Part shown: one piece after another, positions 1 to 64,000 of the stretch
Layout of the letters: each line of letters begins with the position of its first letter
Position numbering within the stretch: position 1 is the stretch's first letter
DNA from: Methyloversatilis discipulorum
Lineage (GTDB): Bacteria > Pseudomonadota > Gammaproteobacteria > Burkholderiales > Rhodocyclaceae
Length of the DNA: 64,000 nucleotides
Assembly: GCF_000385375.1 (NCBI RefSeq)
Contig: NZ_ARVV01000001.1
Location: 4,030,001-4,094,000, forward strand
Direction of reading: 5' to 3'
Notes under the pieces: model-generated
What the model was told of the DNA's origin: nothing
Databases searched by the model: none
The model's input: the letters and a program-made list of their open reading frames with translations, nothing else
Translations under genes and position numbers: made by a program

Positions 1-210
1 GAAGTACAGGTCAGCGACCGCCTCTGGCTGATCGGCGAAAGTTACGGCGAAGGCAGCAACGACCGCTACTATCAACTCGGGCTGCGTCTGTGGCTGATAC
101 CGAATCGGGTACAACTGGATGCCACCCACGGCAATCGCTGGAACAATCCCGAGGGAGAGCGCTGGATATCGATCGGCCTGCGCCTGCTGTCGCCGGCCTT
201 CCTGCCTTGA
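1..210 (+). CDS. C-terminal end of an unidentified protein (partial)
   Basis: The reading frame is open from the first base to the TGA at 208-210, giving the last 69 residues of a protein that begins outside the window. The segment alternates polar and hydrophobic/aromatic residues (for example YYQLGLRLWL and WISIGLRLL), a pattern like the last strands of an outer-membrane beta-barrel. No family can be named from this piece. The next gene starts 24 bases downstream on the same strand. Confidence 0.6.
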   Translation, partial: EVQVSDRLWLIGESYGEGSNDRYYQLGLRLWLIPNRVQLDATHGNRWNNPEGERWISIGLRLLSPAFLP

Positions 211-234
211 ACCGCCGCGTCCGTACATCTGCCA

Positions 235-1200
235 ATGATTCACGTCTACACGCTGCAGGACGGCCGACTGACCCGCACGGCCGAAGAACACCACGACACG
301 GTGCCCGATCAGGACATCGCCTGGATCGACGCGCTCGATCTCGATGGCGACGAGAAGGCCTGGCTGCGCCAGCGCTTCCGCATCGACGTCGAAGCGCCCG
401 ATGACGATGCCGACATCGAGGCCAGCGCGCGGGTATTCGTCGATGCACAGGGCAATCTGAACCTGCGCGCCGATTTCCTGATCGGGCGCGGTCACGAGTA
501 CGTGACCGAGGCGCTGCGCTTCGTGATCGGCCCGCACATACTGATCAGCCTGCACGACGACGAACTGCCCATCATGCGCCTGCTGCGCATGCGCAACCGC
601 GCTCAGCCCGGCAAGCTTGCGCAGCCGACCGACATCCTGATCGAACTGTTCGCGCTGGACGTCGAACAGTCCGCCGACGCGCTGGAACACATCTACACCG
701 AACTGGAATCGGTCAGCGCCAGCGTGCTCGGCGAACAGCGCGGTTCGGACGACGCAGCGGCCGACAGCATCACCCGCATCGCCCGCAACGAGGACCTGAA
801 CGGCACCATCCGGCGCAATCTGATGGACACGCGTCGCGCGCTGTCCTGGCTGATGCGCGAGCACCGGCTGGGCAAGGCACAGACCGACAAGGTGAAGCAG
901 ATCCTGCGCGACATCGAATCGCTGGACGGCCATACCGCCTTCATTTTCGACAAGATCAACTTCCTGATGGACGCCATCATCGGCTTCATCAACCTGAACC
1001 AGAGCAAGGTGGTGAAGATCTTCTCGGTCGCATCGGTCGCCATGCTGCCGCCGACGCTGATCGCCAGCGTCTACGGCATGAACTTCGCCCACATGCCCGA
1101 ACTGGGCTGGCGCTGGGGCTACCCGTTCTCGCTCGGTCTGATGGCGCTGAGCGTAGCGCTGCCGTTCTGGTACTTCCGGCGCAAGGGCTGGCTCAAGTAG
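235..1200 (+). CDS. CorA-family divalent cation transporter
   Basis: The 321-residue protein has the CorA/ZntB plan: a long, charged, mostly helical cytoplasmic N-terminal part and two C-terminal membrane helices. The family signature GMN is at 281-283 (YGMNFAHMPE), at the end of the first helix, followed by a second helix (about 296-314) and a basic tail KGWLK. Such pentameric inner-membrane channels take up Mg2+, or in the ZntB branch move Zn2+; the substrate cannot be read from sequence alone. No strong ribosome binding site precedes the ATG at 235, but the family N-terminus fits this start. Confidence 0.85.
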   Translation: MIHVYTLQDGRLTRTAEEHHDTVPDQDIAWIDALDLDGDEKAWLRQRFRIDVEAPDDDADIEASARVFVDAQGNLNLRADFLIGRGHEYVTEALRFVIGPHILISLHDDELPIMRLLRMRNRAQPGKLAQPTDILIELFALDVEQSADALEHIYTELESVSASVLGEQRGSDDAAADSITRIARNEDLNGTIRRNLMDTRRALSWLMREHRLGKAQTDKVKQILRDIESLDGHTAFIFDKINFLMDAIIGFINLNQSKVVKIFSVASVAMLPPTLIASVYGMNFAHMPELGWRWGYPFSLGLMALSVALPFWYFRRKGWLK

Positions 1201-1257
1201 TTCGCCGGCCGACGGCAAAGCTAAACTGTCGGACTGCGTACCCACCACTCCTCTCCC

Positions 1258-2076
1258 GTGCCCCTCCACGACTACCTGATCCACCCCACCATTTCCCCGA
1301 TCGCCTTCGAGATCGGCCCGCTGGCCGTGCGCTGGTACGGGCTGATGTATCTGGTCGCCTTCGTCGCCTTCATGCTGCTCGGCCGCGTACATGCGAAGCG
1401 GCTGGCGGCCGCCGGTGCGCCATCGCTGGATGCGAAGCAGATCGACGACCTGCTGTTCTACGGCGTGCTGGGCGTGGTGCTGGGCGGGCGGCTGGGCTAT
1501 GTGCTCTTCTACAAGCCGGCCTACTACCTCGAACACTGGACCGAAATCCCGGCCATCTGGTCGGGCGGCATGAGCTTTCACGGCGGCTTTCTCGGCGTGC
1601 TGGTGGCCGTCGCGCTGTTCGCGCGGCGCGCCGACTGGCGCTTCTTCCAGCTCACCGACTTCATCGCGCCGCTGGTGCCGCTGGGTCTGGCGGCCGGGCG
1701 CATCGGCAACTTCCTTAATGCCGAACTGGTGGGCCGCGTCACCGACGTGCCGTGGGCGATGATCTTCCCGACCGTGGACATGCTGCCGCGCCACCCGTCG
1801 CAGCTCTACCAGTTCGCCGGCGAGGGGCTGGGGCTGTTCGTGCTGCTGTGGTGGTTCTCGCGCCGGCCGCGCCCGATGGCGGCGGTCAGCGCGATGTTCC
1901 TGATCGGCTATGGCGGCTTCCGCTTCCTCGCCGAATTCGGCCGCGAGCCGGACGATTTCCTCGGCCTGCTGGCCGGCGGGCTGTCGATGGGCCAGTGGCT
2001 GAGCATGCCGATGATCCTCGCCGGTATCGCGATGATGATCTGGTCCTACCGACGCAACACAGGAGTGAACACATGA
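1258..2076 (+). CDS. lgt: Prolipoprotein diacylglyceryl transferase
   Basis: Lgt transfers diacylglycerol from phosphatidylglycerol to the lipobox cysteine of prolipoproteins in the inner membrane, the first step of lipoprotein maturation. The 272-residue protein is of normal length with about seven membrane helices. The HGG motif is at H108 and the Lgt signature [11 protein letters not shown] begins at 147, with R148 and N151 at the conserved positions. The start is GTG at 1258, chosen because the N-terminus ([25 protein letters not shown] split here) matches the family and no ATG lies nearby. It overlaps the next gene by ATGA. Confidence 0.95.
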
Positions 2077-2534
2077 GCCGTCCCTTCCGCATCCTCGGCC
2101 TGCAGCAGATCGCCATCGGCGGCCCCGACCGCATGAAGCTGCGCCGCCTGTGGGTTGAGCTGTTCGGCCTCGGCCTCGAAGGCGACTTCACGTCGGAGCG
2201 CGAGAACGTGGTCGAGGACATCGCGGTGCTGGGCAGCGGCCCGCACCGGGTCGAGGTCGATCTGATGCAGCCGCTCGATCCCGCGAAGAAGCCGCGCGTC
2301 GACGAGCCGCCGCTGAACCACATCGGCCTGTGGGTGGACGACCTGCCGACTGCGGTCGAATGGCTCACCGCCCAGGGCATGCGCTTCACGCCGGGCGGCA
2401 TCCGCCGCGGCGCGGCCGGGCACGACATCGTGTTCATCCACCCCAAGGGCAACGAGGATTTCCCGCTGTGCGGCGAAGGTGTGCTGATCGAGCTGGTACA
2501 GGCGCCGCCGGAGGTGATTGCGGCGCTGGGTTGA
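2073..2534 (+). CDS. VOC (glyoxalase/dioxygenase fold) family protein
   Basis: The 153-residue protein has the two beta-alpha-beta-beta-beta modules of the vicinal oxygen chelate superfamily: an N-terminal [10 protein letters not shown].. strand, a central [18 protein letters not shown] segment whose His is a likely metal ligand, and a C-terminal VLIELVQ whose Glu is the usual last ligand. Members isomerise, cleave or modify small substrates, so the substrate is unknown here. The ATG at 2073 overlaps the lgt stop (ATGA), which indicates translational coupling and fixes this start; a longer in-frame upstream extension runs inside lgt and is not real. Confidence 0.75.
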
Positions 2535-2603
2535 TTCGGGGCCCGGGTACATCGACGAGTCGTCTGGAACGGGAGAGCGTCGCGGCGATGCACGGGCCGC
2601 ATC

Positions 2604-2617
2604 GCGAGCAAGCTCGC
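2604..2617. repeat. Short perfect palindrome between convergent genes
   Basis: GCGAGC and GCTCGC flank AA, inside the longer string ATCGCGAGCAAGCTCGCTCC. This string resembles extragenic palindromic (REP-like) units of several Pseudomonas-type genomes. It lies in the 120-bp gap between the VOC gene (plus) and tolC (minus), so it may also act as a bidirectional terminator. No T-run follows. Confidence 0.45.
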
Positions 2618-2654
2618 TCCCACGGACGTCGCGGCGGCTCTGCAGCGCCGCCCC

Positions 2655-3974
2655 TTATTCCAGCAGCGCGTTGACCGCCTCGATTTCCGGCTCTGCCAGC
2701 TGGCCGGCCGCCGCCTTCAGGCGCAGCTGGGCGAGCAGCGTGTCATAGCGCGCCTTGGCGAGGTCACGGCGGGTGACGTAGAGCTGCTGCTGCGCGTTGA
2801 GCACGTCGATGTTGATGCGCACGCCGACCTCGTAGCCGAGCTTGTTGGCATCGAGCGAGGACTGTGACGACACCTGCGCGGCGCGCAGCGCAGCGGTCTG
2901 GGCGATGCCGTTGGCCACGCCCAGCCAGGCCTGCCGCGCTTGCTGCGCAGCGTTGCGGCGGGCGAAATCGACTTCGGCGCGGGCGCGGTCGAGCAGGTGG
3001 GCCGATTCGCGCACGCGCGATTCCTGCCCCAGGCCCTGGAACAGCGGTACCGACACCTGCACGCCGACGGTACCGGTCGTGCTCTCGTTGTTCAGCGGCG
3101 CACCGGCGAAAGTGATGACCGTCTTGTTCTGACCGTAGGTCGCGACCAGATCGACCGTCGGGTAGTGGCCAGCGCGCTGACGCTCGATTTCGCGGTTGGC
3201 GATTTCCTGGTTCGCCAGCTGCGCCAGCACCGTCAGGCTCTCGGTCTGCGCGCGATCGACCCACTCCTCCATGCGCGCCGGCTCCGGCAGCGTGAACGCG
3301 ACTTCGCTGCGCAGACCGCGCAGCGCCTCGGGTGCGCGGCCGGTGATCACCGCCAGCGCGTGCCGCTTCACCTCGATGTCGCTGCGCGCGGCGATTTCCT
3401 GCGCAGTGGCCAGGTCGAAGCGCGACTGCGCCTCGTGCACGTCGGTGATGGTGACGGTGCCCACCTCGAAGCTCTTGCGCGCCAGTTCGAGCTGCTCGGA
3501 GGCGGCTGTCTTCTGCGCGACGATGGAGGTGAGCACGTCCTGCGCGTACAGCAGGTCGAAATAGGCCTGCGCCGCACGCAGCAGCGTGTCCTGCCGCGCC
3601 TGCGCGAGCTGCGCGTCGGCCGCGGCGACCTGCAGCTTGCCCTGTTCGAACTGCACCCAGTTGGCCCAGCGGAACAGCGGCTGGGTCAGCTGGAAGCCGA
3701 AGTTGTGCGAGTTGTACTGCGTGCTGCGATCAACCGGCTTGCTGATTTCGACGTCGTTCCACTGCGTCGTACCGTTCAGCGTCAGGCTGGGCAGCAGTCC
3801 GGCGCGCGCCTGCGGCAGCTTTTCCGAAGTCGCCTCGCGCTGCGCACGCGCCGACTGGAACTGGGCATCGTTGGCCAGCGCCGCTCGCGCAACGGCCAAC
3901 AGGTCTTCAGCCGCCAGCGTGCCGGTCGATGCCAGCAGGCCGGCGATCAGTGCAGCCGTCCGCGAAAGGCGCAT
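2655..3974 (-). CDS. tolC: TolC-family outer-membrane channel protein
   Basis: The 439-residue protein starts with a signal peptide (MRLSRTAALIAGLLAS..TLAAED) and continues as long amphipathic helices, with the repeated-halves layout and VPLFQG and QPLFRW motifs of the TolC/OEP family. TolC trimers form the outer-membrane exit duct for type I secretion and tripartite efflux pumps. It follows pcm and the rhodanese gene on the same strand, the usual betaproteobacterial pcm-rhodanese-tolC order. A tripartite RND pump without its own outer-membrane partner lies just upstream (5013-9127) and might use this channel. Confidence 0.9.
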   Translation of the reverse strand: MRLSRTAALIAGLLASTGTLAAEDLLAVARAALANDAQFQSARAQREATSEKLPQARAGLLPSLTLNGTTQWNDVEISKPVDRSTQYNSHNFGFQLTQPLFRWANWVQFEQGKLQVAAADAQLAQARQDTLLRAAQAYFDLLYAQDVLTSIVAQKTAASEQLELARKSFEVGTVTITDVHEAQSRFDLATAQEIAARSDIEVKRHALAVITGRAPEALRGLRSEVAFTLPEPARMEEWVDRAQTESLTVLAQLANQEIANREIERQRAGHYPTVDLVATYGQNKTVITFAGAPLNNESTTGTVGVQVSVPLFQGLGQESRVRESAHLLDRARAEVDFARRNAAQQARQAWLGVANGIAQTAALRAAQVSSQSSLDANKLGYEVGVRINIDVLNAQQQLYVTRRDLAKARYDTLLAQLRLKAAAGQLAEPEIEAVNALLE

Positions 3975-3977
3975 CGC

Positions 3978-4301
3978 TCAGTACCGTGCCATCGTGTTGT
4001 CGACCTGCAGCGCCCAGGCGTCCACGCCGCCGCTGAGGTTGAATACATTCGAGAAGCCATTGCGTTCGAGGAAGATGGCGACCTGCATCGAACGGCCGCC
4101 GTGGTGACAGACGCACACCAAAGGTCGCTCCGGATCGAGTTCCTGCAGCTGCGCCGGCACCGTGTTCATCGGCATCAGCTGGCTGCCCTCGATGCGGCAG
4201 ATGGCCCACTCATGCTTCTCGCGCACGTCCAGCAGTTGCGGTTTCGGACGGCTTTCGTCGGCCAGCCAGGCGGCGAGGTCGGTCACGCTCAGTTGCTGCA
4301 T
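3978..4301 (-). CDS. Rhodanese-like domain protein
   Basis: The 107-residue single rhodanese domain carries LLDVREKHEW (the first rhodanese signature) and an active loop CHHGGR at 65-70. C65 would carry the persulfide in sulfur transfer. The physiological donor and acceptor are unknown. Only 3 bases separate its stop from the tolC start and 10 bases separate it from pcm, so the three genes look co-transcribed. Confidence 0.88.
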   Translation of the reverse strand: MQQLSVTDLAAWLADESRPKPQLLDVREKHEWAICRIEGSQLMPMNTVPAQLQELDPERPLVCVCHHGGRSMQVAIFLERNGFSNVFNLSGGVDAWALQVDNTMARY

Positions 4302-4311
4302 CGCGCCCGCC

Positions 4312-4965
4312 TCAGAACACGAAACGCTGCGCGCCGCGCGCGTTGCGCAGCGTCGGCACCACCGTTTCGAACAGCACTTCCTGCGACTGCGTGCCGTCGG
4401 CGTTCAGCTTCACCAGCACGCAGTTCATCAGCGGTTCTTCGCCGATGAAGGCGATCAGGCGACCGCCCGGACGCAGCTGGGCGACCAGCTCCTGCGGCAG
4501 CACCGGCAGGCCGCCGGACACCACGATCACGTCGTAGGGCGCGTGCGTGGCCCAGCCCTGGGCGGCATCGCCGACTTCGACACGCACGTTCAGCGCGCCG
4601 GCAGCGACCAGATTCTGGCGAGCCATCTCGGCCAGCGCCGGTTCGATCTCGACCGTCGTCACCTGGCTGGCGCGGGCGCCCAGCAGGGCCGCCATGTAAC
4701 CGGAGCCGGTACCGATTTCGAGCACGGTATCGGTGCTCTTCAGCTTCAGTTCCTGCAGCACGCGCGCCTCGATCTTCGGCTCCAGCATTGCGGCGCCGTG
4801 GCCGAGCGGGATCGCCGTGTCGGCGAAAGCGAGCTGGCGCAGCGGCGCCGGGACGAAGGTTTCGCGCTTGACGACAAACAGCAGGTCGAGGATGTCCTGG
4901 TCCAGCACGTCCCACGGCCGGATCTGCTGTTCCACCATATTGAAGCGCGCCTGTTCGATATCCAT
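4312..4965 (-). CDS. pcm: Protein-L-isoaspartate O-methyltransferase
   Basis: The 217-residue cytosolic enzyme uses S-adenosylmethionine to methylate L-isoaspartyl residues and start repair of damaged proteins. The SAM-binding motif I is clear (VLEIGTGSGYMAALL), followed by VTTVEIEP and LRPGGRLIAFIG. The start at 4965 (MDIEQARFNMVEQQIRPW) matches the betaproteobacterial family N-terminus, and a GGGGACC-type ribosome binding site lies just upstream. A longer in-frame extension overlaps the RND gene and is rejected. It is the first gene of the pcm-rhodanese-tolC group. Confidence 0.9.
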   Translation of the reverse strand: MDIEQARFNMVEQQIRPWDVLDQDILDLLFVVKRETFVPAPLRQLAFADTAIPLGHGAAMLEPKIEARVLQELKLKSTDTVLEIGTGSGYMAALLGARASQVTTVEIEPALAEMARQNLVAAGALNVRVEVGDAAQGWATHAPYDVIVVSGGLPVLPQELVAQLRPGGRLIAFIGEEPLMNCVLVKLNADGTQSQEVLFETVVPTLRNARGAQRFVF

Positions 4966-5012
4966 TTTTCGGTCCCCTGAAAGAAGCGGCGATTGTACCG
5001 TGATGCAGTGCG

Positions 5013-8000
5013 TCAGAAACTTGAGCGAAGTCGTGTGCGTGCAGTGCGCGGGCGCATGCAGGCGATGTAGAGGGCGGGCATCACGAACAGCGTGAGCACG
5101 GTGGCGACACCGAGCCCCCAGACGATGGCGCCGGCCACCGGCCCCCACAGCAGCGAATAGCCGCCGATGCCGGCGGCCAGCGAGAACAGTCCGCCGACGG
5201 TGGTGCTGGTGGTGATGATGATGGGCACGACGCGGCGGCGGGCGGCGTAGATCGCTGCGTGCAGCACGCTCATGCCGGCGGCCAGTCGCTCGTTGGCGGC
5301 GTCGATCAGCACGATGGCCGAATTGACGACGATGCCGGTCAGCGCGATTACGCCGTACAGCGTGTACAGCGACAGCGGCGAACCGCTGACCAGCAGGCCG
5401 AAGGCGACGCCGGTAAAGGCAAGCGGCACGGTGACCAGAATCATCAGCGGCTGCCAGTAGCTGCGGAACTGCGCCGCGAGAATCAGGTAGATCAGTCCGA
5501 CGCCGAGCAGGAACAGCACCTTCATCGCCTGCAGGCTTTCCTCGACGTCTTCCAGTTCGCCGGAGAAGTCGAGGTCGGTGCGCGGGAAACGCGTGCGCGC
5601 CTCTTCCCACGCCGCCTTCAGCACGTCGGTCACCTGCAGCGCGTTCAGCTTGTCCTTGTCGAGGTCGGCCTCCACCGTGATCGTGCGGCGCAGGTTGTAG
5701 TGCTTGATCACGCCCGGCCCACGCGTGGTGTCGGCGGTGACCAGCGCGCGCAAGGTGGTGGCTGCACCGCCGGGCAGCGCGATCGGCGCGTCGAGCACAC
5801 GCATCACGTCGTCATCCGGGTGACCGGCCGCGGCGACACGCACTTCGAGCTTGGCACCCTGATCGCGCGTGATGGCGACAATCTCGCCCTCCACCTGCAA
5901 GCGCACCGCGCGCGCCACCTGATCGGCGGTCAGACCGGCGTCGCGCAGCGCGTCGCGGTCGAGCTGCAGCGCCAGCTGCGGCCGGCCCGGAATATCGTCG
6001 TCGACGATGTCGCGCGTGCCGTCAATGGCGCCGAGGATGCGTTTGACCTCGGCGCTGGCAGCGCGCAGTTCGACCAGATCGTCGCCGCGCACCCGCACCT
6101 TGACCGGCTTCTGCACCGGCGGCCCGCCGGACAGCTGGGTGAAGCTGATCGTGCCGGCGCCGGGCAGCCCGACGACTGCTGCGCGCATGCCGTCGACGAT
6201 GGCACCGACCTCGCGCCCCTCGTCCGCACGCGGCAGCAGCGCCACGACCACCTGGCCGTAGGCGTCGCCGAACAGCGCCTCGGCGTCGGTGAACTTGGCG
6301 CCGGCCAGCGCCGCCACGCGCCGCGCCTCGCCGTCCTGCAGATGGCGGCGTACCTCGCCCTCGATCTGCTGCACCCGCGCCAGCGTCGCCGACAGCGGAC
6401 TGCCGGCCGGCATGTCGATGTTCACGTAGAAGATGCGCATCGGGTCGAAGGCGAAGAACTGCACGCGCACCAGACCGGTCGCCATCGCGCCGACCGCGCC
6501 GGCGACCAGCGACAGCACGATTACGCACAGCACGATCCAGTGGCGTACCGCGAACGCCAGCACCTTGGCGTAGCGATGGCGCAGCACGCGGGTGAAGCGG
6601 GTGCGCGTGGCCTGCAGCCGCGACGGCCGCTCGGCCTTACTGCCCATCGACAGCACGTGGGCGGGCAGCATCCAGTAAGCCTCGATCAGGCTGATCGCCA
6701 GCGCCAGCGTGACGACGAAGGGGATGACGAACATGAACTTGCCGACGATGCCTGGCAGCAGCATCAGCGGCAGGAAGGCGGCCATCGTCGTCGCCACCGA
6801 GGCCAGCACCGGTGCCCACACCTCCTGCACGCCGCCGACCACGGCATCGAGCGTGGCGGCGCCGCGCTGCAGCCGGTAGTAGATGGCCTCGACGATGACC
6901 ACCGCATCGTCGACCAGCATGCCGAGCGCGATCACCACGCCCAGCAGTACCGATATGTTCAGCGTGAAGCCGGTCGCCTGCAGGATGGCGAAAGTGCCGG
7001 CCAGCGAGAACGGAATGCCGAGGCCGACCAGCAGTGCGATACGCGAGCCGAGGAAGACCCAGCACAGCAGGATGACCATGATCAGACCGACCAGCGCATT
7101 CGATTCCATGATGGCAATCGCCTCGCGCGTCGGCACCGTCTGGTCGTCCATCAGTTCGAGCTTGAGCCCCTGCGCCGCCAGCACCGCGTTCTTGCGCTCG
7201 ACGTATTCATTGACGCGCTCGATCAGCGCCAGCGTGTTCACGCCCGGCTTCTTGGCCAGCGAGAACAGCACGCCGGGCTGGCCGTCGGATGACACCTGCT
7301 GCGTCGGCCGCGCGCGGGCGCGCACCACGGTCGCCACCTCGTCCAGCTTCACCATGCTGCCCGGGCGGGTCAGTGATGCGACGCCGACGTCGGCCAGCCA
7401 GCCGGGATCGGCGTCCTGGCCGACCACGCGCACCAGCCACTCCTGCTCGCCAGCGCGCTGCCGGCCGGCGAACACGTCGCGGAACCAGGCGCCGACGCCG
7501 TCGGCGATGTCGGTCGGAAGCAGACCGCGCGCCTGTGCCGCCTGCGCCGAGTATTCGACGCGCAGTTCGGGGTCGTGCAGGCCGAGCGAGAACACGCGAT
7601 CGACGCCCTTCATGCGCTCGAGGTCGGTCTTCATTTCCCGTCCGAGCGCGCGCAGCACCTCGTCGTCGGCGCGGCCGGTGAGCAGGATCTGCGCGGTCGG
7701 AAAGCCGTTCGAACTGGTGATTTCGATGATCTGCGCTTCCTTCGCCTCGACCGGCAGCTCGGCCCGTGCCTTGTTCTGGATTTCGCGCCGCAGGTCGTTT
7801 ACGCGCTTGTCGAAGGTGCTGACCGGCACTTCGTCGAAGCGCACCAGGATGCCGGCCAGACCGTCGCGTGCGGCCGACGAGATGAAACGGATGTCGGATA
7901 CGTTCTGGATCGCGTCCTCGAGCGGCTGCAGCACCCGCTTCTCGACGTCCTCGGGCGAAGCACCGGGCAGCGCGACGGTGATCTGCACCCAGTTGAAGTT

Positions 8001-8132
8001 GATTTCCGGGTCCTGTTCGCGCGGCAGGCCGAGATAGGCCATCAGGCCGAGCAGCAACACCACAATGAAGGTGATGTTGGCCAGCGGATGATTGCTGATG
8101 AAGCGCGAATAGAACTGCATGCGGTGCTTCAT
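5013..8132 (-). CDS. RND-family efflux permease
   Basis: The 1039-residue inner-membrane antiporter has the RND plan: one N-terminal helix, a large periplasmic loop, a block of helices, and the same again in the second half. The TM4 motif GMLVDDAVVIVEA has the paired aspartates of hydrophobe/amphiphile exporters. The N-terminus SNHPLANITFIVVLLLG..LPREQDPEI is typical of a less-studied branch paired with short MFPs. The start at 8132 overlaps the MFP stop by ATGA. The operon tetR-mfp-rnd suggests an inducible pump; the substrate is unknown. Confidence 0.9.
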   Translation of the reverse strand: MKHRMQFYSRFISNHPLANITFIVVLLLGLMAYLGLPREQDPEINFNWVQITVALPGASPEDVEKRVLQPLEDAIQNVSDIRFISSAARDGLAGILVRFDEVPVSTFDKRVNDLRREIQNKARAELPVEAKEAQIIEITSSNGFPTAQILLTGRADDEVLRALGREMKTDLERMKGVDRVFSLGLHDPELRVEYSAQAAQARGLLPTDIADGVGAWFRDVFAGRQRAGEQEWLVRVVGQDADPGWLADVGVASLTRPGSMVKLDEVATVVRARARPTQQVSSDGQPGVLFSLAKKPGVNTLALIERVNEYVERKNAVLAAQGLKLELMDDQTVPTREAIAIMESNALVGLIMVILLCWVFLGSRIALLVGLGIPFSLAGTFAILQATGFTLNISVLLGVVIALGMLVDDAVVIVEAIYYRLQRGAATLDAVVGGVQEVWAPVLASVATTMAAFLPLMLLPGIVGKFMFVIPFVVTLALAISLIEAYWMLPAHVLSMGSKAERPSRLQATRTRFTRVLRHRYAKVLAFAVRHWIVLCVIVLSLVAGAVGAMATGLVRVQFFAFDPMRIFYVNIDMPAGSPLSATLARVQQIEGEVRRHLQDGEARRVAALAGAKFTDAEALFGDAYGQVVVALLPRADEGREVGAIVDGMRAAVVGLPGAGTISFTQLSGGPPVQKPVKVRVRGDDLVELRAASAEVKRILGAIDGTRDIVDDDIPGRPQLALQLDRDALRDAGLTADQVARAVRLQVEGEIVAITRDQGAKLEVRVAAAGHPDDDVMRVLDAPIALPGGAATTLRALVTADTTRGPGVIKHYNLRRTITVEADLDKDKLNALQVTDVLKAAWEEARTRFPRTDLDFSGELEDVEESLQAMKVLFLLGVGLIYLILAAQFRSYWQPLMILVTVPLAFTGVAFGLLVSGSPLSLYTLYGVIALTGIVVNSAIVLIDAANERLAAGMSVLHAAIYAARRRVVPIIITTSTTVGGLFSLAAGIGGYSLLWGPVAGAIVWGLGVATVLTLFVMPALYIACMRPRTARTRLRSSF

Positions 8133-9127
8133 TTCAGCGACTGTCCGTCGACCAGGCTGTTGCGGCCGTCGACCGCGATGCGCGTGTCGGCCGGCAGGTC
8201 GGTACGCGCCGGGCGGCCCTCCTGCGCGCCGTCCAGTGGCATGAAGCGGGCGCTGCCTTCGCGTACGACGAACACGCCGAGCGCAGGACCGCGGCGCACC
8301 AGCAGTTCGCCCGGCACGTGCGGCGCCGGGTCCTGCCACACCAGCCGCCCCTCGGCGCCCGAGGGCGCACGCTCTCCGGTGAACACGGCGCGCACCTCGT
8401 GCGTACGGGTGGCGTCGTCAATCGCCGGCGAGACGCGGGCGATGCGCAGCGGCTGGCGGCCGGCCGGCGACACGAAGGCGAGTTCGCGGGCGGCGCGCAG
8501 CGCGTCGAGATCGCGCGGCGCCACGCGCGCCGACACCTCCACCTTGCGTGCGTCGTCCAGCGTCATCAGCAGCGTACCGACGCCGGCCAGCGAGCCGGCC
8601 GAAGCCTCGCGCGTGCGCACCACTGCATCATAGGGTGCGCGCAGCACGCACTTGTCGACATTGCGCCGCGCCAGATCGACGGCGTTGGCGGCGACGGCGA
8701 CATCGGCGCGGACCACCTCGACTTCGGTCTCGCGCTGCGTCAGCGCCTCCGGCGAAACGAAGTTCTGGTCACGCAGGGCACGCGTGCGACGCAGCTGCGC
8801 GTCGGCCTGCGCCAGCCGCGCCTGCGCCGCGGCGAGCTGCGCCTGCGCACGCTCCAGCGCGAGCTGATAGTCGCGCGCATCGAGGCGAACCAGCACCTGC
8901 CCCTTCTTCACGTGCTCGCCCGGTTCGGCGTGCGTGGACGCGACGCGCGCACTCAGTTCGGCGGCGAGCTGGGTGCGGTTGAGCGCCACCGCCTGCGCCG
9001 GTGCATCGCGCTGCGGATAGATGGCGATTTCGGACAGCGGCTTGAAGCCGACGGCGGGCGGCGTCTGCGCCGATGCCGGCAGGACCGGCAGCAGCGCGGC
9101 GAAGCAGAACGCGAACAGCTTGATCAT
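8129..9127 (-). CDS. RND efflux periplasmic adaptor (MFP)
   Basis: The 332-residue protein has a signal peptide (MIKLFAFCFAALLPVLPASAQ), then a lipoyl half-motif (EPGEHVKKGQVLVRLD), a coiled hairpin rich in Ala, Gln and Arg (about 75-140), the second lipoyl half (VLRAPYDAVV) and a beta-barrel domain. It would bridge the RND permease and an outer-membrane channel. The start at 9127 was chosen because it overlaps the tetR stop (ATGA) and begins the signal peptide. Most of the longer open frame upstream is antisense-like sequence within tetR. Confidence 0.88.
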   Translation of the reverse strand: MIKLFAFCFAALLPVLPASAQTPPAVGFKPLSEIAIYPQRDAPAQAVALNRTQLAAELSARVASTHAEPGEHVKKGQVLVRLDARDYQLALERAQAQLAAAQARLAQADAQLRRTRALRDQNFVSPEALTQRETEVEVVRADVAVAANAVDLARRNVDKCVLRAPYDAVVRTREASAGSLAGVGTLLMTLDDARKVEVSARVAPRDLDALRAARELAFVSPAGRQPLRIARVSPAIDDATRTHEVRAVFTGERAPSGAEGRLVWQDPAPHVPGELLVRRGPALGVFVVREGSARFMPLDGAQEGRPARTDLPADTRIAVDGRNSLVDGQSLK

Positions 9128-9750
9128 GGGAGCAGGGCCTGAATGGAGAATTCGATGCGGAAACGGATGTCGTCGGCTTCGGAGCCGCCACGACAGGCGT
9201 CGGCAATCGAACCGAAGGAATGTTTCATCAGCACGTAAAGCAGCAGCGGCGCCATCACCGCATCGACGGTGCGCGCGTCGCCGGGCGAGCGGAATTCGCC
9301 GCGCGCGTGACCGTAGTCGATCGCCCGCGCGACCAGCGCGCAGCCGCGCTGCATCACTTCGCGGTGGTAGAGCTCGGCGATGTCGGGAAAATTGCGCGCC
9401 TCGGCGATCATCAGCTTGGGCAGGCCGCCGAGCGGCGTCTCGCCGATCAGCTGCCACCAGCCGGCCAGCAGCTGGCGCATCAGATCGGGACCGCTGCCAG
9501 TCCAGCCGGCCACCAGCGTCTCGCCTTCGGCCAGCGCCGGCACCAGACCTTCGCGCACGACGGCGGCAAACAGCGCCTGCTTGGAATCGAAATAGAGGTA
9601 GAGCGTGCCCTTGGACACGCCGGCCGCGTGCGCCACGTCCTCCAGCCGGGTGGCGGCGTAGCCGTGCTCGACGAAAAGATCGAGCGCGCAGCGGATCAGC
9701 GCGGCCGGATCGACCAGCGCGGGGCGCCCGCGGCGAACCGGAGCGTTCAT
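9124..9750 (-). CDS. TetR-family repressor of the adjacent RND operon
   Basis: The 208-residue protein has an N-terminal TetR helix-turn-helix (about 34-54; EDVAHAAGVSKGTLYLYFDSK) and a hydrophobic C-terminal ligand/dimer domain. It is the first gene of a chain tetR-mfp-rnd joined by ATGA overlaps, so it is probably autoregulated and senses a pump substrate. An imperfect palindrome upstream (9817-9830) is a candidate operator. Confidence 0.88.
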   Translation of the reverse strand: MNAPVRRGRPALVDPAALIRCALDLFVEHGYAATRLEDVAHAAGVSKGTLYLYFDSKQALFAAVVREGLVPALAEGETLVAGWTGSGPDLMRQLLAGWWQLIGETPLGGLPKLMIAEARNFPDIAELYHREVMQRGCALVARAIDYGHARGEFRSPGDARTVDAVMAPLLLYVLMKHSFGSIADACRGGSEADDIRFRIEFSIQALLP

Positions 9751-9816
9751 CGTGCGGTCATCCTGTCAGGGGCGGAAAGGCTCACTGTCACGGCAGACAG
9801 GACATGCAGTTTTTAA

Positions 9817-9830
9817 TGACCAGATGTTCA
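9817..9830. promoter_or_regulatory. Candidate TetR operator
   Basis: TGACCAGATGTTCA is an imperfect palindrome: TGACCA against TGAACA on the other strand, 5 of 6 matching, spacer GA. It lies 67 bases upstream of tetR in an AT-rich patch (TTTTTAATG..GTTAATAAC) in an otherwise GC-rich region. A TTGACG that could serve as a -35 box for the minus-strand promoter lies at 9849-9854. The assignment rests on position and symmetry only. Confidence 0.4.
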
Positions 9831-9988
9831 GTTAATAACTTTCCGTCGTCAAGGCGCAACATCGGTGTCGTCGACGCGTCGACCGCTGTTGTTGCATGGC
9901 ATCATGCGCGCCCTTGCCCGCCCACCCGGCGGGCCGGACACGCGCCATGCGCCGGTCACCCTCCGACCGCATGGCAGGAAAGGATCCA

Positions 9989-11107
9989 ATGATGGACACC
10001 CCGAACACCGCGGCCCTGCGCCGCACCCCGTTTCATCCGCTGCACCTGGCCGCGGGCGCGAAGATGGTCGCCTTCGCCGGCTGGGACATGCCCATCCAGT
10101 ACGCCCCGGGCATCCTGCAGGAACACCTCCATACGCGCGCCCACGCAGGCCTGTTCGACGTGTCCCACATGGGGCAGATCGAAGTCAGCGGCCCCGGCGC
10201 CTGCGCCTGGCTGGAATCGCTCACCACCGCCGACCTGGTCGCGCTGCCGGACGGCCGTCAGACCTACTCGCTGCTGCCGAACACCGCCGGCGGGCTGATC
10301 GACGATCTGATGATCCAGCGCATGGGCGACACCTTCCACGTGGTCTGCAACGCCTCGCGCCTGGCCGACGTGCTCGCCCAGTTCGATGCCCACCCGCCGG
10401 GCAACGACTGCAGCTGGCGCCTGCGTGACGACCGTGTGCTGCTCGCGCTACAGGGCCCGGACGCCGAAGCGGTGCTGCAGCCCTACGGCGACCTGACCGG
10501 CATGCGCTTCCTCGACGTGCGCGAATTCAACGACGGCGCGCGGGTCAGCCGCAGCGGCTATACCGGCGAGGACGGTTTCGAGATTTCGCTGCCGGCCGAA
10601 ACCGGTCCCGCCTTCGCCGAACGCCTGCTCGAACATCCGCACGTGCGCTGGATCGGTCTCGGCGCGCGCGACACGCTGCGGCTGGAAGCCGGCATGTGCC
10701 TGTACGGCAACGACATCGACGCGACGACGACGCCGGTGTCGGCGGCCATAGGCTGGGCGGTCGCGCCGGCGCGGCGGGCCGGTGGCGTACGCGCCGGCGG
10801 TTTCCCGGGGGCGGCGGTCATCCTCGGCGAATTCGCCGCGCCGCCGGCGCGGGTGCGCGTCGGCCTGCTGCCGGAAGGCCGCGCGCCGCAGCGCGCAGGC
10901 GCTGCGGTGGTCGATGCCGACGGCCGCCAGATCGGCGTCATCAGCAGCGGCAATCACAGCCCGACGCTGGGCCGGCCGATCGCGATGGCCTATATCGAGC
11001 GCGCCGCCAAGCTGGCTGGCACGCCGCTGTTCATCGAATCGCGCGGGCAGAAGGTGCCGGCCGCACCCGCCACCATGCCCTTCGTACCGAACCGCTACAG
11101 GCGCTGA
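9989..11107 (+). CDS. gcvT: Glycine cleavage system T protein (aminomethyltransferase)
   Basis: GcvT takes the aminomethyl group from the lipoylated H protein, releases ammonia and makes 5,10-methylene-tetrahydrofolate. The 372-residue protein has the family N-terminus (LRRTPFHPLHLAAGAKMVAFAGWDMPIQY), the LFDVSHMGQ motif and the C-terminal barrel ending TMPFVPNRY. The start at 9989 follows a good AGGAAAGGA ribosome binding site; ATG at 9992 is an alternative. gcvP follows after 129 bp. gcvH, often between them, is absent here. Confidence 0.94.
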   Translation: MMDTPNTAALRRTPFHPLHLAAGAKMVAFAGWDMPIQYAPGILQEHLHTRAHAGLFDVSHMGQIEVSGPGACAWLESLTTADLVALPDGRQTYSLLPNTAGGLIDDLMIQRMGDTFHVVCNASRLADVLAQFDAHPPGNDCSWRLRDDRVLLALQGPDAEAVLQPYGDLTGMRFLDVREFNDGARVSRSGYTGEDGFEISLPAETGPAFAERLLEHPHVRWIGLGARDTLRLEAGMCLYGNDIDATTTPVSAAIGWAVAPARRAGGVRAGGFPGAAVILGEFAAPPARVRVGLLPEGRAPQRAGAAVVDADGRQIGVISSGNHSPTLGRPIAMAYIERAAKLAGTPLFIESRGQKVPAAPATMPFVPNRYRR

Positions 11108-11236
11108 CGCCCGACCGCACACAGCGACGCTTCTTTTTTCTGCTGAACCTCGACTCCGGTCAGACGTCGACATGACGCGAGACCGGTACCTTCACCAAAG
11201 GACCGCCAGAAGCGGCCCGGAAAGGACTGTTGAACC

Positions 11237-14137
<2,901 letters not shown>

Positions 14138-14167
14138 GCGCAGGCTGCGTCCGCGACGGGGCAGTCG

Positions 14168-14203
14168 ATCGGGTGCCACCCTGCCTGCAGGGCGGCGCCC
14201 GAT
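14168..14203 (+). terminator. Strong hairpin after gcvP
   Basis: ATCGGGTGCC pairs with GGCGCCCGAT (one G-U) outside, and CCCTGC pairs with GCAGGG inside, with a CT loop and single mismatched A and C. It starts 30 bases after the gcvP stop. No long T-run follows, so its termination role is inferred from strength and position. Confidence 0.6.
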
Positions 14204-14309
14204 TGCAAAACTGTGTCATGTCATCGCGGCGTAACCTTGTCGAAACATCCTGTTGCTGTGATTGCGCGTCCGCAAGACGCGTTTCGCCCAACAACAACAG
14301 GAGTTCGTC

Positions 14310-15887
14310 ATGGTCAGAAAAATCACCGCCGCGGCCATCGCCGCGCTGTTCGTTCCGGTCGCCCAGGCAGCCGATGCCGTCAGCTGGGAAAAGCTGTGGA
14401 CCTTCACCCACGGCGCCGCCACCAGCGTCGCCGGGCAGACCTCGGAAATCGTCGCCTTCGACAGCCTCAACAACGAACTGTGGGTGGCGGGCCTGAAGGG
14501 CATCGACATCCTGAGCGCAGCGACCGGCAGCTTCGTGCAGCACATCGACACCACCGCCTGGGGTGAGCTGAACAGCGTCGCCGTCCGTAACGGCGTGGCC
14601 GCCTTCGCCATCGCGGCACCGGTCAAGACCGCCGCCGGCACCGTGCTCACCTTCGACACGACCAGCCGCAGCATGCTCAACAGCTACTCGGTCGGCGCCC
14701 TGCCGGACATGGTCACCTTCACGCCCGACGGTCGCATCATGACCGCCAACGAAGGCGAACCGCTGGCGCTGACCGCCTCCACCACGCAGGAGGCACGCGG
14801 CTCGATCAGCATCATCGACACCACGCGCGATGCGGTCACCACGCTGGGCTTCAGCGCCTACGACGGCAGCAGCGGCATCGGCCGCATCGTCACGCCGGGC
14901 AGCAAGCCCTCGCTCGACTGGGAACCCGAGTACATCGCGGTGGCGAAGGACGGCAAGAGCGCCATGGTGACGCTGCAGGAAGCGAACGCGGTGGCGATGA
15001 TCGATCTGACGACGAACTCGATCACCAGCGTGAAGTCGCTCGGCCTGAAGGACTTCAGCCTGCCGCAGAACGCGATCGACACCTCGGACCGCGACGGCCC
15101 GGGCAATACGGCGCTGACCGGCAATTACCGCACTGTGCCGGTCAAGGGCATGTACATGCCGGATGCCATCGCCGCCTACAGCAGCGGCGGCAAGACCTAC
15201 TACGTCACCGCCAACGAAGGCGACTCGCGCAACCTCGACGACGCGATCCCCGGCGCCTTCAACGAGGAGATCCGCGTCGGCTCCGGCAGCTACGTGCTCG
15301 ATCCGACCGTGTTCCCGAACGCGGCCGACCTGAAGAAGAATGCCAACCTGGGCCGCCTGACGGTGACGACCTCCGGCGGCGACCTCGACGGCGATGGCGA
15401 CTACGACGAAATCCACACCTTCGGCGGCCGCTCCTTCTCCATCCTGGACGAGAACGGCAACATGGTGTTCGACAGCGGCAACCAGCTCGAAGCGCTGTTG
15501 CTGGCGCAGTTCCCGGGGCTGATCGACGACGGTCGCAGCGACAACAAGGGCGTCGAGCCGGAAGGCGTGACGCTGCTCGAAGTGGGCGACCGCACGCTGG
15601 CCTTCATCGGCTTCGAACGTTCGCTGCAGAGCGTGATCGCGATCTACGACGTGACCGATCCGACCGCCGCCACCTTCCTCGACTTCATCGTCGACGCCGA
15701 CTCGCTGTCGCCGGAGGGCCTGAGCGCCTTCGAGTACGACGGCAAGCTCTTCCTCGCAGTGGCCAACGAAGTGTCCGGCACGACCTCGATGTTCTCGATC
15801 AGCGCCGTACCGGAACCGGAAACCTACGCCATGCTGCTGGCCGGCCTCGGCATGATCGGCCTGGCCGCGAAGCGTCGCATGCGCTGA
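14310..15887 (+). CDS. Choice-of-anchor I family protein with PEP-CTERM sorting signal
   Basis: The 525-residue exported protein has a signal peptide (MVRKITAAAIAALFVPVAQAAD) and a beta-propeller-like body with repeated strands such as VTFTPDGRIMTANEGEP and YYVTANEGDSRN. It ends in a PEP-CTERM tail: VPEPE at 500-504, a hydrophobic helix and KRRMR. Proteins of this type are sorted by exosortase and are often extracellular phytase-like or esterase-like hydrolases; activity here is unproven. The start at 14310 follows ACAGGAG. No exosortase gene is in the window. Confidence 0.85.
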   Translation: MVRKITAAAIAALFVPVAQAADAVSWEKLWTFTHGAATSVAGQTSEIVAFDSLNNELWVAGLKGIDILSAATGSFVQHIDTTAWGELNSVAVRNGVAAFAIAAPVKTAAGTVLTFDTTSRSMLNSYSVGALPDMVTFTPDGRIMTANEGEPLALTASTTQEARGSISIIDTTRDAVTTLGFSAYDGSSGIGRIVTPGSKPSLDWEPEYIAVAKDGKSAMVTLQEANAVAMIDLTTNSITSVKSLGLKDFSLPQNAIDTSDRDGPGNTALTGNYRTVPVKGMYMPDAIAAYSSGGKTYYVTANEGDSRNLDDAIPGAFNEEIRVGSGSYVLDPTVFPNAADLKKNANLGRLTVTTSGGDLDGDGDYDEIHTFGGRSFSILDENGNMVFDSGNQLEALLLAQFPGLIDDGRSDNKGVEPEGVTLLEVGDRTLAFIGFERSLQSVIAIYDVTDPTAATFLDFIVDADSLSPEGLSAFEYDGKLFLAVANEVSGTTSMFSISAVPEPETYAMLLAGLGMIGLAAKRRMR

Positions 15888-15944
15888 TCGCCCGGCGCCC
15901 CGTGTCGCAGCCTCGGCCGCGACGCGAGCGCCGTGATCGGGTGA

Positions 15945-15968
15945 CCGGCTTGACCTTGCTCAAGCCGG
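15945..15968. other. Perfect 9-bp inverted repeat before the nitronate monooxygenase-like gene
   Basis: CCGGCTTGA and TCAAGCCGG flank CCTTGC. It lies 57 bases after the PEP-CTERM gene stop and 52 bases before the next start. It could be a terminator without T-run or an operator. Confidence 0.4.
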
Positions 15969-16020
15969 CACCCGGTACGGCCAGCTATGGTGTCGCCCAC
16001 ACTCCGCCGGTCCGTACACC

Positions 16021-17241
16021 ATGATGCTTTCCCCTTCCGAAGTTTCCGCCGTCACGTCGGCGGTCAGTCCGCATGCCGAGCAGTTCGCGCGCAGCGGCCT
16101 GCAGCCGCTGAAACTGGGCGGACGCACGCTGCTGCCCATCGTGCAGGGCGGCATGGGTGTCGGCGTGTCGGCACACCGGCTGGCCGGCACCGTGGCACAG
16201 CAGGGGGGTGTCGGCACCATTTCGTCGGTGGACCTGCGCCGTCATCACCCGGACCTGATGGAACGCACACGCGGCCTGCGCGGCGACGAGGCCAAACAGC
16301 AGATCAACGCCGCCAACGTCGAAGCCCTGCAACGTGAGATCGCGGCGGCGAAGGAAATTTCTGGCGGTCGCGGCATGCTGGCGGTGAATGTGATGCGTGC
16401 CGTCAGCGCCTACGCCGAACACGTGAAGACCGCGCTGCAGGCCGGCATTGACGCCATCGTCGTCGGCGCCGGTCTGCCGCTGGATCTGCCCGAGCTGGCG
16501 CGCGAACACCCGAAGGCGGCGCTCATCCCCATCCTGTCCGACGCGCGCGGCGTGCAGCTCATCGTGCGCAAGTGGGAACGCAAGCAACGCGCGCCTGACG
16601 CCGTGGTGCTCGAACATCCGGGCTGGGCGGCCGGCCACCTCGGCGCGGCCAAGGTCGAAGACACCAGCGACCCGCGCTTCGATTTCGAACGCGTGGTGCC
16701 GGAAACGCTGGAAGTGCTGCACAAGGCCGGCCTCGACGGGCAGGTGCCGGTCATCGTCGCAGGTGGCCTGCGCACGCACGAAGACATCCGCCGCATGCAG
16801 GCGCTCGGCGCCTCGGCGGTGCAGTTCGGCACTTCGTTCGCGGTGACCGAGGAATGTGACGCCGACGACGCCTTCAAGCACGTGCTGGCCGAGGCGCGCG
16901 ACGAGGATCTGGTCGAATTCACCAGCGTGGCCGGTCTGCCGGCGCGCGCGGTCCGCACGCCCTGGCTGCAGAAATACCTGTCGCTGATCGACCGAACGCA
17001 GGCGGTGGCGCACGCCAAGTCGCGCTGCGCCAAGAGTTTCGACTGCCTCGCCCAGTGCGGGCTGCGCGACGGCCTGATCGGCTGGGGCCAGTTCTGCATC
17101 GATCACCAGCTGGCCGCCGCGCTGAAGGGTGACCTGAAGACCGGCCTCTTCTTCCGCGGCCGCGGCGCCCTGCCCTTCGGCAACCAGATCCGCAGCGTGC
17201 GCGCGTTGTTCGACTACCTGCTCACGCCCGTGGCCGCGTAA
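16021..17241 (+). CDS. Nitronate monooxygenase / 2-nitropropane dioxygenase-like flavoprotein
   Basis: The 406-residue TIM-barrel protein has the FMN-binding features of the NMO/FabK-like family: LPIVQGGMGVGVS near the N-terminus, PVIVAGGLRTHEDI and GASAVQFGTSFAVTEEC. It differs from short NMOs in a C-terminal extension with four cysteines (CAKSFDCLAQCG then a Cys in GQFC), which could bind a metal or iron-sulfur cluster. The oxidised substrate is unknown; enoyl reductase activity is an alternative. ATG at 16021 or 16024 could start it; no good ribosome binding site is visible. Its 3' end overlaps the convergent YeeE gene by 20 bp. Confidence 0.78.
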   Translation: MMLSPSEVSAVTSAVSPHAEQFARSGLQPLKLGGRTLLPIVQGGMGVGVSAHRLAGTVAQQGGVGTISSVDLRRHHPDLMERTRGLRGDEAKQQINAANVEALQREIAAAKEISGGRGMLAVNVMRAVSAYAEHVKTALQAGIDAIVVGAGLPLDLPELAREHPKAALIPILSDARGVQLIVRKWERKQRAPDAVVLEHPGWAAGHLGAAKVEDTSDPRFDFERVVPETLEVLHKAGLDGQVPVIVAGGLRTHEDIRRMQALGASAVQFGTSFAVTEECDADDAFKHVLAEARDEDLVEFTSVAGLPARAVRTPWLQKYLSLIDRTQAVAHAKSRCAKSFDCLAQCGLRDGLIGWGQFCIDHQLAAALKGDLKTGLFFRGRGALPFGNQIRSVRALFDYLLTPVAA

Positions 17242-17638
17242 GCCAGGCGTGGATCGCCATGCCGGCGATCATTGCCAGCACGAACACCACGGCCGGCGCC
17301 GAACCCGTACCCAGCGACACCAGCGCCGGGCCCGGACAGTAGCCTGCAAGCCCCCAGCCGACACCGAAGGTCAGGCTGCCCAGCACCAGCGGCGCGTCGA
17401 TCTGCGTGGCGCTGGGCAGCGCCAGCGCGCAACCCGCCCAGGCGGTGCTGCGCTTTCTGGCCATCGTGAAGGCGGGCAATGCGGCGCCGATGGCCCCGGC
17501 CATGACCAGCGCCAGCGACGGATCCCAGCTGCCGGCCAGATCCAGAAAGCCGATCACCTTGGTCGGGTTGGCCATGCCGGACAGCAGCAGGCCGATGCCG
17601 AACAACAGCCCGGCGACGAGTGCGATCAGCGCTTGCAT
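17222..17638 (-). CDS. YeeE/YedE-family membrane protein (second half-transporter)
   Basis: The 138-residue protein has about four membrane helices and the motif GVGWGLAGYCPGPALVSLG, in which a conserved Cys lies in a Gly-rich re-entrant segment as in the thiosulfate/sulfur-species transporter family. It starts 2 bases after the stop of the first half-gene, so the two half-size proteins are probably made together and form one unit (PmpA/PmpB-like). Import or export of thiosulfate or sulfane-sulfur compounds is inferred from family and regulator. Confidence 0.82.
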   Translation of the reverse strand: MQALIALVAGLLFGIGLLLSGMANPTKVIGFLDLAGSWDPSLALVMAGAIGAALPAFTMARKRSTAWAGCALALPSATQIDAPLVLGSLTFGVGWGLAGYCPGPALVSLGTGSAPAVVFVLAMIAGMAIHAWLTRPRA

Positions 17639-17640
17639 GT

Positions 17641-18075
17641 TCAGGCTCCCAGCAGGTGACGGACGACGTAGACGGTGGCGAAACCGGCGCCCATGAAGGC
17701 CAGCGTGGCCACCAGCGAGCGCGGCGACAGGCGCGACAGGCCGCACACGCCGTGGCCGCTGGTGCAGCCCGAGCCGTAGCGCGTGCCGATGCCGACCAGC
17801 AGTCCGGCGACGACCAGCATGCCGCCGCCGGTCACCGGCTGCGCCTCTGGCAGCGCGGCAAACAGCCGCCACAGCAGGGGCGCGGACAGCAATCCGCCGA
17901 GGAAGGCCAGACGCCAGGTCGTGTCCAGGCCACCCGGCTTGAGCAGACCGCCGACGATGCCGCTGATGCCGGCCACCCGCCCGCTGCCCAGTATCAGCAA
18001 TGCGGCCGACAGGCCGATCAGCACGCCGCCGGCCAGTGAACTCCACGGCGTGAAGGCGTCCCAGGCGATGTTCAT
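17641..18075 (-). CDS. YeeE/YedE-family membrane protein (first half-transporter)
   Basis: The 144-residue membrane protein has about four helices and the motif [24 protein letters not shown], with two conserved cysteines in the Gly-rich pore segment of the YeeE/YedE family. Its start overlaps the stop of the ArsR-type regulator gene (ATGA), giving the operon regulator - half 1 - half 2. The adjacent persulfide-sensor-like regulator supports a role in moving sulfur compounds across the inner membrane. Confidence 0.85.
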
Positions 18076-18395
18076 CGTGTGTCTCCATCAGGGTGGGCGC
18101 AGAAGCGCGCGTGCAGCGTCTGCATGAGCGCCAGCGCGTCGTCGCTGGCGATGCGGTAGTGGATGTACTTGCCGTCGCGCCGCGTATCGACCAGACCTTC
18201 GCGCCGCAGCACACCGAGCTGCTGCGACAGCGTCGGCTGAACGATGCCCAGCGCCTGCTCCAGCTCGCCCACCGTGTGTTCGCGTTCGGCCAGCCGGCAC
18301 AGCAGCACCAGCCGGTCTTCGTGCGCCAGCACGCGCAGCAGCGCGCAGGCGCGCGAAGCGGAGCTGCGCAGATCGTCGAGCGTTGGTGTATCCAT
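18072..18395 (-). CDS. ArsR-family regulator, BigR/SqrR-like persulfide sensor
   Basis: The 107-residue winged-helix protein (recognition helix near [17 protein letters not shown], wing RRDGKYIHY) has two cysteines that matter: C33 in the second helix (LLCRL) and C99 in the last helix (RFCAHP). Their separation of 66 residues equals that of the disulfide/tetrasulfide-forming cysteines in SqrR (C41/C107) and BigR (C42/C108). Metal-sensor motifs such as ELCVCDL are absent. With the YeeE/YedE pair this points to derepression by reactive sulfur species. The start at 18395 is preferred; upstream in-frame residues would translate the operator. Confidence 0.85.
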
Positions 18396-18399
18396 GGCT

Positions 18400-18425
18400 A
18401 ACAATATATCTGTTGATATATTGTT
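18400..18425. promoter_or_regulatory. Perfect AT-rich palindromic operator of the ArsR-family regulator
   Basis: AACAATATATC and GATATATTGTT are exact 11-base inverted copies around TGTT, ending 4 bases upstream of the regulator start codon. The sequence is strikingly AT-rich for this genome and resembles the AT-rich palindromes bound by BigR-type repressors. Position over the expected promoter/leader suggests autorepression of the three-gene operon. Confidence 0.8.
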
Positions 18426-18462
18426 TTTCAATAGAGTGTCGGGCTCGGTCCTGCGTCGGTAC

Positions 18463-18897
18463 TCAGCCGCCGGGCAGGTTGCGCTCGATCTGCTCGCGCA
18501 GCCGGTCCTCCTGCGCGCGCAGTTCGGGCGTCATCGCGTCGCCGAAGTCGTCGGCTTCGAAAATCTGCCGGATCTCGATTTCCGACTCGCCCGGCATCGG
18601 GTTGGGACAGCGCTTCACCCAGGCGATGGCCTCCTGCAGCGATGCGCACCGCCAGATCCAGAAGCCGGCGATCAGCTCCTTGGTCTCCGCGAAGGGGCCA
18701 TCGATGACGGTTCTTGCCGCTCCCGAGAAGCGCACGCGCGCCCCGCGCGAACTCGGGTGCAGCCCTTCACCGCCCAGCATGACGCCGGCCTTTACCAGTT
18801 CCTCGTTGAAGCGCCCCATCTCGGTCAGCAGCGCCTCGTCCGGCATCACGCCCGCCTCGCTGTTCGCGTCGGCCTTGATCAGCACCATGAATCGCAT
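18463..18897 (-). CDS. YciI/DGPF-domain family protein
   Basis: The 144-residue protein begins MRFMVLIKADANSEAG and carries the IDGPFAETKELIAGFWI motif that defines the DGPF/YCII group, a ferredoxin-like fold often found next to ECF sigma factors. The biochemical role is unknown. The start at 18897 follows GAAGGAGAGA. No sigma factor gene is adjacent. The gene points away from the MOSC gene across a 154-bp divergent gap. Confidence 0.8.
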   Translation of the reverse strand: MRFMVLIKADANSEAGVMPDEALLTEMGRFNEELVKAGVMLGGEGLHPSSRGARVRFSGAARTVIDGPFAETKELIAGFWIWRCASLQEAIAWVKRCPNPMPGESEIEIRQIFEADDFGDAMTPELRAQEDRLREQIERNLPGG

Positions 18898-19051
18898 GTC
18901 GGTCTCTCCTTCAAGTGAGTGAGGGGTGTGTGCGGACGACGAAGCAGACGCGCAGGAATCGACAACGCCGGTGCATCCGGTGAACGACTTATTGCCGGTG
19001 TCGGCCCGCGCGCCGAGCATCCGCTCATTCCTCACTTCCCCGGGCGCCACC

Positions 19052-19825
19052 ATGATCACGCTCCGTCAGCTCTACCGTTACCCCGTAAAGGGCCTTTCCG
19101 CAGAACCGCTCGCCCGCGTCGAGCTGCGCGCTGGCGAAGGCATGCCGCTGGACCGCCTGTACGCACTCACCAACGGCAGCTGGGACTTCGATGCCGGCAG
19201 CTACCAGCCACGTCCGAAGACCGACTTCATCGCACTGATGGACCACCCGGCACTGGCCGCGCTGACCACCCATCTCGACGACGACGCGCGTCGCCTCACC
19301 GTGCGCACGCCGGACGGTCGCTCGCTGCAGGTCGACCTCGACGACAGCGCCGCCTGCGCCCGCTTTGCCGATTTCGTCGCCCGCCACCTCGGCGCCCGCT
19401 TCGAAGGCCCGCCCACACTCGTCGCCGGCGAGGGCTTCCGCTTCACCGACGTGAGCGTGCTGTCGCACGGCATGATGAATGCGGTGTCGCTGATCAACCT
19501 CGCCACGGTGCGCCGCATCGGCGAGGAATGGGGCGTGGACATCGACCCCATCCGCTTTCGCGCAAACCTCTACATCGACGGCGCGGAGCCGTGGGCCGAG
19601 GCCAGCTGGCTGGATCGCGAGCTGACCATCGGCAGCGTGCGCCTGAAGGCCGTCATGCGCACCCCGCGCTGCGCCGCCACCGGCGTGAATCCGCTCACCG
19701 CGGTGCGCGACATGACCATTCCGGCGACCATGATGGAGCGCTACGGACATCGCGACCTCGGCATCTATCTGGAGGTGCTGGCAGGCGGAACGATAGGTCC
19801 TGGCGCAGAGGTGGAGGTGCTCTAG
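19052..19825 (+). CDS. MOSC-domain protein
   Basis: The 257-residue protein has an N-terminal beta-barrel module (ITLRQLYRYPVKGLSAEPL) and a C-terminal MOSC domain with the conserved Cys in RTPRCAATGVNP. MOSC proteins handle molybdenum-cofactor-linked sulfur or reduce N-hydroxylated compounds with Moco bound to that Cys. No electron-transfer domain is fused. The start at 19052 begins the family N-terminus; a longer frame upstream (from 18926) lies in the divergent promoter gap and is not chosen. Confidence 0.82.
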   Translation: MITLRQLYRYPVKGLSAEPLARVELRAGEGMPLDRLYALTNGSWDFDAGSYQPRPKTDFIALMDHPALAALTTHLDDDARRLTVRTPDGRSLQVDLDDSAACARFADFVARHLGARFEGPPTLVAGEGFRFTDVSVLSHGMMNAVSLINLATVRRIGEEWGVDIDPIRFRANLYIDGAEPWAEASWLDRELTIGSVRLKAVMRTPRCAATGVNPLTAVRDMTIPATMMERYGHRDLGIYLEVLAGGTIGPGAEVEVL

Positions 19826-19890
19826 CCGGTCCGGCGCGTAGGACTCTGCCGACAGCCGCCGGACCGTCCCGCCGCCTACCATCCACCCAT

Positions 19891-20025
19891 CCCAAAGGGG
19901 AGTAGCTCCATCCGCCGTGTCGTCATTACGGTCCGCCCGACTGCGAGGCGGGCCCGGCACGCCGGGCGGACGTTCGCGCGATGCGATCGTCCGCGAGCAA
20001 GACCTTTGCCGCGATGGCAAAGGTC
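19891..20025 (+). promoter_or_regulatory. yybP-ykoY (manganese) riboswitch aptamer upstream of terC
   Basis: The leader contains the two conserved loops of this class: AAAGGGGAGTAGC at 19894-19906 and GCAAGACCTTTGCC at 19997-20010. The second is followed by GCGAT and GGCAAAGGTC (20016-20025), closing a perfect 10-bp stem with 20001-20010. A GC-rich helix lies between them, and GTCGTCATTACG follows the first loop as in enterobacterial alx/mntP leaders. The known ligand of the class is Mn2+. Downstream, GTTTCGCC (20031-20038) can pair with GGCGAAAC (20087-20094), just before the CAGGAA ribosome binding site, as a likely expression platform. Outer boundaries are approximate. Confidence 0.88.
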
Positions 20026-20114
20026 GTTCCGTTTCGCCGGACCGTCCGCGCCAGCGCGTGGATGGCGCGTCGCACCCGCGGCGCAGGGCGAAACGACACA
20101 GGAACTCCCTTTTC

Positions 20115-21098
20115 ATGGAAACAATCGGCACCTGGTGGATGTGGGCGGGCTTTTTCGGCATCGTCCTGGTCATGCTGGCGATCGACCTCTTCGTGGTCGG
20201 CGGCGGCAAGCGGCATCGCGTGAGCGTGAAGGAAGCGGCCGTCTGGTCGGGCATCTGGGTCATCGTATCGATGACCTTCGCGGCCCTGCTGTGGGCCTAC
20301 CTCACCGGCACCGCAGGACGCGAAGTAGCGGACGAGAAGGCGCTGGAGTACATCACCGGCTACCTGATCGAAAAATCCCTGGCCATCGACAACGTGTTCG
20401 TATGGCTGATGCTGTTCAGCTTCTTCCACATCCCGCTGGAGCTGCAGAAGCGCGTGCTGGTGTACGGTGTACTCGGCGCGATCGTCATGCGTACCGGCAT
20501 GATCTTCGCCGGGGTGTGGCTGATCAACCAGTTCCACTGGCTGCTCTATGTGTTCGGTGCCTTCCTGCTGGTCACCGGCGTGAAGATGTGGTTCATGGCC
20601 GAACACTCGCCGGATCTGGAGCGGAATCCGGTGATCCGCTGGATACGCGGTCACATGAAGGTGACCGACCAGCTGCACGGCGAGCGCTTCTTCGTCATGA
20701 AGGAGGACGGCGGCCGCCTGGTGCGCTACGTCACGCCGCTGTTCCTCGTGCTGGTGCTGGTCGAGCTGACCGACCTCATCTTCGCGGTGGACTCGATTCC
20801 GGCGATATTCGCCATCACCACCGACCCTTTCATCGTGCTCACGTCCAATGTGTTCGCCATCCTCGGCCTGCGCTCGATGTACTTCCTGCTGGCCGACATG
20901 GCCGACCGGTTCTCGCTGCTGAAGTACGGCCTGGCGCTGGTGCTGGTGTTCGTCGGCACGAAGATGCTGCTGATCGACCTGGTGAAGATCCCGGTCCTGC
21001 TGTCGCTCGGCGTGGTGGCGGTCATCATCGGCGGCTCGGTGCTGCTGTCGCTGAAGCGCTCCGCGCGCGCACAGGATGCGCGGCCGGCGGGACGCTGA
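20115..21098 (+). CDS. TerC-family membrane protein (Alx-like, probable manganese exporter)
   Basis: The 327-residue protein has about nine membrane helices and the TerC signatures: an acidic ..[19 protein letters not shown] segment and [19 protein letters not shown]. The conserved Asp/Glu residues in these are proposed metal ligands. Family members Alx, MeeF and MeeY handle Mn2+. The Mn2+ riboswitch in the leader strongly supports Mn2+ export rather than tellurite resistance. The start at 20115 follows CAGGAA with 10-base spacing. A hairpin follows the gene. Confidence 0.92.
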
Positions 21099-21104
21099 CG
21101 GCGG

Positions 21105-21123
21105 GCCCCGGCATCCCCGGGGC
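21105..21123 (+). terminator. GC-rich hairpin after terC
   Basis: GCCCCGG pairs with CCGGGGC across CATCC, 6 bases after the stop codon. There is no T-run; termination is inferred from position. Confidence 0.45.
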
Positions 21124-21200
21124 TTGCGTGCGATCAATGCGGCGACGACGATTGCAGGCATGCTTGCGTTATCTGCCCTGCCTGCGGAGCTCCGAACGCG

Positions 21201-23033
21201 ATGACCGATTCCCCTGACGCACGCCTGCGCAACGCGCTGTCGACGCAGCGCGCCCTTGCCTTGCTGGACGACAGCGCCCGCGACGCACTCGCCGCCAGCG
21301 CCCGCGTGATCGCGCTCGACGGCGACGCGGCGGTCGATGCCGACGCGCTCTACCTGCTGCTCGAAGGCCACATCGACCTGATCGACGCCGACCACGGCGG
21401 GCGCGTCGCGCTCGCGCCGGGCGAGCTGTTCGGTTACGGCACCGCCGCCCGCGTACCGGAGCCGTGGACGGCGCGCGCCGACCGCGGTGCCACGGTCGCC
21501 CGCTTTGCAGCCGCCGACATCGACGCCGCCTGCGCCGCCCACCCGGCGCTACGCGCCTTCATCTTGCCAGGCGGCGCCGCTGTGAATGCGCGCAGCACCG
21601 ACCCGCACCTGAACCTGATGACGACGCCGGTACGGGCGCTGGTCAAGCGGGCACCGATCACGCTGGCGCCTGGCACCACCATACGCGCGGCGGCTCAGCT
21701 GATGCGCGAGCAGCGCGTGTCGTCGGTGCTCATCGTCGACGAAGCCGGCCATCTGTACGGCCTGGTGACCGACCGCGACCTGCGCAACCGCGCCGTCGCC
21801 CAGGGGCTGGACATCGAGCGGCCGGTGATCGACATCGCCACCGTCGCACCGATGACGATGGACGTGCGCAAGCCCGCCTTCGACGCGCTGCTGCTGATGG
21901 CTCGCCACAACATCCACCACGTGCCGGTGATGGACGGCGATCGCGTCGCCGGCATGATCACCGCCACCGACCTGACCGAACAGCACAGCACCTCGGCCGT
22001 CTATCTGGCCGGCGACATCTACAAGCAGACCACGGTCGAGGGCCTGGCCGCCGCCGCCTCACGCGTGCGCCAGCTGCAGCAGAACCTGGCCGCCGCCGGC
22101 GCCACCGCCTACAGCACCGGCCACATCATCACCGCGGTGACCGACGCCATCACCTGCCGGCTGGTGCAGCTGGCCGAAGCGAAGTTCGGTCCGGCGCCGG
22201 TGGACTACGTATGGGTGGCCGCCGGCTCGCAGGCACGCAGCGAACAGACGGCCAAGTCGGACCAGGACAACTGCCTGGTGATCGACGACAGCTACGACGC
22301 CGCCATGCACGGCGACTATTTCAAGGCCTTCGCCACCTGGGTGTGCGACGGCCTGGACGCCTGCGGCTACATCCACTGCCCCGGCGAAATGATGGCGATG
22401 ACCGACCAGTGGCGGCAGCCCAAGGCGCGCTGGATGCAGTACTTCCGCAAATGGGTGGACCAGCCGGAGCCGAAGGCGCTCATGCTCACCTGTGTGTTCT
22501 TCGACCTGCGCGCCATCTACGGCAAGACCACGCTGCTCGACGAACTGCGCCGCGACGTGCTCGCACACACGCGCGACAACCGCATCTTCCTCGCGTACAT
22601 GGTGGGCAATGCGCTGAGTCACACGCCGCCGCTGGGGCTGTTCCGCAGCCTGTCGACGATACGCAGCGGCGACAACAAGGGCACGCTGGACCTCAAGCAC
22701 AACGGCATCGTGCCAGTGGTCGATCTGGCGCGCGTCTATGCGCTGGCCGGCGGCCACGACGCGGTCAACACGCACGATCGGCTGGCCGTCGCCGCCGCCA
22801 GCGGCGAAATCAGCGAACAGGCCGCGCGTGACCTGCGCGACGCGCTGGAATTCATCGCCACGCTGCGCATCCAGCATCAGGCCCGCCAACTCGCCGCCGG
22901 CCTGAACGCCGACAACTTCCTGCGCCCGGACGAACTGTCGAATTTCGAACGCAGCCAGCTCAAGGACGCCTTCAGCGTCGTGCAGTCGCTGCAGAACGTG
23001 CTGGGACAGCGCTATCAGGCGGGGCGATTTTGA
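21201..23033 (+). CDS. cNMP-binding/CBS-pair/DUF294 nucleotidyltransferase-like signalling protein
   Basis: The 610-residue cytosolic protein reads in order: a degenerate cyclic-nucleotide-binding-like domain (about 15-110), two CBS domains (about 140-260, with VSSVLIVDEAGHLYGLVTDRDLR), a GlnD-like nucleotidyltransferase domain with the GS motif at G342-S343 followed by SDQDN, and a DUF294 C-terminal helical domain. CBS pairs sense adenylate ligands. Homologues often neighbour an acetate-type symporter and a DnaQ-type exonuclease, both present next door on the opposite strand, so a role in the same acetate/energy signalling module is likely. The modified target is unknown. Confidence 0.85.
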   Translation: MTDSPDARLRNALSTQRALALLDDSARDALAASARVIALDGDAAVDADALYLLLEGHIDLIDADHGGRVALAPGELFGYGTAARVPEPWTARADRGATVARFAAADIDAACAAHPALRAFILPGGAAVNARSTDPHLNLMTTPVRALVKRAPITLAPGTTIRAAAQLMREQRVSSVLIVDEAGHLYGLVTDRDLRNRAVAQGLDIERPVIDIATVAPMTMDVRKPAFDALLLMARHNIHHVPVMDGDRVAGMITATDLTEQHSTSAVYLAGDIYKQTTVEGLAAAASRVRQLQQNLAAAGATAYSTGHIITAVTDAITCRLVQLAEAKFGPAPVDYVWVAAGSQARSEQTAKSDQDNCLVIDDSYDAAMHGDYFKAFATWVCDGLDACGYIHCPGEMMAMTDQWRQPKARWMQYFRKWVDQPEPKALMLTCVFFDLRAIYGKTTLLDELRRDVLAHTRDNRIFLAYMVGNALSHTPPLGLFRSLSTIRSGDNKGTLDLKHNGIVPVVDLARVYALAGGHDAVNTHDRLAVAAASGEISEQAARDLRDALEFIATLRIQHQARQLAAGLNADNFLRPDELSNFERSQLKDAFSVVQSLQNVLGQRYQAGRF

Positions 23034-23488
23034 GCGTTACACGAGGTTCGGTCCGCCGGGCGGCAAAGGATCAGCCGCGGCGCGTCCCACTGCGAACAAC
23101 GTTCATTTGTGACCGGCGTAAAGCCGCGATTCCGCCAGAACCTCTCCGAACTACGTGGAGCGCACTGGACCTCGATGAACTCTGCGCCCATCGCAAACAA
23201 CCGTTCGGTGACGTCGTCAGCTAGCAACTTGCCAAGCCCGCGTCCACGCAGCTCGGGCCTGACTTCGAGAAGATCGATTGCAGAGCCGATCGGTTTTCTA
23301 TTGTGCACAACGAATCCGGCAATCTGGCCCTCACAGAACGCACAGTAAACTTCTCCAGCCTGAAATGACGAGACGATTACATCTCGATGACAGTAGAAGC
23401 CTTCGCCGCACTGCTCCTCTTCCGCCCTGAGCCAAGCGAACATTTCCGCAAGATGCTCTTCTCTGGCTTCAGCGATCTGAATGTTCAC
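23015..23488 (-). CDS. GNAT-family N-acetyltransferase
   Basis: The 157-residue protein has the GNAT acetyl-CoA motif ELRGRGLGKLLADDV and a preceding strand AIDLLEVRP. The acceptor is unknown. Its base composition is visibly lower in GC than its neighbours (strings such as GTAAACTTCTCCAGCCTGAAATG), which suggests recent acquisition. The 3' end overlaps the convergent DUF294 gene by 19 bp. It lies 27 bp from the start-distal end of the exonuclease gene on the same strand. Confidence 0.78.
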   Translation of the reverse strand: MNIQIAEAREEHLAEMFAWLRAEEEQCGEGFYCHRDVIVSSFQAGEVYCAFCEGQIAGFVVHNRKPIGSAIDLLEVRPELRGRGLGKLLADDVTERLFAMGAEFIEVQCAPRSSERFWRNRGFTPVTNERCSQWDAPRLILCRPADRTSCNAQNRPA

Positions 23489-23515
23489 TGTCGAGGTCCT
23501 GCATCGCCTGAATGA

Positions 23516-25693
23516 TCAGTACCTGATCCGCGCGTAATACGTTTCCTGCGCCGCTTCCATCGCCTGCCCCAGCGTGTGGATGCCCTTCTCGGCGAGCAGC
23601 GGTATCAGCTTCAGGAACACTTCGGCGGTGACGATGGCGTCGCCGAGCGCGGTGTGGCGGCCGATCACGGTGATGTTGAAACGTTCGGCAATGGCTTCCA
23701 GCCGATGCGACTCCTGGTTCGGGTGCACCAGCGCCGACAGCAGCAGCGTGTCGAGCACCGGCTGCTCGAAACGCACGCCGGTGCGGGCCTCCTTCAGTTG
23801 CAGGAAACGCATGTCGAAGGCGGCGTTGTGGGCGACCAGCACGGTGTCCTGGGCGAAGGTGTGGAAGGCGGGCAGCACGCGGTCTATCGTCGGCTGACCG
23901 GCCACCATGTCAGGCGTGATGCCGTGAATCGGGATCGATGCCGCCGGAATGCCGCGCTGCGGATCCACCAGCTGTTCGAAACTTTCCTGCCGCAGCAGCT
24001 TGCCGTTGACCACGCGGGCGGCGCCGATCTGGATGATTTCGTCGCCCTCGCCCGGGTTCAGGCCGGTGGTTTCGGTGTCGAACACGGTGTAGGCCAGTTC
24101 GGTCAGCGGCCGATCGGCCAGTTCGCGGCTCGACTCGGTGGCGCGGAACAGGTCGAAGTCGTAGTACTCGGGCCGGCTGCCCTGTGGAACGAAAGTGGCG
24201 ACGTCAAGCTGTTCGCGCTCGCTGGCCAGCGGCAGCAGGAAGCGGAAGAAGGCACGATGGCGCACCCGCTCGCGCTCCAGCCAGAACTCTCCGCCATGCC
24301 GTTCGACCACGTCGCGCACTGACAGCGGCGAGCGCTCGCCGCCGGCCGTCATCGCGTCCATCTGCCAGCTCATGACGGTTTCGGTGCTCATGGTCTGGCC
24401 CTGCCAGATCAGGTCGAGGTGGGCGCGATTGTCTTGCGGTGCGGCGGCCAGCCTGAGCATGACGACGCGGATGTCGTACTCGTCGGCCAGCCGCTCGGCC
24501 AGGCAGGCCAGCGCCTGCAGCAGCGAAAAGCTGTCGACCTTGAGCCACAGCGTCGTGTCGATGTCGTCCAGCTGCACGCGCGGGCCCTTCAACGCCTCGA
24601 TGCGGCGCATTGCCGCCGACAGCAGATCGGCGCCCAGCATGTCCTCCAGCGGCCAGCGCGCCTTCAGACCGCGCGTCGCCTCGTCGGCCAGATCGCGGAT
24701 GCGCCGGCTCATCGCGCCGACCTCGTCGCGGATGACGCCGTGAAAGCGCTCGCGCATGGCCGGTTCGAGGTCGGGGTAGTCCAGCATGTCGATGGCTGCC
24801 TGCATATTGGCGAGCGAGGCGCGACTGCCTTCGGTCAGCCCGAGCAGCAGGCGGTCGCGCTCCGAATCCTCCTCGAAGTCACGCGTGATGTTGTCCAGCA
24901 TCAGCACGAAACCGCTGATCGCACTGTCGCCGTCGTCGCCGCTGCGCACCGGCGTCATCTGCGCGCGCAGCAGCTGGCCGGCACGCGTGGTGGTGACGAA
25001 CTGCGCCGACGGGCTGGCAACGCCGCGCTGCATGCGCTGGCCGATGTTCTCCAGCGCATGAGCGACCAGCTTGCGGTCGAACACGGTGTAGATCGAGCGG
25101 CCGAGGCCGATCAGTTCGGCGCCGTCGGCCAGACGCGGCGCGTCGGACAGCGCACGGAACTGCAGCCGCGCGCGATTGTTGTAGAGCAGGATGCGACCGT
25201 CGAGATTGCACACGACGACCGACTGCGTCAGTTCCGACATCAGCGCGGCGAGCCGGCTGCGTTCCTGTTCGACGTTACGGCTGGCGGCGCGCACCTGTTC
25301 GGCGATGTCGGCGCGCAGCCGCGCGCGCTGTTCGACAAAGCCGGCGATGACGTCGGCCAGCGCGCGGTTCTCGGCGTCGCCCTGCGGTGTCAGTGTGCGC
25401 TCGGCATCGGTGCCGAGCACGATGCGCGCCTCGTCCACCAGTCGCGCCGGCGCGACGATGTAGCGGCGGTACAGCTGGTTCAGCCCGGCCGCGGCCAGCA
25501 TCAGCACGAACAGCAGCGTCATCAGCGCCAGCGGCATGCGCCCGCCGAGCAGCGACAGCACGGTGTCGCGTTCGGCAGCATCCAGCGTGGACAGCAACAG
25601 CAGACAGGTCACCACCGCCCACAGCAGCAGCAGGCCGGCCAGCGCCGCCAGCACCTGCCAGAAGCGGCGATCGGGACGGCGGTTTGGATTCAT
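23516..25693 (-). CDS. Membrane sensor (degenerate kinase) fused to a DnaQ-type 3'-5' exonuclease
   Basis: The 725-residue protein starts with two membrane helices (about 12-35 and 52-72), then a HAMP-like linker, a PAS-like domain (about 150-270) and a region in the position of a histidine kinase core. That core lacks the phospho-acceptor His: the expected H-E-L-R-T-P segment reads LTEGSRASLANMQ. The C-terminus is a complete DEDDh exonuclease: D539, E541 (FDTETTGL), D627 (HNAAFDMRF), H680 and D685 (GRHTALGD). The start overlaps the response-regulator stop (ATGA). DnaQ homology implies nuclease activity; a proofreading role is unlikely for a membrane-tethered form. Confidence 0.87.
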   Translation of the reverse strand: MNPNRRPDRRFWQVLAALAGLLLLWAVVTCLLLLSTLDAAERDTVLSLLGGRMPLALMTLLFVLMLAAAGLNQLYRRYIVAPARLVDEARIVLGTDAERTLTPQGDAENRALADVIAGFVEQRARLRADIAEQVRAASRNVEQERSRLAALMSELTQSVVVCNLDGRILLYNNRARLQFRALSDAPRLADGAELIGLGRSIYTVFDRKLVAHALENIGQRMQRGVASPSAQFVTTTRAGQLLRAQMTPVRSGDDGDSAISGFVLMLDNITRDFEEDSERDRLLLGLTEGSRASLANMQAAIDMLDYPDLEPAMRERFHGVIRDEVGAMSRRIRDLADEATRGLKARWPLEDMLGADLLSAAMRRIEALKGPRVQLDDIDTTLWLKVDSFSLLQALACLAERLADEYDIRVVMLRLAAAPQDNRAHLDLIWQGQTMSTETVMSWQMDAMTAGGERSPLSVRDVVERHGGEFWLERERVRHRAFFRFLLPLASEREQLDVATFVPQGSRPEYYDFDLFRATESSRELADRPLTELAYTVFDTETTGLNPGEGDEIIQIGAARVVNGKLLRQESFEQLVDPQRGIPAASIPIHGITPDMVAGQPTIDRVLPAFHTFAQDTVLVAHNAAFDMRFLQLKEARTGVRFEQPVLDTLLLSALVHPNQESHRLEAIAERFNITVIGRHTALGDAIVTAEVFLKLIPLLAEKGIHTLGQAMEAAQETYYARIRY

Positions 25694-26055
25694 CCGAGCA
25701 TCTCGCGCACCTTCTGCACCAGTTCCCGCGTGGAGAAGGGTTTGGTCATGTAGGCGTCGGCGCCGAGCGCGAGACCCTTGGCGACGTCGGTGTCGCGACC
25801 CTTAGCAGTGAGCATCAGGATGCGCACCGCGCGCAGCGCGTCGTCGGCACGCACTTCCTGGCACACCTCGAAGCCGGTCTTGCCCGGCATCATGACGTCG
25901 AGCAGAACCAGTTCGGGCTGCTGTTCGCGTATGGCGGCCAGCGCCTCGACGCCGTCGCGCGCCACGCTGACGTCGAAGCCTTCGCGCTTCATCAGGAATT
26001 CGAGCGAGACGAGGATATTCGGCTCGTCGTCGGCAATCAGTATCTTGCTGCTCAC
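25690..26055 (-). CDS. Single-domain response regulator (receiver only)
   Basis: The 121-residue CheY-like receiver has the acidic pair D9-D10, phospho-acceptor D53 (LVLLDVMMPG) and K105 (YMTKPFS). There is no DNA-binding domain, unlike the LuxR-type CrbR usually paired with symporter-kinases. It lies between the symporter-linked kinase (4-base overlap) and the exonuclease fusion (ATGA overlap), so it probably acts by protein contact or as a phosphate relay in this module. Confidence 0.9.
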   Translation of the reverse strand: MSSKILIADDEPNILVSLEFLMKREGFDVSVARDGVEALAAIREQQPELVLLDVMMPGKTGFEVCQEVRADDALRAVRILMLTAKGRDTDVAKGLALGADAYMTKPFSTRELVQKVREMLG

Positions 26056-28850
26056 TGGGGAGCTCCTCCTTGCTGTCCGCCCTGCACGGGGTTTGCGGTC
26101 GGATTGGCGGGTGCCTTACGGCCCTCTTCTGTCTGCCACGGTAGATGGAAAGCGAAGCAGGCGCCTTGGCCTGCATCAGATTCCAGCCACATTCTGCCGC
26201 CGAAATGCTCGACGATCTGTCGGCTGATCGGCAGGCCGAGTCCGGTGCCTTGCGGCCGGTTCACACCGTCGCCGCCCTGGCGGAATTTCTCGAACACCAG
26301 CGCGTGCTCGGCCGCCGGCACACCGGGGCCGTTGTCGCGCACCTCGACCGTGATGCCGCTGTCGTCGCTGCGCATGCGCACGTGGATGCGACCGCTGCCA
26401 CGCGGCACGAACTTGGCGGCATTGGACAGCAGGTTCAGCAGCACCTGGGTGAGCCGATCGGGGTCGGCGCGCAGCGTCGGGACGGCGGGCGGCGCATCCA
26501 GCGTCACTTCGGCTCCGCGCTCGCGGAACACTTCGTGCGTCGTTTCGATCGCCTTCACCACCAGCGCCCGCAAATCGACGTCGGCGGTGTGCCATTCGGC
26601 GTGACCGGATTCGATCTTGGCCATGTCCAGCACCTGATTGACCAGGCGGCTCAGGCGCTCGGTCTCGGCCACCACGATGCCAAGAAAGTGCTGGCGCTGC
26701 GCACTGTCCATCTGCGGGTCGTCCACCATCAGCTCGGACAGCGCGCGGATCGAGGTCAGCGGCGTGCGCAGTTCGTGCGTGACCGAGGACATGAAGTCGT
26801 CCTTCAACCTGTCCAGGCTTTTGAGCTGTTCGTTGGCCGCGCGCAGTTCAGCGGTGGCACGCTCCAGCGATTGCGACTTCTCCTCCAGCGCGTGCGAATA
26901 GGCGCGCAGCTGCGACGCCTCATCGAGGATGCGCATCACGTCGTCGAGGTCCAGCGCCTCCTCCTCCACCACCGACGCCACCATGACGCGTGCCGACGCG
27001 CTGCCGATGGCGCCGGCGAGCTGGGTTTCGACGAACTGCACCAGCCGCGCGTCCGGCTTGATCTGCGCTACACCGGCTACACCGCTGCCGGCGGCATAGT
27101 CCTCGAACAGCTTCTGCGCGCGCGCAGCGCCCAGAAAGCGCGCGACCAGCGGCAACAGGTCGGCAACCTGGGCGCGCCCGCGCCAGAACACCGGCCGGCT
27201 GCCTTCGGTCCGTTCGAACACGTCGACGAACAGCAGCGCTTGGCTGGTTTCCGCCGCCGACGGCGTGCGCCACAGCGACACACCGACGTAGGCGCCGATA
27301 TTGGCGAGCAGGCTCCAGAACAGCGAATGCGTCAGGTTGTCGAGACCGGCCAGGCCGAACAGCTGTTCCGGCTTCAGCAACTCGATGCCCCACGGACCGT
27401 GCGCGATGAAGGCGGCATCCATCCAGCCGGACTTGGCGATGGACGGCAGCATCAGCGTCCATGCCCACAGCGCGAAGCCCGCGCTGAGCCCGGCGAGCGC
27501 ACCACCGCGGGTGCCGCCCTTCCAGTACATGCCACCGAGCGCGGCCGGCGCGAACTGCGCCACCGCGGCGAAACTGATCAGGCCGATGCTGACCAGCGCG
27601 TAGGCCTCGCCGGCGACGTGGAAGTAGATGTAGCCGAGCAGCATGACGCCGACTATGGCCGCGCGCCGGATGCCGAGCAGGATGCCGGTGAGGTCGCCGG
27701 CGGCGCGGGCGCCGAAACGACGGGTGCGCAGCAGCAGCGGCATCACCAGGTCGTTGCACACCATGGTCGACACCGCGATCGTTTCGACGATGACCATGCC
27801 GGTCGCCGCCGACAGGCCGCCGATGAAGGCGAACAGCGCAAGCGCGTGCCAGCCGCGGTCGAGCGGCAGCGACAGCACGAAGCTTTCGGCATTCATGTTG
27901 CCGGCGCCGAAGTGCAGCAGGCCGCCGAGCGCGATCGGCAGCACGAACACATTGATCAGCAGCAGATAGAGCGGGAACACCCACACTGCGCGGCGCAGGT
28001 GGCGCTCGTTCACGTTCTCGACGACCATCACCTGGAACTGGCGCGGCAGGAACACGACCGACAGCATCGACAGCACGGTCAGCGCGAACCACTGTTCGTA
28101 GGCGAAGGGGCGGCCCTGCTGCTCCAGACCGAGCAGCGGCGCGAGGTCGGGGTTGTCGAGTGCGCGCCCGAACAGGTCGGCCGGGCCATCGAACAGCGAC
28201 CAGCAGACGAAGCTGCCGACGGCGATGAAGGCGATCAGTTTGACCACCGATTCGAAGGCGATGGCCGCCACCATGCCTTCGTGACGTTCGGTGGTGTCGA
28301 GGTGGCGGGTGCCGAACACCATGGTGAAACCTGCCAGCGCGAGCGCGACGTAGAGCGTGCTGTCGCGCCACCAGTCGGACGGACTGCCAACCGCCTCGCC
28401 CGGCACCGTGGTCATCACCGCGTAGCCGCTGGCGATGGCCTTCAGCTGCAGCGCAATGTAGGGAACGATGCCGACCACGGTGATCAGCGTCACCAGTCCG
28501 GCCAGCGTCGGACTTTTACCGTAGCGGCTGGCGACGAAGTCGGCGATCGACGTGATGCGGTAGCTGCGCGCGATGCGGATCATCTTGCGCACCACCATCC
28601 AGGCCAGAATCATCGCCAGCGTCGGACCAAGATAGATGGGCAGGAACCACACGCCTGAGGTCGACGCGCGGCCGACGCTGCCGAAGTAGGTCCATGCGGT
28701 GCAATAGACCGCCATCGAGGCGGCATACACCCAGGCGTTGTCGATGACCGAGCGTCCCTGTTGCGCGCGGTGGTCGCCGTACCATGCGACCGCGAACAGC
28801 AGCAGCAGGTAGGTGAAGGAGGCACCGACCAGCAGCGGTGCGGACAGCAC
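26052..28850 (-). CDS. Sodium:solute symporter-linked sensor histidine kinase (CrbS-like)
   Basis: The 932-residue protein fuses an N-terminal SSS/SLC5 transporter-like domain (about 12-13 helices, residues 1-500) to a linker, a coiled coil, a HisKA domain with H692 (SSVTHELRTPL) and a HATPase domain with DNGPGVP and GTGLGLPI boxes. CrbS-type kinases respond to acetate or related metabolites and control acetyl-CoA synthetase. GTG at 28850 is the chosen start: it lies 2 bases after the preceding stop with GGAG 10 bases upstream and begins just before the first membrane helix. Confidence 0.9.
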   Translation of the reverse strand: MLSAPLLVGASFTYLLLLFAVAWYGDHRAQQGRSVIDNAWVYAASMAVYCTAWTYFGSVGRASTSGVWFLPIYLGPTLAMILAWMVVRKMIRIARSYRITSIADFVASRYGKSPTLAGLVTLITVVGIVPYIALQLKAIASGYAVMTTVPGEAVGSPSDWWRDSTLYVALALAGFTMVFGTRHLDTTERHEGMVAAIAFESVVKLIAFIAVGSFVCWSLFDGPADLFGRALDNPDLAPLLGLEQQGRPFAYEQWFALTVLSMLSVVFLPRQFQVMVVENVNERHLRRAVWVFPLYLLLINVFVLPIALGGLLHFGAGNMNAESFVLSLPLDRGWHALALFAFIGGLSAATGMVIVETIAVSTMVCNDLVMPLLLRTRRFGARAAGDLTGILLGIRRAAIVGVMLLGYIYFHVAGEAYALVSIGLISFAAVAQFAPAALGGMYWKGGTRGGALAGLSAGFALWAWTLMLPSIAKSGWMDAAFIAHGPWGIELLKPEQLFGLAGLDNLTHSLFWSLLANIGAYVGVSLWRTPSAAETSQALLFVDVFERTEGSRPVFWRGRAQVADLLPLVARFLGAARAQKLFEDYAAGSGVAGVAQIKPDARLVQFVETQLAGAIGSASARVMVASVVEEEALDLDDVMRILDEASQLRAYSHALEEKSQSLERATAELRAANEQLKSLDRLKDDFMSSVTHELRTPLTSIRALSELMVDDPQMDSAQRQHFLGIVVAETERLSRLVNQVLDMAKIESGHAEWHTADVDLRALVVKAIETTHEVFRERGAEVTLDAPPAVPTLRADPDRLTQVLLNLLSNAAKFVPRGSGRIHVRMRSDDSGITVEVRDNGPGVPAAEHALVFEKFRQGGDGVNRPQGTGLGLPISRQIVEHFGGRMWLESDAGQGACFAFHLPWQTEEGRKAPANPTANPVQGGQQGGAPQ

Positions 28851-28852
28851 GG

Positions 28853-29050
28853 CTAGCGCTCCGTGCGCTCGATCACCAGTGCGAGCAGCGCGATCAGCGC
28901 GCCCCACACCAGGAACAGCGCGGTCGGGAACAGCGGCAGGCCGAACAGCAGCGCGTGCCTGTCCCACAGCGCCAGCAGCGGAAAATTGAACAGCAGCAGG
29001 GCCGCGGCGAACAGCCCGATCAGCCGCTGCGAGCGGATGGGCGTGTTCAT
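28853..29050 (-). CDS. Small two-helix membrane protein
   Basis: The 65-residue protein has two hydrophobic helices (about 8-28 and 33-60) and a charged tail (ERTER). It resembles small membrane proteins (DUF3311-like) that accompany SSS transporters, but I cannot assign it firmly. It starts 11 bases after the previous stop and ends 2 bases before the kinase GTG, so it belongs to the same operon and may be a subunit of the symporter-kinase. Confidence 0.65.
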   Translation of the reverse strand: MNTPIRSQRLIGLFAAALLLFNFPLLALWDRHALLFGLPLFPTALFLVWGALIALLALVIERTER

Positions 29051-29061
29051 CGCCGTGCGAC

Positions 29062-29415
29062 TCAGGCGGCCTTCTTGGTCGCGTTCATGTGGGCGTGCCG
29101 GCCCAGCGCGAAGCTGGTGAAGAACTTGCACCAGATCGTCGTGCCGGCGATCGCGCTCCATTGGTCATAGCTCAGCGTGCCGGTGACCACGCCGCCGATC
29201 ACGAACAGGATGACGATGCCGCCTATGCCATTGATCGTCAGCTCGTAGGGCGCCCAGCGGGCCGCGTCGGGCGGCGGTTCGCCGCGCTTGAGCGCGACCT
29301 CGGAAAAATCCCGCTTGACCAGGATGCGCCAGCAGCGGCGCAGCCAGAAGAAGGCGATCGGGAACAGCGCGAGAAAAAGTATCCACGTCATTGCGACGCC
29401 GATGTCGAACACCAT
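29062..29415 (-). CDS. Hypothetical membrane protein, first gene of the sensor operon
   Basis: The 117-residue protein has a first membrane helix (TWILFLALFPIAFFWLRRCW), a charged stretch with two prolines, and a second helix (IGGIVILFVIGGVVTG). The basic tail ends in NATKKAA. The family is not recognised. The start at 29415 follows AGGAGACACAGC; the ATG eight codons later is possible. It opens the operon leading to the symporter-kinase, receiver and exonuclease fusion. Confidence 0.65.
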   Translation of the reverse strand: MVFDIGVAMTWILFLALFPIAFFWLRRCWRILVKRDFSEVALKRGEPPPDAARWAPYELTINGIGGIVILFVIGGVVTGTLSYDQWSAIAGTTIWCKFFTSFALGRHAHMNATKKAA

Positions 29416-29471
29416 GCTGTGTCTCCTCCCCCGCCTCTGCCGCGCGCAACGGCACGACGGGTGTATCAGTG

Positions 29472-29503
29472 AAAAGGCCCCGCCAGAACGGCTGGCAGGG
29501 CCT
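29472..29503 (-). terminator. Rho-independent terminator of the DUF4212-symporter operon
   Basis: AGGCCC and GCCAG at 29475-29486 pair with CTGGC and GGGCCT at 29492-29503, with one C/A mismatch and a 5-base loop. On the minus strand the stem is followed directly by TTTTC. It separates the symporter operon from the downstream sensor operon, which therefore needs its own promoter in the 60 bp before 29415. Confidence 0.8.
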
Positions 29504-29563
29504 CTCATTAAACCACCGGCGCGGCAGGGCCGCGACGGTGTCCTGCTCGGCTTCGGCCGGAAC

Positions 29564-31369
29564 TCAGTGAGCGCCGTCCACCACCTTCGAACCGCGCGGG
29601 ATGCGCACGGATTCGACCATGTGCTGGATGTGCTCCGGCGGCTCCTTGGTCACCTTGTCGACCAGGAAGGCGACGATGAAGTTCACCAGCGCACCGACCG
29701 CACCGAAGGCTTCCGGCGTGATGCCGAAGAAGGAGTTCGCGCCACCGATCATGTCGACGAAGTCCGTGCCCTTGATGAAGAAGATGCCCTTGTGCGCGAA
29801 CACGTAGAACAGCGTGACCGCGAGACCCGCCAGCATGCCGGCGATGGCGCCTTCCTTGTTCATCTTCTTCGAGAAGATGCCCATCATGATGGCCGGGAAC
29901 AGCGACGACGCCGCGATACCGAAGGCCAGCGCCACGGTACCTGCCGCGAAGCCCGGCGGATTCAGGCCGAGATAGCCCGAAATCACGATGGCCACCGCCA
30001 TGGCGATCTTGCCCGCCAGCAGCTCGCCCTTCTCGCTGATGTTCGGGTTGAACACGCCCTTGACCAGGTCATGCGACACGGCGGACGAGATCGCCATCAG
30101 CAGACCGGCAGCGGTCGACAGTGCGGCAGCCAGACCACCGGCAGCCACCAGCGCGATCACCCAGTTCGGCAGCAGCGCGATTTCCGGGTTGGCCAGCACG
30201 ATGATGTCGGCGTTCACCGTCAGCTCGTTGCCCTTCCAGCCCGCGGCTTCGGCCTTGGCCTTCGCTTCGTCGCTCTTGGTCTTGTCGTCGTAGTACTGGA
30301 TGCGGCCGTCGCCGTTCTTGTCTTCCCACTTCAGAAGACCGGTCTTTTCCCAGCGCTTCATCCAGTCCGGACGGTCTTCGTTCTTGATGCTGGACTCGAC
30401 GGCGTACAGGTCGCCGTTGGTCTTCACCGCGGTGTTGACCGTGCCGTGCAGGTTCATCTTGGCCATCGCGGCCACGGCCGGAGCGGTCGTGTAGAGGATG
30501 GCGATGAACACCAGCGCCCAGCCAGCCGACGAACGTGCGTCCTTGACCGTCGGAACGGTGAAGAAGCGCATGATCACGTGCGGCAGACCGGCGGTACCGA
30601 TCATCAGCGACAGCGTGTAGACGAACATGTTGAGCGTCGAGCCCGCCGTGGTCGTCGTGTACTTGCCGAAGCCCAGTTCGGTCACGACCTGGTCGAGCTT
30701 GGCCAGCAGCGACACGTCGGTGCCGCTCAGCGTGCTGCCCAGACCCAGTTGCGGGAGCGGGTTGCCGGTGAACTGCAGCGAAATGAAGATGGCCGGGATG
30801 GTGTAGGCCAGGATGAGCACGATGTACTGCGCCACCTGGGTGTAGGTGATGCCCTTCATGCCGCCGAACACCGCATACAGGAACACGATGGCCTGGCCAA
30901 CGTAGATGCCGGTGTCGCTGGACACGTTCAGGAAGCGCGAGAACGCCACACCGACGCCGGTCATCTGACCGATGATGTAGGTGGTCGACGCGGTCAGCAG
31001 GCAGATCACCGCGACGGTCGACGCCGACTTCGAGTAGAAGCGGTCGCCGATGAACTGCGGCACGGTGAACTTGCCGAACTTGCGCAGGTACGGTGCCAGC
31101 AGCATGGCCAGCAGCACGTATCCGCCGGTCCAGCCCATCAGGAACAGGCCGCCGCCGTAACCCATGTTGGAAATCAGGCCGGCCATCGAGATGAAGGACG
31201 CAGCCGACATCCAGTCGGCGGCCGTTGCCATGCCGTTGGTGATCGGATGCACGCTGCCGCCGGCGGCGTAGAACTCGCTGGTCGAACCGGCACGCGCCCA
31301 GATGGCGATGCCGATGTAGAGCGCGAAGCTCAGACCGACAACGATGTAGATGGTTGTTTGAAGGTCCAT
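29564..31369 (-). CDS. Sodium:solute symporter, acetate permease-like (ActP/VC_2705 subfamily)
   Basis: The 601-residue inner-membrane protein has about 13 helices and SSS features (AGGSVHPITNGMATAADWMSAASF, YAVFGGMKGITYTQVAQY). A hydrophilic insertion of about 90 residues (about 330-420) contains an EF-hand-like DKNGDGRIQYYDD, which may bind Ca2+. The start at 31369 follows the DUF4212 stop by 4 bases. The pairing with DUF4212 defines the acetate/short-chain carboxylate symporter subfamily. The substrate is inferred from that pairing. Confidence 0.88.
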   Translation of the reverse strand: MDLQTTIYIVVGLSFALYIGIAIWARAGSTSEFYAAGGSVHPITNGMATAADWMSAASFISMAGLISNMGYGGGLFLMGWTGGYVLLAMLLAPYLRKFGKFTVPQFIGDRFYSKSASTVAVICLLTASTTYIIGQMTGVGVAFSRFLNVSSDTGIYVGQAIVFLYAVFGGMKGITYTQVAQYIVLILAYTIPAIFISLQFTGNPLPQLGLGSTLSGTDVSLLAKLDQVVTELGFGKYTTTTAGSTLNMFVYTLSLMIGTAGLPHVIMRFFTVPTVKDARSSAGWALVFIAILYTTAPAVAAMAKMNLHGTVNTAVKTNGDLYAVESSIKNEDRPDWMKRWEKTGLLKWEDKNGDGRIQYYDDKTKSDEAKAKAEAAGWKGNELTVNADIIVLANPEIALLPNWVIALVAAGGLAAALSTAAGLLMAISSAVSHDLVKGVFNPNISEKGELLAGKIAMAVAIVISGYLGLNPPGFAAGTVALAFGIAASSLFPAIMMGIFSKKMNKEGAIAGMLAGLAVTLFYVFAHKGIFFIKGTDFVDMIGGANSFFGITPEAFGAVGALVNFIVAFLVDKVTKEPPEHIQHMVESVRIPRGSKVVDGAH

Positions 31370-31373
31370 GTGA

Positions 31374-31628
31374 TCAATCCTCGTGAACGTCGAACTGGCG
31401 GTCGATGTCACCCATCTTTTTCGCGTAGTAGAAGATCAGCGCGATGAAGATGTAGATCGAACCCTGTTGGGCGAACCAGAAGCCGAGCGGGTAGCCGCCC
31501 AGGTGGATGCCGTTGAGTGCGTCAGCGAACAGGATGCCTGCGCCGAACGAGACTGCGAACCAGATGATCAGGATCCTGGTCAGCAGTCCCAGCGTGGCTT
31601 TCCAGTAGCCTTGGCTGTTACTGTCCAT
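31374..31628 (-). CDS. DUF4212 protein, small subunit of the adjacent symporter
   Basis: The 84-residue protein has two membrane helices and the family pattern: YWKATLGLLTRILIIWFAVSFG, then GYPLGFWFAQQGSIYIFIALIFYYAKKM. DUF4212 proteins sit directly upstream of the VC_2705-type symporter and probably act with it. ATG at 31628 follows GGAGGAG; a longer upstream start is not needed. It is the first gene of the two-gene operon. Confidence 0.88.
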   Translation of the reverse strand: MDSNSQGYWKATLGLLTRILIIWFAVSFGAGILFADALNGIHLGGYPLGFWFAQQGSIYIFIALIFYYAKKMGDIDRQFDVHED

Positions 31629-32071
31629 GGGTACTCCTCCTCCTGTGTTTATTAACAACCCGGTTTATCCAGCCTGCCGGAGGGTATCCGGCAGCCCCGC
31701 GCCCGGGCGCCTTGAGTGCAGCGTGGCGGATGCTAGGGAGCGAACCTTACGGCAAGCTTATAAACGCACCGCTCACCGCCGCTTATTTTTTGTGCACCGC
31801 AACCTGCGAGCCGCGTCGGCGCTGGGTTCCGCGCCACCGCTCGAATACGCCCCTGAATACGCACGTCATCAAGGCAGCCCTCTGCCCTTCAGGCAGGCCG
31901 CCGTTATCGATGTGGCGACGCGACGGCGACCGTGCAGCAGCGAAGATCTCCGGCGTACCGACGGAACGACCGCGCGCGCACTTGTCCGAAGTCATGTGCG
32001 GTGCAACAGGAACTCCGTAAGATTCGACGCGTAATGTTTCCCCGTCCATCCGAACCTTTTCCGGCAATCTC
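31629..32071. other. 443-bp divergent intergenic region, no gene seen
   Basis: This region separates the DUF4212 operon (minus) from fabI (plus). It holds an 8-bp perfect hairpin (CTGCCGGA 31674-31681, TCCGGCAG 31687-31694) in the minus-strand leader, a 12-bp palindrome GCGCCCGGGCGC (31699-31710) and an AT-rich patch around 31754-31795 that could hold promoters. Short open frames in it lack a ribosome binding site and family likeness. It is a plausible target for the acetate-type regulators. Confidence 0.55.
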
Positions 32072-32845
32072 ATGACCGCTTACACCCCTCCGCTGTCCGG
32101 CAAGAAAGGCCTCGTCGTTGGTCTTGCCAACGATCGCAGCATCGCCTGGGGCTGCGCGCAGGCGGCCCGTGCCCAGGGCGCCGATCTGGTGCTGTCCTGC
32201 CTCAACGACAAGGCGGCGCATTACGTTGCGCCGCTGGCCGATCAGCTCGCCTCGCCACTGTTCACCTGCGACGTCGAGAAGGACGGCGACCTGGAAACAC
32301 TGGTCGCCGCCGCGATCGCCCATCTGGGCCGGCTCGATTTCGTCATCCACTCGATCGCCTGGGCGCCGCTGGAAGACCTGCACGGCCGCGTGATCGACAG
32401 TTCGAGCGCCGGATTCGCGCGCGCGATGGACATTTCCTGCCACAGCTTCGCCGCGCTGGCCCGCCTGTGTGCGCCGCACATGAGCGCCGGCGGCAGCCTG
32501 GTCACGATGTCCTATCTCGGCGCCGACGAGGCGGTGCCGAACTACGGCCTGATGGGGCCGGTCAAGGCCGCGCTGGAATCGATGGTGCGCTACATGGCGA
32601 TGGAACTCGGCCCGGCCGGCATCCGCGTTCATGCCGTATCGCCCGGCCCTATCCTGACGCGCGCCGCCTCGGGCATCGCGTCCTTCGACGAACTGATGGA
32701 CAGCGCCATCCGCAAGTCGCCGCTGGGGCGTCTGGTCACGCTGGAGGAAATTGCCGGACTGACCACCTTCCTGTGCTCGGACGCCGCCTCCGGCATGACC
32801 GGGCAGACCCTCTACGTCGATGCCGGCTATCACGCCGTCGACTGA
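32072..32845 (+). CDS. fabI: Enoyl-[acyl-carrier-protein] reductase (NADH), FabI type
   Basis: The 257-residue SDR-like enzyme reduces trans-2-enoyl-ACP in fatty acid elongation. It has the FabI cofactor motif GLVVGLANDRSIAWG, Y148, and catalytic Y158 and K165 in the Y-x6-K spacing that separates FabI from ordinary SDRs (Y-x3-K). Sequence beyond the core differs from housekeeping FabI in places (SLVTMSYLGADEAVPNYGLMG). It is followed by a MaoC-Pta fusion and an acetate kinase gene, so it may be a second, pathway-specific FabI. ATG at 32072 has only a weak upstream purine run. Confidence 0.86.
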   Translation: MTAYTPPLSGKKGLVVGLANDRSIAWGCAQAARAQGADLVLSCLNDKAAHYVAPLADQLASPLFTCDVEKDGDLETLVAAAIAHLGRLDFVIHSIAWAPLEDLHGRVIDSSSAGFARAMDISCHSFAALARLCAPHMSAGGSLVTMSYLGADEAVPNYGLMGPVKAALESMVRYMAMELGPAGIRVHAVSPGPILTRAASGIASFDELMDSAIRKSPLGRLVTLEEIAGLTTFLCSDAASGMTGQTLYVDAGYHAVD

Positions 32846-32869
32846 ACAGCCTTCCGACAGGGCCCACGC

Positions 32870-34312
32870 ATGGACACCGCACAGCACGACACGACGACTC
32901 CCGAGTGGATCGAGAACATCACCTACGACGAACTGACGATAGGCCAGAGCGCCCGCCTGCTGCGCACGCTGACGCTGGCCGACATCCAGGCCTTCGCCGC
33001 GGTGTCCGGCGATACCAACCCGGCCCACATGAACCCGGCATATGCCGAGGAAACGCTGTTCCACGGCGTGATTGCGCATGGCATGTGGGGCGGCGCGCTG
33101 ATCTCGGCGCTGCTGGGCACCCAGTTCCCGGGCCCCGGCACCATCTATCTCGAACAGGTGCTGCATTTCACCAAGCCGGTGCGCATCGGCGACACGCTGG
33201 CGGTGACCGCCACCGTCACCGGCAAGGACGACGCGAAGAAGCGGGTCGAACTGGATTGCCAGGTGGTGAACCAGAAAGGCGACCGTGTGCTGCACGGCAC
33301 CGCGCGCGTGCTGGCGCCGACGCAGAAGGTACGGCTGGAGCACGTGCGCGCACCGCAGATCCGGCTGTTCGATCCGGAAGCGCGCTTCCGCGAACTGCTG
33401 GCTCTCGGTGACGGCATTCCGCCAGTGCGCTGCGGCGTGGTGCACCCGTGTGACGTCGAGTCGCTGAGCGGCGCGATGGACTCCGCCCGCCACGGCCTGA
33501 TCATTCCGGTGCTGATCGGGCCGGAAGCGCGCATCCGCCACCTCGCCGCCGAAGCAGGGATCGACCTCAATGCCGCCGAGATCGTCGGCGTACCGCACAG
33601 CCACGCGGCAGCAGACAAGGCTGCCGACATGGCGGCCGCCGGCGAGGTCGACATCCTGATGAAGGGCAGCCTGCACACCGACGAGATGATTCACGCCGTG
33701 CTGTCCCGTCCGGCGCTGCGCACCGGCCGCCGCATGTCGCACGTGTTCCGCTTCGACGTGCCGCTGTACAGCAAGCCGCTGCTGATCACCGACGCCGCGC
33801 TGAACATCCGGCCGTCGCTGATAGAGAAGGTCGACATCGTGCAGAACGCGATCGACTTCGCGCGCATCCTCGGCGTGAAGCAGCCCAAGGTCGCCGTGCT
33901 GTCGGCGGTCGAAACGGTCAATCCGAACATCCCGTCGACGCTGGACGCGGCCGCGCTGTGCAAGATGGCCGATCGCGGACAGATCACCGGCGGCCTGCTC
34001 GACGGTCCGCTCGCTTTCGACAACGCCATCTCCGCGCGCGCGGCACAGGTGAAGCACATCCAGTCGCCGGTCGCCGGCGACGCCGACATCCTCGCGGTGC
34101 CGGATCTGGAAAGCGGCAACATGCTGGCCAAGCAGCTGGAATACCTCGGCGGCGCCAGCGGTTCGGGTCTGGTGCTCGGCGCCCGTGTGCCGATCGCGCT
34201 GACCAGCCGCGCCGACGGACCGATGACCCGCGTCGCCTCGGCGCTGCTGGCACTGCTCGCCGCCCACAACGCACGCCGCGACCACCCGCGCGAAGCGTGG
34301 TCTCAGCACTGA
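32870..34312 (+). CDS. MaoC-like hydratase fused to phosphate acetyl/acyltransferase
   Basis: The 480-residue protein has a hot-dog MaoC domain (about 20-145; FAAVSGDTNPAHMNP and HGMWGGALIS carry the hydratase Asp/His region) and a C-terminal phosphotransacetylase domain (about 180-470; PVLIGPEARI, DILMKGSLHTDEM, GASGSGLVLGARVP). It would join enoyl-CoA hydration with acyl-CoA/acyl-phosphate exchange. It is followed after 15 bp by acetate kinase, together able to turn acyl-CoA into the acid plus ATP. Substrate chain length is unknown. Confidence 0.88.
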   Translation: MDTAQHDTTTPEWIENITYDELTIGQSARLLRTLTLADIQAFAAVSGDTNPAHMNPAYAEETLFHGVIAHGMWGGALISALLGTQFPGPGTIYLEQVLHFTKPVRIGDTLAVTATVTGKDDAKKRVELDCQVVNQKGDRVLHGTARVLAPTQKVRLEHVRAPQIRLFDPEARFRELLALGDGIPPVRCGVVHPCDVESLSGAMDSARHGLIIPVLIGPEARIRHLAAEAGIDLNAAEIVGVPHSHAAADKAADMAAAGEVDILMKGSLHTDEMIHAVLSRPALRTGRRMSHVFRFDVPLYSKPLLITDAALNIRPSLIEKVDIVQNAIDFARILGVKQPKVAVLSAVETVNPNIPSTLDAAALCKMADRGQITGGLLDGPLAFDNAISARAAQVKHIQSPVAGDADILAVPDLESGNMLAKQLEYLGGASGSGLVLGARVPIALTSRADGPMTRVASALLALLAAHNARRDHPREAWSQH

Positions 34313-34327
34313 GCCGGACCCACACCG

Positions 34328-35512
34328 ATGGCCATCCTGTCCGTCAACGCCGGCTCATCCACGCTGAAGTTCTCCATTCACCCGCTGCGCGACGGCGAGG
34401 TGCAGGCCAGTCTGCTGACCGGCAGCATCCAGGGTCTGGAGCCCGGCGGCACGCCGGACATGGGCTGGACACTGAACGGTCGCCGCGGCCGGCGTTCGCT
34501 TGAAGCCAGTGCCGCGCCCTTCGCCGCCGCACTGGAGGGGCTGCGCGAACTGCTGGACAGCGAAACCGGCATCCCGGCCATCGACGCGGTGTCGCACCGC
34601 GTCGTCCATGGCGGCCGCGACTTCCGCGACAGCATCATCGTCACCGACGACATCCTCGCGCGCCTGAGCCGGCTCGATTCACTGGCGCCGCTGCACCAGC
34701 CGCACAATGTCGCGGGCATCCGCGCCTTCCGCGAAGCCTTCCCGACGCTGCCGCAGATCGCCTGCTTCGACACCGCCTTCCACGCCGACCTGCCGGAGGT
34801 CGCGAGCCGCTTCGCGCTGCCGCGCGCGATGCACGACGATGGCGTGCGCCGCTACGGCTTTCACGGCCTGTCCTACCAGTACATCATGGGCACGCTGCAG
34901 CGGCACTCGCCGCGCGCGAGCGGCCGCGTACTGATGGCCCACCTCGGCAACGGCGCCAGCCTGTGCGCCGCCGTCGACGGCCGCAGCCAGGCCACCACCA
35001 TGGGCTTCTCCGCGCTGGACGGCCTGATGATGGGCACACGCAGCGGCACGCTCGACGCCGGCGTACTGCTCTATCTGATGGAACAGGGCTGGGACCACGA
35101 CCGGCTGCAGTCACTGCTGTACCGGCAGAGCGGGCTGCTCGGCGTATCCGGCATCTCGGCCGACATGCGACGGCTGCGCGCCGACGCCGGCGCAGCGGCG
35201 CGCGAGGCGGTCGAACTGTTCACCTACCGCATCGTGCGGGAGGCCGGCGCGATGGCCGCCTGCATCGGCGGCCTCGACCTGATCGCCTTCAGTGGCGGCA
35301 TCGGCGAACACGACGCGACGCTGCGTGCCGACGTGTGCGCCGCGCTCGGCTGGATGGGCGTGCGCGTGGACGGTGCGCGCAACGCCGCCGCCACCGGCGA
35401 CGCGGTACAGCGCATCGACAGCGACGGCAGCGGCATCGAGGTGTGGGTCGTGCCGACCGACGAAGGCCGCGTCGCCGCACAGGCGGCCGCCGCGCTGATC
35501 GCGGCGCGCTGA
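34328..35512 (+). CDS. ackA: Acetate/propionate kinase family protein
   Basis: The 394-residue cytosolic kinase interconverts acyl-phosphate and ADP with acid and ATP. Family marks are NAGSSTLKFS (6-15), VSHRVVHGG, FDTAFHADLP, RRYGFHGLSYQY, HLGNGASLCAA, GTRSGTLDAG and FSGGIGEH. It ends the fabI - maoC/pta - ackA operon. Acetate is the default substrate; propionate or butyrate are possible given the MaoC and FabI partners. A double hairpin follows. Confidence 0.92.
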   Translation: MAILSVNAGSSTLKFSIHPLRDGEVQASLLTGSIQGLEPGGTPDMGWTLNGRRGRRSLEASAAPFAAALEGLRELLDSETGIPAIDAVSHRVVHGGRDFRDSIIVTDDILARLSRLDSLAPLHQPHNVAGIRAFREAFPTLPQIACFDTAFHADLPEVASRFALPRAMHDDGVRRYGFHGLSYQYIMGTLQRHSPRASGRVLMAHLGNGASLCAAVDGRSQATTMGFSALDGLMMGTRSGTLDAGVLLYLMEQGWDHDRLQSLLYRQSGLLGVSGISADMRRLRADAGAAAREAVELFTYRIVREAGAMAACIGGLDLIAFSGGIGEHDATLRADVCAALGWMGVRVDGARNAAATGDAVQRIDSDGSGIEVWVVPTDEGRVAAQAAAALIAAR

Positions 35513-35514
35513 CT

Positions 35515-35562
35515 CAAGAAAACGCTGGGCCGCTCCCGAGTTTTCTTGCCCCCCTCGGGGGG
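35515..35562. terminator. Twin-hairpin bidirectional terminator/repeat element
   Basis: CAAGAAAAC (35515-35523) pairs perfectly with GTTTTCTTG (35540-35548), and the adjoining CCCCCC (35549-35554) pairs with GGGGGG (35557-35562) across TC. It lies between convergent ackA and the formate/nitrite channel gene. The second stem with the following GACGCGAAGCGGCAGGTC resembles a dispersed intergenic element common in Burkholderiales-type genomes. Confidence 0.65.
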
Positions 35563-35592
35563 CCTGACGCGAAGCGGCAGGTCTGGGGGCGC

Positions 35593-36414
35593 TCAGCCGC
35601 GCTGGCGGAAGGTGACGTAGTAGACGCCGGCCACCAGGATGCTGCCGCCGACGATATTGCCCAGCGTCGCGGCCAGCAGGTTGGACAGCATGCCCGCCAG
35701 GTTCAGGCCCGACAGATCGACGCCCGCCGGCACAACGCCGCCGGCATGCAGCAGCATCCCCATCGGGATGAAATACATATTGGCGATGCAGTGCTCGAAA
35801 CCGGCGGCGACGAAGGCCGACACCGGGAAGATGATGGCCAGCACCTTGTCGGTCACGCTGCGCCCGGCGGTGGCCAGCCATACGGCGAGGCAGACCAGCG
35901 CATTGCACAGGACGCCCTTCATGAACACGGTGGTGAAGGAACTGGCGGTCTTGCCGGCCGCCACCTTCACATAGGCTTCGGCCACCGCGCCACCATTCAT
36001 GTCGGTATGGTGCGACAGCATCACCAGCGCCACCATGCCCAGCGCGCCGACCGCGTTCGTCACATAGACGATGGCCCAGTTGCGCGCGAGCAGGCTGAAC
36101 GGAATGCGCCCCTCGGCCCAGGCCATGACCAGGAAGTTGTTGCCGGTGAACAGTTCGGCACCGGCCACCGCCACCAGTATCAGACCGAGCGAGAACGCCA
36201 GCCCGCCGAGCACCCGGGTCAGCGCGAAGCCGAGCGACGCATCGCTGGCGACCAGCGTGAAATAGAGCGCGCCGAAGCTGATGAAGGCGCCGGCCAGGAT
36301 GCCCAGCATGGCCATCGTGCGCAGCGGCAGATTGGCCTTGACGACGCCGATGTTCTCGACCTTTTCCGCGATCTCCTTCGGCGAGTACAGATCGATACCC
36401 AGATTGCTGGCCAT
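35593..36414 (-). CDS. Formate/nitrite transporter family channel
   Basis: The 273-residue protein has six membrane helices of the FNT fold, with AGAELFTGNNFLVMAW, MKGVLCNALVCLAVWLA and FEHCIANMYFIP signature stretches and the central pore His in the FEHCIANM segment. FNT pentamers pass formate, nitrite or hydrosulfide; which one is not clear from sequence. The start at 36414 follows AGAGGAG. Its position beside the acetate kinase operon favours an organic-acid anion. Confidence 0.88.
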   Translation of the reverse strand: MASNLGIDLYSPKEIAEKVENIGVVKANLPLRTMAMLGILAGAFISFGALYFTLVASDASLGFALTRVLGGLAFSLGLILVAVAGAELFTGNNFLVMAWAEGRIPFSLLARNWAIVYVTNAVGALGMVALVMLSHHTDMNGGAVAEAYVKVAAGKTASSFTTVFMKGVLCNALVCLAVWLATAGRSVTDKVLAIIFPVSAFVAAGFEHCIANMYFIPMGMLLHAGGVVPAGVDLSGLNLAGMLSNLLAATLGNIVGGSILVAGVYYVTFRQRG

Positions 36415-36711
36415 GCGGATGCTCCTCTCTGTTGTTCTCTGTGCGTTCTGACCCGTCTCCTGCGGGCAGCCGACAGTGTAGGATGTGGTCCTTGCTGCCG
36501 GTAGAGCCGGCAGTCGCGGACAGCCCGTCTGTACCGCGAGCGGAACACCCTCCAGCCGAATCAGCCTGACGCACAGTGCGCGCGAACAACCTTCCGCGCC
36601 TGCGCCCCGCCGGACCACCCGTCACGGCCAAGCGTCGCCGGGGAATCGCAGTACCGCGTGCGCACGCACCGGGATTCCTCGTCAGCCCAAGAACCTGACG
36701 GAGACAACCGA
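36415..36711. other. 297-bp divergent intergenic region
   Basis: The gap holds the leaders of the FNT channel gene (minus) and the GlcG/HbpS gene (plus). It contains one perfect 7-bp hairpin (CTGCCGG 36495-36501, CCGGCAG 36507-36513). No additional gene or recognised regulatory class is seen. Confidence 0.5.
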
Positions 36712-37131
36712 ATGAAGAGCCGCCTCACCCTCACGCTCGACGACGCGAAGCAGATCGCTGCCGCCGCCGAGGCCGAAGCACTGAAACGCAACTGGCCGGT
36801 CACCATTGCCATCGTCGACGACGGCGGCAACCTGATGTGGCTGCAGCGCCTCGACGGCGCGCCGCCGATGAGCACCCAGATCGCCCCCGAGAAGGCCCGC
36901 ACCTGCGCGCTGGCGCGCAAGCCGAGCAAGGCGATCGAGGACGTCGTGAACAGCGGCCGTCTGGCGGCGCTGCGCATGCCGGTACTGCCGCTGGAAGGCG
37001 GCGAAATGATCATCGTCAATGGCGAATGCGTCGGCGGCGTCGGCGTGTCCGGCGTCAAGTCGAGCGAGGACGCCATCGTCGCCCGAGCCGGCATCGCCGC
37101 CATCGGCGCCAGCTGGGAAATTCCGCTCTGA
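36712..37131 (+). CDS. GlcG/HbpS-family heme-binding-like protein
   Basis: The 139-residue protein matches the GlcG/HbpS fold: LTLDDAKQIAAAAEAEA, then VTIAIVDDGGNLMWLQRLDG and a C-terminal VGGVGVSGVKSSEDAIVARAGIAAIG. Family members bind heme or occur in glycolate and diol clusters; the role here is unknown. It has no signal peptide. The start at 36712 follows GACGGAGACAACC. Confidence 0.82.
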   Translation: MKSRLTLTLDDAKQIAAAAEAEALKRNWPVTIAIVDDGGNLMWLQRLDGAPPMSTQIAPEKARTCALARKPSKAIEDVVNSGRLAALRMPVLPLEGGEMIIVNGECVGGVGVSGVKSSEDAIVARAGIAAIGASWEIPL

Positions 37132-37168
37132 ACGCCGCGCGCTGACCGGCTGGCCTCGCGGCCGGGGG

Positions 37169-39397
37169 TCAGCGCCCGAGCAGGCCCTTCAGCTTGTCGC
37201 CGACCTGCTGCTCGACCTTCTCCTTCGCCTTCTCCTGCAGCTTCTGCGTCTGTTCCTCGACCTTGGCGCGCGCAGCGTCCTTGACCAGGTCGCCGAACTC
37301 GATCTTGTAGTCCAGGCTGGCGAACGGTCCGTACAGGCGCACCGGCACGGTGACGCCCCTGAGCTCGGCCGCTGACTTGCCGTCCTGGCCCTTGCTGGTT
37401 GCGGCGAGCGTCACCTTCGCAAGGTAGTCGAGACTGGACTTCGGCAGGTCGATGGTGCCGGCACCGGCCAGACGCAGGAAGGGCGAGCTGGCCGTCAGGT
37501 CGTCGTTGCGTGCGATGCCGTCCTTGATGCGGAAGCTGGCGCTCATTTCCGAGAAATCGGTCTTTTCGGTCGCGTTCGCCTTCTGCGCCGCCGCGCCACC
37601 GCCCAGCGCCGCCTTCGCCTCGCGCAGGCTTTTCGCCAGATTGATGCCGCGGATCGCGCCGTCGCGCAGCTTCAGCGAGGCGCTGCCGTCGAGCGCCTTC
37701 TTCAGCGCACCGACCGTGCCACCGGCCGTCACCAGGTCTAGCGACACGTTGCCGCGACCTTCCAGCAGATCCTTGTCCGCCGCGTCCTTCAACAGCGGAT
37801 GGATGTCGATATCGGCCAGGGTCTGCTTCAGTGCAATGCGATTGCCCTCCGCGTTCAGGCTCAGCGCACCGCTGGCCGTGCCGCGGTAGAGCGCCGCCGA
37901 CAGCGGTGCGACATCGACCTTGCCATTGGCGGCCTTCACGGTCAGCCGCACATTCGTCATCCGCACGCCGGACACCTGCAGTTCGCCCACCTTGACGCTG
38001 CCGCTGGCGTTGAGGTCGCGCAGCGCCGACAGATCGACCGGCGTGTCGTCCGCATTGCCGGCCGGCTTTGCATCCGCCTTCGCTGGCGGCAGGTAGCGGT
38101 CGACATTGAGACGGTCGATGTCGACATCGAAATTCAGCGCCAGCGGGTCGAGCCGTGTGGCGCCAAGCTTCAGCTTGATCTGGCTGTCGTCGAGCCGGGT
38201 GGCGAGGTCGAGCGCCGCGGTCTGCTTGCCGACGTCGGCCTGCAGCGCACCCTTGACCGGCAGCTTCACGGTCTTCATCGGCAACGCCGGGTGAGCGACA
38301 TCGACGGTGCCGTCCAGCGCCGGCAGATCGATGGCCGGGCCATCGATACGCACGTTCAGCGGCGTCTGCAGCGAGGCCTTGACGGTAGCGTCGTTCATCC
38401 GCGCATCAACATTCAGCACCAGACCGCTGGCCTTGACCTCCTCCGCGCTGCCCTCCAGCCCCTTGAACTGCAGCGCCAGATCCGCGGCGCGCGCCTTCGA
38501 TTCGAGCCGCGCGCTGACGCTGACGTCGCCGCCGCGCAATGCGCCGTCCGCCAGCTGCACTGCCGGCGCCGACAGCTTGGCGCTCAGCGCCTCGCCATCG
38601 CGGGTCGCCACGGCATCGAGCTGCAGCTTCTGCAGCTCCAGCTGTCCTTCGCCCGCCAGCGCAATGCGGGACGCACCCAGCGTCGCCTTCAGCGCCTGCA
38701 GATCGAGCGCCTCGCCATCGACTCTCACGCTCAGATCGTCGAGCGCGTAACGCTGCGCCGGCAGATCGTAGTCGTAGGTGGCGGCCAGCACGATGCGGCT
38801 GTCGATGGCCGGCTGCGTGGACTTGAGGTGCGCCGCCAGATCGAGTTTGCCGCGCGCTGCATTGGCCAGCTTGCCGAGCGACAGTTCGATCTCTTCCAGC
38901 TGGTGCGCGGCGCCCGAGGCCTCGTCGCGGAAGGCCAGCGCCGAGCGCGACAGCTTCAGTCCGGCGACGTCGAACCTGACCGGCGAACTGTCGTCGCTGT
39001 CGTCGGACAGCAGGTCACTGAAGTTGAAACTGCCGTCCTTGTGCCGCGTGATCTGGATGTAGGCACCTTCGATGCGGATCTCGTCCACCACCAGTGAGCC
39101 CGACAGCAGCGGCATCACTGCGACCGACACGCGCGCCGCGTCGACCTGTGCGAAACGTTCGGCACTGCTGTGCTCGGACAGCGTGGTGCGCCCCAGACGG
39201 AGACCGAGATTGGGGTAGAAGGACAGATCGACGTCGCCTTCGATGTCCAGCGTGCGCTGCTTCTGCTCCTGCACGACACGCTTCAGTTCGTCCTTGAGCT
39301 TCGCCGCATCGAAGGTGATCGCGACGTAGAGCACGACGGCGGCCAGCAGCGCTGCAATACCGCCCAGCGCGAATGCTGCGTATTTCAGTACTTTCAT
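37169..39397 (-). CDS. AsmA-family protein
   Basis: The 742-residue protein has one N-terminal membrane helix (about 4-27) and a long periplasmic beta-rich body, with the AsmA N-terminal domain (LDIEGDVDLSFYPNLGLRLGRTTL) and the C-terminal AsmA domain (LRDGAIRGINLAKSLREAKAAL). The tail is a Lys/Glu/Gln-rich coiled segment ending KLKGLLGR. AsmA-like proteins are bridge-type lipid carriers to the outer membrane. The start at 39397 begins the membrane helix. It converges with the GlcG/HbpS gene. Confidence 0.88.
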   Translation of the reverse strand: MKVLKYAAFALGGIAALLAAVVLYVAITFDAAKLKDELKRVVQEQKQRTLDIEGDVDLSFYPNLGLRLGRTTLSEHSSAERFAQVDAARVSVAVMPLLSGSLVVDEIRIEGAYIQITRHKDGSFNFSDLLSDDSDDSSPVRFDVAGLKLSRSALAFRDEASGAAHQLEEIELSLGKLANAARGKLDLAAHLKSTQPAIDSRIVLAATYDYDLPAQRYALDDLSVRVDGEALDLQALKATLGASRIALAGEGQLELQKLQLDAVATRDGEALSAKLSAPAVQLADGALRGGDVSVSARLESKARAADLALQFKGLEGSAEEVKASGLVLNVDARMNDATVKASLQTPLNVRIDGPAIDLPALDGTVDVAHPALPMKTVKLPVKGALQADVGKQTAALDLATRLDDSQIKLKLGATRLDPLALNFDVDIDRLNVDRYLPPAKADAKPAGNADDTPVDLSALRDLNASGSVKVGELQVSGVRMTNVRLTVKAANGKVDVAPLSAALYRGTASGALSLNAEGNRIALKQTLADIDIHPLLKDAADKDLLEGRGNVSLDLVTAGGTVGALKKALDGSASLKLRDGAIRGINLAKSLREAKAALGGGAAAQKANATEKTDFSEMSASFRIKDGIARNDDLTASSPFLRLAGAGTIDLPKSSLDYLAKVTLAATSKGQDGKSAAELRGVTVPVRLYGPFASLDYKIEFGDLVKDAARAKVEEQTQKLQEKAKEKVEQQVGDKLKGLLGR

Positions 39398-39692
39398 GCC
39401 TTCTCCATGCGAAACAGGCGGACCGGGCTCGCCGACCTCCGGCACGTCGCGGCGCCCGCCGCCGGGCGGGCACTCGCAAGGACATGGCAGACGAATCAGG
39501 TAACGGCGAACCGCGGCCGCAGTGGCGACCGTTCAGGATGACAGCGCCCGACCGGACACTCGATGAGCACGATGGTCCGCGAGCGTAACAGAGAAGCCTG
39601 CGCGCCGGCCTGGGCGCAGCGCACACAGTCGCCTGTGCTATCTTCGCGCTGGCTGCATACGTCAGACATCCCCACCGAAAGAGGAGAACCGC
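39398..39692. other. 295-bp divergent intergenic region
   Basis: This gap lies between AsmA (minus) and mscL (plus). Apart from the mscL ribosome binding site (AGAGGAG at about 39680) I see no further gene, clear hairpin or recognised regulatory element. Confidence 0.5.
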
Positions 39693-40121
39693 ATGAGCTT
39701 CATGTCCGAATTCAAAGCCTTCGCCATGAAGGGCAATGTGGTCGACCTGGCGGTCGGCGTCATCATCGGCGCAGCCTTCGGCAAGATCGTCGACTCCGTC
39801 GTCGGCGACCTGATCATGCCCATCGTCGGTGCGCTGTTCGGCGGCCTCGATTTCAGCCAGTTCTTCATCGTGCTGAAGGACATCCCGCCGGGCGTGCCGG
39901 AAACGCTGGCCGACCTGAAGAAGGCTGGCGTGCCGGTGTTCGCCTGGGGCAGCTTCCTCACCGTCGCGCTGAATTTCGTCATCCTTGCCTTCATCATCTT
40001 CATCATGGTGAAGCAGATCAACCGGCTGAAGCGCGAAGAGCCTGCCGCACCTGCGGCGCCGCCCGAGCCGCCGGAAGAGGTCGTGCTGCTGCGCCAGATC
40101 CGCGATTCGCTGCAGAAGTAA
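39693..40121 (+). CDS. mscL: Large-conductance mechanosensitive channel
   Basis: The 142-residue inner-membrane channel opens under membrane tension in hypo-osmotic shock. It has the N-terminal [20 protein letters not shown], first helix, a periplasmic loop, the second helix ([18 protein letters not shown]) and the C-terminal helix ([15 protein letters not shown]). Length is normal. The start follows AGAGGAGAACCGC. A strong terminator follows. Confidence 0.96.
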
Positions 40122-40140
40122 GCGGCGGCGGCGGAAAAGA

Positions 40141-40166
40141 AAAAAGGAGCCGTGAGGCTCCTTTTT
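40141..40166. terminator. Bidirectional rho-independent terminator
   Basis: AAAAAGGAGCC and GGCTCCTTTTT are perfect 11-base arms around GTGA, giving a T-run on both strands. It sits between convergent mscL and the OmpR-type regulator gene. Confidence 0.92.
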
Positions 40167-40184
40167 CATTGGTGTGCCGACATC

Positions 40185-40913
40185 TCAGGCAGCCGGCTGT
40201 TCTTCCGCCCGCTTGCCGTCGTCGGCCACGCGTTCAAGCCGGTAACCATAGTTGTAGGTGGAGGCGAGGCGGTAGCCATTTTCCGGCCGCAGCGCGAGCT
40301 TGGAGCGCACGCGCGACATGTGGGTATCGACGGTGCGCGTCGGCACGTCGCCCTTGCGGCCCCACAGCGATTCGAGCAGATGACCGCGCGATACCAGGCG
40401 GCCGACGTTGCGGAACAGGAAGACGGCCAGTTCGAACTCGCGCTCGGTCAGATCTATCACCTCGCCGTTGAGGCGGGCGGTGTGCGAATTCATGTCGAAC
40501 TGGTAGGGCGCGGCATCGATCACCGGCTGGTCGGCCGGCGGGCGGCTGCGCCGCAGCACGGCTTCGATCCGGGTGAGCAGTTCCATGCGTCGCGCCGGCT
40601 TGACGATGTAGTCGTCGGCGCCCGCTGCCAGCGCAGTCACGATGTCGTTCTCGTCCTGCCGGGCGGTGACGAAGATGACCGGGGTCGTCAGCCCGCGCTC
40701 GTTGCGCAGCCAGCGCAACACGTCGGCGCCCGGCAGATCGGGCAGTTCCCAGTCGATCAGCAGCAGGTCGTAACTTTCCCGCACGGCTTCGCGCATCAGG
40801 TCGCGCGAGCGCATGAAGGTGTGAATGTCATGGCCGGCGGCACGCAGCCAGCTGCCAAGGATTTCGACCTGTACCGGGTCGTCTTCGAGCAATGCTATTC
40901 GGGCGGTCTGCAC
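40185..40913 (-). CDS. OmpR-family response regulator (orphan)
   Basis: The 242-residue protein has a receiver domain (acidic E10-D11-D12, phospho-acceptor D54 in LLIDWELPD, K105-type Lys in YIVKPARR) and a winged-helix DNA-binding domain (about 135-230; LTEREFELAVFLFRNVGRLVSR, RTVDTHMSRVRSKL). No histidine kinase gene is adjacent, so its partner and regulon are unknown. Confidence 0.88.
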   Translation of the reverse strand: MQTARIALLEDDPVQVEILGSWLRAAGHDIHTFMRSRDLMREAVRESYDLLLIDWELPDLPGADVLRWLRNERGLTTPVIFVTARQDENDIVTALAAGADDYIVKPARRMELLTRIEAVLRRSRPPADQPVIDAAPYQFDMNSHTARLNGEVIDLTEREFELAVFLFRNVGRLVSRGHLLESLWGRKGDVPTRTVDTHMSRVRSKLALRPENGYRLASTYNYGYRLERVADDGKRAEEQPAA

Positions 40914-41040
40914 GGCGATTCTGTATCCGTAGGAAATAACCGGTTCAGAAAGCGTTCACGGCACGCGCAACGCGGACTGAAGGGTGACTGTGTAATTTCG
41001 TGACCTCCGGCCTGTAAGGCAGTATGCCCCAGTGTGCGGG

Positions 41041-41526
41041 TCAGCGCATCCGTTCGCCATCGAACAGACCGAGCATCCAGTCCAGCCAGCGCCGCGCCGG
41101 CTCACCATCGGCCGGTGCCCAGGACGCGAATTCGGCCTCGGTCAGCGCGCGGTAGGGGCCGGCTTTCGCCTCGAACATGACAGAACCGGGTTCGAGTGCC
41201 ACCAGACTGTGAAACTGACCGTGCGCGATATCGACGCCGAAGCGCTCGCCATCGGGCGCCAGCACGCAGGTTTCCTGCACCGCACCGCTGTCGTCGAAAA
41301 GGATGCAGCCCAATCGACCCTTCACGCAGAGGATGGTTTCATCCTTCAGCGGATCGAGATGTCGGTGGGGTCTGACATAGCTGTCGGGTTCGATGGCATT
41401 GAGCAGGCGGTGCGCCGGGTGATCGTCGTGTGGATGGAAGTTGCGGTTCATCCGCCGGCGCGGACTGCGCTGCGCCTCGGCAACCACGGTGTCGAGCAGT
41501 GCCCGGTCCAGCCAGCGCGCGCTCAT
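41041..41526 (-). CDS. wbuC: WbuC-family cupin metalloprotein
   Basis: The 161-residue cupin has the WbuC N-terminus (RRRMNRNFHPHDDHPAHRLLNAIEP split) and metal-binding cupin histidines in YVRPHRHLDPLKDET and GQFHSLVALEPGSV. WbuC proteins often lie in O-antigen or exopolysaccharide clusters, but none is near. The ATG at 41526 overlaps the stop of the last mini-ORF of the 83-bp repeat array, with GGAGG 8 bases upstream, so its translation may be coupled to that array and through it to dnaE. Confidence 0.85.
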   Translation of the reverse strand: MSARWLDRALLDTVVAEAQRSPRRRMNRNFHPHDDHPAHRLLNAIEPDSYVRPHRHLDPLKDETILCVKGRLGCILFDDSGAVQETCVLAPDGERFGVDIAHGQFHSLVALEPGSVMFEAKAGPYRALTEAEFASWAPADGEPARRWLDWMLGLFDGERMR

Positions 41527-41609
41527 GCCACGACCCTCCGGTCACTGCGTGACCACCTCCCCGAGGGAGGACGAGCGCCCTCTTCGGGCGGCCGGGCGAG
41601 GGCGCTCAT
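41523..41609 (-). CDS. Mini-ORF F of the repeat array (28 codons), overlapping wbuC
   Basis: It carries the two synonymous changes of D plus ATC to GTC (Ile to Val) near the C-terminus. Its TGA at 41523-41525 overlaps the wbuC ATG. The GGAGGG inside it serves as the wbuC ribosome binding site. Confidence 0.3.
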   Translation of the reverse strand: MSALARPPEEGARPPSGRWSRSDRRVVA

Positions 41610-41692
41610 GCCACGATCCTCCGGTCACTGCGCGACCACCTCCCCGAGGGAGGACGAGCGCCTTCTTCGGGCGGCCGGGCGAGGGCGCTCAT
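41606..41692 (-). CDS. Mini-ORF E of the repeat array (28 codons)
   Basis: It is identical to A-C in sequence and layout, with ATGA overlaps to D and F. Confidence 0.3.
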   Translation of the reverse strand: MSALARPPEEGARPPSGRWSRSDRRIVA

Positions 41693-41775
41693 GCCACGAT
41701 CCTCCGGTCACTGCGTGACCACCTCCCCGAGGGAGGACGAGCGCCCTCTTCGGGCGGCCGGGCGAGGGCGCTCAT
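41689..41775 (-). CDS. Mini-ORF D of the repeat array (28 codons)
   Basis: Its two base differences from A are synonymous (GAA to GAG for Glu, TCG to TCA for Ser), so the peptide is unchanged. It has a GGAGGA site and ATGA overlaps. Confidence 0.3.
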   Translation of the reverse strand: MSALARPPEEGARPPSGRWSRSDRRIVA

Positions 41776-41858
41776 GCCACGATCCTCCGGTCACTGCGCG
41801 ACCACCTCCCCGAGGGAGGACGAGCGCCTTCTTCGGGCGGCCGGGCGAGGGCGCTCAT
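41772..41858 (-). CDS. Mini-ORF C of the repeat array (28 codons)
   Basis: It encodes the same peptide as A and B, with its own GGAGGA and ATGA overlaps at both ends. Confidence 0.3.
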   Translation of the reverse strand: MSALARPPEEGARPPSGRWSRSDRRIVA

Positions 41859-41941
41859 GCCACGATCCTCCGGTCACTGCGCGACCACCTCCCCGAGGGA
41901 GGACGAGCGCCTTCTTCGGGCGGCCGGGCGAGGGCGCTCAT
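41855..41941 (-). CDS. Mini-ORF B of the repeat array (28 codons)
   Basis: It encodes the same peptide as A, with GGAGGA 7 bases before its ATG and ATGA overlaps at both ends. Translation is inferred only from this arrangement. Confidence 0.3.
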   Translation of the reverse strand: MSALARPPEEGARPPSGRWSRSDRRIVA

Positions 41942-42024
41942 GCCACGATCCTCCGGTCACTGCGCGACCACCTCCCCGAGGGAGGACGAGCGCCTTCTTC
42001 GGGCGGCCGGGCGAGGGCGCTCAT
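41938..42024 (-). CDS. Mini-ORF A of the repeat array (28 codons)
   Basis: The ATG overlaps the dnaE stop (ATGA) and the ORF begins MSALARPPEEG and ends RRIVA. Its TGA overlaps the ATG of mini-ORF B. No ribosome binding site of its own is visible inside dnaE, so it would depend on coupling. Whether it is translated is unknown. Confidence 0.3.
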   Translation of the reverse strand: MSALARPPEEGARPPSGRWSRSDRRIVA

Positions 42025-45000
42025 GCGTACGCCACCGATACCGCGTCGGCCGGCAGCCAGTCGCGCAGACCGTCGAACAGCGCGTCGTCTAGCCTGACCC
42101 GCCACGGATCACCGAAATCGAGCGGCGCGACGGCGTCGTTGCTGCGGTAGTGCAGGCGGACCGCGCAACCGCTTTCGGTACGGAAGGGTTCGAGCAGGCT
42201 GCGCAGCCGGGCGCAGGCGGCGTGCGCGCCGAGCGTCGCCACTTCGCCGTTCAGCTTCAGTTCGAGCCGGCGCGCGAAGCGGGCCCGCGCCTCGCCGGCG
42301 CTGAGCAGGCTGTCGGCGACGACGCGCATCGAGTTCGAGTACTCGTCGAACTGCGCCCGGCCCTCGACCACCAGCACCTCGTCCTCGCGCAGCTTGTTGC
42401 GCGACGCTTCGTACAGCTCGTTGAATACCGACACCTCGATCTGCGCCGTACCGTCGTCGAGCGCGACGAAGGCCATCTTGCCGCGACGCGTCATCTGCAC
42501 GCGCGAGCTGACGACCAGCCCCGCCACCACGGTCGGGTCACGCGAAGACTCAAGCTGCGCCAGCTTGCGCCGGGCGAAGCGCGAAAACTCCTGCGCGTAG
42601 CTGTTGTAGGGGTGGCCGGACAGGTAGAAGCCGAGCGCCTGCTTCTCGTTGGCCAGCTTTTCGCGCTCGCTCCACGGCTTGACCTGCACGTACTCCGGCG
42701 CGCGCGCGCCGGTGCCGCTCGGGGCGTCGTCGAACAGACCACCCTGATGCGCGTTGGCCGCCGCCTGTTCGGCCGCCTCCATCGCCAGCGCGACGCTGCT
42801 CATCAGCGTGTTGCGGTCGTGCGGCGTGCCGGCGATGGTCGCGTCGAAAGCACCGGCGCGGATCAGCGCCTCGATGGTGCGACGGTTCACCATGCGGCGG
42901 TCAACGCGCAGGCAGAAGTCGAAAATGTCCTTGAACGGCCCGCCCGACTTGCGGGCTTCGAGGATGCAGTTCACCGCCTGTTCGCCGGTGCCCTTGACCG
43001 CGCCCAAGCCGTAGCGGATTTCGCTGCGCGACACCGGCACGAAGCGGTATTCGGACTGGTTCACGTCCGGCGGCAGGATGGTGAGACGGTTCTTCTTCGC
43101 GTCCAGGTAGAAAATGTTCACCGTGTCGGTGTTGTCCATGTCGGACGACAGCGACGCGGCCATGAAGGCGGCGCAGTGGTGGGCCTTCAGCCAGGCGGTG
43201 TGGTAGGTGACGACGGCATAGGCGGCGGTGTGCGACTTGTTGAAGCCGTACTCCGCGAACTTGGTCATCAGGTCGAACAGCTGTTCGGCCAGTGCCGGGT
43301 CGTAGCCCTTCTCCTTCGCACCGGCGGCGATGGTCTCCCGGTGCTTGGCCATTTCCTCGGGCTTCTTCTTGCCCATGGCCCGGCGCAGCATGTCCGCACC
43401 ACCGAGCGTATAGCCGCCGATGATCTGCGAAATCTGCATCACCTGTTCCTGGTACACGATGACGCCGTAGGTCGGCGACAGGCAGGCTTCCAGGTCCGGG
43501 TGGAAATAGTCGATCGCCTGCTGGCCCTTCTTGCGCAGGATGAAGTCATCCACCATGCCCGAGCCGAGCGGGCCCGGGCGGTACAGCGCCAGCACGGCGA
43601 TGATGTCTTCGAAGCGGTCCGGCGCGAGCTTGCCGAGCAGCTTCTTCATGCCCTCGGATTCAAGCTGGAAGATGGCGGTGGTGTTCGCGTCCTTCAGGAT
43701 CTGATAGGCGGCCGGGTCGGTGAAGGGCAGGCTCAGCAGGTCCGGCCTCTCGCCGGTCATGCGCTCGATGTAATCGACCGCCAGTTCGATAATCGTCAGG
43801 TTGCGCAGGCCGAGAAAGTCGAACTTCACCAGACCGATGGCTTCGACGTCGTCCTTGTCGAACTGGCTCACCGGCGAGGCGTCGTCGCCGTCCTGCTGGT
43901 AGAGCGGGCAGAAGTCGGTCAGCTTGCCCGGCGCGATCAGCACGCCGCCGGCGTGCATGCCGACGCCGCGGGTCAGGCCTTCCAGCGGTTCGGCCAGGCG
44001 CAGCAGTTCGCGCACCTCCTCTTCCGCCTGTTCGCGCTCGGCCAGCTGCGGCGCCTGTTCGCGCGCCTCGGCCAGCGACAGCGGCTTGTTCTGCACCACC
44101 GGAATCAGCTTCGACAGCTGGTCGCAGAAGTTGTAGCCCATGTCGAGCACGCGGCCGACGTCGCGGATGACCGCGCGCGACGCCATCGTGCCGTAGGTGG
44201 CGATCTGGCTCACCGCGTCTGCGCCATACTTCTGGCGCACGTACTCGATCACCTTCCAGCGGTTGTCCTGGCAGAAGTCCACGTCGAAGTCGGGCATAGA
44301 CACCCGCTCCGGATTCAGGAAGCGCTCGAACAGCAGCGCGTAGGCAAGCGGATCGAGGTCGGTGATGCCGAGCGAGTATGCGACCAGCGAACCGGCGCCG
44401 GAGCCGCGGCCCGGACCGACCGGCACGCCGTTCTTCTTCGCCCAGTTGATGAAGTCGGCCACGATCAGGAAGTAGCCCGGGAAGCCCATCTGGATGATGG
44501 TGTCGCACTCGAACTTGAGCCGCGCCTCGTATTCCGGCCGCTTCTGTTCGCGCACCGTCTCGTCCGGATAGAGCTGGGCCAGACGCTTCTCCAGGCCTTC
44601 CTTTGCCTCGGCGATCATGAAGTCGTCGATGGTCATGCCGGGCGGCGTCGGGAACTGCGGCAGGTAGTTCTTGCCCAGCGTCAGCGTCAGGTTGCAGCGT
44701 CGCGCCAGCTCGACCGCGTTGTGCAGCGCCTCCGGAATGTCGGCGAACAGCTCGGCCATTTCGGCCGAGGTCTTGAAGTACTGCTGCTCGGTGAAATCAC
44801 GCGGCCGGCGCTTGTCGCTCAGCACATAGCCCTGGGCGATGCAGACGCGCGCCTCGTGCGCCTTGAAGTCGTCCGGCGACATGAACTGCACCGGGTGCGT
44901 CGCCACCACCGGAATGTCCATTTCGGACGCCAGCGCGCAGGCGTCGGCGATATAGGTTTCGGTGTTCGGGTGGCCGGCGCGCTGCAGCTCGATATGGAAG

Positions 45001-45539
45001 TCGCCGTCGAACAGCCGCAGCCATTCGGCCGCCGCGCGGCGAGCCGAATCCATATTGCCGGCCAGCAGCGCCATGCCGACGTCGCCCAGCATGCCGCCCG
45101 ACAGCGCGATCAGACCGGCCGTGCCTTCGCCGTCGCGCTCCAGCCACTCGCGGCGCAGTTCGGCGCGGCCGCGGTACTTGTTCTCCAGGTAGGCGCGGGT
45201 GAGCAGCCGGCACAGCGTGCCGTAGCCCTCGCGGTTGCGCGCCAGCAGCAGCAGGCGATGCGGCTTGTCGCGCTCGGCGTCGTTGCTGACATAGACATCG
45301 ACCGCGCAGATCGGCTTCACGCCCTTGCCGCGCGCCGCCTTGTACAGCTTGACCAGGCCGAACACGTTGGCGAGATCGGAAATGGCGATGGCCGGCATGC
45401 CGTCCTTCGCGGCGGCCTTGACCGCAGCGTCAACGGTGACGATGCCGTCGACCACCGAGTACTCGCTGTGGATGCGCAGGTGGACGAAAGGTGGGGGGGC
45501 CTCGGCGGCCGGGGAGAGGGTGGTGCTGTCGGAGCTCAT
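42021..45539 (-). CDS. dnaE: DNA polymerase III alpha subunit
   Basis: The 1172-residue replicative polymerase subunit has an N-terminal PHP domain (FVHLRIHSEYSVVDG), the palm with catalytic D417 and D419 in MPDFDVDFC, GRGSGAGSLVAY, the fingers, a helix-hairpin-helix region (VNRRTIEALIRAGAFD) and a C-terminal OB-fold (VVAGLVVSSRVQMTRRGKMAFVALDD split) for DNA contact. It is full length for the DnaE1 class. Its stop overlaps the first mini-ORF of the 83-bp repeat array. It diverges from the quinoprotein gene across 86 bp. Confidence 0.97.
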   Translation of the reverse strand: MSSDSTTLSPAAEAPPPFVHLRIHSEYSVVDGIVTVDAAVKAAAKDGMPAIAISDLANVFGLVKLYKAARGKGVKPICAVDVYVSNDAERDKPHRLLLLARNREGYGTLCRLLTRAYLENKYRGRAELRREWLERDGEGTAGLIALSGGMLGDVGMALLAGNMDSARRAAAEWLRLFDGDFHIELQRAGHPNTETYIADACALASEMDIPVVATHPVQFMSPDDFKAHEARVCIAQGYVLSDKRRPRDFTEQQYFKTSAEMAELFADIPEALHNAVELARRCNLTLTLGKNYLPQFPTPPGMTIDDFMIAEAKEGLEKRLAQLYPDETVREQKRPEYEARLKFECDTIIQMGFPGYFLIVADFINWAKKNGVPVGPGRGSGAGSLVAYSLGITDLDPLAYALLFERFLNPERVSMPDFDVDFCQDNRWKVIEYVRQKYGADAVSQIATYGTMASRAVIRDVGRVLDMGYNFCDQLSKLIPVVQNKPLSLAEAREQAPQLAEREQAEEEVRELLRLAEPLEGLTRGVGMHAGGVLIAPGKLTDFCPLYQQDGDDASPVSQFDKDDVEAIGLVKFDFLGLRNLTIIELAVDYIERMTGERPDLLSLPFTDPAAYQILKDANTTAIFQLESEGMKKLLGKLAPDRFEDIIAVLALYRPGPLGSGMVDDFILRKKGQQAIDYFHPDLEACLSPTYGVIVYQEQVMQISQIIGGYTLGGADMLRRAMGKKKPEEMAKHRETIAAGAKEKGYDPALAEQLFDLMTKFAEYGFNKSHTAAYAVVTYHTAWLKAHHCAAFMAASLSSDMDNTDTVNIFYLDAKKNRLTILPPDVNQSEYRFVPVSRSEIRYGLGAVKGTGEQAVNCILEARKSGGPFKDIFDFCLRVDRRMVNRRTIEALIRAGAFDATIAGTPHDRNTLMSSVALAMEAAEQAAANAHQGGLFDDAPSGTGARAPEYVQVKPWSEREKLANEKQALGFYLSGHPYNSYAQEFSRFARRKLAQLESSRDPTVVAGLVVSSRVQMTRRGKMAFVALDDGTAQIEVSVFNELYEASRNKLREDEVLVVEGRAQFDEYSNSMRVVADSLLSAGEARARFARRLELKLNGEVATLGAHAACARLRSLLEPFRTESGCAVRLHYRSNDAVAPLDFGDPWRVRLDDALFDGLRDWLPADAVSVAYA

Positions 45540-45625
45540 CCGGCGATTTTACTCGGCCACGCCGAACGTAACGACCGCGGGTGCGACTGCGCTAGCATCG
45601 TCGCTTTCCGTCACCGCCGGACACC

Positions 45626-47371
45626 ATGCGCCGCCACCTCCTGCCCATCGCGCTGCTCGCGCTCGCCCTGCCCGCCGCCGCACAGAAGGACCGCGACTGG
45701 CCCACCTTCGGTCTGGACCACGCCAACACGCGGCTGGCCGACCTACCGGCGATCACGCCGAAGACGGTGATGAAGCTGGTGCCGAAGTGGATCTACCAGA
45801 GCGGTGTCGCGGCAACCTTCCAGGCGACGCCCATTGTCACCGGCGGCCACATGTACGTGTCGCTGCCCGGTTCGCACGTGGTGGCGCTGGATGCGCGCAG
45901 CGGCGCCGAGCTTTGGCGCTACACGCACCGGAAGCGCACCGACAAGCTGTGCTGCGGCCCAGCCAACCGCGGTGTCGCGGTGGATGACGGCCGCGTGTTC
46001 GTCGCCACCGTCGACGCCCGCCTGGTTGCGCTCGACGCCGCCACCGGCAAACCGGCCTGGGACATCGAACTGGCGCGGCCGGACAGCGCGCTGACCGAAA
46101 GCGGCGAAGGCATCAAGGGCGAGGTCGGCGGCGGCTCGGGGGTGGGCGCGGCCGCGGCGCCGCTGGTGGTGGACGGCAAGGTGATCGTTGGCATCAACGG
46201 CGTCGGCTACGGCCTGCACATCGACGCCCAGGGACGCGCCGGCCAGCTGGCCGCCGTCGTGGGCATCGCCGGCAAGTACGGCGGCATCGGCTTTCTCGCC
46301 GCCTTCGACGCGAAGACTGGCAAGCGCGTGTGGCAGTTCGACACCGTGCGCAAACCGCAGGACGGCGGCTGGGAAGGCGATTTCGTCGAGCGCACCGCCG
46401 ACGGCCTGCCGCTGAACCGCGACATCGCCGCAGAGCGCGCCAATGCCGGCAAGTACGCCGACGCCTGGGAATACGGCGGCGGCTCGGTGTGGAACGCCCC
46501 GGCCTACGACGCGAAGAGCGGTCTGCTCTACTTCGGCACCGGCAACCCGAGCCCGCAGATCAATGACAGCACCCGCCCGGGCGACAACCTGTACACCGCC
46601 TCGCTGGTCGCCATCGACGCCCGCACTGGCCGCCACGCCTGGCACTTCCAGCAGATTCCGCACGACAAGTGGGGCTACGACGTCGCCAGCCCGCCGCTGC
46701 TGTTCGACCATCGCGAGCCGGACGGCCGGGTCGTTCCGGTGGTCGGCCAGGCGTCCAAGCTGGGCTGGTTCTACGTGCACGACCGCGCCACCGGCGCCCT
46801 GCTCTACAAGTCCGACGCCTTCGTGCCGCAGGACAATCTTTTCGCCGCCGCCAGCCGCGAAGGCACGCGCATCACGCCGGGCGTAGCCGGCGGCGTGAAC
46901 TGGTCTCCGGCGGCCGTGGACACGCAACGAGGGCTGGCCTTCGTCGCCGCGATGCACATGCCCATGCGCTACTGGATCAAGGAAAGTGCGGCCACCGCCG
47001 ACAAACCGGCGCAGCGCTACGACAGCATGGAACCGGCGGACGAGGCGCAATGGGGCGTGCTGGCGGCGATCGACCTGAAGCAGCGCGGCAGGCTGAAGTG
47101 GACGGTGAAGACCGATCAGCCGCTGATCGGCGGCGTGCTGGCACTGAAATCCGGCGTCGTGTTCACCGGCGAAGGCGACGGCCATCTGTCGGCCTTCGAC
47201 AGCCTCTCGGGCAAGCGGCTGTGGCGCTTCCAGACCGGAGCCGGCGTCAATGCGCCGCCGATCGCCTATGTGCTCGACGGCAAGCCCTATGTCGCGGTGG
47301 CCGCCGGCGGCAGCGCGATCTGGGGCTACCGCCAGGGCGACGCGGTCGTCGTGTTCGGCCTGCCCGACTAA
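45626..47371 (+). CDS. PQQ-binding-like quinoprotein dehydrogenase homologue with altered active site
   Basis: The 581-residue exported protein (signal peptide MRRHLLPIALLALALPAAAQ) has the eight-blade propeller W-motifs of quinoprotein alcohol dehydrogenases (ALDARSGAELWRY, AFDAKTGKRVWQF), the vicinal C109-C110 disulfide pair and N307 in FGTGNPSPQ. The catalytic Asp expected in H-D-x-W-D-Y/F is replaced: the segment is HDKWGYD, with G350 at that position and D352 where lanthanide enzymes have their extra Asp. The usual metal-ligand Glu segment (GAELG-type) reads GVGYG before an insertion. Periplasmic PQQ binding is likely, ordinary alcohol oxidation doubtful. Confidence 0.8.
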   Translation: MRRHLLPIALLALALPAAAQKDRDWPTFGLDHANTRLADLPAITPKTVMKLVPKWIYQSGVAATFQATPIVTGGHMYVSLPGSHVVALDARSGAELWRYTHRKRTDKLCCGPANRGVAVDDGRVFVATVDARLVALDAATGKPAWDIELARPDSALTESGEGIKGEVGGGSGVGAAAAPLVVDGKVIVGINGVGYGLHIDAQGRAGQLAAVVGIAGKYGGIGFLAAFDAKTGKRVWQFDTVRKPQDGGWEGDFVERTADGLPLNRDIAAERANAGKYADAWEYGGGSVWNAPAYDAKSGLLYFGTGNPSPQINDSTRPGDNLYTASLVAIDARTGRHAWHFQQIPHDKWGYDVASPPLLFDHREPDGRVVPVVGQASKLGWFYVHDRATGALLYKSDAFVPQDNLFAAASREGTRITPGVAGGVNWSPAAVDTQRGLAFVAAMHMPMRYWIKESAATADKPAQRYDSMEPADEAQWGVLAAIDLKQRGRLKWTVKTDQPLIGGVLALKSGVVFTGEGDGHLSAFDSLSGKRLWRFQTGAGVNAPPIAYVLDGKPYVAVAAGGSAIWGYRQGDAVVVFGLPD

Positions 47372-47964
47372 AGGTCGTCTACGGCCTTCAGCAGGCGGCG
47401 CAGCGCCGGCGGATCGAGCCGCATCACGTATTCCAGCCCATCGACCTCGTCGATGAAGGAGGCGATGCGGCGAAAGCCGGTACTGGCCAGAAGCGAGCAC
47501 GAAGCGAGATTGTCCGGCCGCACCGACGCGATGAAGCGCGGTACGCCCTGATCGAGGTGCGCCCAACGCAGCAGCGCGATCAACGCTTCTCGCCCGAGGC
47601 CGCGGCGGCGGTGGGCCGGGTAGATGGTGTAGCCGGTCTCGACGCCGTCCGGCGCGTAGGGCAGCAGATATTCCGGTGCCGGCCGCGTGTGAAAGCCGGC
47701 GTGGCCGACCATTTCACCGCTGTCGCGCAGGGCGATGGCGCGCACCGACCACGGCGCATAGTCCGGGTCAGACCTCAGGTCGGCCAGGCGCAGTGCCGCC
47801 AGATCTGCTTCGGCGAGCCAGTCCTCGGCGACGGTCAGACCGATCAGCCCGGACAGATCCCGCACACCGCAACCCTCGGCCGACGCCTGCAGGAAGTCGG
47901 CGCTCATCGGTCGCAGCAACAGACGAGGGGTCAGGATATCCACGGTCGGGGCAGCATCGGACAT
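47368..47964 (-). CDS. GNAT-family N-acetyltransferase (RimJ/RimL-like)
   Basis: The 198-residue protein opens with LTPRLLLRPMSADFLQA, typical of RimJ/RimL-like acetyltransferases, and has VETGYTIYPAHRRRGLGREALIALLRWA as acetyl-CoA site, then VRPDNLASCSLLASTGFR. The substrate is unknown. Its stop overlaps the quinoprotein gene stop by 4 bases, tail to tail. Confidence 0.85.
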   Translation of the reverse strand: MSDAAPTVDILTPRLLLRPMSADFLQASAEGCGVRDLSGLIGLTVAEDWLAEADLAALRLADLRSDPDYAPWSVRAIALRDSGEMVGHAGFHTRPAPEYLLPYAPDGVETGYTIYPAHRRRGLGREALIALLRWAHLDQGVPRFIASVRPDNLASCSLLASTGFRRIASFIDEVDGLEYVMRLDPPALRRLLKAVDDL

Positions 47965-48047
47965 TACGGGGCGAAGAAGATAGCCGGTCTGGCGCCGCCC
48001 TTCCAGCCCGGCAGGAAATGGTGCATTGCGTTCACAAATTTTTCCCC

Positions 48048-48074
48048 TAAAGAAACTTTCTTGATCGTCGTCAA
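48048..48074 (+). promoter_or_regulatory. Sigma-28-like promoter of the chemoreceptor gene
   Basis: TAAAGAAA, 11 bases, then GTCGTCAA compare with the FliA consensus TAAAGTTT-N11-GCCGATAA: the -35 matches at 5 of 8 with the key TAAAG intact, the -10 at 5 of 8, and the spacing is exact. It ends 29 bases before the ATG, as expected for a chemotaxis gene. Confidence 0.55.
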
Positions 48075-48103
48075 CCCCTTCTCACTCAAGAACGAGGTCG
48101 ATC

Positions 48104-50107
48104 ATGAATCTGCACGCCCTGAGTCTGCGCACCAAGCTGCTGGCATCCACAGTCATCACCGTCCTGCTCTGCTTCTCGGTCACGCTGGGGGTGCTCGCCT
48201 GGCGCAGCCATCAGGCGGTGCTGGAACAGGGTCTGGCACGGGCCGAGAGCGTGGCCGCCTCGGTCGCGCACGACGTCGGCGCCAACCTCGACGAAGCGAT
48301 GGCCGTGTCGTCCACGCTGGCACTGTCGCTCGAAGGCCTGCACGCGAAGGGCTCGCCCGACCGCGACGCGGTCAGCCGCCTGCTGCGCCGTACGCTGGAA
48401 GGCCGCCCGGCACTGCTGGGCGTCTACACCGGCTGGGAAGCCAACGCCTTCGACGGTCGCGATGCCGACTTTGCCGGCAGCACCGGTCATGACGCCAGCG
48501 GCCGCTTCGTGCCCTACTGGAGCCGCAGCGGCGACAAGCTGTCGGTCGAAGCGCTGGTCGATTACGACAAGCCGGGCGCCGGTGACTATTACCAGCAGCC
48601 GAAGAAGACCGGCCGCGCCTATCTCGCCGAGCCTTATGAATACGTGGTCGGCGGCCGGAAGATGCTGATCACCTCGTTGGTCAAGCCGCTGGCCGTCAAT
48701 GGCCGCTTTGCCGGCATCGCCGGCGTCGATATGGCGCTCGACCGGCTGGCCGACGACCTCGGCCGCATCAAGCCCTTCGACGTCGGCACCGTTGCGCTGT
48801 ACGCGCCGTCCGGCCTCGTCGTCGCGCACACCGACGCCGCCCGCATCGGCAAGCCGGCCGCCGATCTGCCGGCCGACGCACTGGCCGCGCTGCGCGAAGG
48901 TCGCAGCCTGCAGTGGCGCGATGCCGCCGGCGTGCGCCACTTCCTGCAGCGCGTGTCGCTGAGCGACGGCGACGCCTGGTGGGGCAGCGTGGTGTCGGTG
49001 CCGGAAGACGTGATCACCGCGTCGGCCAACGCGCTGCGCAACACCGCCATCGTCATGGGCATCGTCAGCGTGCTGCTGACCGCCGGCGTGCTGTTCGCAC
49101 TGCTCGGTGCGATGACCCGGCCGCTGGAAACCCTGGCCGACGCGATGCAGGCGCTGGCCAGCGGTGAAGGCGACCTGACGCGCCGCCTGCCGGAAACCCG
49201 CAGCAGGGACGAGCTGGGTCGTGTCGCCACCTCGGTGAACGCCTTCCTCGGCAGCCTGCAGCGCATGTTCATCGAAGTGCGCGATCAGAGCCACACGCTG
49301 GTCGGCGGCATCCGCGAAGTGTCGGACGCCACCAGCCACATCGCCGGCAGTTCGCGCTCGCTGGCCGGTACCACCGGTGACAACGCGGCGACCATCGAGG
49401 AAATCACCGTGTCGATCGGCCATATCGCCAGTCACGCCAACGACGCCAATGGCGTCATGCTGGACACGCACACCGCATCGCAGCGCAGTGGCGAGGCGGT
49501 GCGCGGCATGCAGACGCATATGCGCGACATCGCCGGCAGCATGGAAACGCTGGCCGGCTCGCTGACCGGCCTGGCCGAACGTTCGGTGCAGATCAACGGC
49601 ATCGTGCAGGTGATCCGTGAAATCGCCGACCAGACCAATCTGCTCGCGCTCAATGCCGCGATCGAAGCCGCCCGCGCCGGCGAGCAGGGCCGCGGCTTCG
49701 CCGTCGTCGCCGACGAGGTGCGCAAGCTGGCCGAACGCACCAGCAATGCCACCACCGAAATCCGCGACATGATCGCCGCGATGCACAGCGAAACCGACCG
49801 CGCGGTGGAAAGCATGAACAGCACGCGCGAAGCGGTCGAGTCGGGTGTCGAACGCGCCGCCCGCGTGGCCGAGGAGATCGGCGGCATCGAAGCTGGCATG
49901 CAGCGCGCCGCCGAACGGGTACGCGAGATCGCCGAAGCGACACAGGAGCAGTCGGCCGCCACCACCGCGCTGGCACAGTCGGCGGAACAGGCGTCCGAAG
50001 TGGTGCAGAACACCGACGAAGCGATCCAGCGCACCTCGGCCACGCTGTCACAGATCGGTCGCGCCTCCGATCACCTGGGCGAACTGGTCGGACGCTTCAA
50101 GCTGTAA
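48104..50107 (+). CDS. Methyl-accepting chemotaxis protein with periplasmic Cache-type sensor
   Basis: The 667-residue receptor has a first membrane helix (about 12-33), a periplasmic dCache-like ligand domain (about 40-300; [34 protein letters not shown]), a second helix (about 308-332), a HAMP domain and the cytoplasmic signalling hairpin with the invariant tip [22 protein letters not shown]. Ligand is unknown; dCache receptors often sense amino or organic acids. The start at 48104 has GAGG upstream. Confidence 0.93.
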
Positions 50108-50116
50108 AAACGGTGC

Positions 50117-50137
50117 GGGCGGGAGAACATCCCGCCC
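50117..50137 (+). terminator. Hairpin after the chemoreceptor gene
   Basis: GGGCGGGA pairs with TCCCGCCC across GAACA, 9 bases after the stop codon. No T-run follows. Confidence 0.55.
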
Positions 50138-50251
50138 GGGTCGGCGCAGGACTACGCTGTCCTACGCCGGACACCCACAGCCCTCATGGCAGCGCACACC
50201 TAGGATGAGGACTCGGCGGCAAGTCGCCGCACTCATTACCGAGGAGACGTC

Positions 50252-50704
50252 ATGAGCAATCGCACTGTCATCGAAGTCCTGAATACCCTGATCGAGACCT
50301 GCAAGGACGGCGAGTACGGCTTCAACGAATGCGCCGAACACGCCCAGGCCGGACAGCTCAAGGCGCTGTTCAACAACCGCGCGCTGGAATGCCGCGCGGC
50401 CGCACTCGAACTTCAGCAGATCGTTGCCGCGTCCGGCGGCGAACCCGATACCAGCGGCACCGTGAGCGGCGCCCTGCACCGTGGCTGGGTGTCACTGCGC
50501 AGCGCACTGCCGGGTGACGACAACGTGGCCATGCTGAACGAGGCCGAACGCGGCGAGGACAAGGCGCTGCAGCGCTACCGCGAAGCGCTGTTCCAGCCGC
50601 TGCCGTCCGACGTGCGCATCGTGGTGCAGCGCCAGCTGGCCGGTGTGCAGCGCAACCATGACCAGATCCGCATGCTGCGCGATCAGTATCGCGCCGTGGC
50701 CTGA
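50252..50704 (+). CDS. DUF2383 (PA2169-type) four-helix-bundle protein
   Basis: The 150-residue soluble protein is a ferritin-like four-helix bundle: VIEVLNTLIETCKDGEYGFNECAEHA, GSVSGALHRGW-type middle (here GTVSGALHRGWVSLRSAL) and ERGEDKALQRYREAL. Homologues are stress-linked and have unclear function. The start follows CGAGGAGACGTC. It may be transcribed alone, with a hairpin on each side. Confidence 0.85.
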   Translation: MSNRTVIEVLNTLIETCKDGEYGFNECAEHAQAGQLKALFNNRALECRAAALELQQIVAASGGEPDTSGTVSGALHRGWVSLRSALPGDDNVAMLNEAERGEDKALQRYREALFQPLPSDVRIVVQRQLAGVQRNHDQIRMLRDQYRAVA

Positions 50705-50724
50705 CCGGCCTGGCACCCGCAACG

Positions 50725-50746
50725 GGGACCGCCTGCGGGCGGTCCC
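50725..50746. terminator. Hairpin between convergent genes
   Basis: GGGACCGCC pairs with GGCGGTCCC across TGCG, between the DUF2383 gene and the following minus-strand gene. It lacks a T-run but fits a shared terminator. Confidence 0.55.
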
Positions 50747-50779
50747 GCACGCTGCTTCTCCCGCTTCATCCTGAAGCGC

Positions 50780-51157
50780 TCAACGCGACAGCATGGTCGC
50801 CAGCGCGATGACGACGAACACCAGCAGCCCGGTTCCAGCGATGGTGATCACGCGGACGCGCAACCTGAGCGCCCCGATCTCTCCCACCAGCTGCGCGTTC
50901 TGTTCGGCCAGCGTGCGGATGAGCTGGGACGACGCGAGCGCCTCCTTCTGCAACTCAGTCACCGCCTGTTCCAGCGCAGCGATGCGCACGTCGTCGCTGG
51001 CGCCGGGCGGTGCGACCACCGACGGCTCCTCACCCTTCTTCCGCTTCTTCGCGACACGCTCCCACAGCGCGTTGGCGCCCTGCACGACAGACGGTGCGGC
51101 GGCGATGACGTCGCCCCAGGGGACTGCCTTGACGGCGCCGAGCAGACTGATGGACAT
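50780..51157 (-). CDS. Hypothetical tail-anchored coiled-coil protein
   Basis: The 125-residue protein is not recognised. Visible parts are a hydrophobic N-terminal stretch with VPWGDVIAAAPSVVQGANALWERV, a basic KKRKKGEE patch, a coiled coil (about 55-90, VRIAALEQAVTELQKEA) and a C-terminal membrane helix (about 102-122, VITIAGTGLLVFVVIALAT). That layout suggests a peripheral or tail-anchored inner-membrane protein. It lies 39 bp downstream of the outer-membrane-like gene on the same strand. Confidence 0.6.
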   Translation of the reverse strand: MSISLLGAVKAVPWGDVIAAAPSVVQGANALWERVAKKRKKGEEPSVVAPPGASDDVRIAALEQAVTELQKEALASSQLIRTLAEQNAQLVGEIGALRLRVRVITIAGTGLLVFVVIALATMLSR

Positions 51158-51196
51158 GGATGGACCTCGACGGATAGCTGGAACGTCAGCCTACGT

Positions 51197-51691
51197 TCAC
51201 CACTTCGCCAGATCAATGCCGAAGGTGAACATGACGCCGGCGGTGCCCAGCAGCGCCACCTGCGCGCTGTAGCGGTCCACCTGGTAGCCGAGCGCCGGAA
51301 TGACGGCGAAGGCCACACCATTGTGGTTGAACGGAATCTTGTCCTCGTAGCGACCGGTATAGCCGAGCAGCGCACCGGCAGTCACCTTCACGTACAGATT
51401 GGAACTGATCGAGTCCAGATCCCAGCGCTTGCCGGCGTAGTAGTACTCGGTCGGCTGGTCGAAGGAGTTGCGCAGGAAGGATGCGCCGGCCAGCCATTGC
51501 GACGGCGCCATGTATTCGAGGCCGATCAGGCCGGGCGTGTTCTTGTGGTCCGGGTCGTGGTCCCAGTGGTGGACGTAGGGGCCCAGTTGCAGACTCAGCA
51601 CATGGCTGCCCTCATTGGCGACAGCCGGTGCTGCGACGATGACACAGGCGCTGGCGAGCAGCGCATACAGGGTATTTTTGTTCGAATGCAC
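51197..51691 (-). CDS. Exported beta-barrel-like protein of unknown function
   Basis: The 164-residue protein has a signal peptide (MHSNKNTLYALLASACVIVAAPAVA) and a mature part of alternating aromatic/polar strands: HVLSLQLGPYVHHWDHDPDH, IGLEYMAPSQWLAGASFL, LYVKVTAGALLGYTGRYEDKIPFNH and GVMFTFGIDLAKW. The C-terminal aromatic residue suits an outer-membrane barrel. Similar sequences in other proteobacteria are sometimes labelled glycerol-3-phosphate transporter without evidence. GTG at 51691 is chosen because it begins the signal peptide; ATGs further upstream are possible. Confidence 0.6.
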   Translation of the reverse strand: MHSNKNTLYALLASACVIVAAPAVANEGSHVLSLQLGPYVHHWDHDPDHKNTPGLIGLEYMAPSQWLAGASFLRNSFDQPTEYYYAGKRWDLDSISSNLYVKVTAGALLGYTGRYEDKIPFNHNGVAFAVIPALGYQVDRYSAQVALLGTAGVMFTFGIDLAKW

Positions 51692-51779
51692 GATGACTTG
51701 CCCTGGATGGAATATGAATGGGGCAGGCATGGTGCGGGTCATGTTCCCGCAAACGATGTCCGCAGTGTTGCCGGATGTT

Positions 51780-52244
51780 TCACCGCGTCGCGCGCCGGCG
51801 GACCAGCCAGTGATCGGCGGACAGCACGCCAGGCCCGAAGGTGAGCACAGCCAGCAGGCCGGCGCCCCACCACAGATGGGACTGCACGGCGGCCGGGCAC
51901 TCGAAAGCCCACAGCGCAGGATACGCCAGCAGCGCCATCGCATTGACGACGGTCAGTCCGAGCGCGGCGAAGCGACCGGCCAGACCGATGGCGAGCAGCG
52001 GCGGCAGCAGCAGTTCGCCGGCAGTGCCAAGCAGCGCGGCCAGCGCCGGCGGCAGCAGCGGCACTGAGTATTCCTCGGTGAACAGGAAAAGCGTGGTGTC
52101 CCAGTCCTCGATCTTGGTCAGGCCGGCCTTGAAGAAGACCGACGCGATGAACAGGCGCAGCGCGAGCAGCAGCAGCGGGCGGCCGAGATCGGCCACACGG
52201 GCAAAGGGTGTGGCAAGGTCGTAAAGACGGAGGACTGCGTTCAT
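51780..52244 (-). CDS. DoxX-family membrane protein of the bufferin operon
   Basis: The 154-residue protein has four membrane helices with the DoxX pattern (LLLLALRLFIASVFFKAGLTKIEDW, LLGTAGELLLPPLLAIGLAGRFAALGL, WWGAGLLAVLTFGPG). DoxX proteins are associated with quinone/thiosulfate redox or membrane stress. Its start overlaps the stop of the DUF2063 gene (ATGA), placing it as the last gene of the buf operon, its usual place. Confidence 0.88.
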   Translation of the reverse strand: MNAVLRLYDLATPFARVADLGRPLLLLALRLFIASVFFKAGLTKIEDWDTTLFLFTEEYSVPLLPPALAALLGTAGELLLPPLLAIGLAGRFAALGLTVVNAMALLAYPALWAFECPAAVQSHLWWGAGLLAVLTFGPGVLSADHWLVRRRATR

Positions 52245-53038
52245 GTCGGTTCTCCCAATGTTTCAGGCAGATGCAGCCAGCCGCCAGCGAGTGCCTGCGT
52301 GACGGCGGCTGCAAGATCGAAATGCGGGTCGGTCGCGCTGGCTGCAGCCCACGCTTCGCCCATCGGCGCGCCATCGACCAGCGCCCGCCAGAGGGCATGC
52401 GTTGCCGGTTGCAGCGCATCGACGCGCACCCGGTGGCCTTCGCGCCAGACGACGGCCTGTTGCGGCAGATCGAGGTCGATGGTGAGCTTGAGCTGATGCG
52501 AACCATCGGCCTCCGGCTGGTGTTGCAGCCAGATGTCGACCACCGGCCAGCGGCTGGCGTGCAGTGCGAAACCGGGCGTCATCTGCAGGCGCAAGTCCGC
52601 CAGCGCCTCGGGCGCCAGTCCGGCGAACAGCTCGCCGCCGGCCGGCTGCGCGTCGGCTGCCATCGTCGCCACATGCACCGACCATTCGAGACGGGCGACG
52701 TCCGGCAGATAGGGCAGCGCGCGCACCGGCTCGAAATCGTCGAGGAAGGCGGCGAAGCGCTCGCCGTAACGGTTCAGGTCGCCGTCGCTCGACGGACAGG
52801 CCGCGCGATAGCGGCGCGCCAGCGCATCGAAGTAGTCGTCGCCGGTGATCAGACGGCAGACCGGGTAGGCCAGCCGCAGCGCCGCCGTCGCGTTGGCGAT
52901 CGAGGTGGCGCGGTAGATCGACAGCAGCGCGCGGTTGCGAACGTCGTCGCCCGCCAGCAGCGGCAGCGCGTCGTCCTCGCCGTCGGCTGACGACAGCGCG
53001 GCGCCGAAGCGGCGCTGGACTTCACGCAGCGCGTGCAT
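52241..53038 (-). CDS. bufC: DUF2063 protein, bufferin-maturation partner (BufC-like)
   Basis: The 265-residue protein begins with the DUF2063 N-terminal domain (REVQRRFGAAL.., IYRATSIANATAALRLAYPVCRLITGDDYFDALARRY split) and a C-terminal winged-helix-like half. In bufferin clusters this protein delivers the precursor peptide to the MNIO enzyme. ATG at 53038 overlaps the bufB end by 17 bases; an upstream in-frame ATG at 53056 overlaps by 35 and is less likely. Confidence 0.85.
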   Translation of the reverse strand: MHALREVQRRFGAALSSADGEDDALPLLAGDDVRNRALLSIYRATSIANATAALRLAYPVCRLITGDDYFDALARRYRAACPSSDGDLNRYGERFAAFLDDFEPVRALPYLPDVARLEWSVHVATMAADAQPAGGELFAGLAPEALADLRLQMTPGFALHASRWPVVDIWLQHQPEADGSHQLKLTIDLDLPQQAVVWREGHRVRVDALQPATHALWRALVDGAPMGEAWAAASATDPHFDLAAAVTQALAGGWLHLPETLGEPT

Positions 53039-53861
53039 GATCGAGTCTCCGATCAAGGCCGCCGACGCGGTCGGCCTGCGCCGCCTCTGCCAGCAGCAGG
53101 TCGAGATCGGGCAGGTCGGTGTCCCACTCGATCAGCGCCGGCGCGATAACGCCGCGCGCCCGCACGTCGCGCAGCAGCGCCCATACGTCGTCGCAGACGC
53201 GGCTGCCGTGGGTGTCGATCAGGCCGTATTCGGTCACCGCGTGACCGGCCAGGTGGATTTCGCCGACCGCGTGCATGGGCAGGCGGTCGAGCGCGTCCAG
53301 CGGGTCGCCGCCGAAGTTGCGCGCATTCACGTACAGATTGTTCAGATCGAGCAGCAGACCGCAGCCGGTCAGGCAGACCAGTTCGGCCAGGAAGTCGGCT
53401 TCGCTCATTTCGCTGTCGCGGAACTGCACGTAGGCCGACAGGTTTTCGAGCAGCACCGGCCGCTTCAGCCTGTCCTGCAGCGCGGACACCCGGCCGGCGA
53501 CCAGCGCCAGCGCCTCACTGGTGTAGGGGAAGGGCAGCAGGTCGTTGTAATGACGATCGCCGATGCGACCCCAGCAAAGATGTTCCGACACCAGCGCCGG
53601 CTCGAAGCGATCGACCAGCGCGGCCAGCCGGTCGACGTGCGCGTCGCCGCCGCCGTCGGCCGATGCCAGTGCCAGACCGACGCCGTGCAGACTCAGCGGA
53701 TAGCACTCGCGCGCACGCTGCAGCACCTGCAGCGCAGCGCCGCCGTCGTGGAAGAAATTCTCGCTGTGCACTTCGAGGAAGCCCAGCGGCGGGCGCTCTT
53801 CGAGCACACGTGCATAGTGGGGCTGGCGCAGGCCGATGCCGGTTGGAGATGCGGTTTTCAT
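53022..53861 (-). CDS. bufB: MNIO-family (DUF692) enzyme, bufferin maturase (BufB-like)
   Basis: The 279-residue TIM-barrel enzyme has the DUF692 metal-binding pattern: LGFLEVHSENFF, YPLSLHGVGLALAS, LVSEHLCWG, LLENLSAYV, LLLDLNNLYVN, EIHLAGH and IDTHG. Multinuclear non-heme iron oxidases of this family convert precursor cysteines to thiooxazole-type groups using O2. The start at 53861 is the first Met of the family N-terminus (TGIGLRQPHY). It lies between bufA and bufC. Confidence 0.9.
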   Translation of the reverse strand: MKTASPTGIGLRQPHYARVLEERPPLGFLEVHSENFFHDGGAALQVLQRARECYPLSLHGVGLALASADGGGDAHVDRLAALVDRFEPALVSEHLCWGRIGDRHYNDLLPFPYTSEALALVAGRVSALQDRLKRPVLLENLSAYVQFRDSEMSEADFLAELVCLTGCGLLLDLNNLYVNARNFGGDPLDALDRLPMHAVGEIHLAGHAVTEYGLIDTHGSRVCDDVWALLRDVRARGVIAPALIEWDTDLPDLDLLLAEAAQADRVGGLDRRLDHARAA

Positions 53862-53902
53862 GTCGGGAAGCCGGCGCGACGAGCGCGCCGGCTGCGCTCC
53901 GA

Positions 53903-54169
53903 TTACTTGCCCGGCGCCATCGTCTTGCCACCCATCTTCTCGCAGGTGCCGGCGGCGACGAACTTCCACTCGTTCGGGTCGTTGTCCATCTTGGCCTGAC
54001 CGGCACAGCTGTGGCTGCCGTTGGCCGAAGCGCAGTCGTTGGCGCCCTTCTTGGCGACGCCGTAACACTTCTCCTTGCCCTTGTCATCGGCGGCGAAAGC
54101 GGGATTGGCGACCACGCCGAGCGCGAGGACGGAAGCGAGTGCGGCATGCAGTGCAACGGATTTGCTCAT
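53903..54169 (-). CDS. bufA: Bufferin precursor (DUF2282, BufA1-like)
   Basis: The 88-residue precursor has a cleavable signal peptide (about 1-26, ending ANPAFA) and a mature part with four cysteines in the bufferin pattern: EKCYGVAKKGANDCAS, HSCAG and GTCEKMGG. In characterised bufferins the Cys residues are modified by the MNIO enzyme and the product binds copper in the periplasm. ATG at 54169 follows GAGGAGTACATCA. It is the first gene of the buf operon, 41 bases before bufB. Confidence 0.92.
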   Translation of the reverse strand: MSKSVALHAALASVLALGVVANPAFAADDKGKEKCYGVAKKGANDCASANGSHSCAGQAKMDNDPNEWKFVAAGTCEKMGGKTMAPGK

Positions 54170-54284
54170 TGATGTACTCCTCTGAAGTGACAGGCTGTAA
54201 GCCGCCTGAATGGCTTTGCACGGCAGTAGACCCGCGGCCGGCGACAACCTTACCGCCACCGTCGTGAAATATTTCGCGGCGCGC

Positions 54285-55175
54285 TCACCACAGCCAGGCG
54301 GCACCGCGCACCCCGGACGAATCGCCGTGCAGCGGCGGACACAGCCGGGTGACGATACGGTCGGAGAACACATGGGGCGCCCACAGCTGCGGTACCCGCT
54401 GGTACAGCCGTCCGATCGAGGACAGACCGCCGCCGAGCACGATCACGTCCGGATCGAGCAGATTGATGACGCCGGCCAGCGCCCTCGCCAGCCGCGCCTC
54501 GTAGCGTCGCAGCGTCGCCTCGCAGGCGGCGTCGCCATCCGCGGCGCGGGCGACGATGCGCTCCGGCGCCGCCGTCTCGCCGCTCGTCCGCAGGTGGTCG
54601 GCGGCCAGCGCCGGGCCGGACAGCCAGGTTTCGACGCAGCCGTGGCGGCCGCAGTAGCAGGCCGGTGCATGGCCGCCGGTGTCGTCGCCCGGCGGCAGCG
54701 GGTTGTGCCCCCACTCGCCGGCAACGCCATTGGCGCCCTGCAGCACGCGACCGTGGACCACGACGCCGCCACCGACGCCGGTACCGAGGATGACGCCGAA
54801 CACGACGTCGGCACCACGGCCGGCACCATCGACCGCCTCGGACAGCGCAAAGCAGTTGGCGTCGTTGGCCAGCCGCACGGTGCGACCGAGCGCCGCTTCG
54901 ACGTCCTGCTTGAGCGGCTGGCCGTTGAGACAGGTCGAGTTGGCATTGCGCATGCGACCGTCGACCGGCGACTGCGAACCCGGTGTGCCAATGCCGACGC
55001 TGGCGCGCACGCCCAGTTCGCGCTCGGCCTGCGTCACCATGCCGGCGATCAGCGCCACCGTCGCCGCGTAGTCGCCGGCCGGTGTCGGCGCGCGTCGACG
55101 CAGGCGCACGGACCCGTCGTCGTCGATGGCGATCAGTTCGGTCTTGGTACCGCCCAGATCGACGCCTATGCGCAT
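54285..55175 (-). CDS. ROK-family sugar kinase (fructokinase-like)
   Basis: The 296-residue cytosolic kinase has the ATP motif GVDLGGTKTELIAID at the N-terminus, the catalytic DANCFALSEA, and the ROK zinc motif CYCGRHGCVETWLSGP. The tail PPLHGDSSGVRGAAWLW resembles Mak-type fructokinases. It phosphorylates a hexose, probably fructose or glucose; which is unproven. It is transcribed away from the DUF1840 gene. Confidence 0.9.
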   Translation of the reverse strand: MRIGVDLGGTKTELIAIDDDGSVRLRRRAPTPAGDYAATVALIAGMVTQAERELGVRASVGIGTPGSQSPVDGRMRNANSTCLNGQPLKQDVEAALGRTVRLANDANCFALSEAVDGAGRGADVVFGVILGTGVGGGVVVHGRVLQGANGVAGEWGHNPLPPGDDTGGHAPACYCGRHGCVETWLSGPALAADHLRTSGETAAPERIVARAADGDAACEATLRRYEARLARALAGVINLLDPDVIVLGGGLSSIGRLYQRVPQLWAPHVFSDRIVTRLCPPLHGDSSGVRGAAWLW

Positions 55176-55235
55176 GGCGCCGCCACCGCTTTCCGCGCGA
55201 CAATCGCTTTCGGTTTCAACAGGATTCCCGCTCTC

Positions 55236-55562
55236 ATGATCATCACCTTCAAATCACGTGCAACCGCCGACACCATCATGTTCGGCGACAACGCCAGACA
55301 GCTGCTGTCGCTGATGGGCAAGCCCTTCGACACCAAGGGCATTATCACGCTGGAGCAGCTGCCGGCCGCCATCGATGCGCTGAAGCAGGCCGCCGCCGCG
55401 AGCCGGGACGCCGAGCGCGCCCAGCCACAGGACGACGACGGCGCCGAGGATAAGCCGCCGGCCATGCTGATGCCGGTGTCGCTGGCACAGCGCGCGGCAC
55501 CGCTGATCGAGCAGCTCGAACGTGCGCTGAAGGCGAAACAGCCGGTGATCTGGGAAAGCTGA
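55236..55562 (+). CDS. DUF1840 family protein
   Basis: The 108-residue soluble protein begins MIITFKSRATADTIMFGDNA and continues with KGIITLEQLPAAIDAL and a helical C-terminus (LAQRAAPLIEQLERALKAKQPVIW), as in the betaproteobacterial DUF1840 family. Function is unknown. Its start at 55236 is fixed by the family N-terminus. Confidence 0.88.
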   Translation: MIITFKSRATADTIMFGDNARQLLSLMGKPFDTKGIITLEQLPAAIDALKQAAAASRDAERAQPQDDDGAEDKPPAMLMPVSLAQRAAPLIEQLERALKAKQPVIWES

Positions 55563-55640
55563 GGACGCTCAAGGCGCGGCGGCGCCGGTCGTTGATGTGT
55601 GCGACACCGACTGTTTACCCGACGACACCGTCCGCGCACC

Positions 55641-56003
55641 ATGCCGACCACCACCGCACCTCCGATACTCGACGACGCACGACTGGCCGAATTGCAGGAC
55701 ATGCTCGGACCGGTCATCGATGAAGTGCTGCGTGCCTGGTTGCAGGACACGCCGCGCACGCTGCAGACCGTGTACCGCGCTCTTCACGACGGCGAGCTCG
55801 GCGCCGCCATCTGCGCGGCGCATGCGCTGAAGGGCAGTTGCAGCAATGTGGGTGCGGCCAGCCTGTCGGCGAGCGCTCAGGCGCTGGAATGCGCGCTGCG
55901 AGAAGGTGGCGCCGATTGCAGCGCAGCAACGATCGCACTGGCGCGGCTCGACGGCGAGTACGACAATGCGGCCCGTCTCATTACCGCCCGCTTCCGCCTA
56001 TGA
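55641..56003 (+). CDS. Stand-alone Hpt (histidine phosphotransfer) protein
   Basis: The 120-residue helical protein carries the Hpt motif AAHALKGSCSNVGA with phospho-acceptor H61. It would shuttle phosphate between a hybrid kinase and a response regulator, neither of which is adjacent. ATG at 55641 is preferred over the upstream ATG at 55599 because the family fold starts here. Its stop overlaps the next start (ATGA). Confidence 0.85.
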   Translation: MPTTTAPPILDDARLAELQDMLGPVIDEVLRAWLQDTPRTLQTVYRALHDGELGAAICAAHALKGSCSNVGAASLSASAQALECALREGGADCSAATIALARLDGEYDNAARLITARFRL

Positions 56004-56197
56004 CCGAAATGCTGTCGGCCGCATCGCTCGACGAGGATGTCGCCCCCGTTCCGCCCGCCATGCCGATGGACTCCGAGTGCTGCGAATCCGGTTGCGAGCG
56101 CTGCGTATGGACCGTCTATCAGGAAGAGAAGCTGGAGTACGAACGCCGCTACGCTGCCTGGCTGCAGCGGCATCCGGAAGAGCGCCCGCACCTGTAA
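56000..56197 (+). CDS. Oxidored-like domain small protein
   Basis: The 65-residue protein has the Cys-rich signature SECCESGCERCVWTVYQEE, then LEYERRYAAWLQRHPE, matching the short Oxidored-like (PF09791-type) family. The four cysteines may bind a metal. Function is unknown. The ATGA overlap with the Hpt gene supports this start and coupled translation. Confidence 0.82.
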   Translation: MTEMLSAASLDEDVAPVPPAMPMDSECCESGCERCVWTVYQEEKLEYERRYAAWLQRHPEERPHL

Positions 56198-56218
56198 CCG
56201 GCGCGGGCGCACAGTGGA

Positions 56219-56557
56219 TCAGCCCTGCGGCGACCCGATGGTGGTCTTGTTGATGAATACCGCCCGGTCGATCGGCACCACCCAGACCAGACCGTCGCCG
56301 GTCTGGCCGGTGCAGGCGACGCTGATGATGCGGCGCACGATGTCGTCGACCTTTTCGTCGGGCGCGACGATTTCGATGCGCACCTTGGCGGAGTAGTCCG
56401 TCAGCTCCTCCTTGATGTTGTGCGGCGTGTGCTCGCTCGGCGCACCGAAGCCCTCGACCTTGCTCACCGTCATGCCCGGGAAGCCCGGCATTTCACGCAA
56501 TACGGTGCGCAGTTTCGGCAGCTTGTTCGGCCGGATGATGGCGCGAATTTCCTTCAT
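56219..56557 (-). CDS. P-II family signal protein linked to heavy-metal efflux (PII-NG type)
   Basis: The 112-residue protein has the P-II fold (MKEIRAIIRPNKLPKLRTVL, KVRIEIV, VPIDRAVFINK). It aligns without gaps to E. coli GlnB in the B-loop, TGQTGDGLVWV at 83-93, where the phosphate-binding lysines 85 and 90 are Gln and Leu. The T-loop (about 37-55) lacks Tyr51, so uridylylation is not expected. It lies 26 bases after czcA in the metal RND operon, the context of the PII-NG subgroup. ATG at 56557 is the family start. Confidence 0.88.
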   Translation of the reverse strand: MKEIRAIIRPNKLPKLRTVLREMPGFPGMTVSKVEGFGAPSEHTPHNIKEELTDYSAKVRIEIVAPDEKVDDIVRRIISVACTGQTGDGLVWVVPIDRAVFINKTTIGSPQG

Positions 56558-56583
56558 GTCGTATCTCCGTCTTCGATGTTCGC

Positions 56584-59500
56584 TCAAGCTTCAAACGGCT
56601 TGTCGTCGAACCAGGTGTACAGCGCCGGTACCACCACCAGCGTGAGCAGCGTGCAGGTGATCAGACCGCCGATCACCACGATGGCCAGCGGACGCTGGAC
56701 TTCGGAGCCGGGACCGGTGGCAAACAGGAAGGGCACCAGGCCGAGCAGCGCAACGGTGGCCGTCATCATGACCGGCCGGAAGCGCATCTTGGCGCCCTGC
56801 ACCACCGCCTGCATCAGCTCCATGCCTTCGTTGCGCAGACCGCGGATGTAGGACACCAGCACCACACCGTTCAGCGTCGCAATGCCCCACAGCGCGATGA
56901 AGCCCACCGATGCCGGCACCGACAGGTATTCGCCACTGATGAACAGGCCGATCACGCCACCGATCGAGGCGAAAGGCAGCACGGTGATGATGAGGGTGGC
57001 GAAGCGCAGCGACCCGAACAGCAGGAAGAGCAGGAAGAAGATCGCCGCCACGGTGATCGGCACGATGACCGACAGGTGGCCGAGCGCGCGCTCCATGTTC
57101 TGGAACTGGCCGCCCCACTCGAAGTAGTAGGCCTCCGGCAACTGCACCTGGGCCTTCACCTTCTGCTGCAGTTCGGCGACGAAACCACCGAGGTCGCGGT
57201 TCGCCACGTTGATGCCGATGACGATGCGGCGCTTGCCGGTTTCGCGCGAAATCTGCGCCGGGCCGTCGCGCACGTCGATGGTGGCCAGGCTGGACAGCGG
57301 GATCTGCGCACCGTCAGGCGTCGGCACCAGCATGTTGCGGATCGCCTCGATGTTGTCGCGGAAGCGCTCCGGCAGACGCACCACCGCGGCAAATCGCCGC
57401 TCGCCCTCGAACACGTCGGTCACGTGACGGCCACCGATGGCCGCTTCGATCAGGTCGTTCACGTCGCCCACGTTGAGGCCGTAGCGGGCGATGGTCGGCC
57501 GGTCGATCTCGACCGTCAGGTACTGCTGACCGGTCACCCGTTCGATCTTGATCTCGCTCGCGCCCTGCACGCCGCGTGCAACGCGGGCGATCTCGTCGGC
57601 CTTGGATTTCAGCAGATCGAGGTCGTCGCCGAAGATCTTCACCGCCACGTCGGCACGCACACCGGTCACCATCTCGTCGACGCGGTCGGAAATCGGCTGC
57701 GCCATGATGATGTTCACGCCAGGCAGCGCCTTCAGCTTCTCGCGGATCTGCTCCTGGATGGTTTCCTGCGTCCAGCCTTCCGGCCACTCGTCACGCGGCT
57801 TCAGCGACACGATGGGCGTGGATTCGTTCTGCGACTGCGGATCGGCCGGCGACTCGCCGCGGCCGACGCCGGACACCGCCGACTTGACGCCCGGCACCTC
57901 CATCACCAGACGCATCGCCTCGCGCTCCATGCGCAGCGATTCCTGCAGCGAAATGTTGGGCACACGGTCCATCGCCGGCACCACCGACCCTTCCTTCATT
58001 TCCGGAATGAAGGCGGTGCCAAGGAAAGGCAGCAGCAGGATGGCGCCGATGAAGGCCGCCACCGCCAGCGATACCGTCTTCTTGCTGTTGGCGACCGCCC
58101 ACTCGAGCATCGGCACATAAGGCTTCTTCATCGTGCGGATCAGCCAGGTGTCGTGCTCGGCACCACCCTTGAGCAGATAGCTCGACAGCACCGGCGTCAG
58201 CGTCAGCGACAGCACCAGCGACACGAACAGCGCGATGGCGATGGTGTAGGCCAGCGGCGCGAACATCTTGCCTTCCATGCCCTGCAGCGTCATCAGCGGC
58301 AGGAACACCAGAATGATGATGCCGATGCCGAAAATGACCGGTGTCGCCACCTCCATCACCGCGGAAAGAATGACGCGGATGCGGCTTTCGCCTTCCTCCT
58401 TCGCGTGACCGAGGCGTTCGAAGGCGTTCTCGACCACCACCACCGAGCCGTCCACCATCAGACCGATGGCGATGGCCAGACCGCCCAGCGACATCAGGTT
58501 GGCGGACAGGCCCAGCTGGTTCATCGCCATGAAGGTGACCAGCGGCGTCACCACCAGCGTGGCGATCACGATGACCGACGAACGCAGGTCGCCGAGGAAG
58601 AGGTAGAGCACGATGACGACGAAGATGACGCCTTCGATCAGCACCTTGATCACGGTGGCGAGCGCCGCATCGACCAGTTCCGAGCGGTCGTAGTAGGCCT
58701 CGATCTTCAGGCCGCCGGGCAGCATGTTGTTGTCGTTGATGTCGGCCACCTTCTTCTTGATGTCCGACACCACGGCCTTGGCGTTGCCGCCGGCCATCAT
58801 CATGACGACGCCGCCGACCGCTTCGGTCGTGCCGTTCTTGACCACCGCACCGACGCGCACCGCGTGGCCGAAGGCGACCTCGGCCACGTCGCGGATATAG
58901 ACCGGCGTGCCATCCACCTCCTTGACGACGATGAGGCGGATGTCGTCCAGGTCCTTCACCAGACCGACGCCGCGGATCAGGTACTGCTCCGCGTTCTGAG
59001 GCAGCACGCCGCCACCGGCATTGGCGTTGTTGCGCGCCAGCGCCTCGTACACGTCCTTGACCGTGATCTGGTAGTGGCGCAGGCGATCAGGATTCACCAG
59101 CACTTTGTACTGCTTCTGGTAGCCGCCCTGCGAGTTGATCTCTGCCACGCCACGCGTCGAGCGCAGCAGCGGGCGCACCACCCAGTCCTGGATGGTGCGG
59201 CGCTCGGTCAGTTCGGCCTGCGTCAGTTCGCGGTCGCCGTCGTCCGGGCGCACCAGCGTGTACTGATAGACCTCGCCCAGACCGGTGGACACCGGACCGA
59301 GCACCGGCACCACGCCGGCAGGCATGCGGTCACGCACTTCGAGCAGCCGTTCCATCACCAGCTGACGCGCGAAATAGACGTCGGTCTTGTCGGTGAACAC
59401 CAGCGTGATCAGCGACAGGCCCGGCTTGTTCAGCGAGCGCATTTCGGTCAGGCCGGGCAGACCGGTCATGCCGATCTCGATCGGCACGGTGATGAAGCGC

Positions 59501-59685
59501 TCGACCTCCTCCGGCGAACGGCCGGTGGCGTCGGTGGCGATCTGCACCTGAACGTTGGTCACGTCGGGGAAGGCATCCACCGACAGCTTGCGCGCCGCGT
59601 CGAGGCCAAAGGCCAGCAGACACAGCGCGACGACGACGATGACGAGGCGCTGTTTGAGCGCCCCGCGCACGAGGGATTCAATCAT
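56584..59685 (-). CDS. czcA: Heavy-metal efflux RND permease (CzcA/CusA family)
   Basis: The 1033-residue proton-driven permease has two RND repeats, and HME features such as SVDAFPDVTNVQVQI and VYQYTLV at the N-terminus. The TM4 motif is AIAIGLMVDGSVVVVEN: the second Asp and the Glu of CzcA (D408, E415) are kept but the first Asp (D402) position is not acidic, so it is not a standard Zn/Co/Cd CzcA and is nearer the HME3/CusA type. Metal specificity is open. It follows czcB by 48 bp. Confidence 0.9.
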   Translation of the reverse strand: MIESLVRGALKQRLVIVVVALCLLAFGLDAARKLSVDAFPDVTNVQVQIATDATGRSPEEVERFITVPIEIGMTGLPGLTEMRSLNKPGLSLITLVFTDKTDVYFARQLVMERLLEVRDRMPAGVVPVLGPVSTGLGEVYQYTLVRPDDGDRELTQAELTERRTIQDWVVRPLLRSTRGVAEINSQGGYQKQYKVLVNPDRLRHYQITVKDVYEALARNNANAGGGVLPQNAEQYLIRGVGLVKDLDDIRLIVVKEVDGTPVYIRDVAEVAFGHAVRVGAVVKNGTTEAVGGVVMMMAGGNAKAVVSDIKKKVADINDNNMLPGGLKIEAYYDRSELVDAALATVIKVLIEGVIFVVIVLYLFLGDLRSSVIVIATLVVTPLVTFMAMNQLGLSANLMSLGGLAIAIGLMVDGSVVVVENAFERLGHAKEEGESRIRVILSAVMEVATPVIFGIGIIILVFLPLMTLQGMEGKMFAPLAYTIAIALFVSLVLSLTLTPVLSSYLLKGGAEHDTWLIRTMKKPYVPMLEWAVANSKKTVSLAVAAFIGAILLLPFLGTAFIPEMKEGSVVPAMDRVPNISLQESLRMEREAMRLVMEVPGVKSAVSGVGRGESPADPQSQNESTPIVSLKPRDEWPEGWTQETIQEQIREKLKALPGVNIIMAQPISDRVDEMVTGVRADVAVKIFGDDLDLLKSKADEIARVARGVQGASEIKIERVTGQQYLTVEIDRPTIARYGLNVGDVNDLIEAAIGGRHVTDVFEGERRFAAVVRLPERFRDNIEAIRNMLVPTPDGAQIPLSSLATIDVRDGPAQISRETGKRRIVIGINVANRDLGGFVAELQQKVKAQVQLPEAYYFEWGGQFQNMERALGHLSVIVPITVAAIFFLLFLLFGSLRFATLIITVLPFASIGGVIGLFISGEYLSVPASVGFIALWGIATLNGVVLVSYIRGLRNEGMELMQAVVQGAKMRFRPVMMTATVALLGLVPFLFATGPGSEVQRPLAIVVIGGLITCTLLTLVVVPALYTWFDDKPFEA

Positions 59686-59733
59686 GGCGTCTCCAGTTCA
59701 TCCGTTCAGCGTTGGCGCGAAGTCGTGCGGTTC

Positions 59734-60891
59734 TCATTCGAGTTCCTTGCGCTTGCGCTCGTTGTTCAGATGAAAGGCGCCCTCGGTCACCACCTTCGTG
59801 CCTTCGGCCACGCCACCCAGCACCGGCCGCATGGTGCCGATGGCCGGGCCGAGCGCGACTTCGGTCAGCTTGAACTGCTGCGGACCGACCTCGACGAACA
59901 GGTAGTCCTTGTTGTTCTCGCGCACGATGGCGGTGTCAGGCACGACCAGACGCGCGGTCGGGCGCCCCTGGATCAGCACCGTCGCCAGCATCGCCGGCTT
60001 CAGCGAACGGTCGCTGTTGTCCAGCTCGCTGCGTACCATGATGGTCCGCGTCATCGGGTTGACGGTGTCGGCGATGAAGATGAGCTTGGCGGTCAGCTGC
60101 TGGCCGAGCGCCGGGATTTCGACCTGGATGGTCTGGCCCGGCTGCACCGCGGCGGCCTGCTGTTCCGGCACTTCCGCCTCGACCCAGACGCGCGACAGGT
60201 CGGCCACCGTGAACATGACCTCGCTCGGCTGCACCACCTGACCCTGGGCGACCAGGCGTTCGACCACGGTGCCGGCCATCGTCGCCACCACCGGCGACAC
60301 CGAATTGATGGCCCCGGTCGACGTCAGCTTCTCCAGCGACTTCGACGACACGCCGAGCACGCGCAGCTGGTCGGCGGCGGCGCGCATTTCGGCACGCGAA
60401 ATCGACAGTTCGCTCTCGCGGCGCTGCAGTTCGGCGCTGCCGATCACGTCGGCCGCGAACAGCTGCTGCGCGCGCTCGACATTGCGTTCGTTCAGCTGCG
60501 CCTGCGCACGCGCCTTCATGTAGGCAAGCTGGGCGGCGCCCAGCTCGGTGCTGTTGAGCACCGCCAGCGTGTCGCCCACCTTCACCTGCTGGCCCAGCAT
60601 CGCGGTCAGTTCGGTCACGCGGCCGGTCACCGTGGCGCCGATGCGGGTCACCCGCTGTTCGTCGAAATCGACCTGGCCGGCCACGCGCAGCGTGTCCGAC
60701 AGTTCCATACGGCTGACCGTGCCGAGCTTGATGATGTTGCCGAGGTTGTCACCGGCCTGGACCAGATTGGGGTCGACCGGCGCCGCAGCGGCCGTCGGTG
60801 CCGCGGTATCGGACTCTTCGGAGCAGGCACCGAGCAGAAGGGAGACGCCGAGCAGTCCGGCGCACAGCAGGGGGCGTTGGATAAGTTTCAT
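59734..60891 (-). CDS. czcB: Heavy-metal RND adaptor lipoprotein (CzcB-like)
   Basis: The 385-residue adaptor has a lipoprotein signal with lipobox LLGAC at 19-23, then a beta-barrel/lipoyl region (VTGRVTELTAMLGQQVKVGDTL), a helical hairpin, and a membrane-proximal domain (TAIVRENNKDYLFVEVGPQQF). It lacks the His-rich N-terminus of some CzcB proteins and the CusF-type domain. It connects the permease and the CzcC-like channel. Confidence 0.9.
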   Translation of the reverse strand: MKLIQRPLLCAGLLGVSLLLGACSEESDTAAPTAAAAPVDPNLVQAGDNLGNIIKLGTVSRMELSDTLRVAGQVDFDEQRVTRIGATVTGRVTELTAMLGQQVKVGDTLAVLNSTELGAAQLAYMKARAQAQLNERNVERAQQLFAADVIGSAELQRRESELSISRAEMRAAADQLRVLGVSSKSLEKLTSTGAINSVSPVVATMAGTVVERLVAQGQVVQPSEVMFTVADLSRVWVEAEVPEQQAAAVQPGQTIQVEIPALGQQLTAKLIFIADTVNPMTRTIMVRSELDNSDRSLKPAMLATVLIQGRPTARLVVPDTAIVRENNKDYLFVEVGPQQFKLTEVALGPAIGTMRPVLGGVAEGTKVVTEGAFHLNNERKRKELE

Positions 60892-60933
60892 AGCGGATCG
60901 GAATGTGGATGAATTCGTTGTGCGTGAGCCGGC

Positions 60934-62157
60934 TCAGCGCAGGGCGCCAAGGCGTTCGATTTCGGCGACGGCATTGATCAGTTCGTAGCGGGCGCTGATC
61001 AGCTCGTTGCGGACGGCGCGGAAGGTGCGCTGCGCATCCAGCACTTCGAGGATGCCGCGCTCGCCGAACTTGTACGCCGCCTCGGCCACCTTCAGAGCGG
61101 CTTCGGCCTGGCGCACGATGCCGCTCTCCAGTGCCGACACCTGGGTGCGCGACAGGTCGTACTGCCGGTAGGCGGCGTCGAGCTGCTGCTGCAGTTCGAA
61201 CATGCGCCCTTCGAGCGCCATGCGATTGCGTTCGCCGATCGCGCTGGCCTGCGCGATCTGGCCCTGGCGACGGTCGAACAGCGGAATGCTGACGGCGACG
61301 CCGATGCGGTTGGCTTCGTACTCCGGGTCCTGGTCGCGGCCGAGCTTGAACGACAGTTCCGGCATGCGGCGCAGCTTTTCCAGTTCGATCTGTTCCTTCG
61401 CGCGCTCGATCTCGGCGCGCAGGCGGGCGATCTCCGGATTGCGCGTCAGCATGTCCTCGCGCAGCTTTTCCAGCGGCGGCAGCTCGACGTCGTTCACCAG
61501 ATCGCCCTGCAGTTCGTAGTCGATCGGCAGCACGCCGCCGACCAGTCCGCGCAGTCGCGCCTTGGACTGCGCAATGCGCAGCTCGGCCGCGTCGGCGTTC
61601 TTCTGCGCGCTCAGCAGCTCGGTATCGGCGCGGATCAGTTCGTAGCGCGGTGCTTCCCCGGTATTGACCCGCACCTCGACACGGTTGCGGATGGCCTTGG
61701 CCAGTTCGAGGTCCTCGCGTGCGGCGCCCAGCTCGCGCTCATGGCGGATGACGGCGTAGAAGCTCTGCTTCAGGCGGGTCAGCAGATCCACCTCGTAAGC
61801 CTGGGCGCCGGACATGGCGGACGTGATGCCCGCTTCTGCCACGCGCAGACGGGCGTCGCGCTGCGACGGGTAGTCGAAGCGCTGCGACAGCGTGATCGAG
61901 CCGAGCGAACCCGGCGCCAGATTGGGACCACGCGAATTGCGGTCGCCGCCCATCACCTCGAGTTCCGGATTCGGATAGGCGCGGGCGGTCAAGGTGTCGG
62001 CGCGGCTGACATCGACGTCGGCGCGCGCGGCGCCGAGCGATGCGTTGGACTGCAGGGCCAGCGTCTGCAGCTGGCCCAGTGTGTAGCGCTCGGCGGCCCC
62101 TGCCGCGTGCGCACACAGGCCGAGGGCGGCCAGAAGGGCGATGGCTTTTGTTTTCAT
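60934..62157 (-). CDS. czcC: Heavy-metal RND outer-membrane factor (CzcC-like)
   Basis: The 407-residue protein has a signal peptide (MKTKAIALLAALGLCAHAAGA) and the two-repeat helical layout of outer-membrane efflux proteins, with YPNPELEVMGG and AVSIPLFDRRQGQIAQA as CzcC/OEP marks. It is the outer-membrane duct of the pump. It lies 42 bases before czcB and 118 bases after the small exported protein gene. Confidence 0.9.
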   Translation of the reverse strand: MKTKAIALLAALGLCAHAAGAAERYTLGQLQTLALQSNASLGAARADVDVSRADTLTARAYPNPELEVMGGDRNSRGPNLAPGSLGSITLSQRFDYPSQRDARLRVAEAGITSAMSGAQAYEVDLLTRLKQSFYAVIRHERELGAAREDLELAKAIRNRVEVRVNTGEAPRYELIRADTELLSAQKNADAAELRIAQSKARLRGLVGGVLPIDYELQGDLVNDVELPPLEKLREDMLTRNPEIARLRAEIERAKEQIELEKLRRMPELSFKLGRDQDPEYEANRIGVAVSIPLFDRRQGQIAQASAIGERNRMALEGRMFELQQQLDAAYRQYDLSRTQVSALESGIVRQAEAALKVAEAAYKFGERGILEVLDAQRTFRAVRNELISARYELINAVAEIERLGALR

Positions 62158-62275
62158 GAGTCTGATGCCCTGACGGGAACGATGAAACAGGCGAACACGC
62201 CTGCGCGCACAGCATGCCGCGCAGGTCGTGAAGAAACGGATATGGACGGCGCCCGCGATGGCGGGCAGCCGCGCG

Positions 62276-62599
62276 TCAGCCCAGCCTGGGCGGGCGCAAT
62301 GGAACCCGGTCGGGCTCGGGGTCCTGCAGGACGAGGGCGGAGGCGATCTGTTCGGGACGTGCCTGGCTGCGCGCGCGCTGCGGCACTTCGGCGACGAAAG
62401 GGTCCGGCGGATCGCCGGCCAGATCGAGACGGTGCATCAGCGCACCGTAGACGTCGGTCGGTGTTGCGTCGGGAAATTCGAAGGACGCACAGCTCACGCA
62501 CTGTTCCGGTGCATCGGCGAGCGCACGCTGCCCGGCCCACAGGGCAGACAGCGCAAACAGCAGTAAACCGATCAACAGGAAGGCTCTGGCGGAACTCAT
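62276..62599 (-). CDS. Small exported protein at the head of the metal RND operon (CzcI-like)
   Basis: The 107-residue protein has a signal peptide (MSSARAFLLIGLLLFALSALWAGQRALA), one CVSC cysteine pair, acidic and proline-rich stretches, and a C-terminus PLRPPRLG. Size, position and tail recall CzcI-type periplasmic proteins of czc operons, but similarity is loose. The CxxC pair could bind metal. It probably has a regulatory or metal-buffering role. Confidence 0.6.
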   Translation of the reverse strand: MSSARAFLLIGLLLFALSALWAGQRALADAPEQCVSCASFEFPDATPTDVYGALMHRLDLAGDPPDPFVAEVPQRARSQARPEQIASALVLQDPEPDRVPLRPPRLG

Positions 62600-62757
62600 G
62601 AGGCGTTCGGACGCGCGGCACGGAATTTAAGTTCCCTTTCATGAAACCACTGTTTCAGCTCGCGGTGCAACACGAAACATCACGAAGCAGCTTCCATGCC
62701 GGTGGCCGGCCCTGCTTTGGTAGACTGCGCACGCTGTTCTGACCACCGGTAACTTTC

Positions 62758-63894
62758 ATGCTCAAGCTGTTGCGCTGCACCGCGCTTCTCGTGTCCGCCG
62801 CACTTCCGTTCGCCGCTTCCGCCGACCTGATCCCGCCACCCCAGCCCGACGCCAAGGCCTGGCTGCTGATCGACCACGAATCCGGCGCCGTTCTGGCGCA
62901 GTCGCGCCCGGACGACAAGGTCGAACCGGCGTCGCTGACCAAGCTGATGACCGCCTACCTGACCTTCAAGTCGCTGAAGAACGGTCAGTTGAAGCCCAAC
63001 CAGGCGGTGCCGGTCAGCGTCGCCGCGTGGAAGACCGGCGGCTCCAAGATGTTCATCGCGCCGGACAAGCCGGTCACCGTCGACGAACTGATCCGCGGCA
63101 TGATCATCCAGTCCGGCAATGACGCCTGCGTTGCGCTCGCAGAAGCGATTGCCGGTTCGGAAGCCGCCTTCGCGCAGATGATGAATGCCGAGGCGAAGCG
63201 TCTGGGCATGTCGGGCACACAGTTCCGCAACTCGACCGGCCTGACCGAGGACGGTCATTACACGACGGCACGCGACCTGGCCATTCTGGCGCGCGCGCTG
63301 ATCCACGATTTCCCCGAGTACTACCCGCTGTACTCGACGCTGGACTACACCTACAACGGTATCAAGCAGGGCAACCGCAATCGCCTGCTGACGATGGACC
63401 GCAGCGTGGACGGCATGAAGACCGGCCACACCGATGCAGCCGGCTGGTGCCTGGTGTCGTCGGCCAAGCGCGAAGACCGCCGCGTCGTGTCGGTGCTGCT
63501 CGGCGCGCCGAACGAGAAGGGCCGTATCGAATCGTCGGCCACGCTGTTGAACTACGGCTTCAACGCCTGGGAAAACGCACGCCTCGCGAGCGCCGAGGAA
63601 GTGCTGGCCACGCCTGCTGTCTACAAGGGCGCTGCCGCCAGCGTGCAGGTCGGTGCGGCCGACGACGCGGTCGTGACGGTACCGCGCGGTCAGGCCGGCA
63701 AAGTGACACGGGAGATCGTCATCACCACGCCGGTGATCGCGCCGATCGCCGTCGGCCAGCAGCTCGGTACGCTGAAGGTGGCGATCGACGGCAAGCCGGC
63801 CGGCGAGTATCCGCTGGTGGCCAAGGTGGCGATCGACGAAGGCGGCTTCTTCCGCCGCATCTGGGACACGATCCGGCTCTGGCTGGGTCTCTGA
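62758..63894 (+). CDS. dacC: D-alanyl-D-alanine carboxypeptidase (penicillin-binding protein 5/6 type)
   Basis: The 378-residue periplasmic enzyme trims the terminal D-Ala of peptidoglycan stem peptides. It has a signal peptide (ending ASA at about 22), the three active-site motifs SLTK (S59, K62), SGN (119-121) and KTG (221-223), a C-terminal PBP5 domain, and a C-terminal amphipathic anchor (FFRRIWDTIRLWLGL). Several paralogues are usual, so the exact dac letter is uncertain. Confidence 0.92.
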   Translation: MLKLLRCTALLVSAALPFAASADLIPPPQPDAKAWLLIDHESGAVLAQSRPDDKVEPASLTKLMTAYLTFKSLKNGQLKPNQAVPVSVAAWKTGGSKMFIAPDKPVTVDELIRGMIIQSGNDACVALAEAIAGSEAAFAQMMNAEAKRLGMSGTQFRNSTGLTEDGHYTTARDLAILARALIHDFPEYYPLYSTLDYTYNGIKQGNRNRLLTMDRSVDGMKTGHTDAAGWCLVSSAKREDRRVVSVLLGAPNEKGRIESSATLLNYGFNAWENARLASAEEVLATPAVYKGAAASVQVGAADDAVVTVPRGQAGKVTREIVITTPVIAPIAVGQQLGTLKVAIDGKPAGEYPLVAKVAIDEGGFFRRIWDTIRLWLGL

Positions 63895-63901
63895 GGAAAA
63901 G

Positions 63902-63950
63902 GCCCCCACGGGGGCTGCGTCACCCACGGTCGGCTTTGCACAGCCGACCG
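63902..63950 (+). terminator. Two hairpins after the carboxypeptidase gene
   Basis: GCCCCC (63902-63907) pairs with GGGGGC (63910-63915), and CGGTCGGCT (63927-63935) pairs perfectly with AGCCGACCG (63942-63950) across TTGCAC. The first follows the stop codon by 7 bases. Neither has a T-run. Confidence 0.6.
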
Positions 63951-64000
63951 GTTACGCGGGCAGCGAGCGATGCTCGCCGAAATCCCCGCTCCACCCCTTG

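Follow-up and report, generated by a model that had tools for sequence, protein, structure and literature searches.

Six tandem copies of a dispersed betaproteobacterial repeat element between dnaE and wbuC of Methyloversatilis discipulorum

The junction between dnaE and wbuC in Methyloversatilis discipulorum carries an array that is a six-fold local amplification of a dispersed betaproteobacterial element. The array was analysed within a window of 64,000 nucleotides (the whole stretch of DNA studied, positions 4,030,001 to 4,094,000 of contig NZ_ARVV01000001.1). It is quite probably the product of tandem expansion of one betaproteobacterial intercistronic element of ~83 bp, which would have inserted at a coupled stop/start and been nearly silent for translation.

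TRF finds an 83-bp unit in 6.1 copies with 98% matches at 41519-42026, and on the minus strand the ATGs of the units lie at 42024, 41941, 41858, 41775, 41692 and 41609. Each of these ATGs opens a 28-codon frame, the TGA of which overlaps the following ATG as ATGA. An earlier note on this DNA, made from the sequence alone, had described a chain of six such mini-ORFs closed at both ends, and this is what the letters read: the six units form seven ATGA links that join eight frames from dnaE to wbuC, with the dnaE stop held in the first ATGA and the wbuC start in the last. The features are as follows.

42021..45539, minus strand: dnaE (DNA polymerase III alpha), its TGA inside the first ATGA (ORF list, Pfam, NCBIfam NF004226)
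41942..42024, minus strand: repeat unit 1, ORF 41938-42024 including the stop (sequence reading, TRF)
41986..42024, minus strand: stem-loop 1 of unit 1, with ATGA at its base; same position in every unit (single-unit fold, family covariation)
41971..41985, minus strand: stem-loop 2 of unit 1, CCTCCCTCGGGGAGG (single-unit fold, family covariation)
41954..41970, minus strand: stem-loop 3 of unit 1, TGGTCGCGCAGTGACCG (single-unit fold, family covariation)
41859..41941, minus strand: repeat unit 2, ORF 41855-41941 (sequence reading)
41776..41858, minus strand: repeat unit 3, ORF 41772-41858 (sequence reading)
41693..41775, minus strand: repeat unit 4, the variant with two changes, ORF 41689-41775 (sequence reading)
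41610..41692, minus strand: repeat unit 5, ORF 41606-41692 (sequence reading)
41527..41609, minus strand: repeat unit 6, with three changes, ORF 41523-41609 (sequence reading)
41535..41539, minus strand: GGAGG Shine-Dalgarno of unit 6, 8 nt from the wbuC ATG; counterpart in every unit (sequence reading)
41041..41526, minus strand: wbuC (WbuC family cupin fold metalloprotein), its start in the last ATGA (ORF list, Pfam, NCBIfam TIGR04366)

Five of the six unit peptides are identical (MSALARPPEEGARPPSGRWSRSDRRIVA), and the sixth has V replacing I. GGAGG stands 8 nt upstream of ATGs 2-6 and of the wbuC ATG, while the first ATG has no GGAGG and is preceded by dnaE's own tail. The ribosome-binding motif and ATG that had been assigned to each unit are borne out as a GGAGG before each next ATG, with GGAGGA in units 1-5 and GGAGGG in unit 6. 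Units 1, 2, 3 and 5 are identical to one another, and relative to these unit 4 has two base changes and unit 6 has three; the resulting order of variants along the array (A A A B A B') is consistent with duplication inside it. A simple scan of 40900-42700 found neither a sigma-70-like promoter nor an intrinsic terminator, no Rfam family (HEARO included) matched the element in the window segment searched, and a plasmid search gave no match.

The unit belongs to a family that is widely dispersed. A pattern scan of named genomes returned 96 stretches, 80 of them listed; among the listed stretches, the bearers by record title are mostly Rhodocyclaceae, Thauera, Zoogloea, Aromatoleum, Denitromonas, Pigmentiphaga, Verticiella and similar bacteria, and three of the 80 loci (L113, L137, L143) were left out as chance matches. 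The exact pattern was found in only 5 of 300 genomes across the order, far below what a covariance model (R1) found in single families. R1 was built on an alignment of 45 short copies and two window units, was trained mostly on 83-nt copies and has a structure drawn by the author from the consensus. In the window's family it matched 148 of 295 genomes (39 of 62 genera), and in a second family 193 of 300 (89 of 115 genera); both searches scored 14 candidates per genome, so that copy numbers are minimum values, and eight genomes scored more deeply have 7 to 93 matches each. From the window's family, 128 regions were fetched among the matches listed; repeats of one array were collapsed, and no regions came from G000, G001 or G002. 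A further 60 listed matches, chosen by the author, were fetched from five of the eight deeply scored genomes (G596, G597, G600, G602, G603). Removal of duplicates by upstream flank reduced the model set from 128 to 120 and the pattern set from 85 to 81, after which the same site in different genomes may still count more than once. Because copies are related by descent, the counts given below are of non-independent events, which the haplotype count corrects in part. Two contigs labelled Phycisphaerae (L079, L085) are probably misbinned, as their site and flanks are identical to those of contigs labelled Thauera or Burkholderiales (L125, L115).

Read from left to right, the element begins with RTGA, in which the upstream stop is also a start codon, followed by stem 1 with the ATGA in its base; then come stem 2 (CCTCCC..GGGGAGG), stem 3, GGAGG, 8 nt and the RTG(A) that is the downstream start. 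Among the 120 non-duplicate model copies, 113 have the left stop, 101 have a right start opening at least 80 codons and 81 are flanked by long frames left and right. In the pattern set, which includes inner array units, frames of at least 50 codons were considered: 61 of the 81 copies have one ending at the left TGA, and 63 have one beginning at the right start. When frames are called by codon-position G+C, the upstream gene stops at the left TGA in 143 of the 160 non-tandem copies with a callable upstream frame. The left RTG is preceded by a Shine-Dalgarno match of at least 4 nt in 67% of 125 copies, compared with 18% (sd 5, highest 30%) at control offsets, an excess which argues that it is a real, captured start codon; the right start has a match of at least 5 nt upstream in 89% of copies. 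All three helices are supported by covariation, with 93.5% of cells paired and nine pairs changed on both sides, and none of 500 shuffles reached the real alignment on any of five measures. Since most of the relatives examined share this stop/start placement, at other genes and in other genomes, the unit is not a local accident. A long form (L072, L084, L111, L112, L145 and others), in which hairpins 2 and 3 are separated by a central module of 69 extra nt, a number divisible by 3, occurs alongside the short form, and in seven long-form loci searched against Rfam no family, HEARO included, matched the element.

The length of the element follows a frame rule. In class 2 the element forms an ATGA-linked mini-ORF, in class 0 its frame runs into the next gene, and in class 1 the ribosome would be left out of frame. 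The left and right RTG lie 83, 81, 84, 80, 78, 77, 152, 150 or 149 nt apart in 155 of 157 merged copies, and the remaining two measure 79 and 82 nt; taken modulo 3, the 157 copies comprise 128 of class 2, 27 of class 0 and two of class 1. Frames called by codon-position G+C place the downstream gene at offsets 2, 0 and 1 from the left RTG in 96, 35 and 4 of 135 coupled single copies, and in 122, 40 and 7 of all 169 single copies for which the frame of the downstream gene could be called. By majority, 26 length haplotypes divide into 16 of class 2, 10 of class 0 and none of class 1, with 22 of the 135 copies (L237 among them) unparsed and three class-1 copies falling within class-2 haplotypes. 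Tandem periods, of which there are 45, fall into classes 0, 2 and 1 as 32, 12 and 1, the window's own being five of the 12. Some indel pairs restore the frame, a base lost from the spacer being offset by one gained in the loop. L237, at 79 nt, is a genuine class-1 copy, and its frame closes at a TAG starting 7 nt upstream of the start codon, so coupling there may survive. The other three class-1 copies (L194, L291, L316) have a linked mini-ORF, but their right start opens just 21-25 codons.

A cruder frame call by longest open frame gave offsets 2, 0 and 1 in 54, 16 and 23 of 93 copies, in disagreement with the codon-position G+C method. It was dropped in favour of the latter because wrong frames are also open in G+C-rich DNA, and it misassigned L204, which has a clear MacB start. 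Variability of the element body at codon positions 1-3 is 0.60, 0.50 and 0.69 bits, a weak signal that is confounded by the RNA stems.

The second family served as a check. Among 150 listed matches, from which one partial and one 68-nt match were left out, the other 148 have lengths of 71, 74, 77, 80 and 83, of 75, 78, 81 and 84, or of 82 nt, the last being the only class-1 length (8/148); some of these eight 82-nt matches may be copies reversed relative to genes. Counted as distinct genome-length pairs, class 1 makes up 8 of 82, and once the two commonest lengths are set aside it makes up 8 of 46 (binomial p 0.03). Frames were checked in 30 genomes, at one locus per genome, the best (L453 being the same site as L092). 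The left RTGA is present in 28 of these 30 best loci, the other two (L477, L478) looking like a reverse-orientation type. Of the single copies with a callable upstream gene, 19 of 22 lie at its stop, and these 19 have offsets 2, 0 and 1 in 17, 2 and 0 cases.

Comparison within the genus bears on how the array formed. Array DNA was matched in 5 of the 13 genus genomes searched, and a wbuC homologue in all 13. The dnaE-wbuC junction has six units in the window, one in G001, one in G002 and none in the other ten genomes; by eye, unit 6 is the window unit nearest to the single unit of G001 and G002. At three of the ten unit-free junctions (L037, L038, L039), dnaE and wbuC overlap directly at ATGA. 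The simplest history suggested by these junctions is that one unit arrived and then multiplied in the window genome, as the ATGA overlap is present without the element in relatives. Duplication copies the link, as the earlier note had pointed out, and the rest of the chain follows from one ATGA-flanked 83-bp unit. That note had also proposed that copy number and frame be compared across related strains, and saw strains with a broken frame as evidence against its reading; both one-unit sister genomes keep the frame, no frame-breaking strain was found at dnaE-wbuC, and such copies are rare elsewhere in the family. Tandem arrays were counted at 29 of 174 places by a regular expression that missed some units, and the window array is the longest among the loci in that count. 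Since such arrays recur, the six copies look like a VNTR expansion. The junction in G001 (L036) has an extra 14-bp piece before its single unit, which forms a five-codon ORF with ATGA links on both sides.

Insertion could have proceeded as follows. One copy would have entered the ATGA shared by the dnaE stop and the wbuC start, so that the native start (ATGA) remained at the left end of the element, while its right end would have brought a new Shine-Dalgarno and RTG(A) start for wbuC. Ribosomes that have completed dnaE would then restart on the captured start, read the open body, stop at the next ATGA and restart on wbuC. Because the body is open and ribosomes could pass from dnaE to wbuC, the insertion would be nearly silent for translation and polarity would be avoided; a body running in frame into the next gene would be the second allowed form. 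Unequal recombination between identical ATGAGCGC-bounded units would then probably have produced six. The benefit may be avoidance of Rho-dependent polarity; polarity and coupling are described by Brown and Wade, 2025.

A second gene pair, gshA-gshB, is in agreement. In a genome bearing a copy between gshA and gshB, the element lies between two ATGAGC. At this gene pair, 26 relatives show an ATGAGC overlap in four cases (L335, L338, L339, L345), ATGAAG in three, other spacers of 18-215 nt in 18 and an unreadable junction in one, and the pre-insertion state is uncertain because of the 18 other spacers. Three of the gshA-gshB junctions (L334, L336, L337) contain different palindrome-like spacers, in which a motif resembling GTAGGAGCGGGC is present; these spacers are perhaps REP elements. 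RTGA is present at both ends of the element, and the first bases at left and right are uncorrelated (Fisher p = 0.82), which argues against a plain target-site duplication of RTGA; a duplication of TGA alone may be involved, and we read the right RTGA as derived from the element. A longer duplication was also rejected, the likeness of left and right beyond RTGA being modest (446 matches at positions 6-11 compared with 411, sd 9, when shuffled) and due in part to residual tandem copies. A Y1 transposase was considered as the mobilising partner of the element, and 8 of 14 genomes have Y1 matches, the window's genome having one. It was rejected, as none was found in the copy-rich G396, G446 and G579, and the DNA around 12 Y1 matches (in other genomes and the window's own) held one weak R1 match of 18.5 bits.

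Several other explanations of the array have to be weighed against insertion and near-silent expansion. It is rather unlikely, though strong covariation in all three helices speaks for it, that the RNA is conserved and not the frame. The three hairpins would then influence local termination or the stability or processing of the mRNA, and the ORF would arise incidentally from high G+C content and from a small number of master copies of lucky length; an open frame alone is indeed expected in G+C-rich DNA, and a few ancestral lengths could have been amplified. However, length changes are almost confined to two frame classes, in two families, an mRNA stabiliser needs neither insertion at stop/start overlaps nor a Shine-Dalgarno at both ends, and no intrinsic terminator emerged from the simple scan of this locus. 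The counts of 6, 1 and 1 units in sister genomes, with a GGAGG of its own in every unit, might instead point to copy number as an adaptive dial, in which units pass on part of the ribosomes (or add initiation) and six of them set the output of wbuC. We consider this unlikely, as arrays are present at other, unrelated gene pairs too and wbuC shows no special status; from the sequence, no sign was found that the array tunes wbuC output.

A function of the 28-residue peptide itself is very improbable. Although the peptide is recognisably similar across genomes (MSAPARPPEGGALPPSGRMSRSDRRVVQ type), its middle is read in two frames depending on lineage (GALPPSGRMS, RANLPRGGCRV), the frame is fused to the next protein in 35 of 135 copies, about a quarter, and third-position bias is weak. 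The earlier note had kept chance as a real alternative, in which a single accidental ATGA-flanked 83-bp segment was duplicated. While duplication does copy the link and one unit is fairly likely to be open, this account is almost certainly wrong, as the same arrangement recurs in many copies of the element, at other genes and in other genera; chance followed by copying is insufficient for frame classes of 96 + 35 against 4 of 135 in the window's family and 17 + 2 against 0 of 19 in the second. What stands of that note's interpretation is the series of coupled cistrons, with the family at stop/start overlaps and the frame largely kept. The chance alternative falls, and its suggestions that copy number controls wbuC or that the peptide has a role find no support in these results.

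Insertion of a near-silent element has a counterpart in the MIRUs of mycobacteria. MIRUs are tandem repeats of variable copy number, and tandem arrangement with variable number is also seen here (0, 1 and 6 units at the junction; arrays at 29/174 places). A 2025 review presents MIRUs as repeats that seem to be mobile and enter at start codons, and that contain an ORF of their own coupled at -4 nt. The betaproteobacterial element likewise lies at start codons with a -4 nt ORF overlap, a likeness of position and frame only. The host here is not mycobacterial and belongs to another phylum, and the likeness is one of description. For the element here, the features extend to three covarying hairpins, a strong Shine-Dalgarno of its own, two frame classes and short and long forms. 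By analogy, the best reading is that the element would work like mycobacterial MIRUs, as a 'translationally transparent' mobile repeat. On balance, we lean towards a class of translationally transparent mobile RNA/DNA element in Betaproteobacteria that is MIRU-like but probably independent of MIRUs. It would target stop/start overlaps, capture the native start, carry its own ribosome-binding site, be under selection for a length of 2 or 0 modulo 3 and occur in the majority of genera sampled in at least one large family. The literature searched, with most subscription papers outside it, contained no account of such start-codon logic in repeats of Betaproteobacteria.

Among repeats already described, the closest is the Beta-proteobacterial repeat element (BRE), which the original account presents as a G+C-rich sequence of 75-91 bp in Bordetella and Comamonadaceae, with one Azoarcus copy (Hot et al., 2011, PMC3110155). 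The same account reports tandem arrays of up to 8 that vary in number between strains, some copies overlapping ORF ends by a few bases and others lying within coding sequence, and 4 of 13 Bordetella loci between convergent genes; BREs were termed possibly mobile and their function was left open in 2011 (PMC3110155). The size, G+C richness, betaproteobacterial dispersal and tandem VNTR arrays of BREs are all features of the element here, whereas insertion at stop/start overlaps, a frame rule, RNA structure and a captured start are absent from section 14 of that account (PMC3110155). By description, the element is probably of the BRE family. Rickettsia palindromic elements (RPE) are described as mobile-looking palindromic repeats that preserve the host reading frame (PMC10969869). 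RPEs lie within genes in frame, whereas the elements here occur for the most part where one gene meets the next, with stop/start coupling. HEARO RNA / IscB elements prefer ATGA/GTGA sites, a preference shared by the element here, but HEARO (RF02033) gave 0 matches in 14 genomes, where the controls were silent as well, and none in the seven long-form loci. REP/BIME sequences and MITEs are, like the element here, short dispersed palindromic non-autonomous repeats; however, no Y1 match was found in several copy-rich genomes and none is tied to the element elsewhere, and the doubled RTGA is unlike a four-base target duplication.

These comparisons suggest that the MIRU trick, namely entry into coupling sites with the coupling kept, recurs in large numbers in Betaproteobacteria, beyond mycobacteria. 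They also propose why a repeat family whose function was left open in 2011 has the position and length that it has. The copies form a natural series of 0, 1, 2, 3 and 6 units and of frames 2, 0 and rarely 1, in which termination-reinitiation could be measured in real operons. For annotation they carry a warning, as units create spurious small ORFs and N-terminal extensions. Class-0 copies at L077, L069, L081 and L101 form N-terminal extensions of the downstream protein (MSAPARPPEG... type), and such extensions are a likely source of annotation artefacts.

Two further observations concern individual loci. An Rfam scan placed a Guanidine-II (mini-ykkC) riboswitch above its gathering score at L084:4251-4294. 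Related copies with GGGGGC ends are present at L031 (G010, ~1490-1580), L477 and L478; L031 and L478 are apparently reversed relative to genes, with TGACATG or CGCTGATG-like motifs at both ends, and from their sequence the three appear to be a sister type with a different insertion logic.
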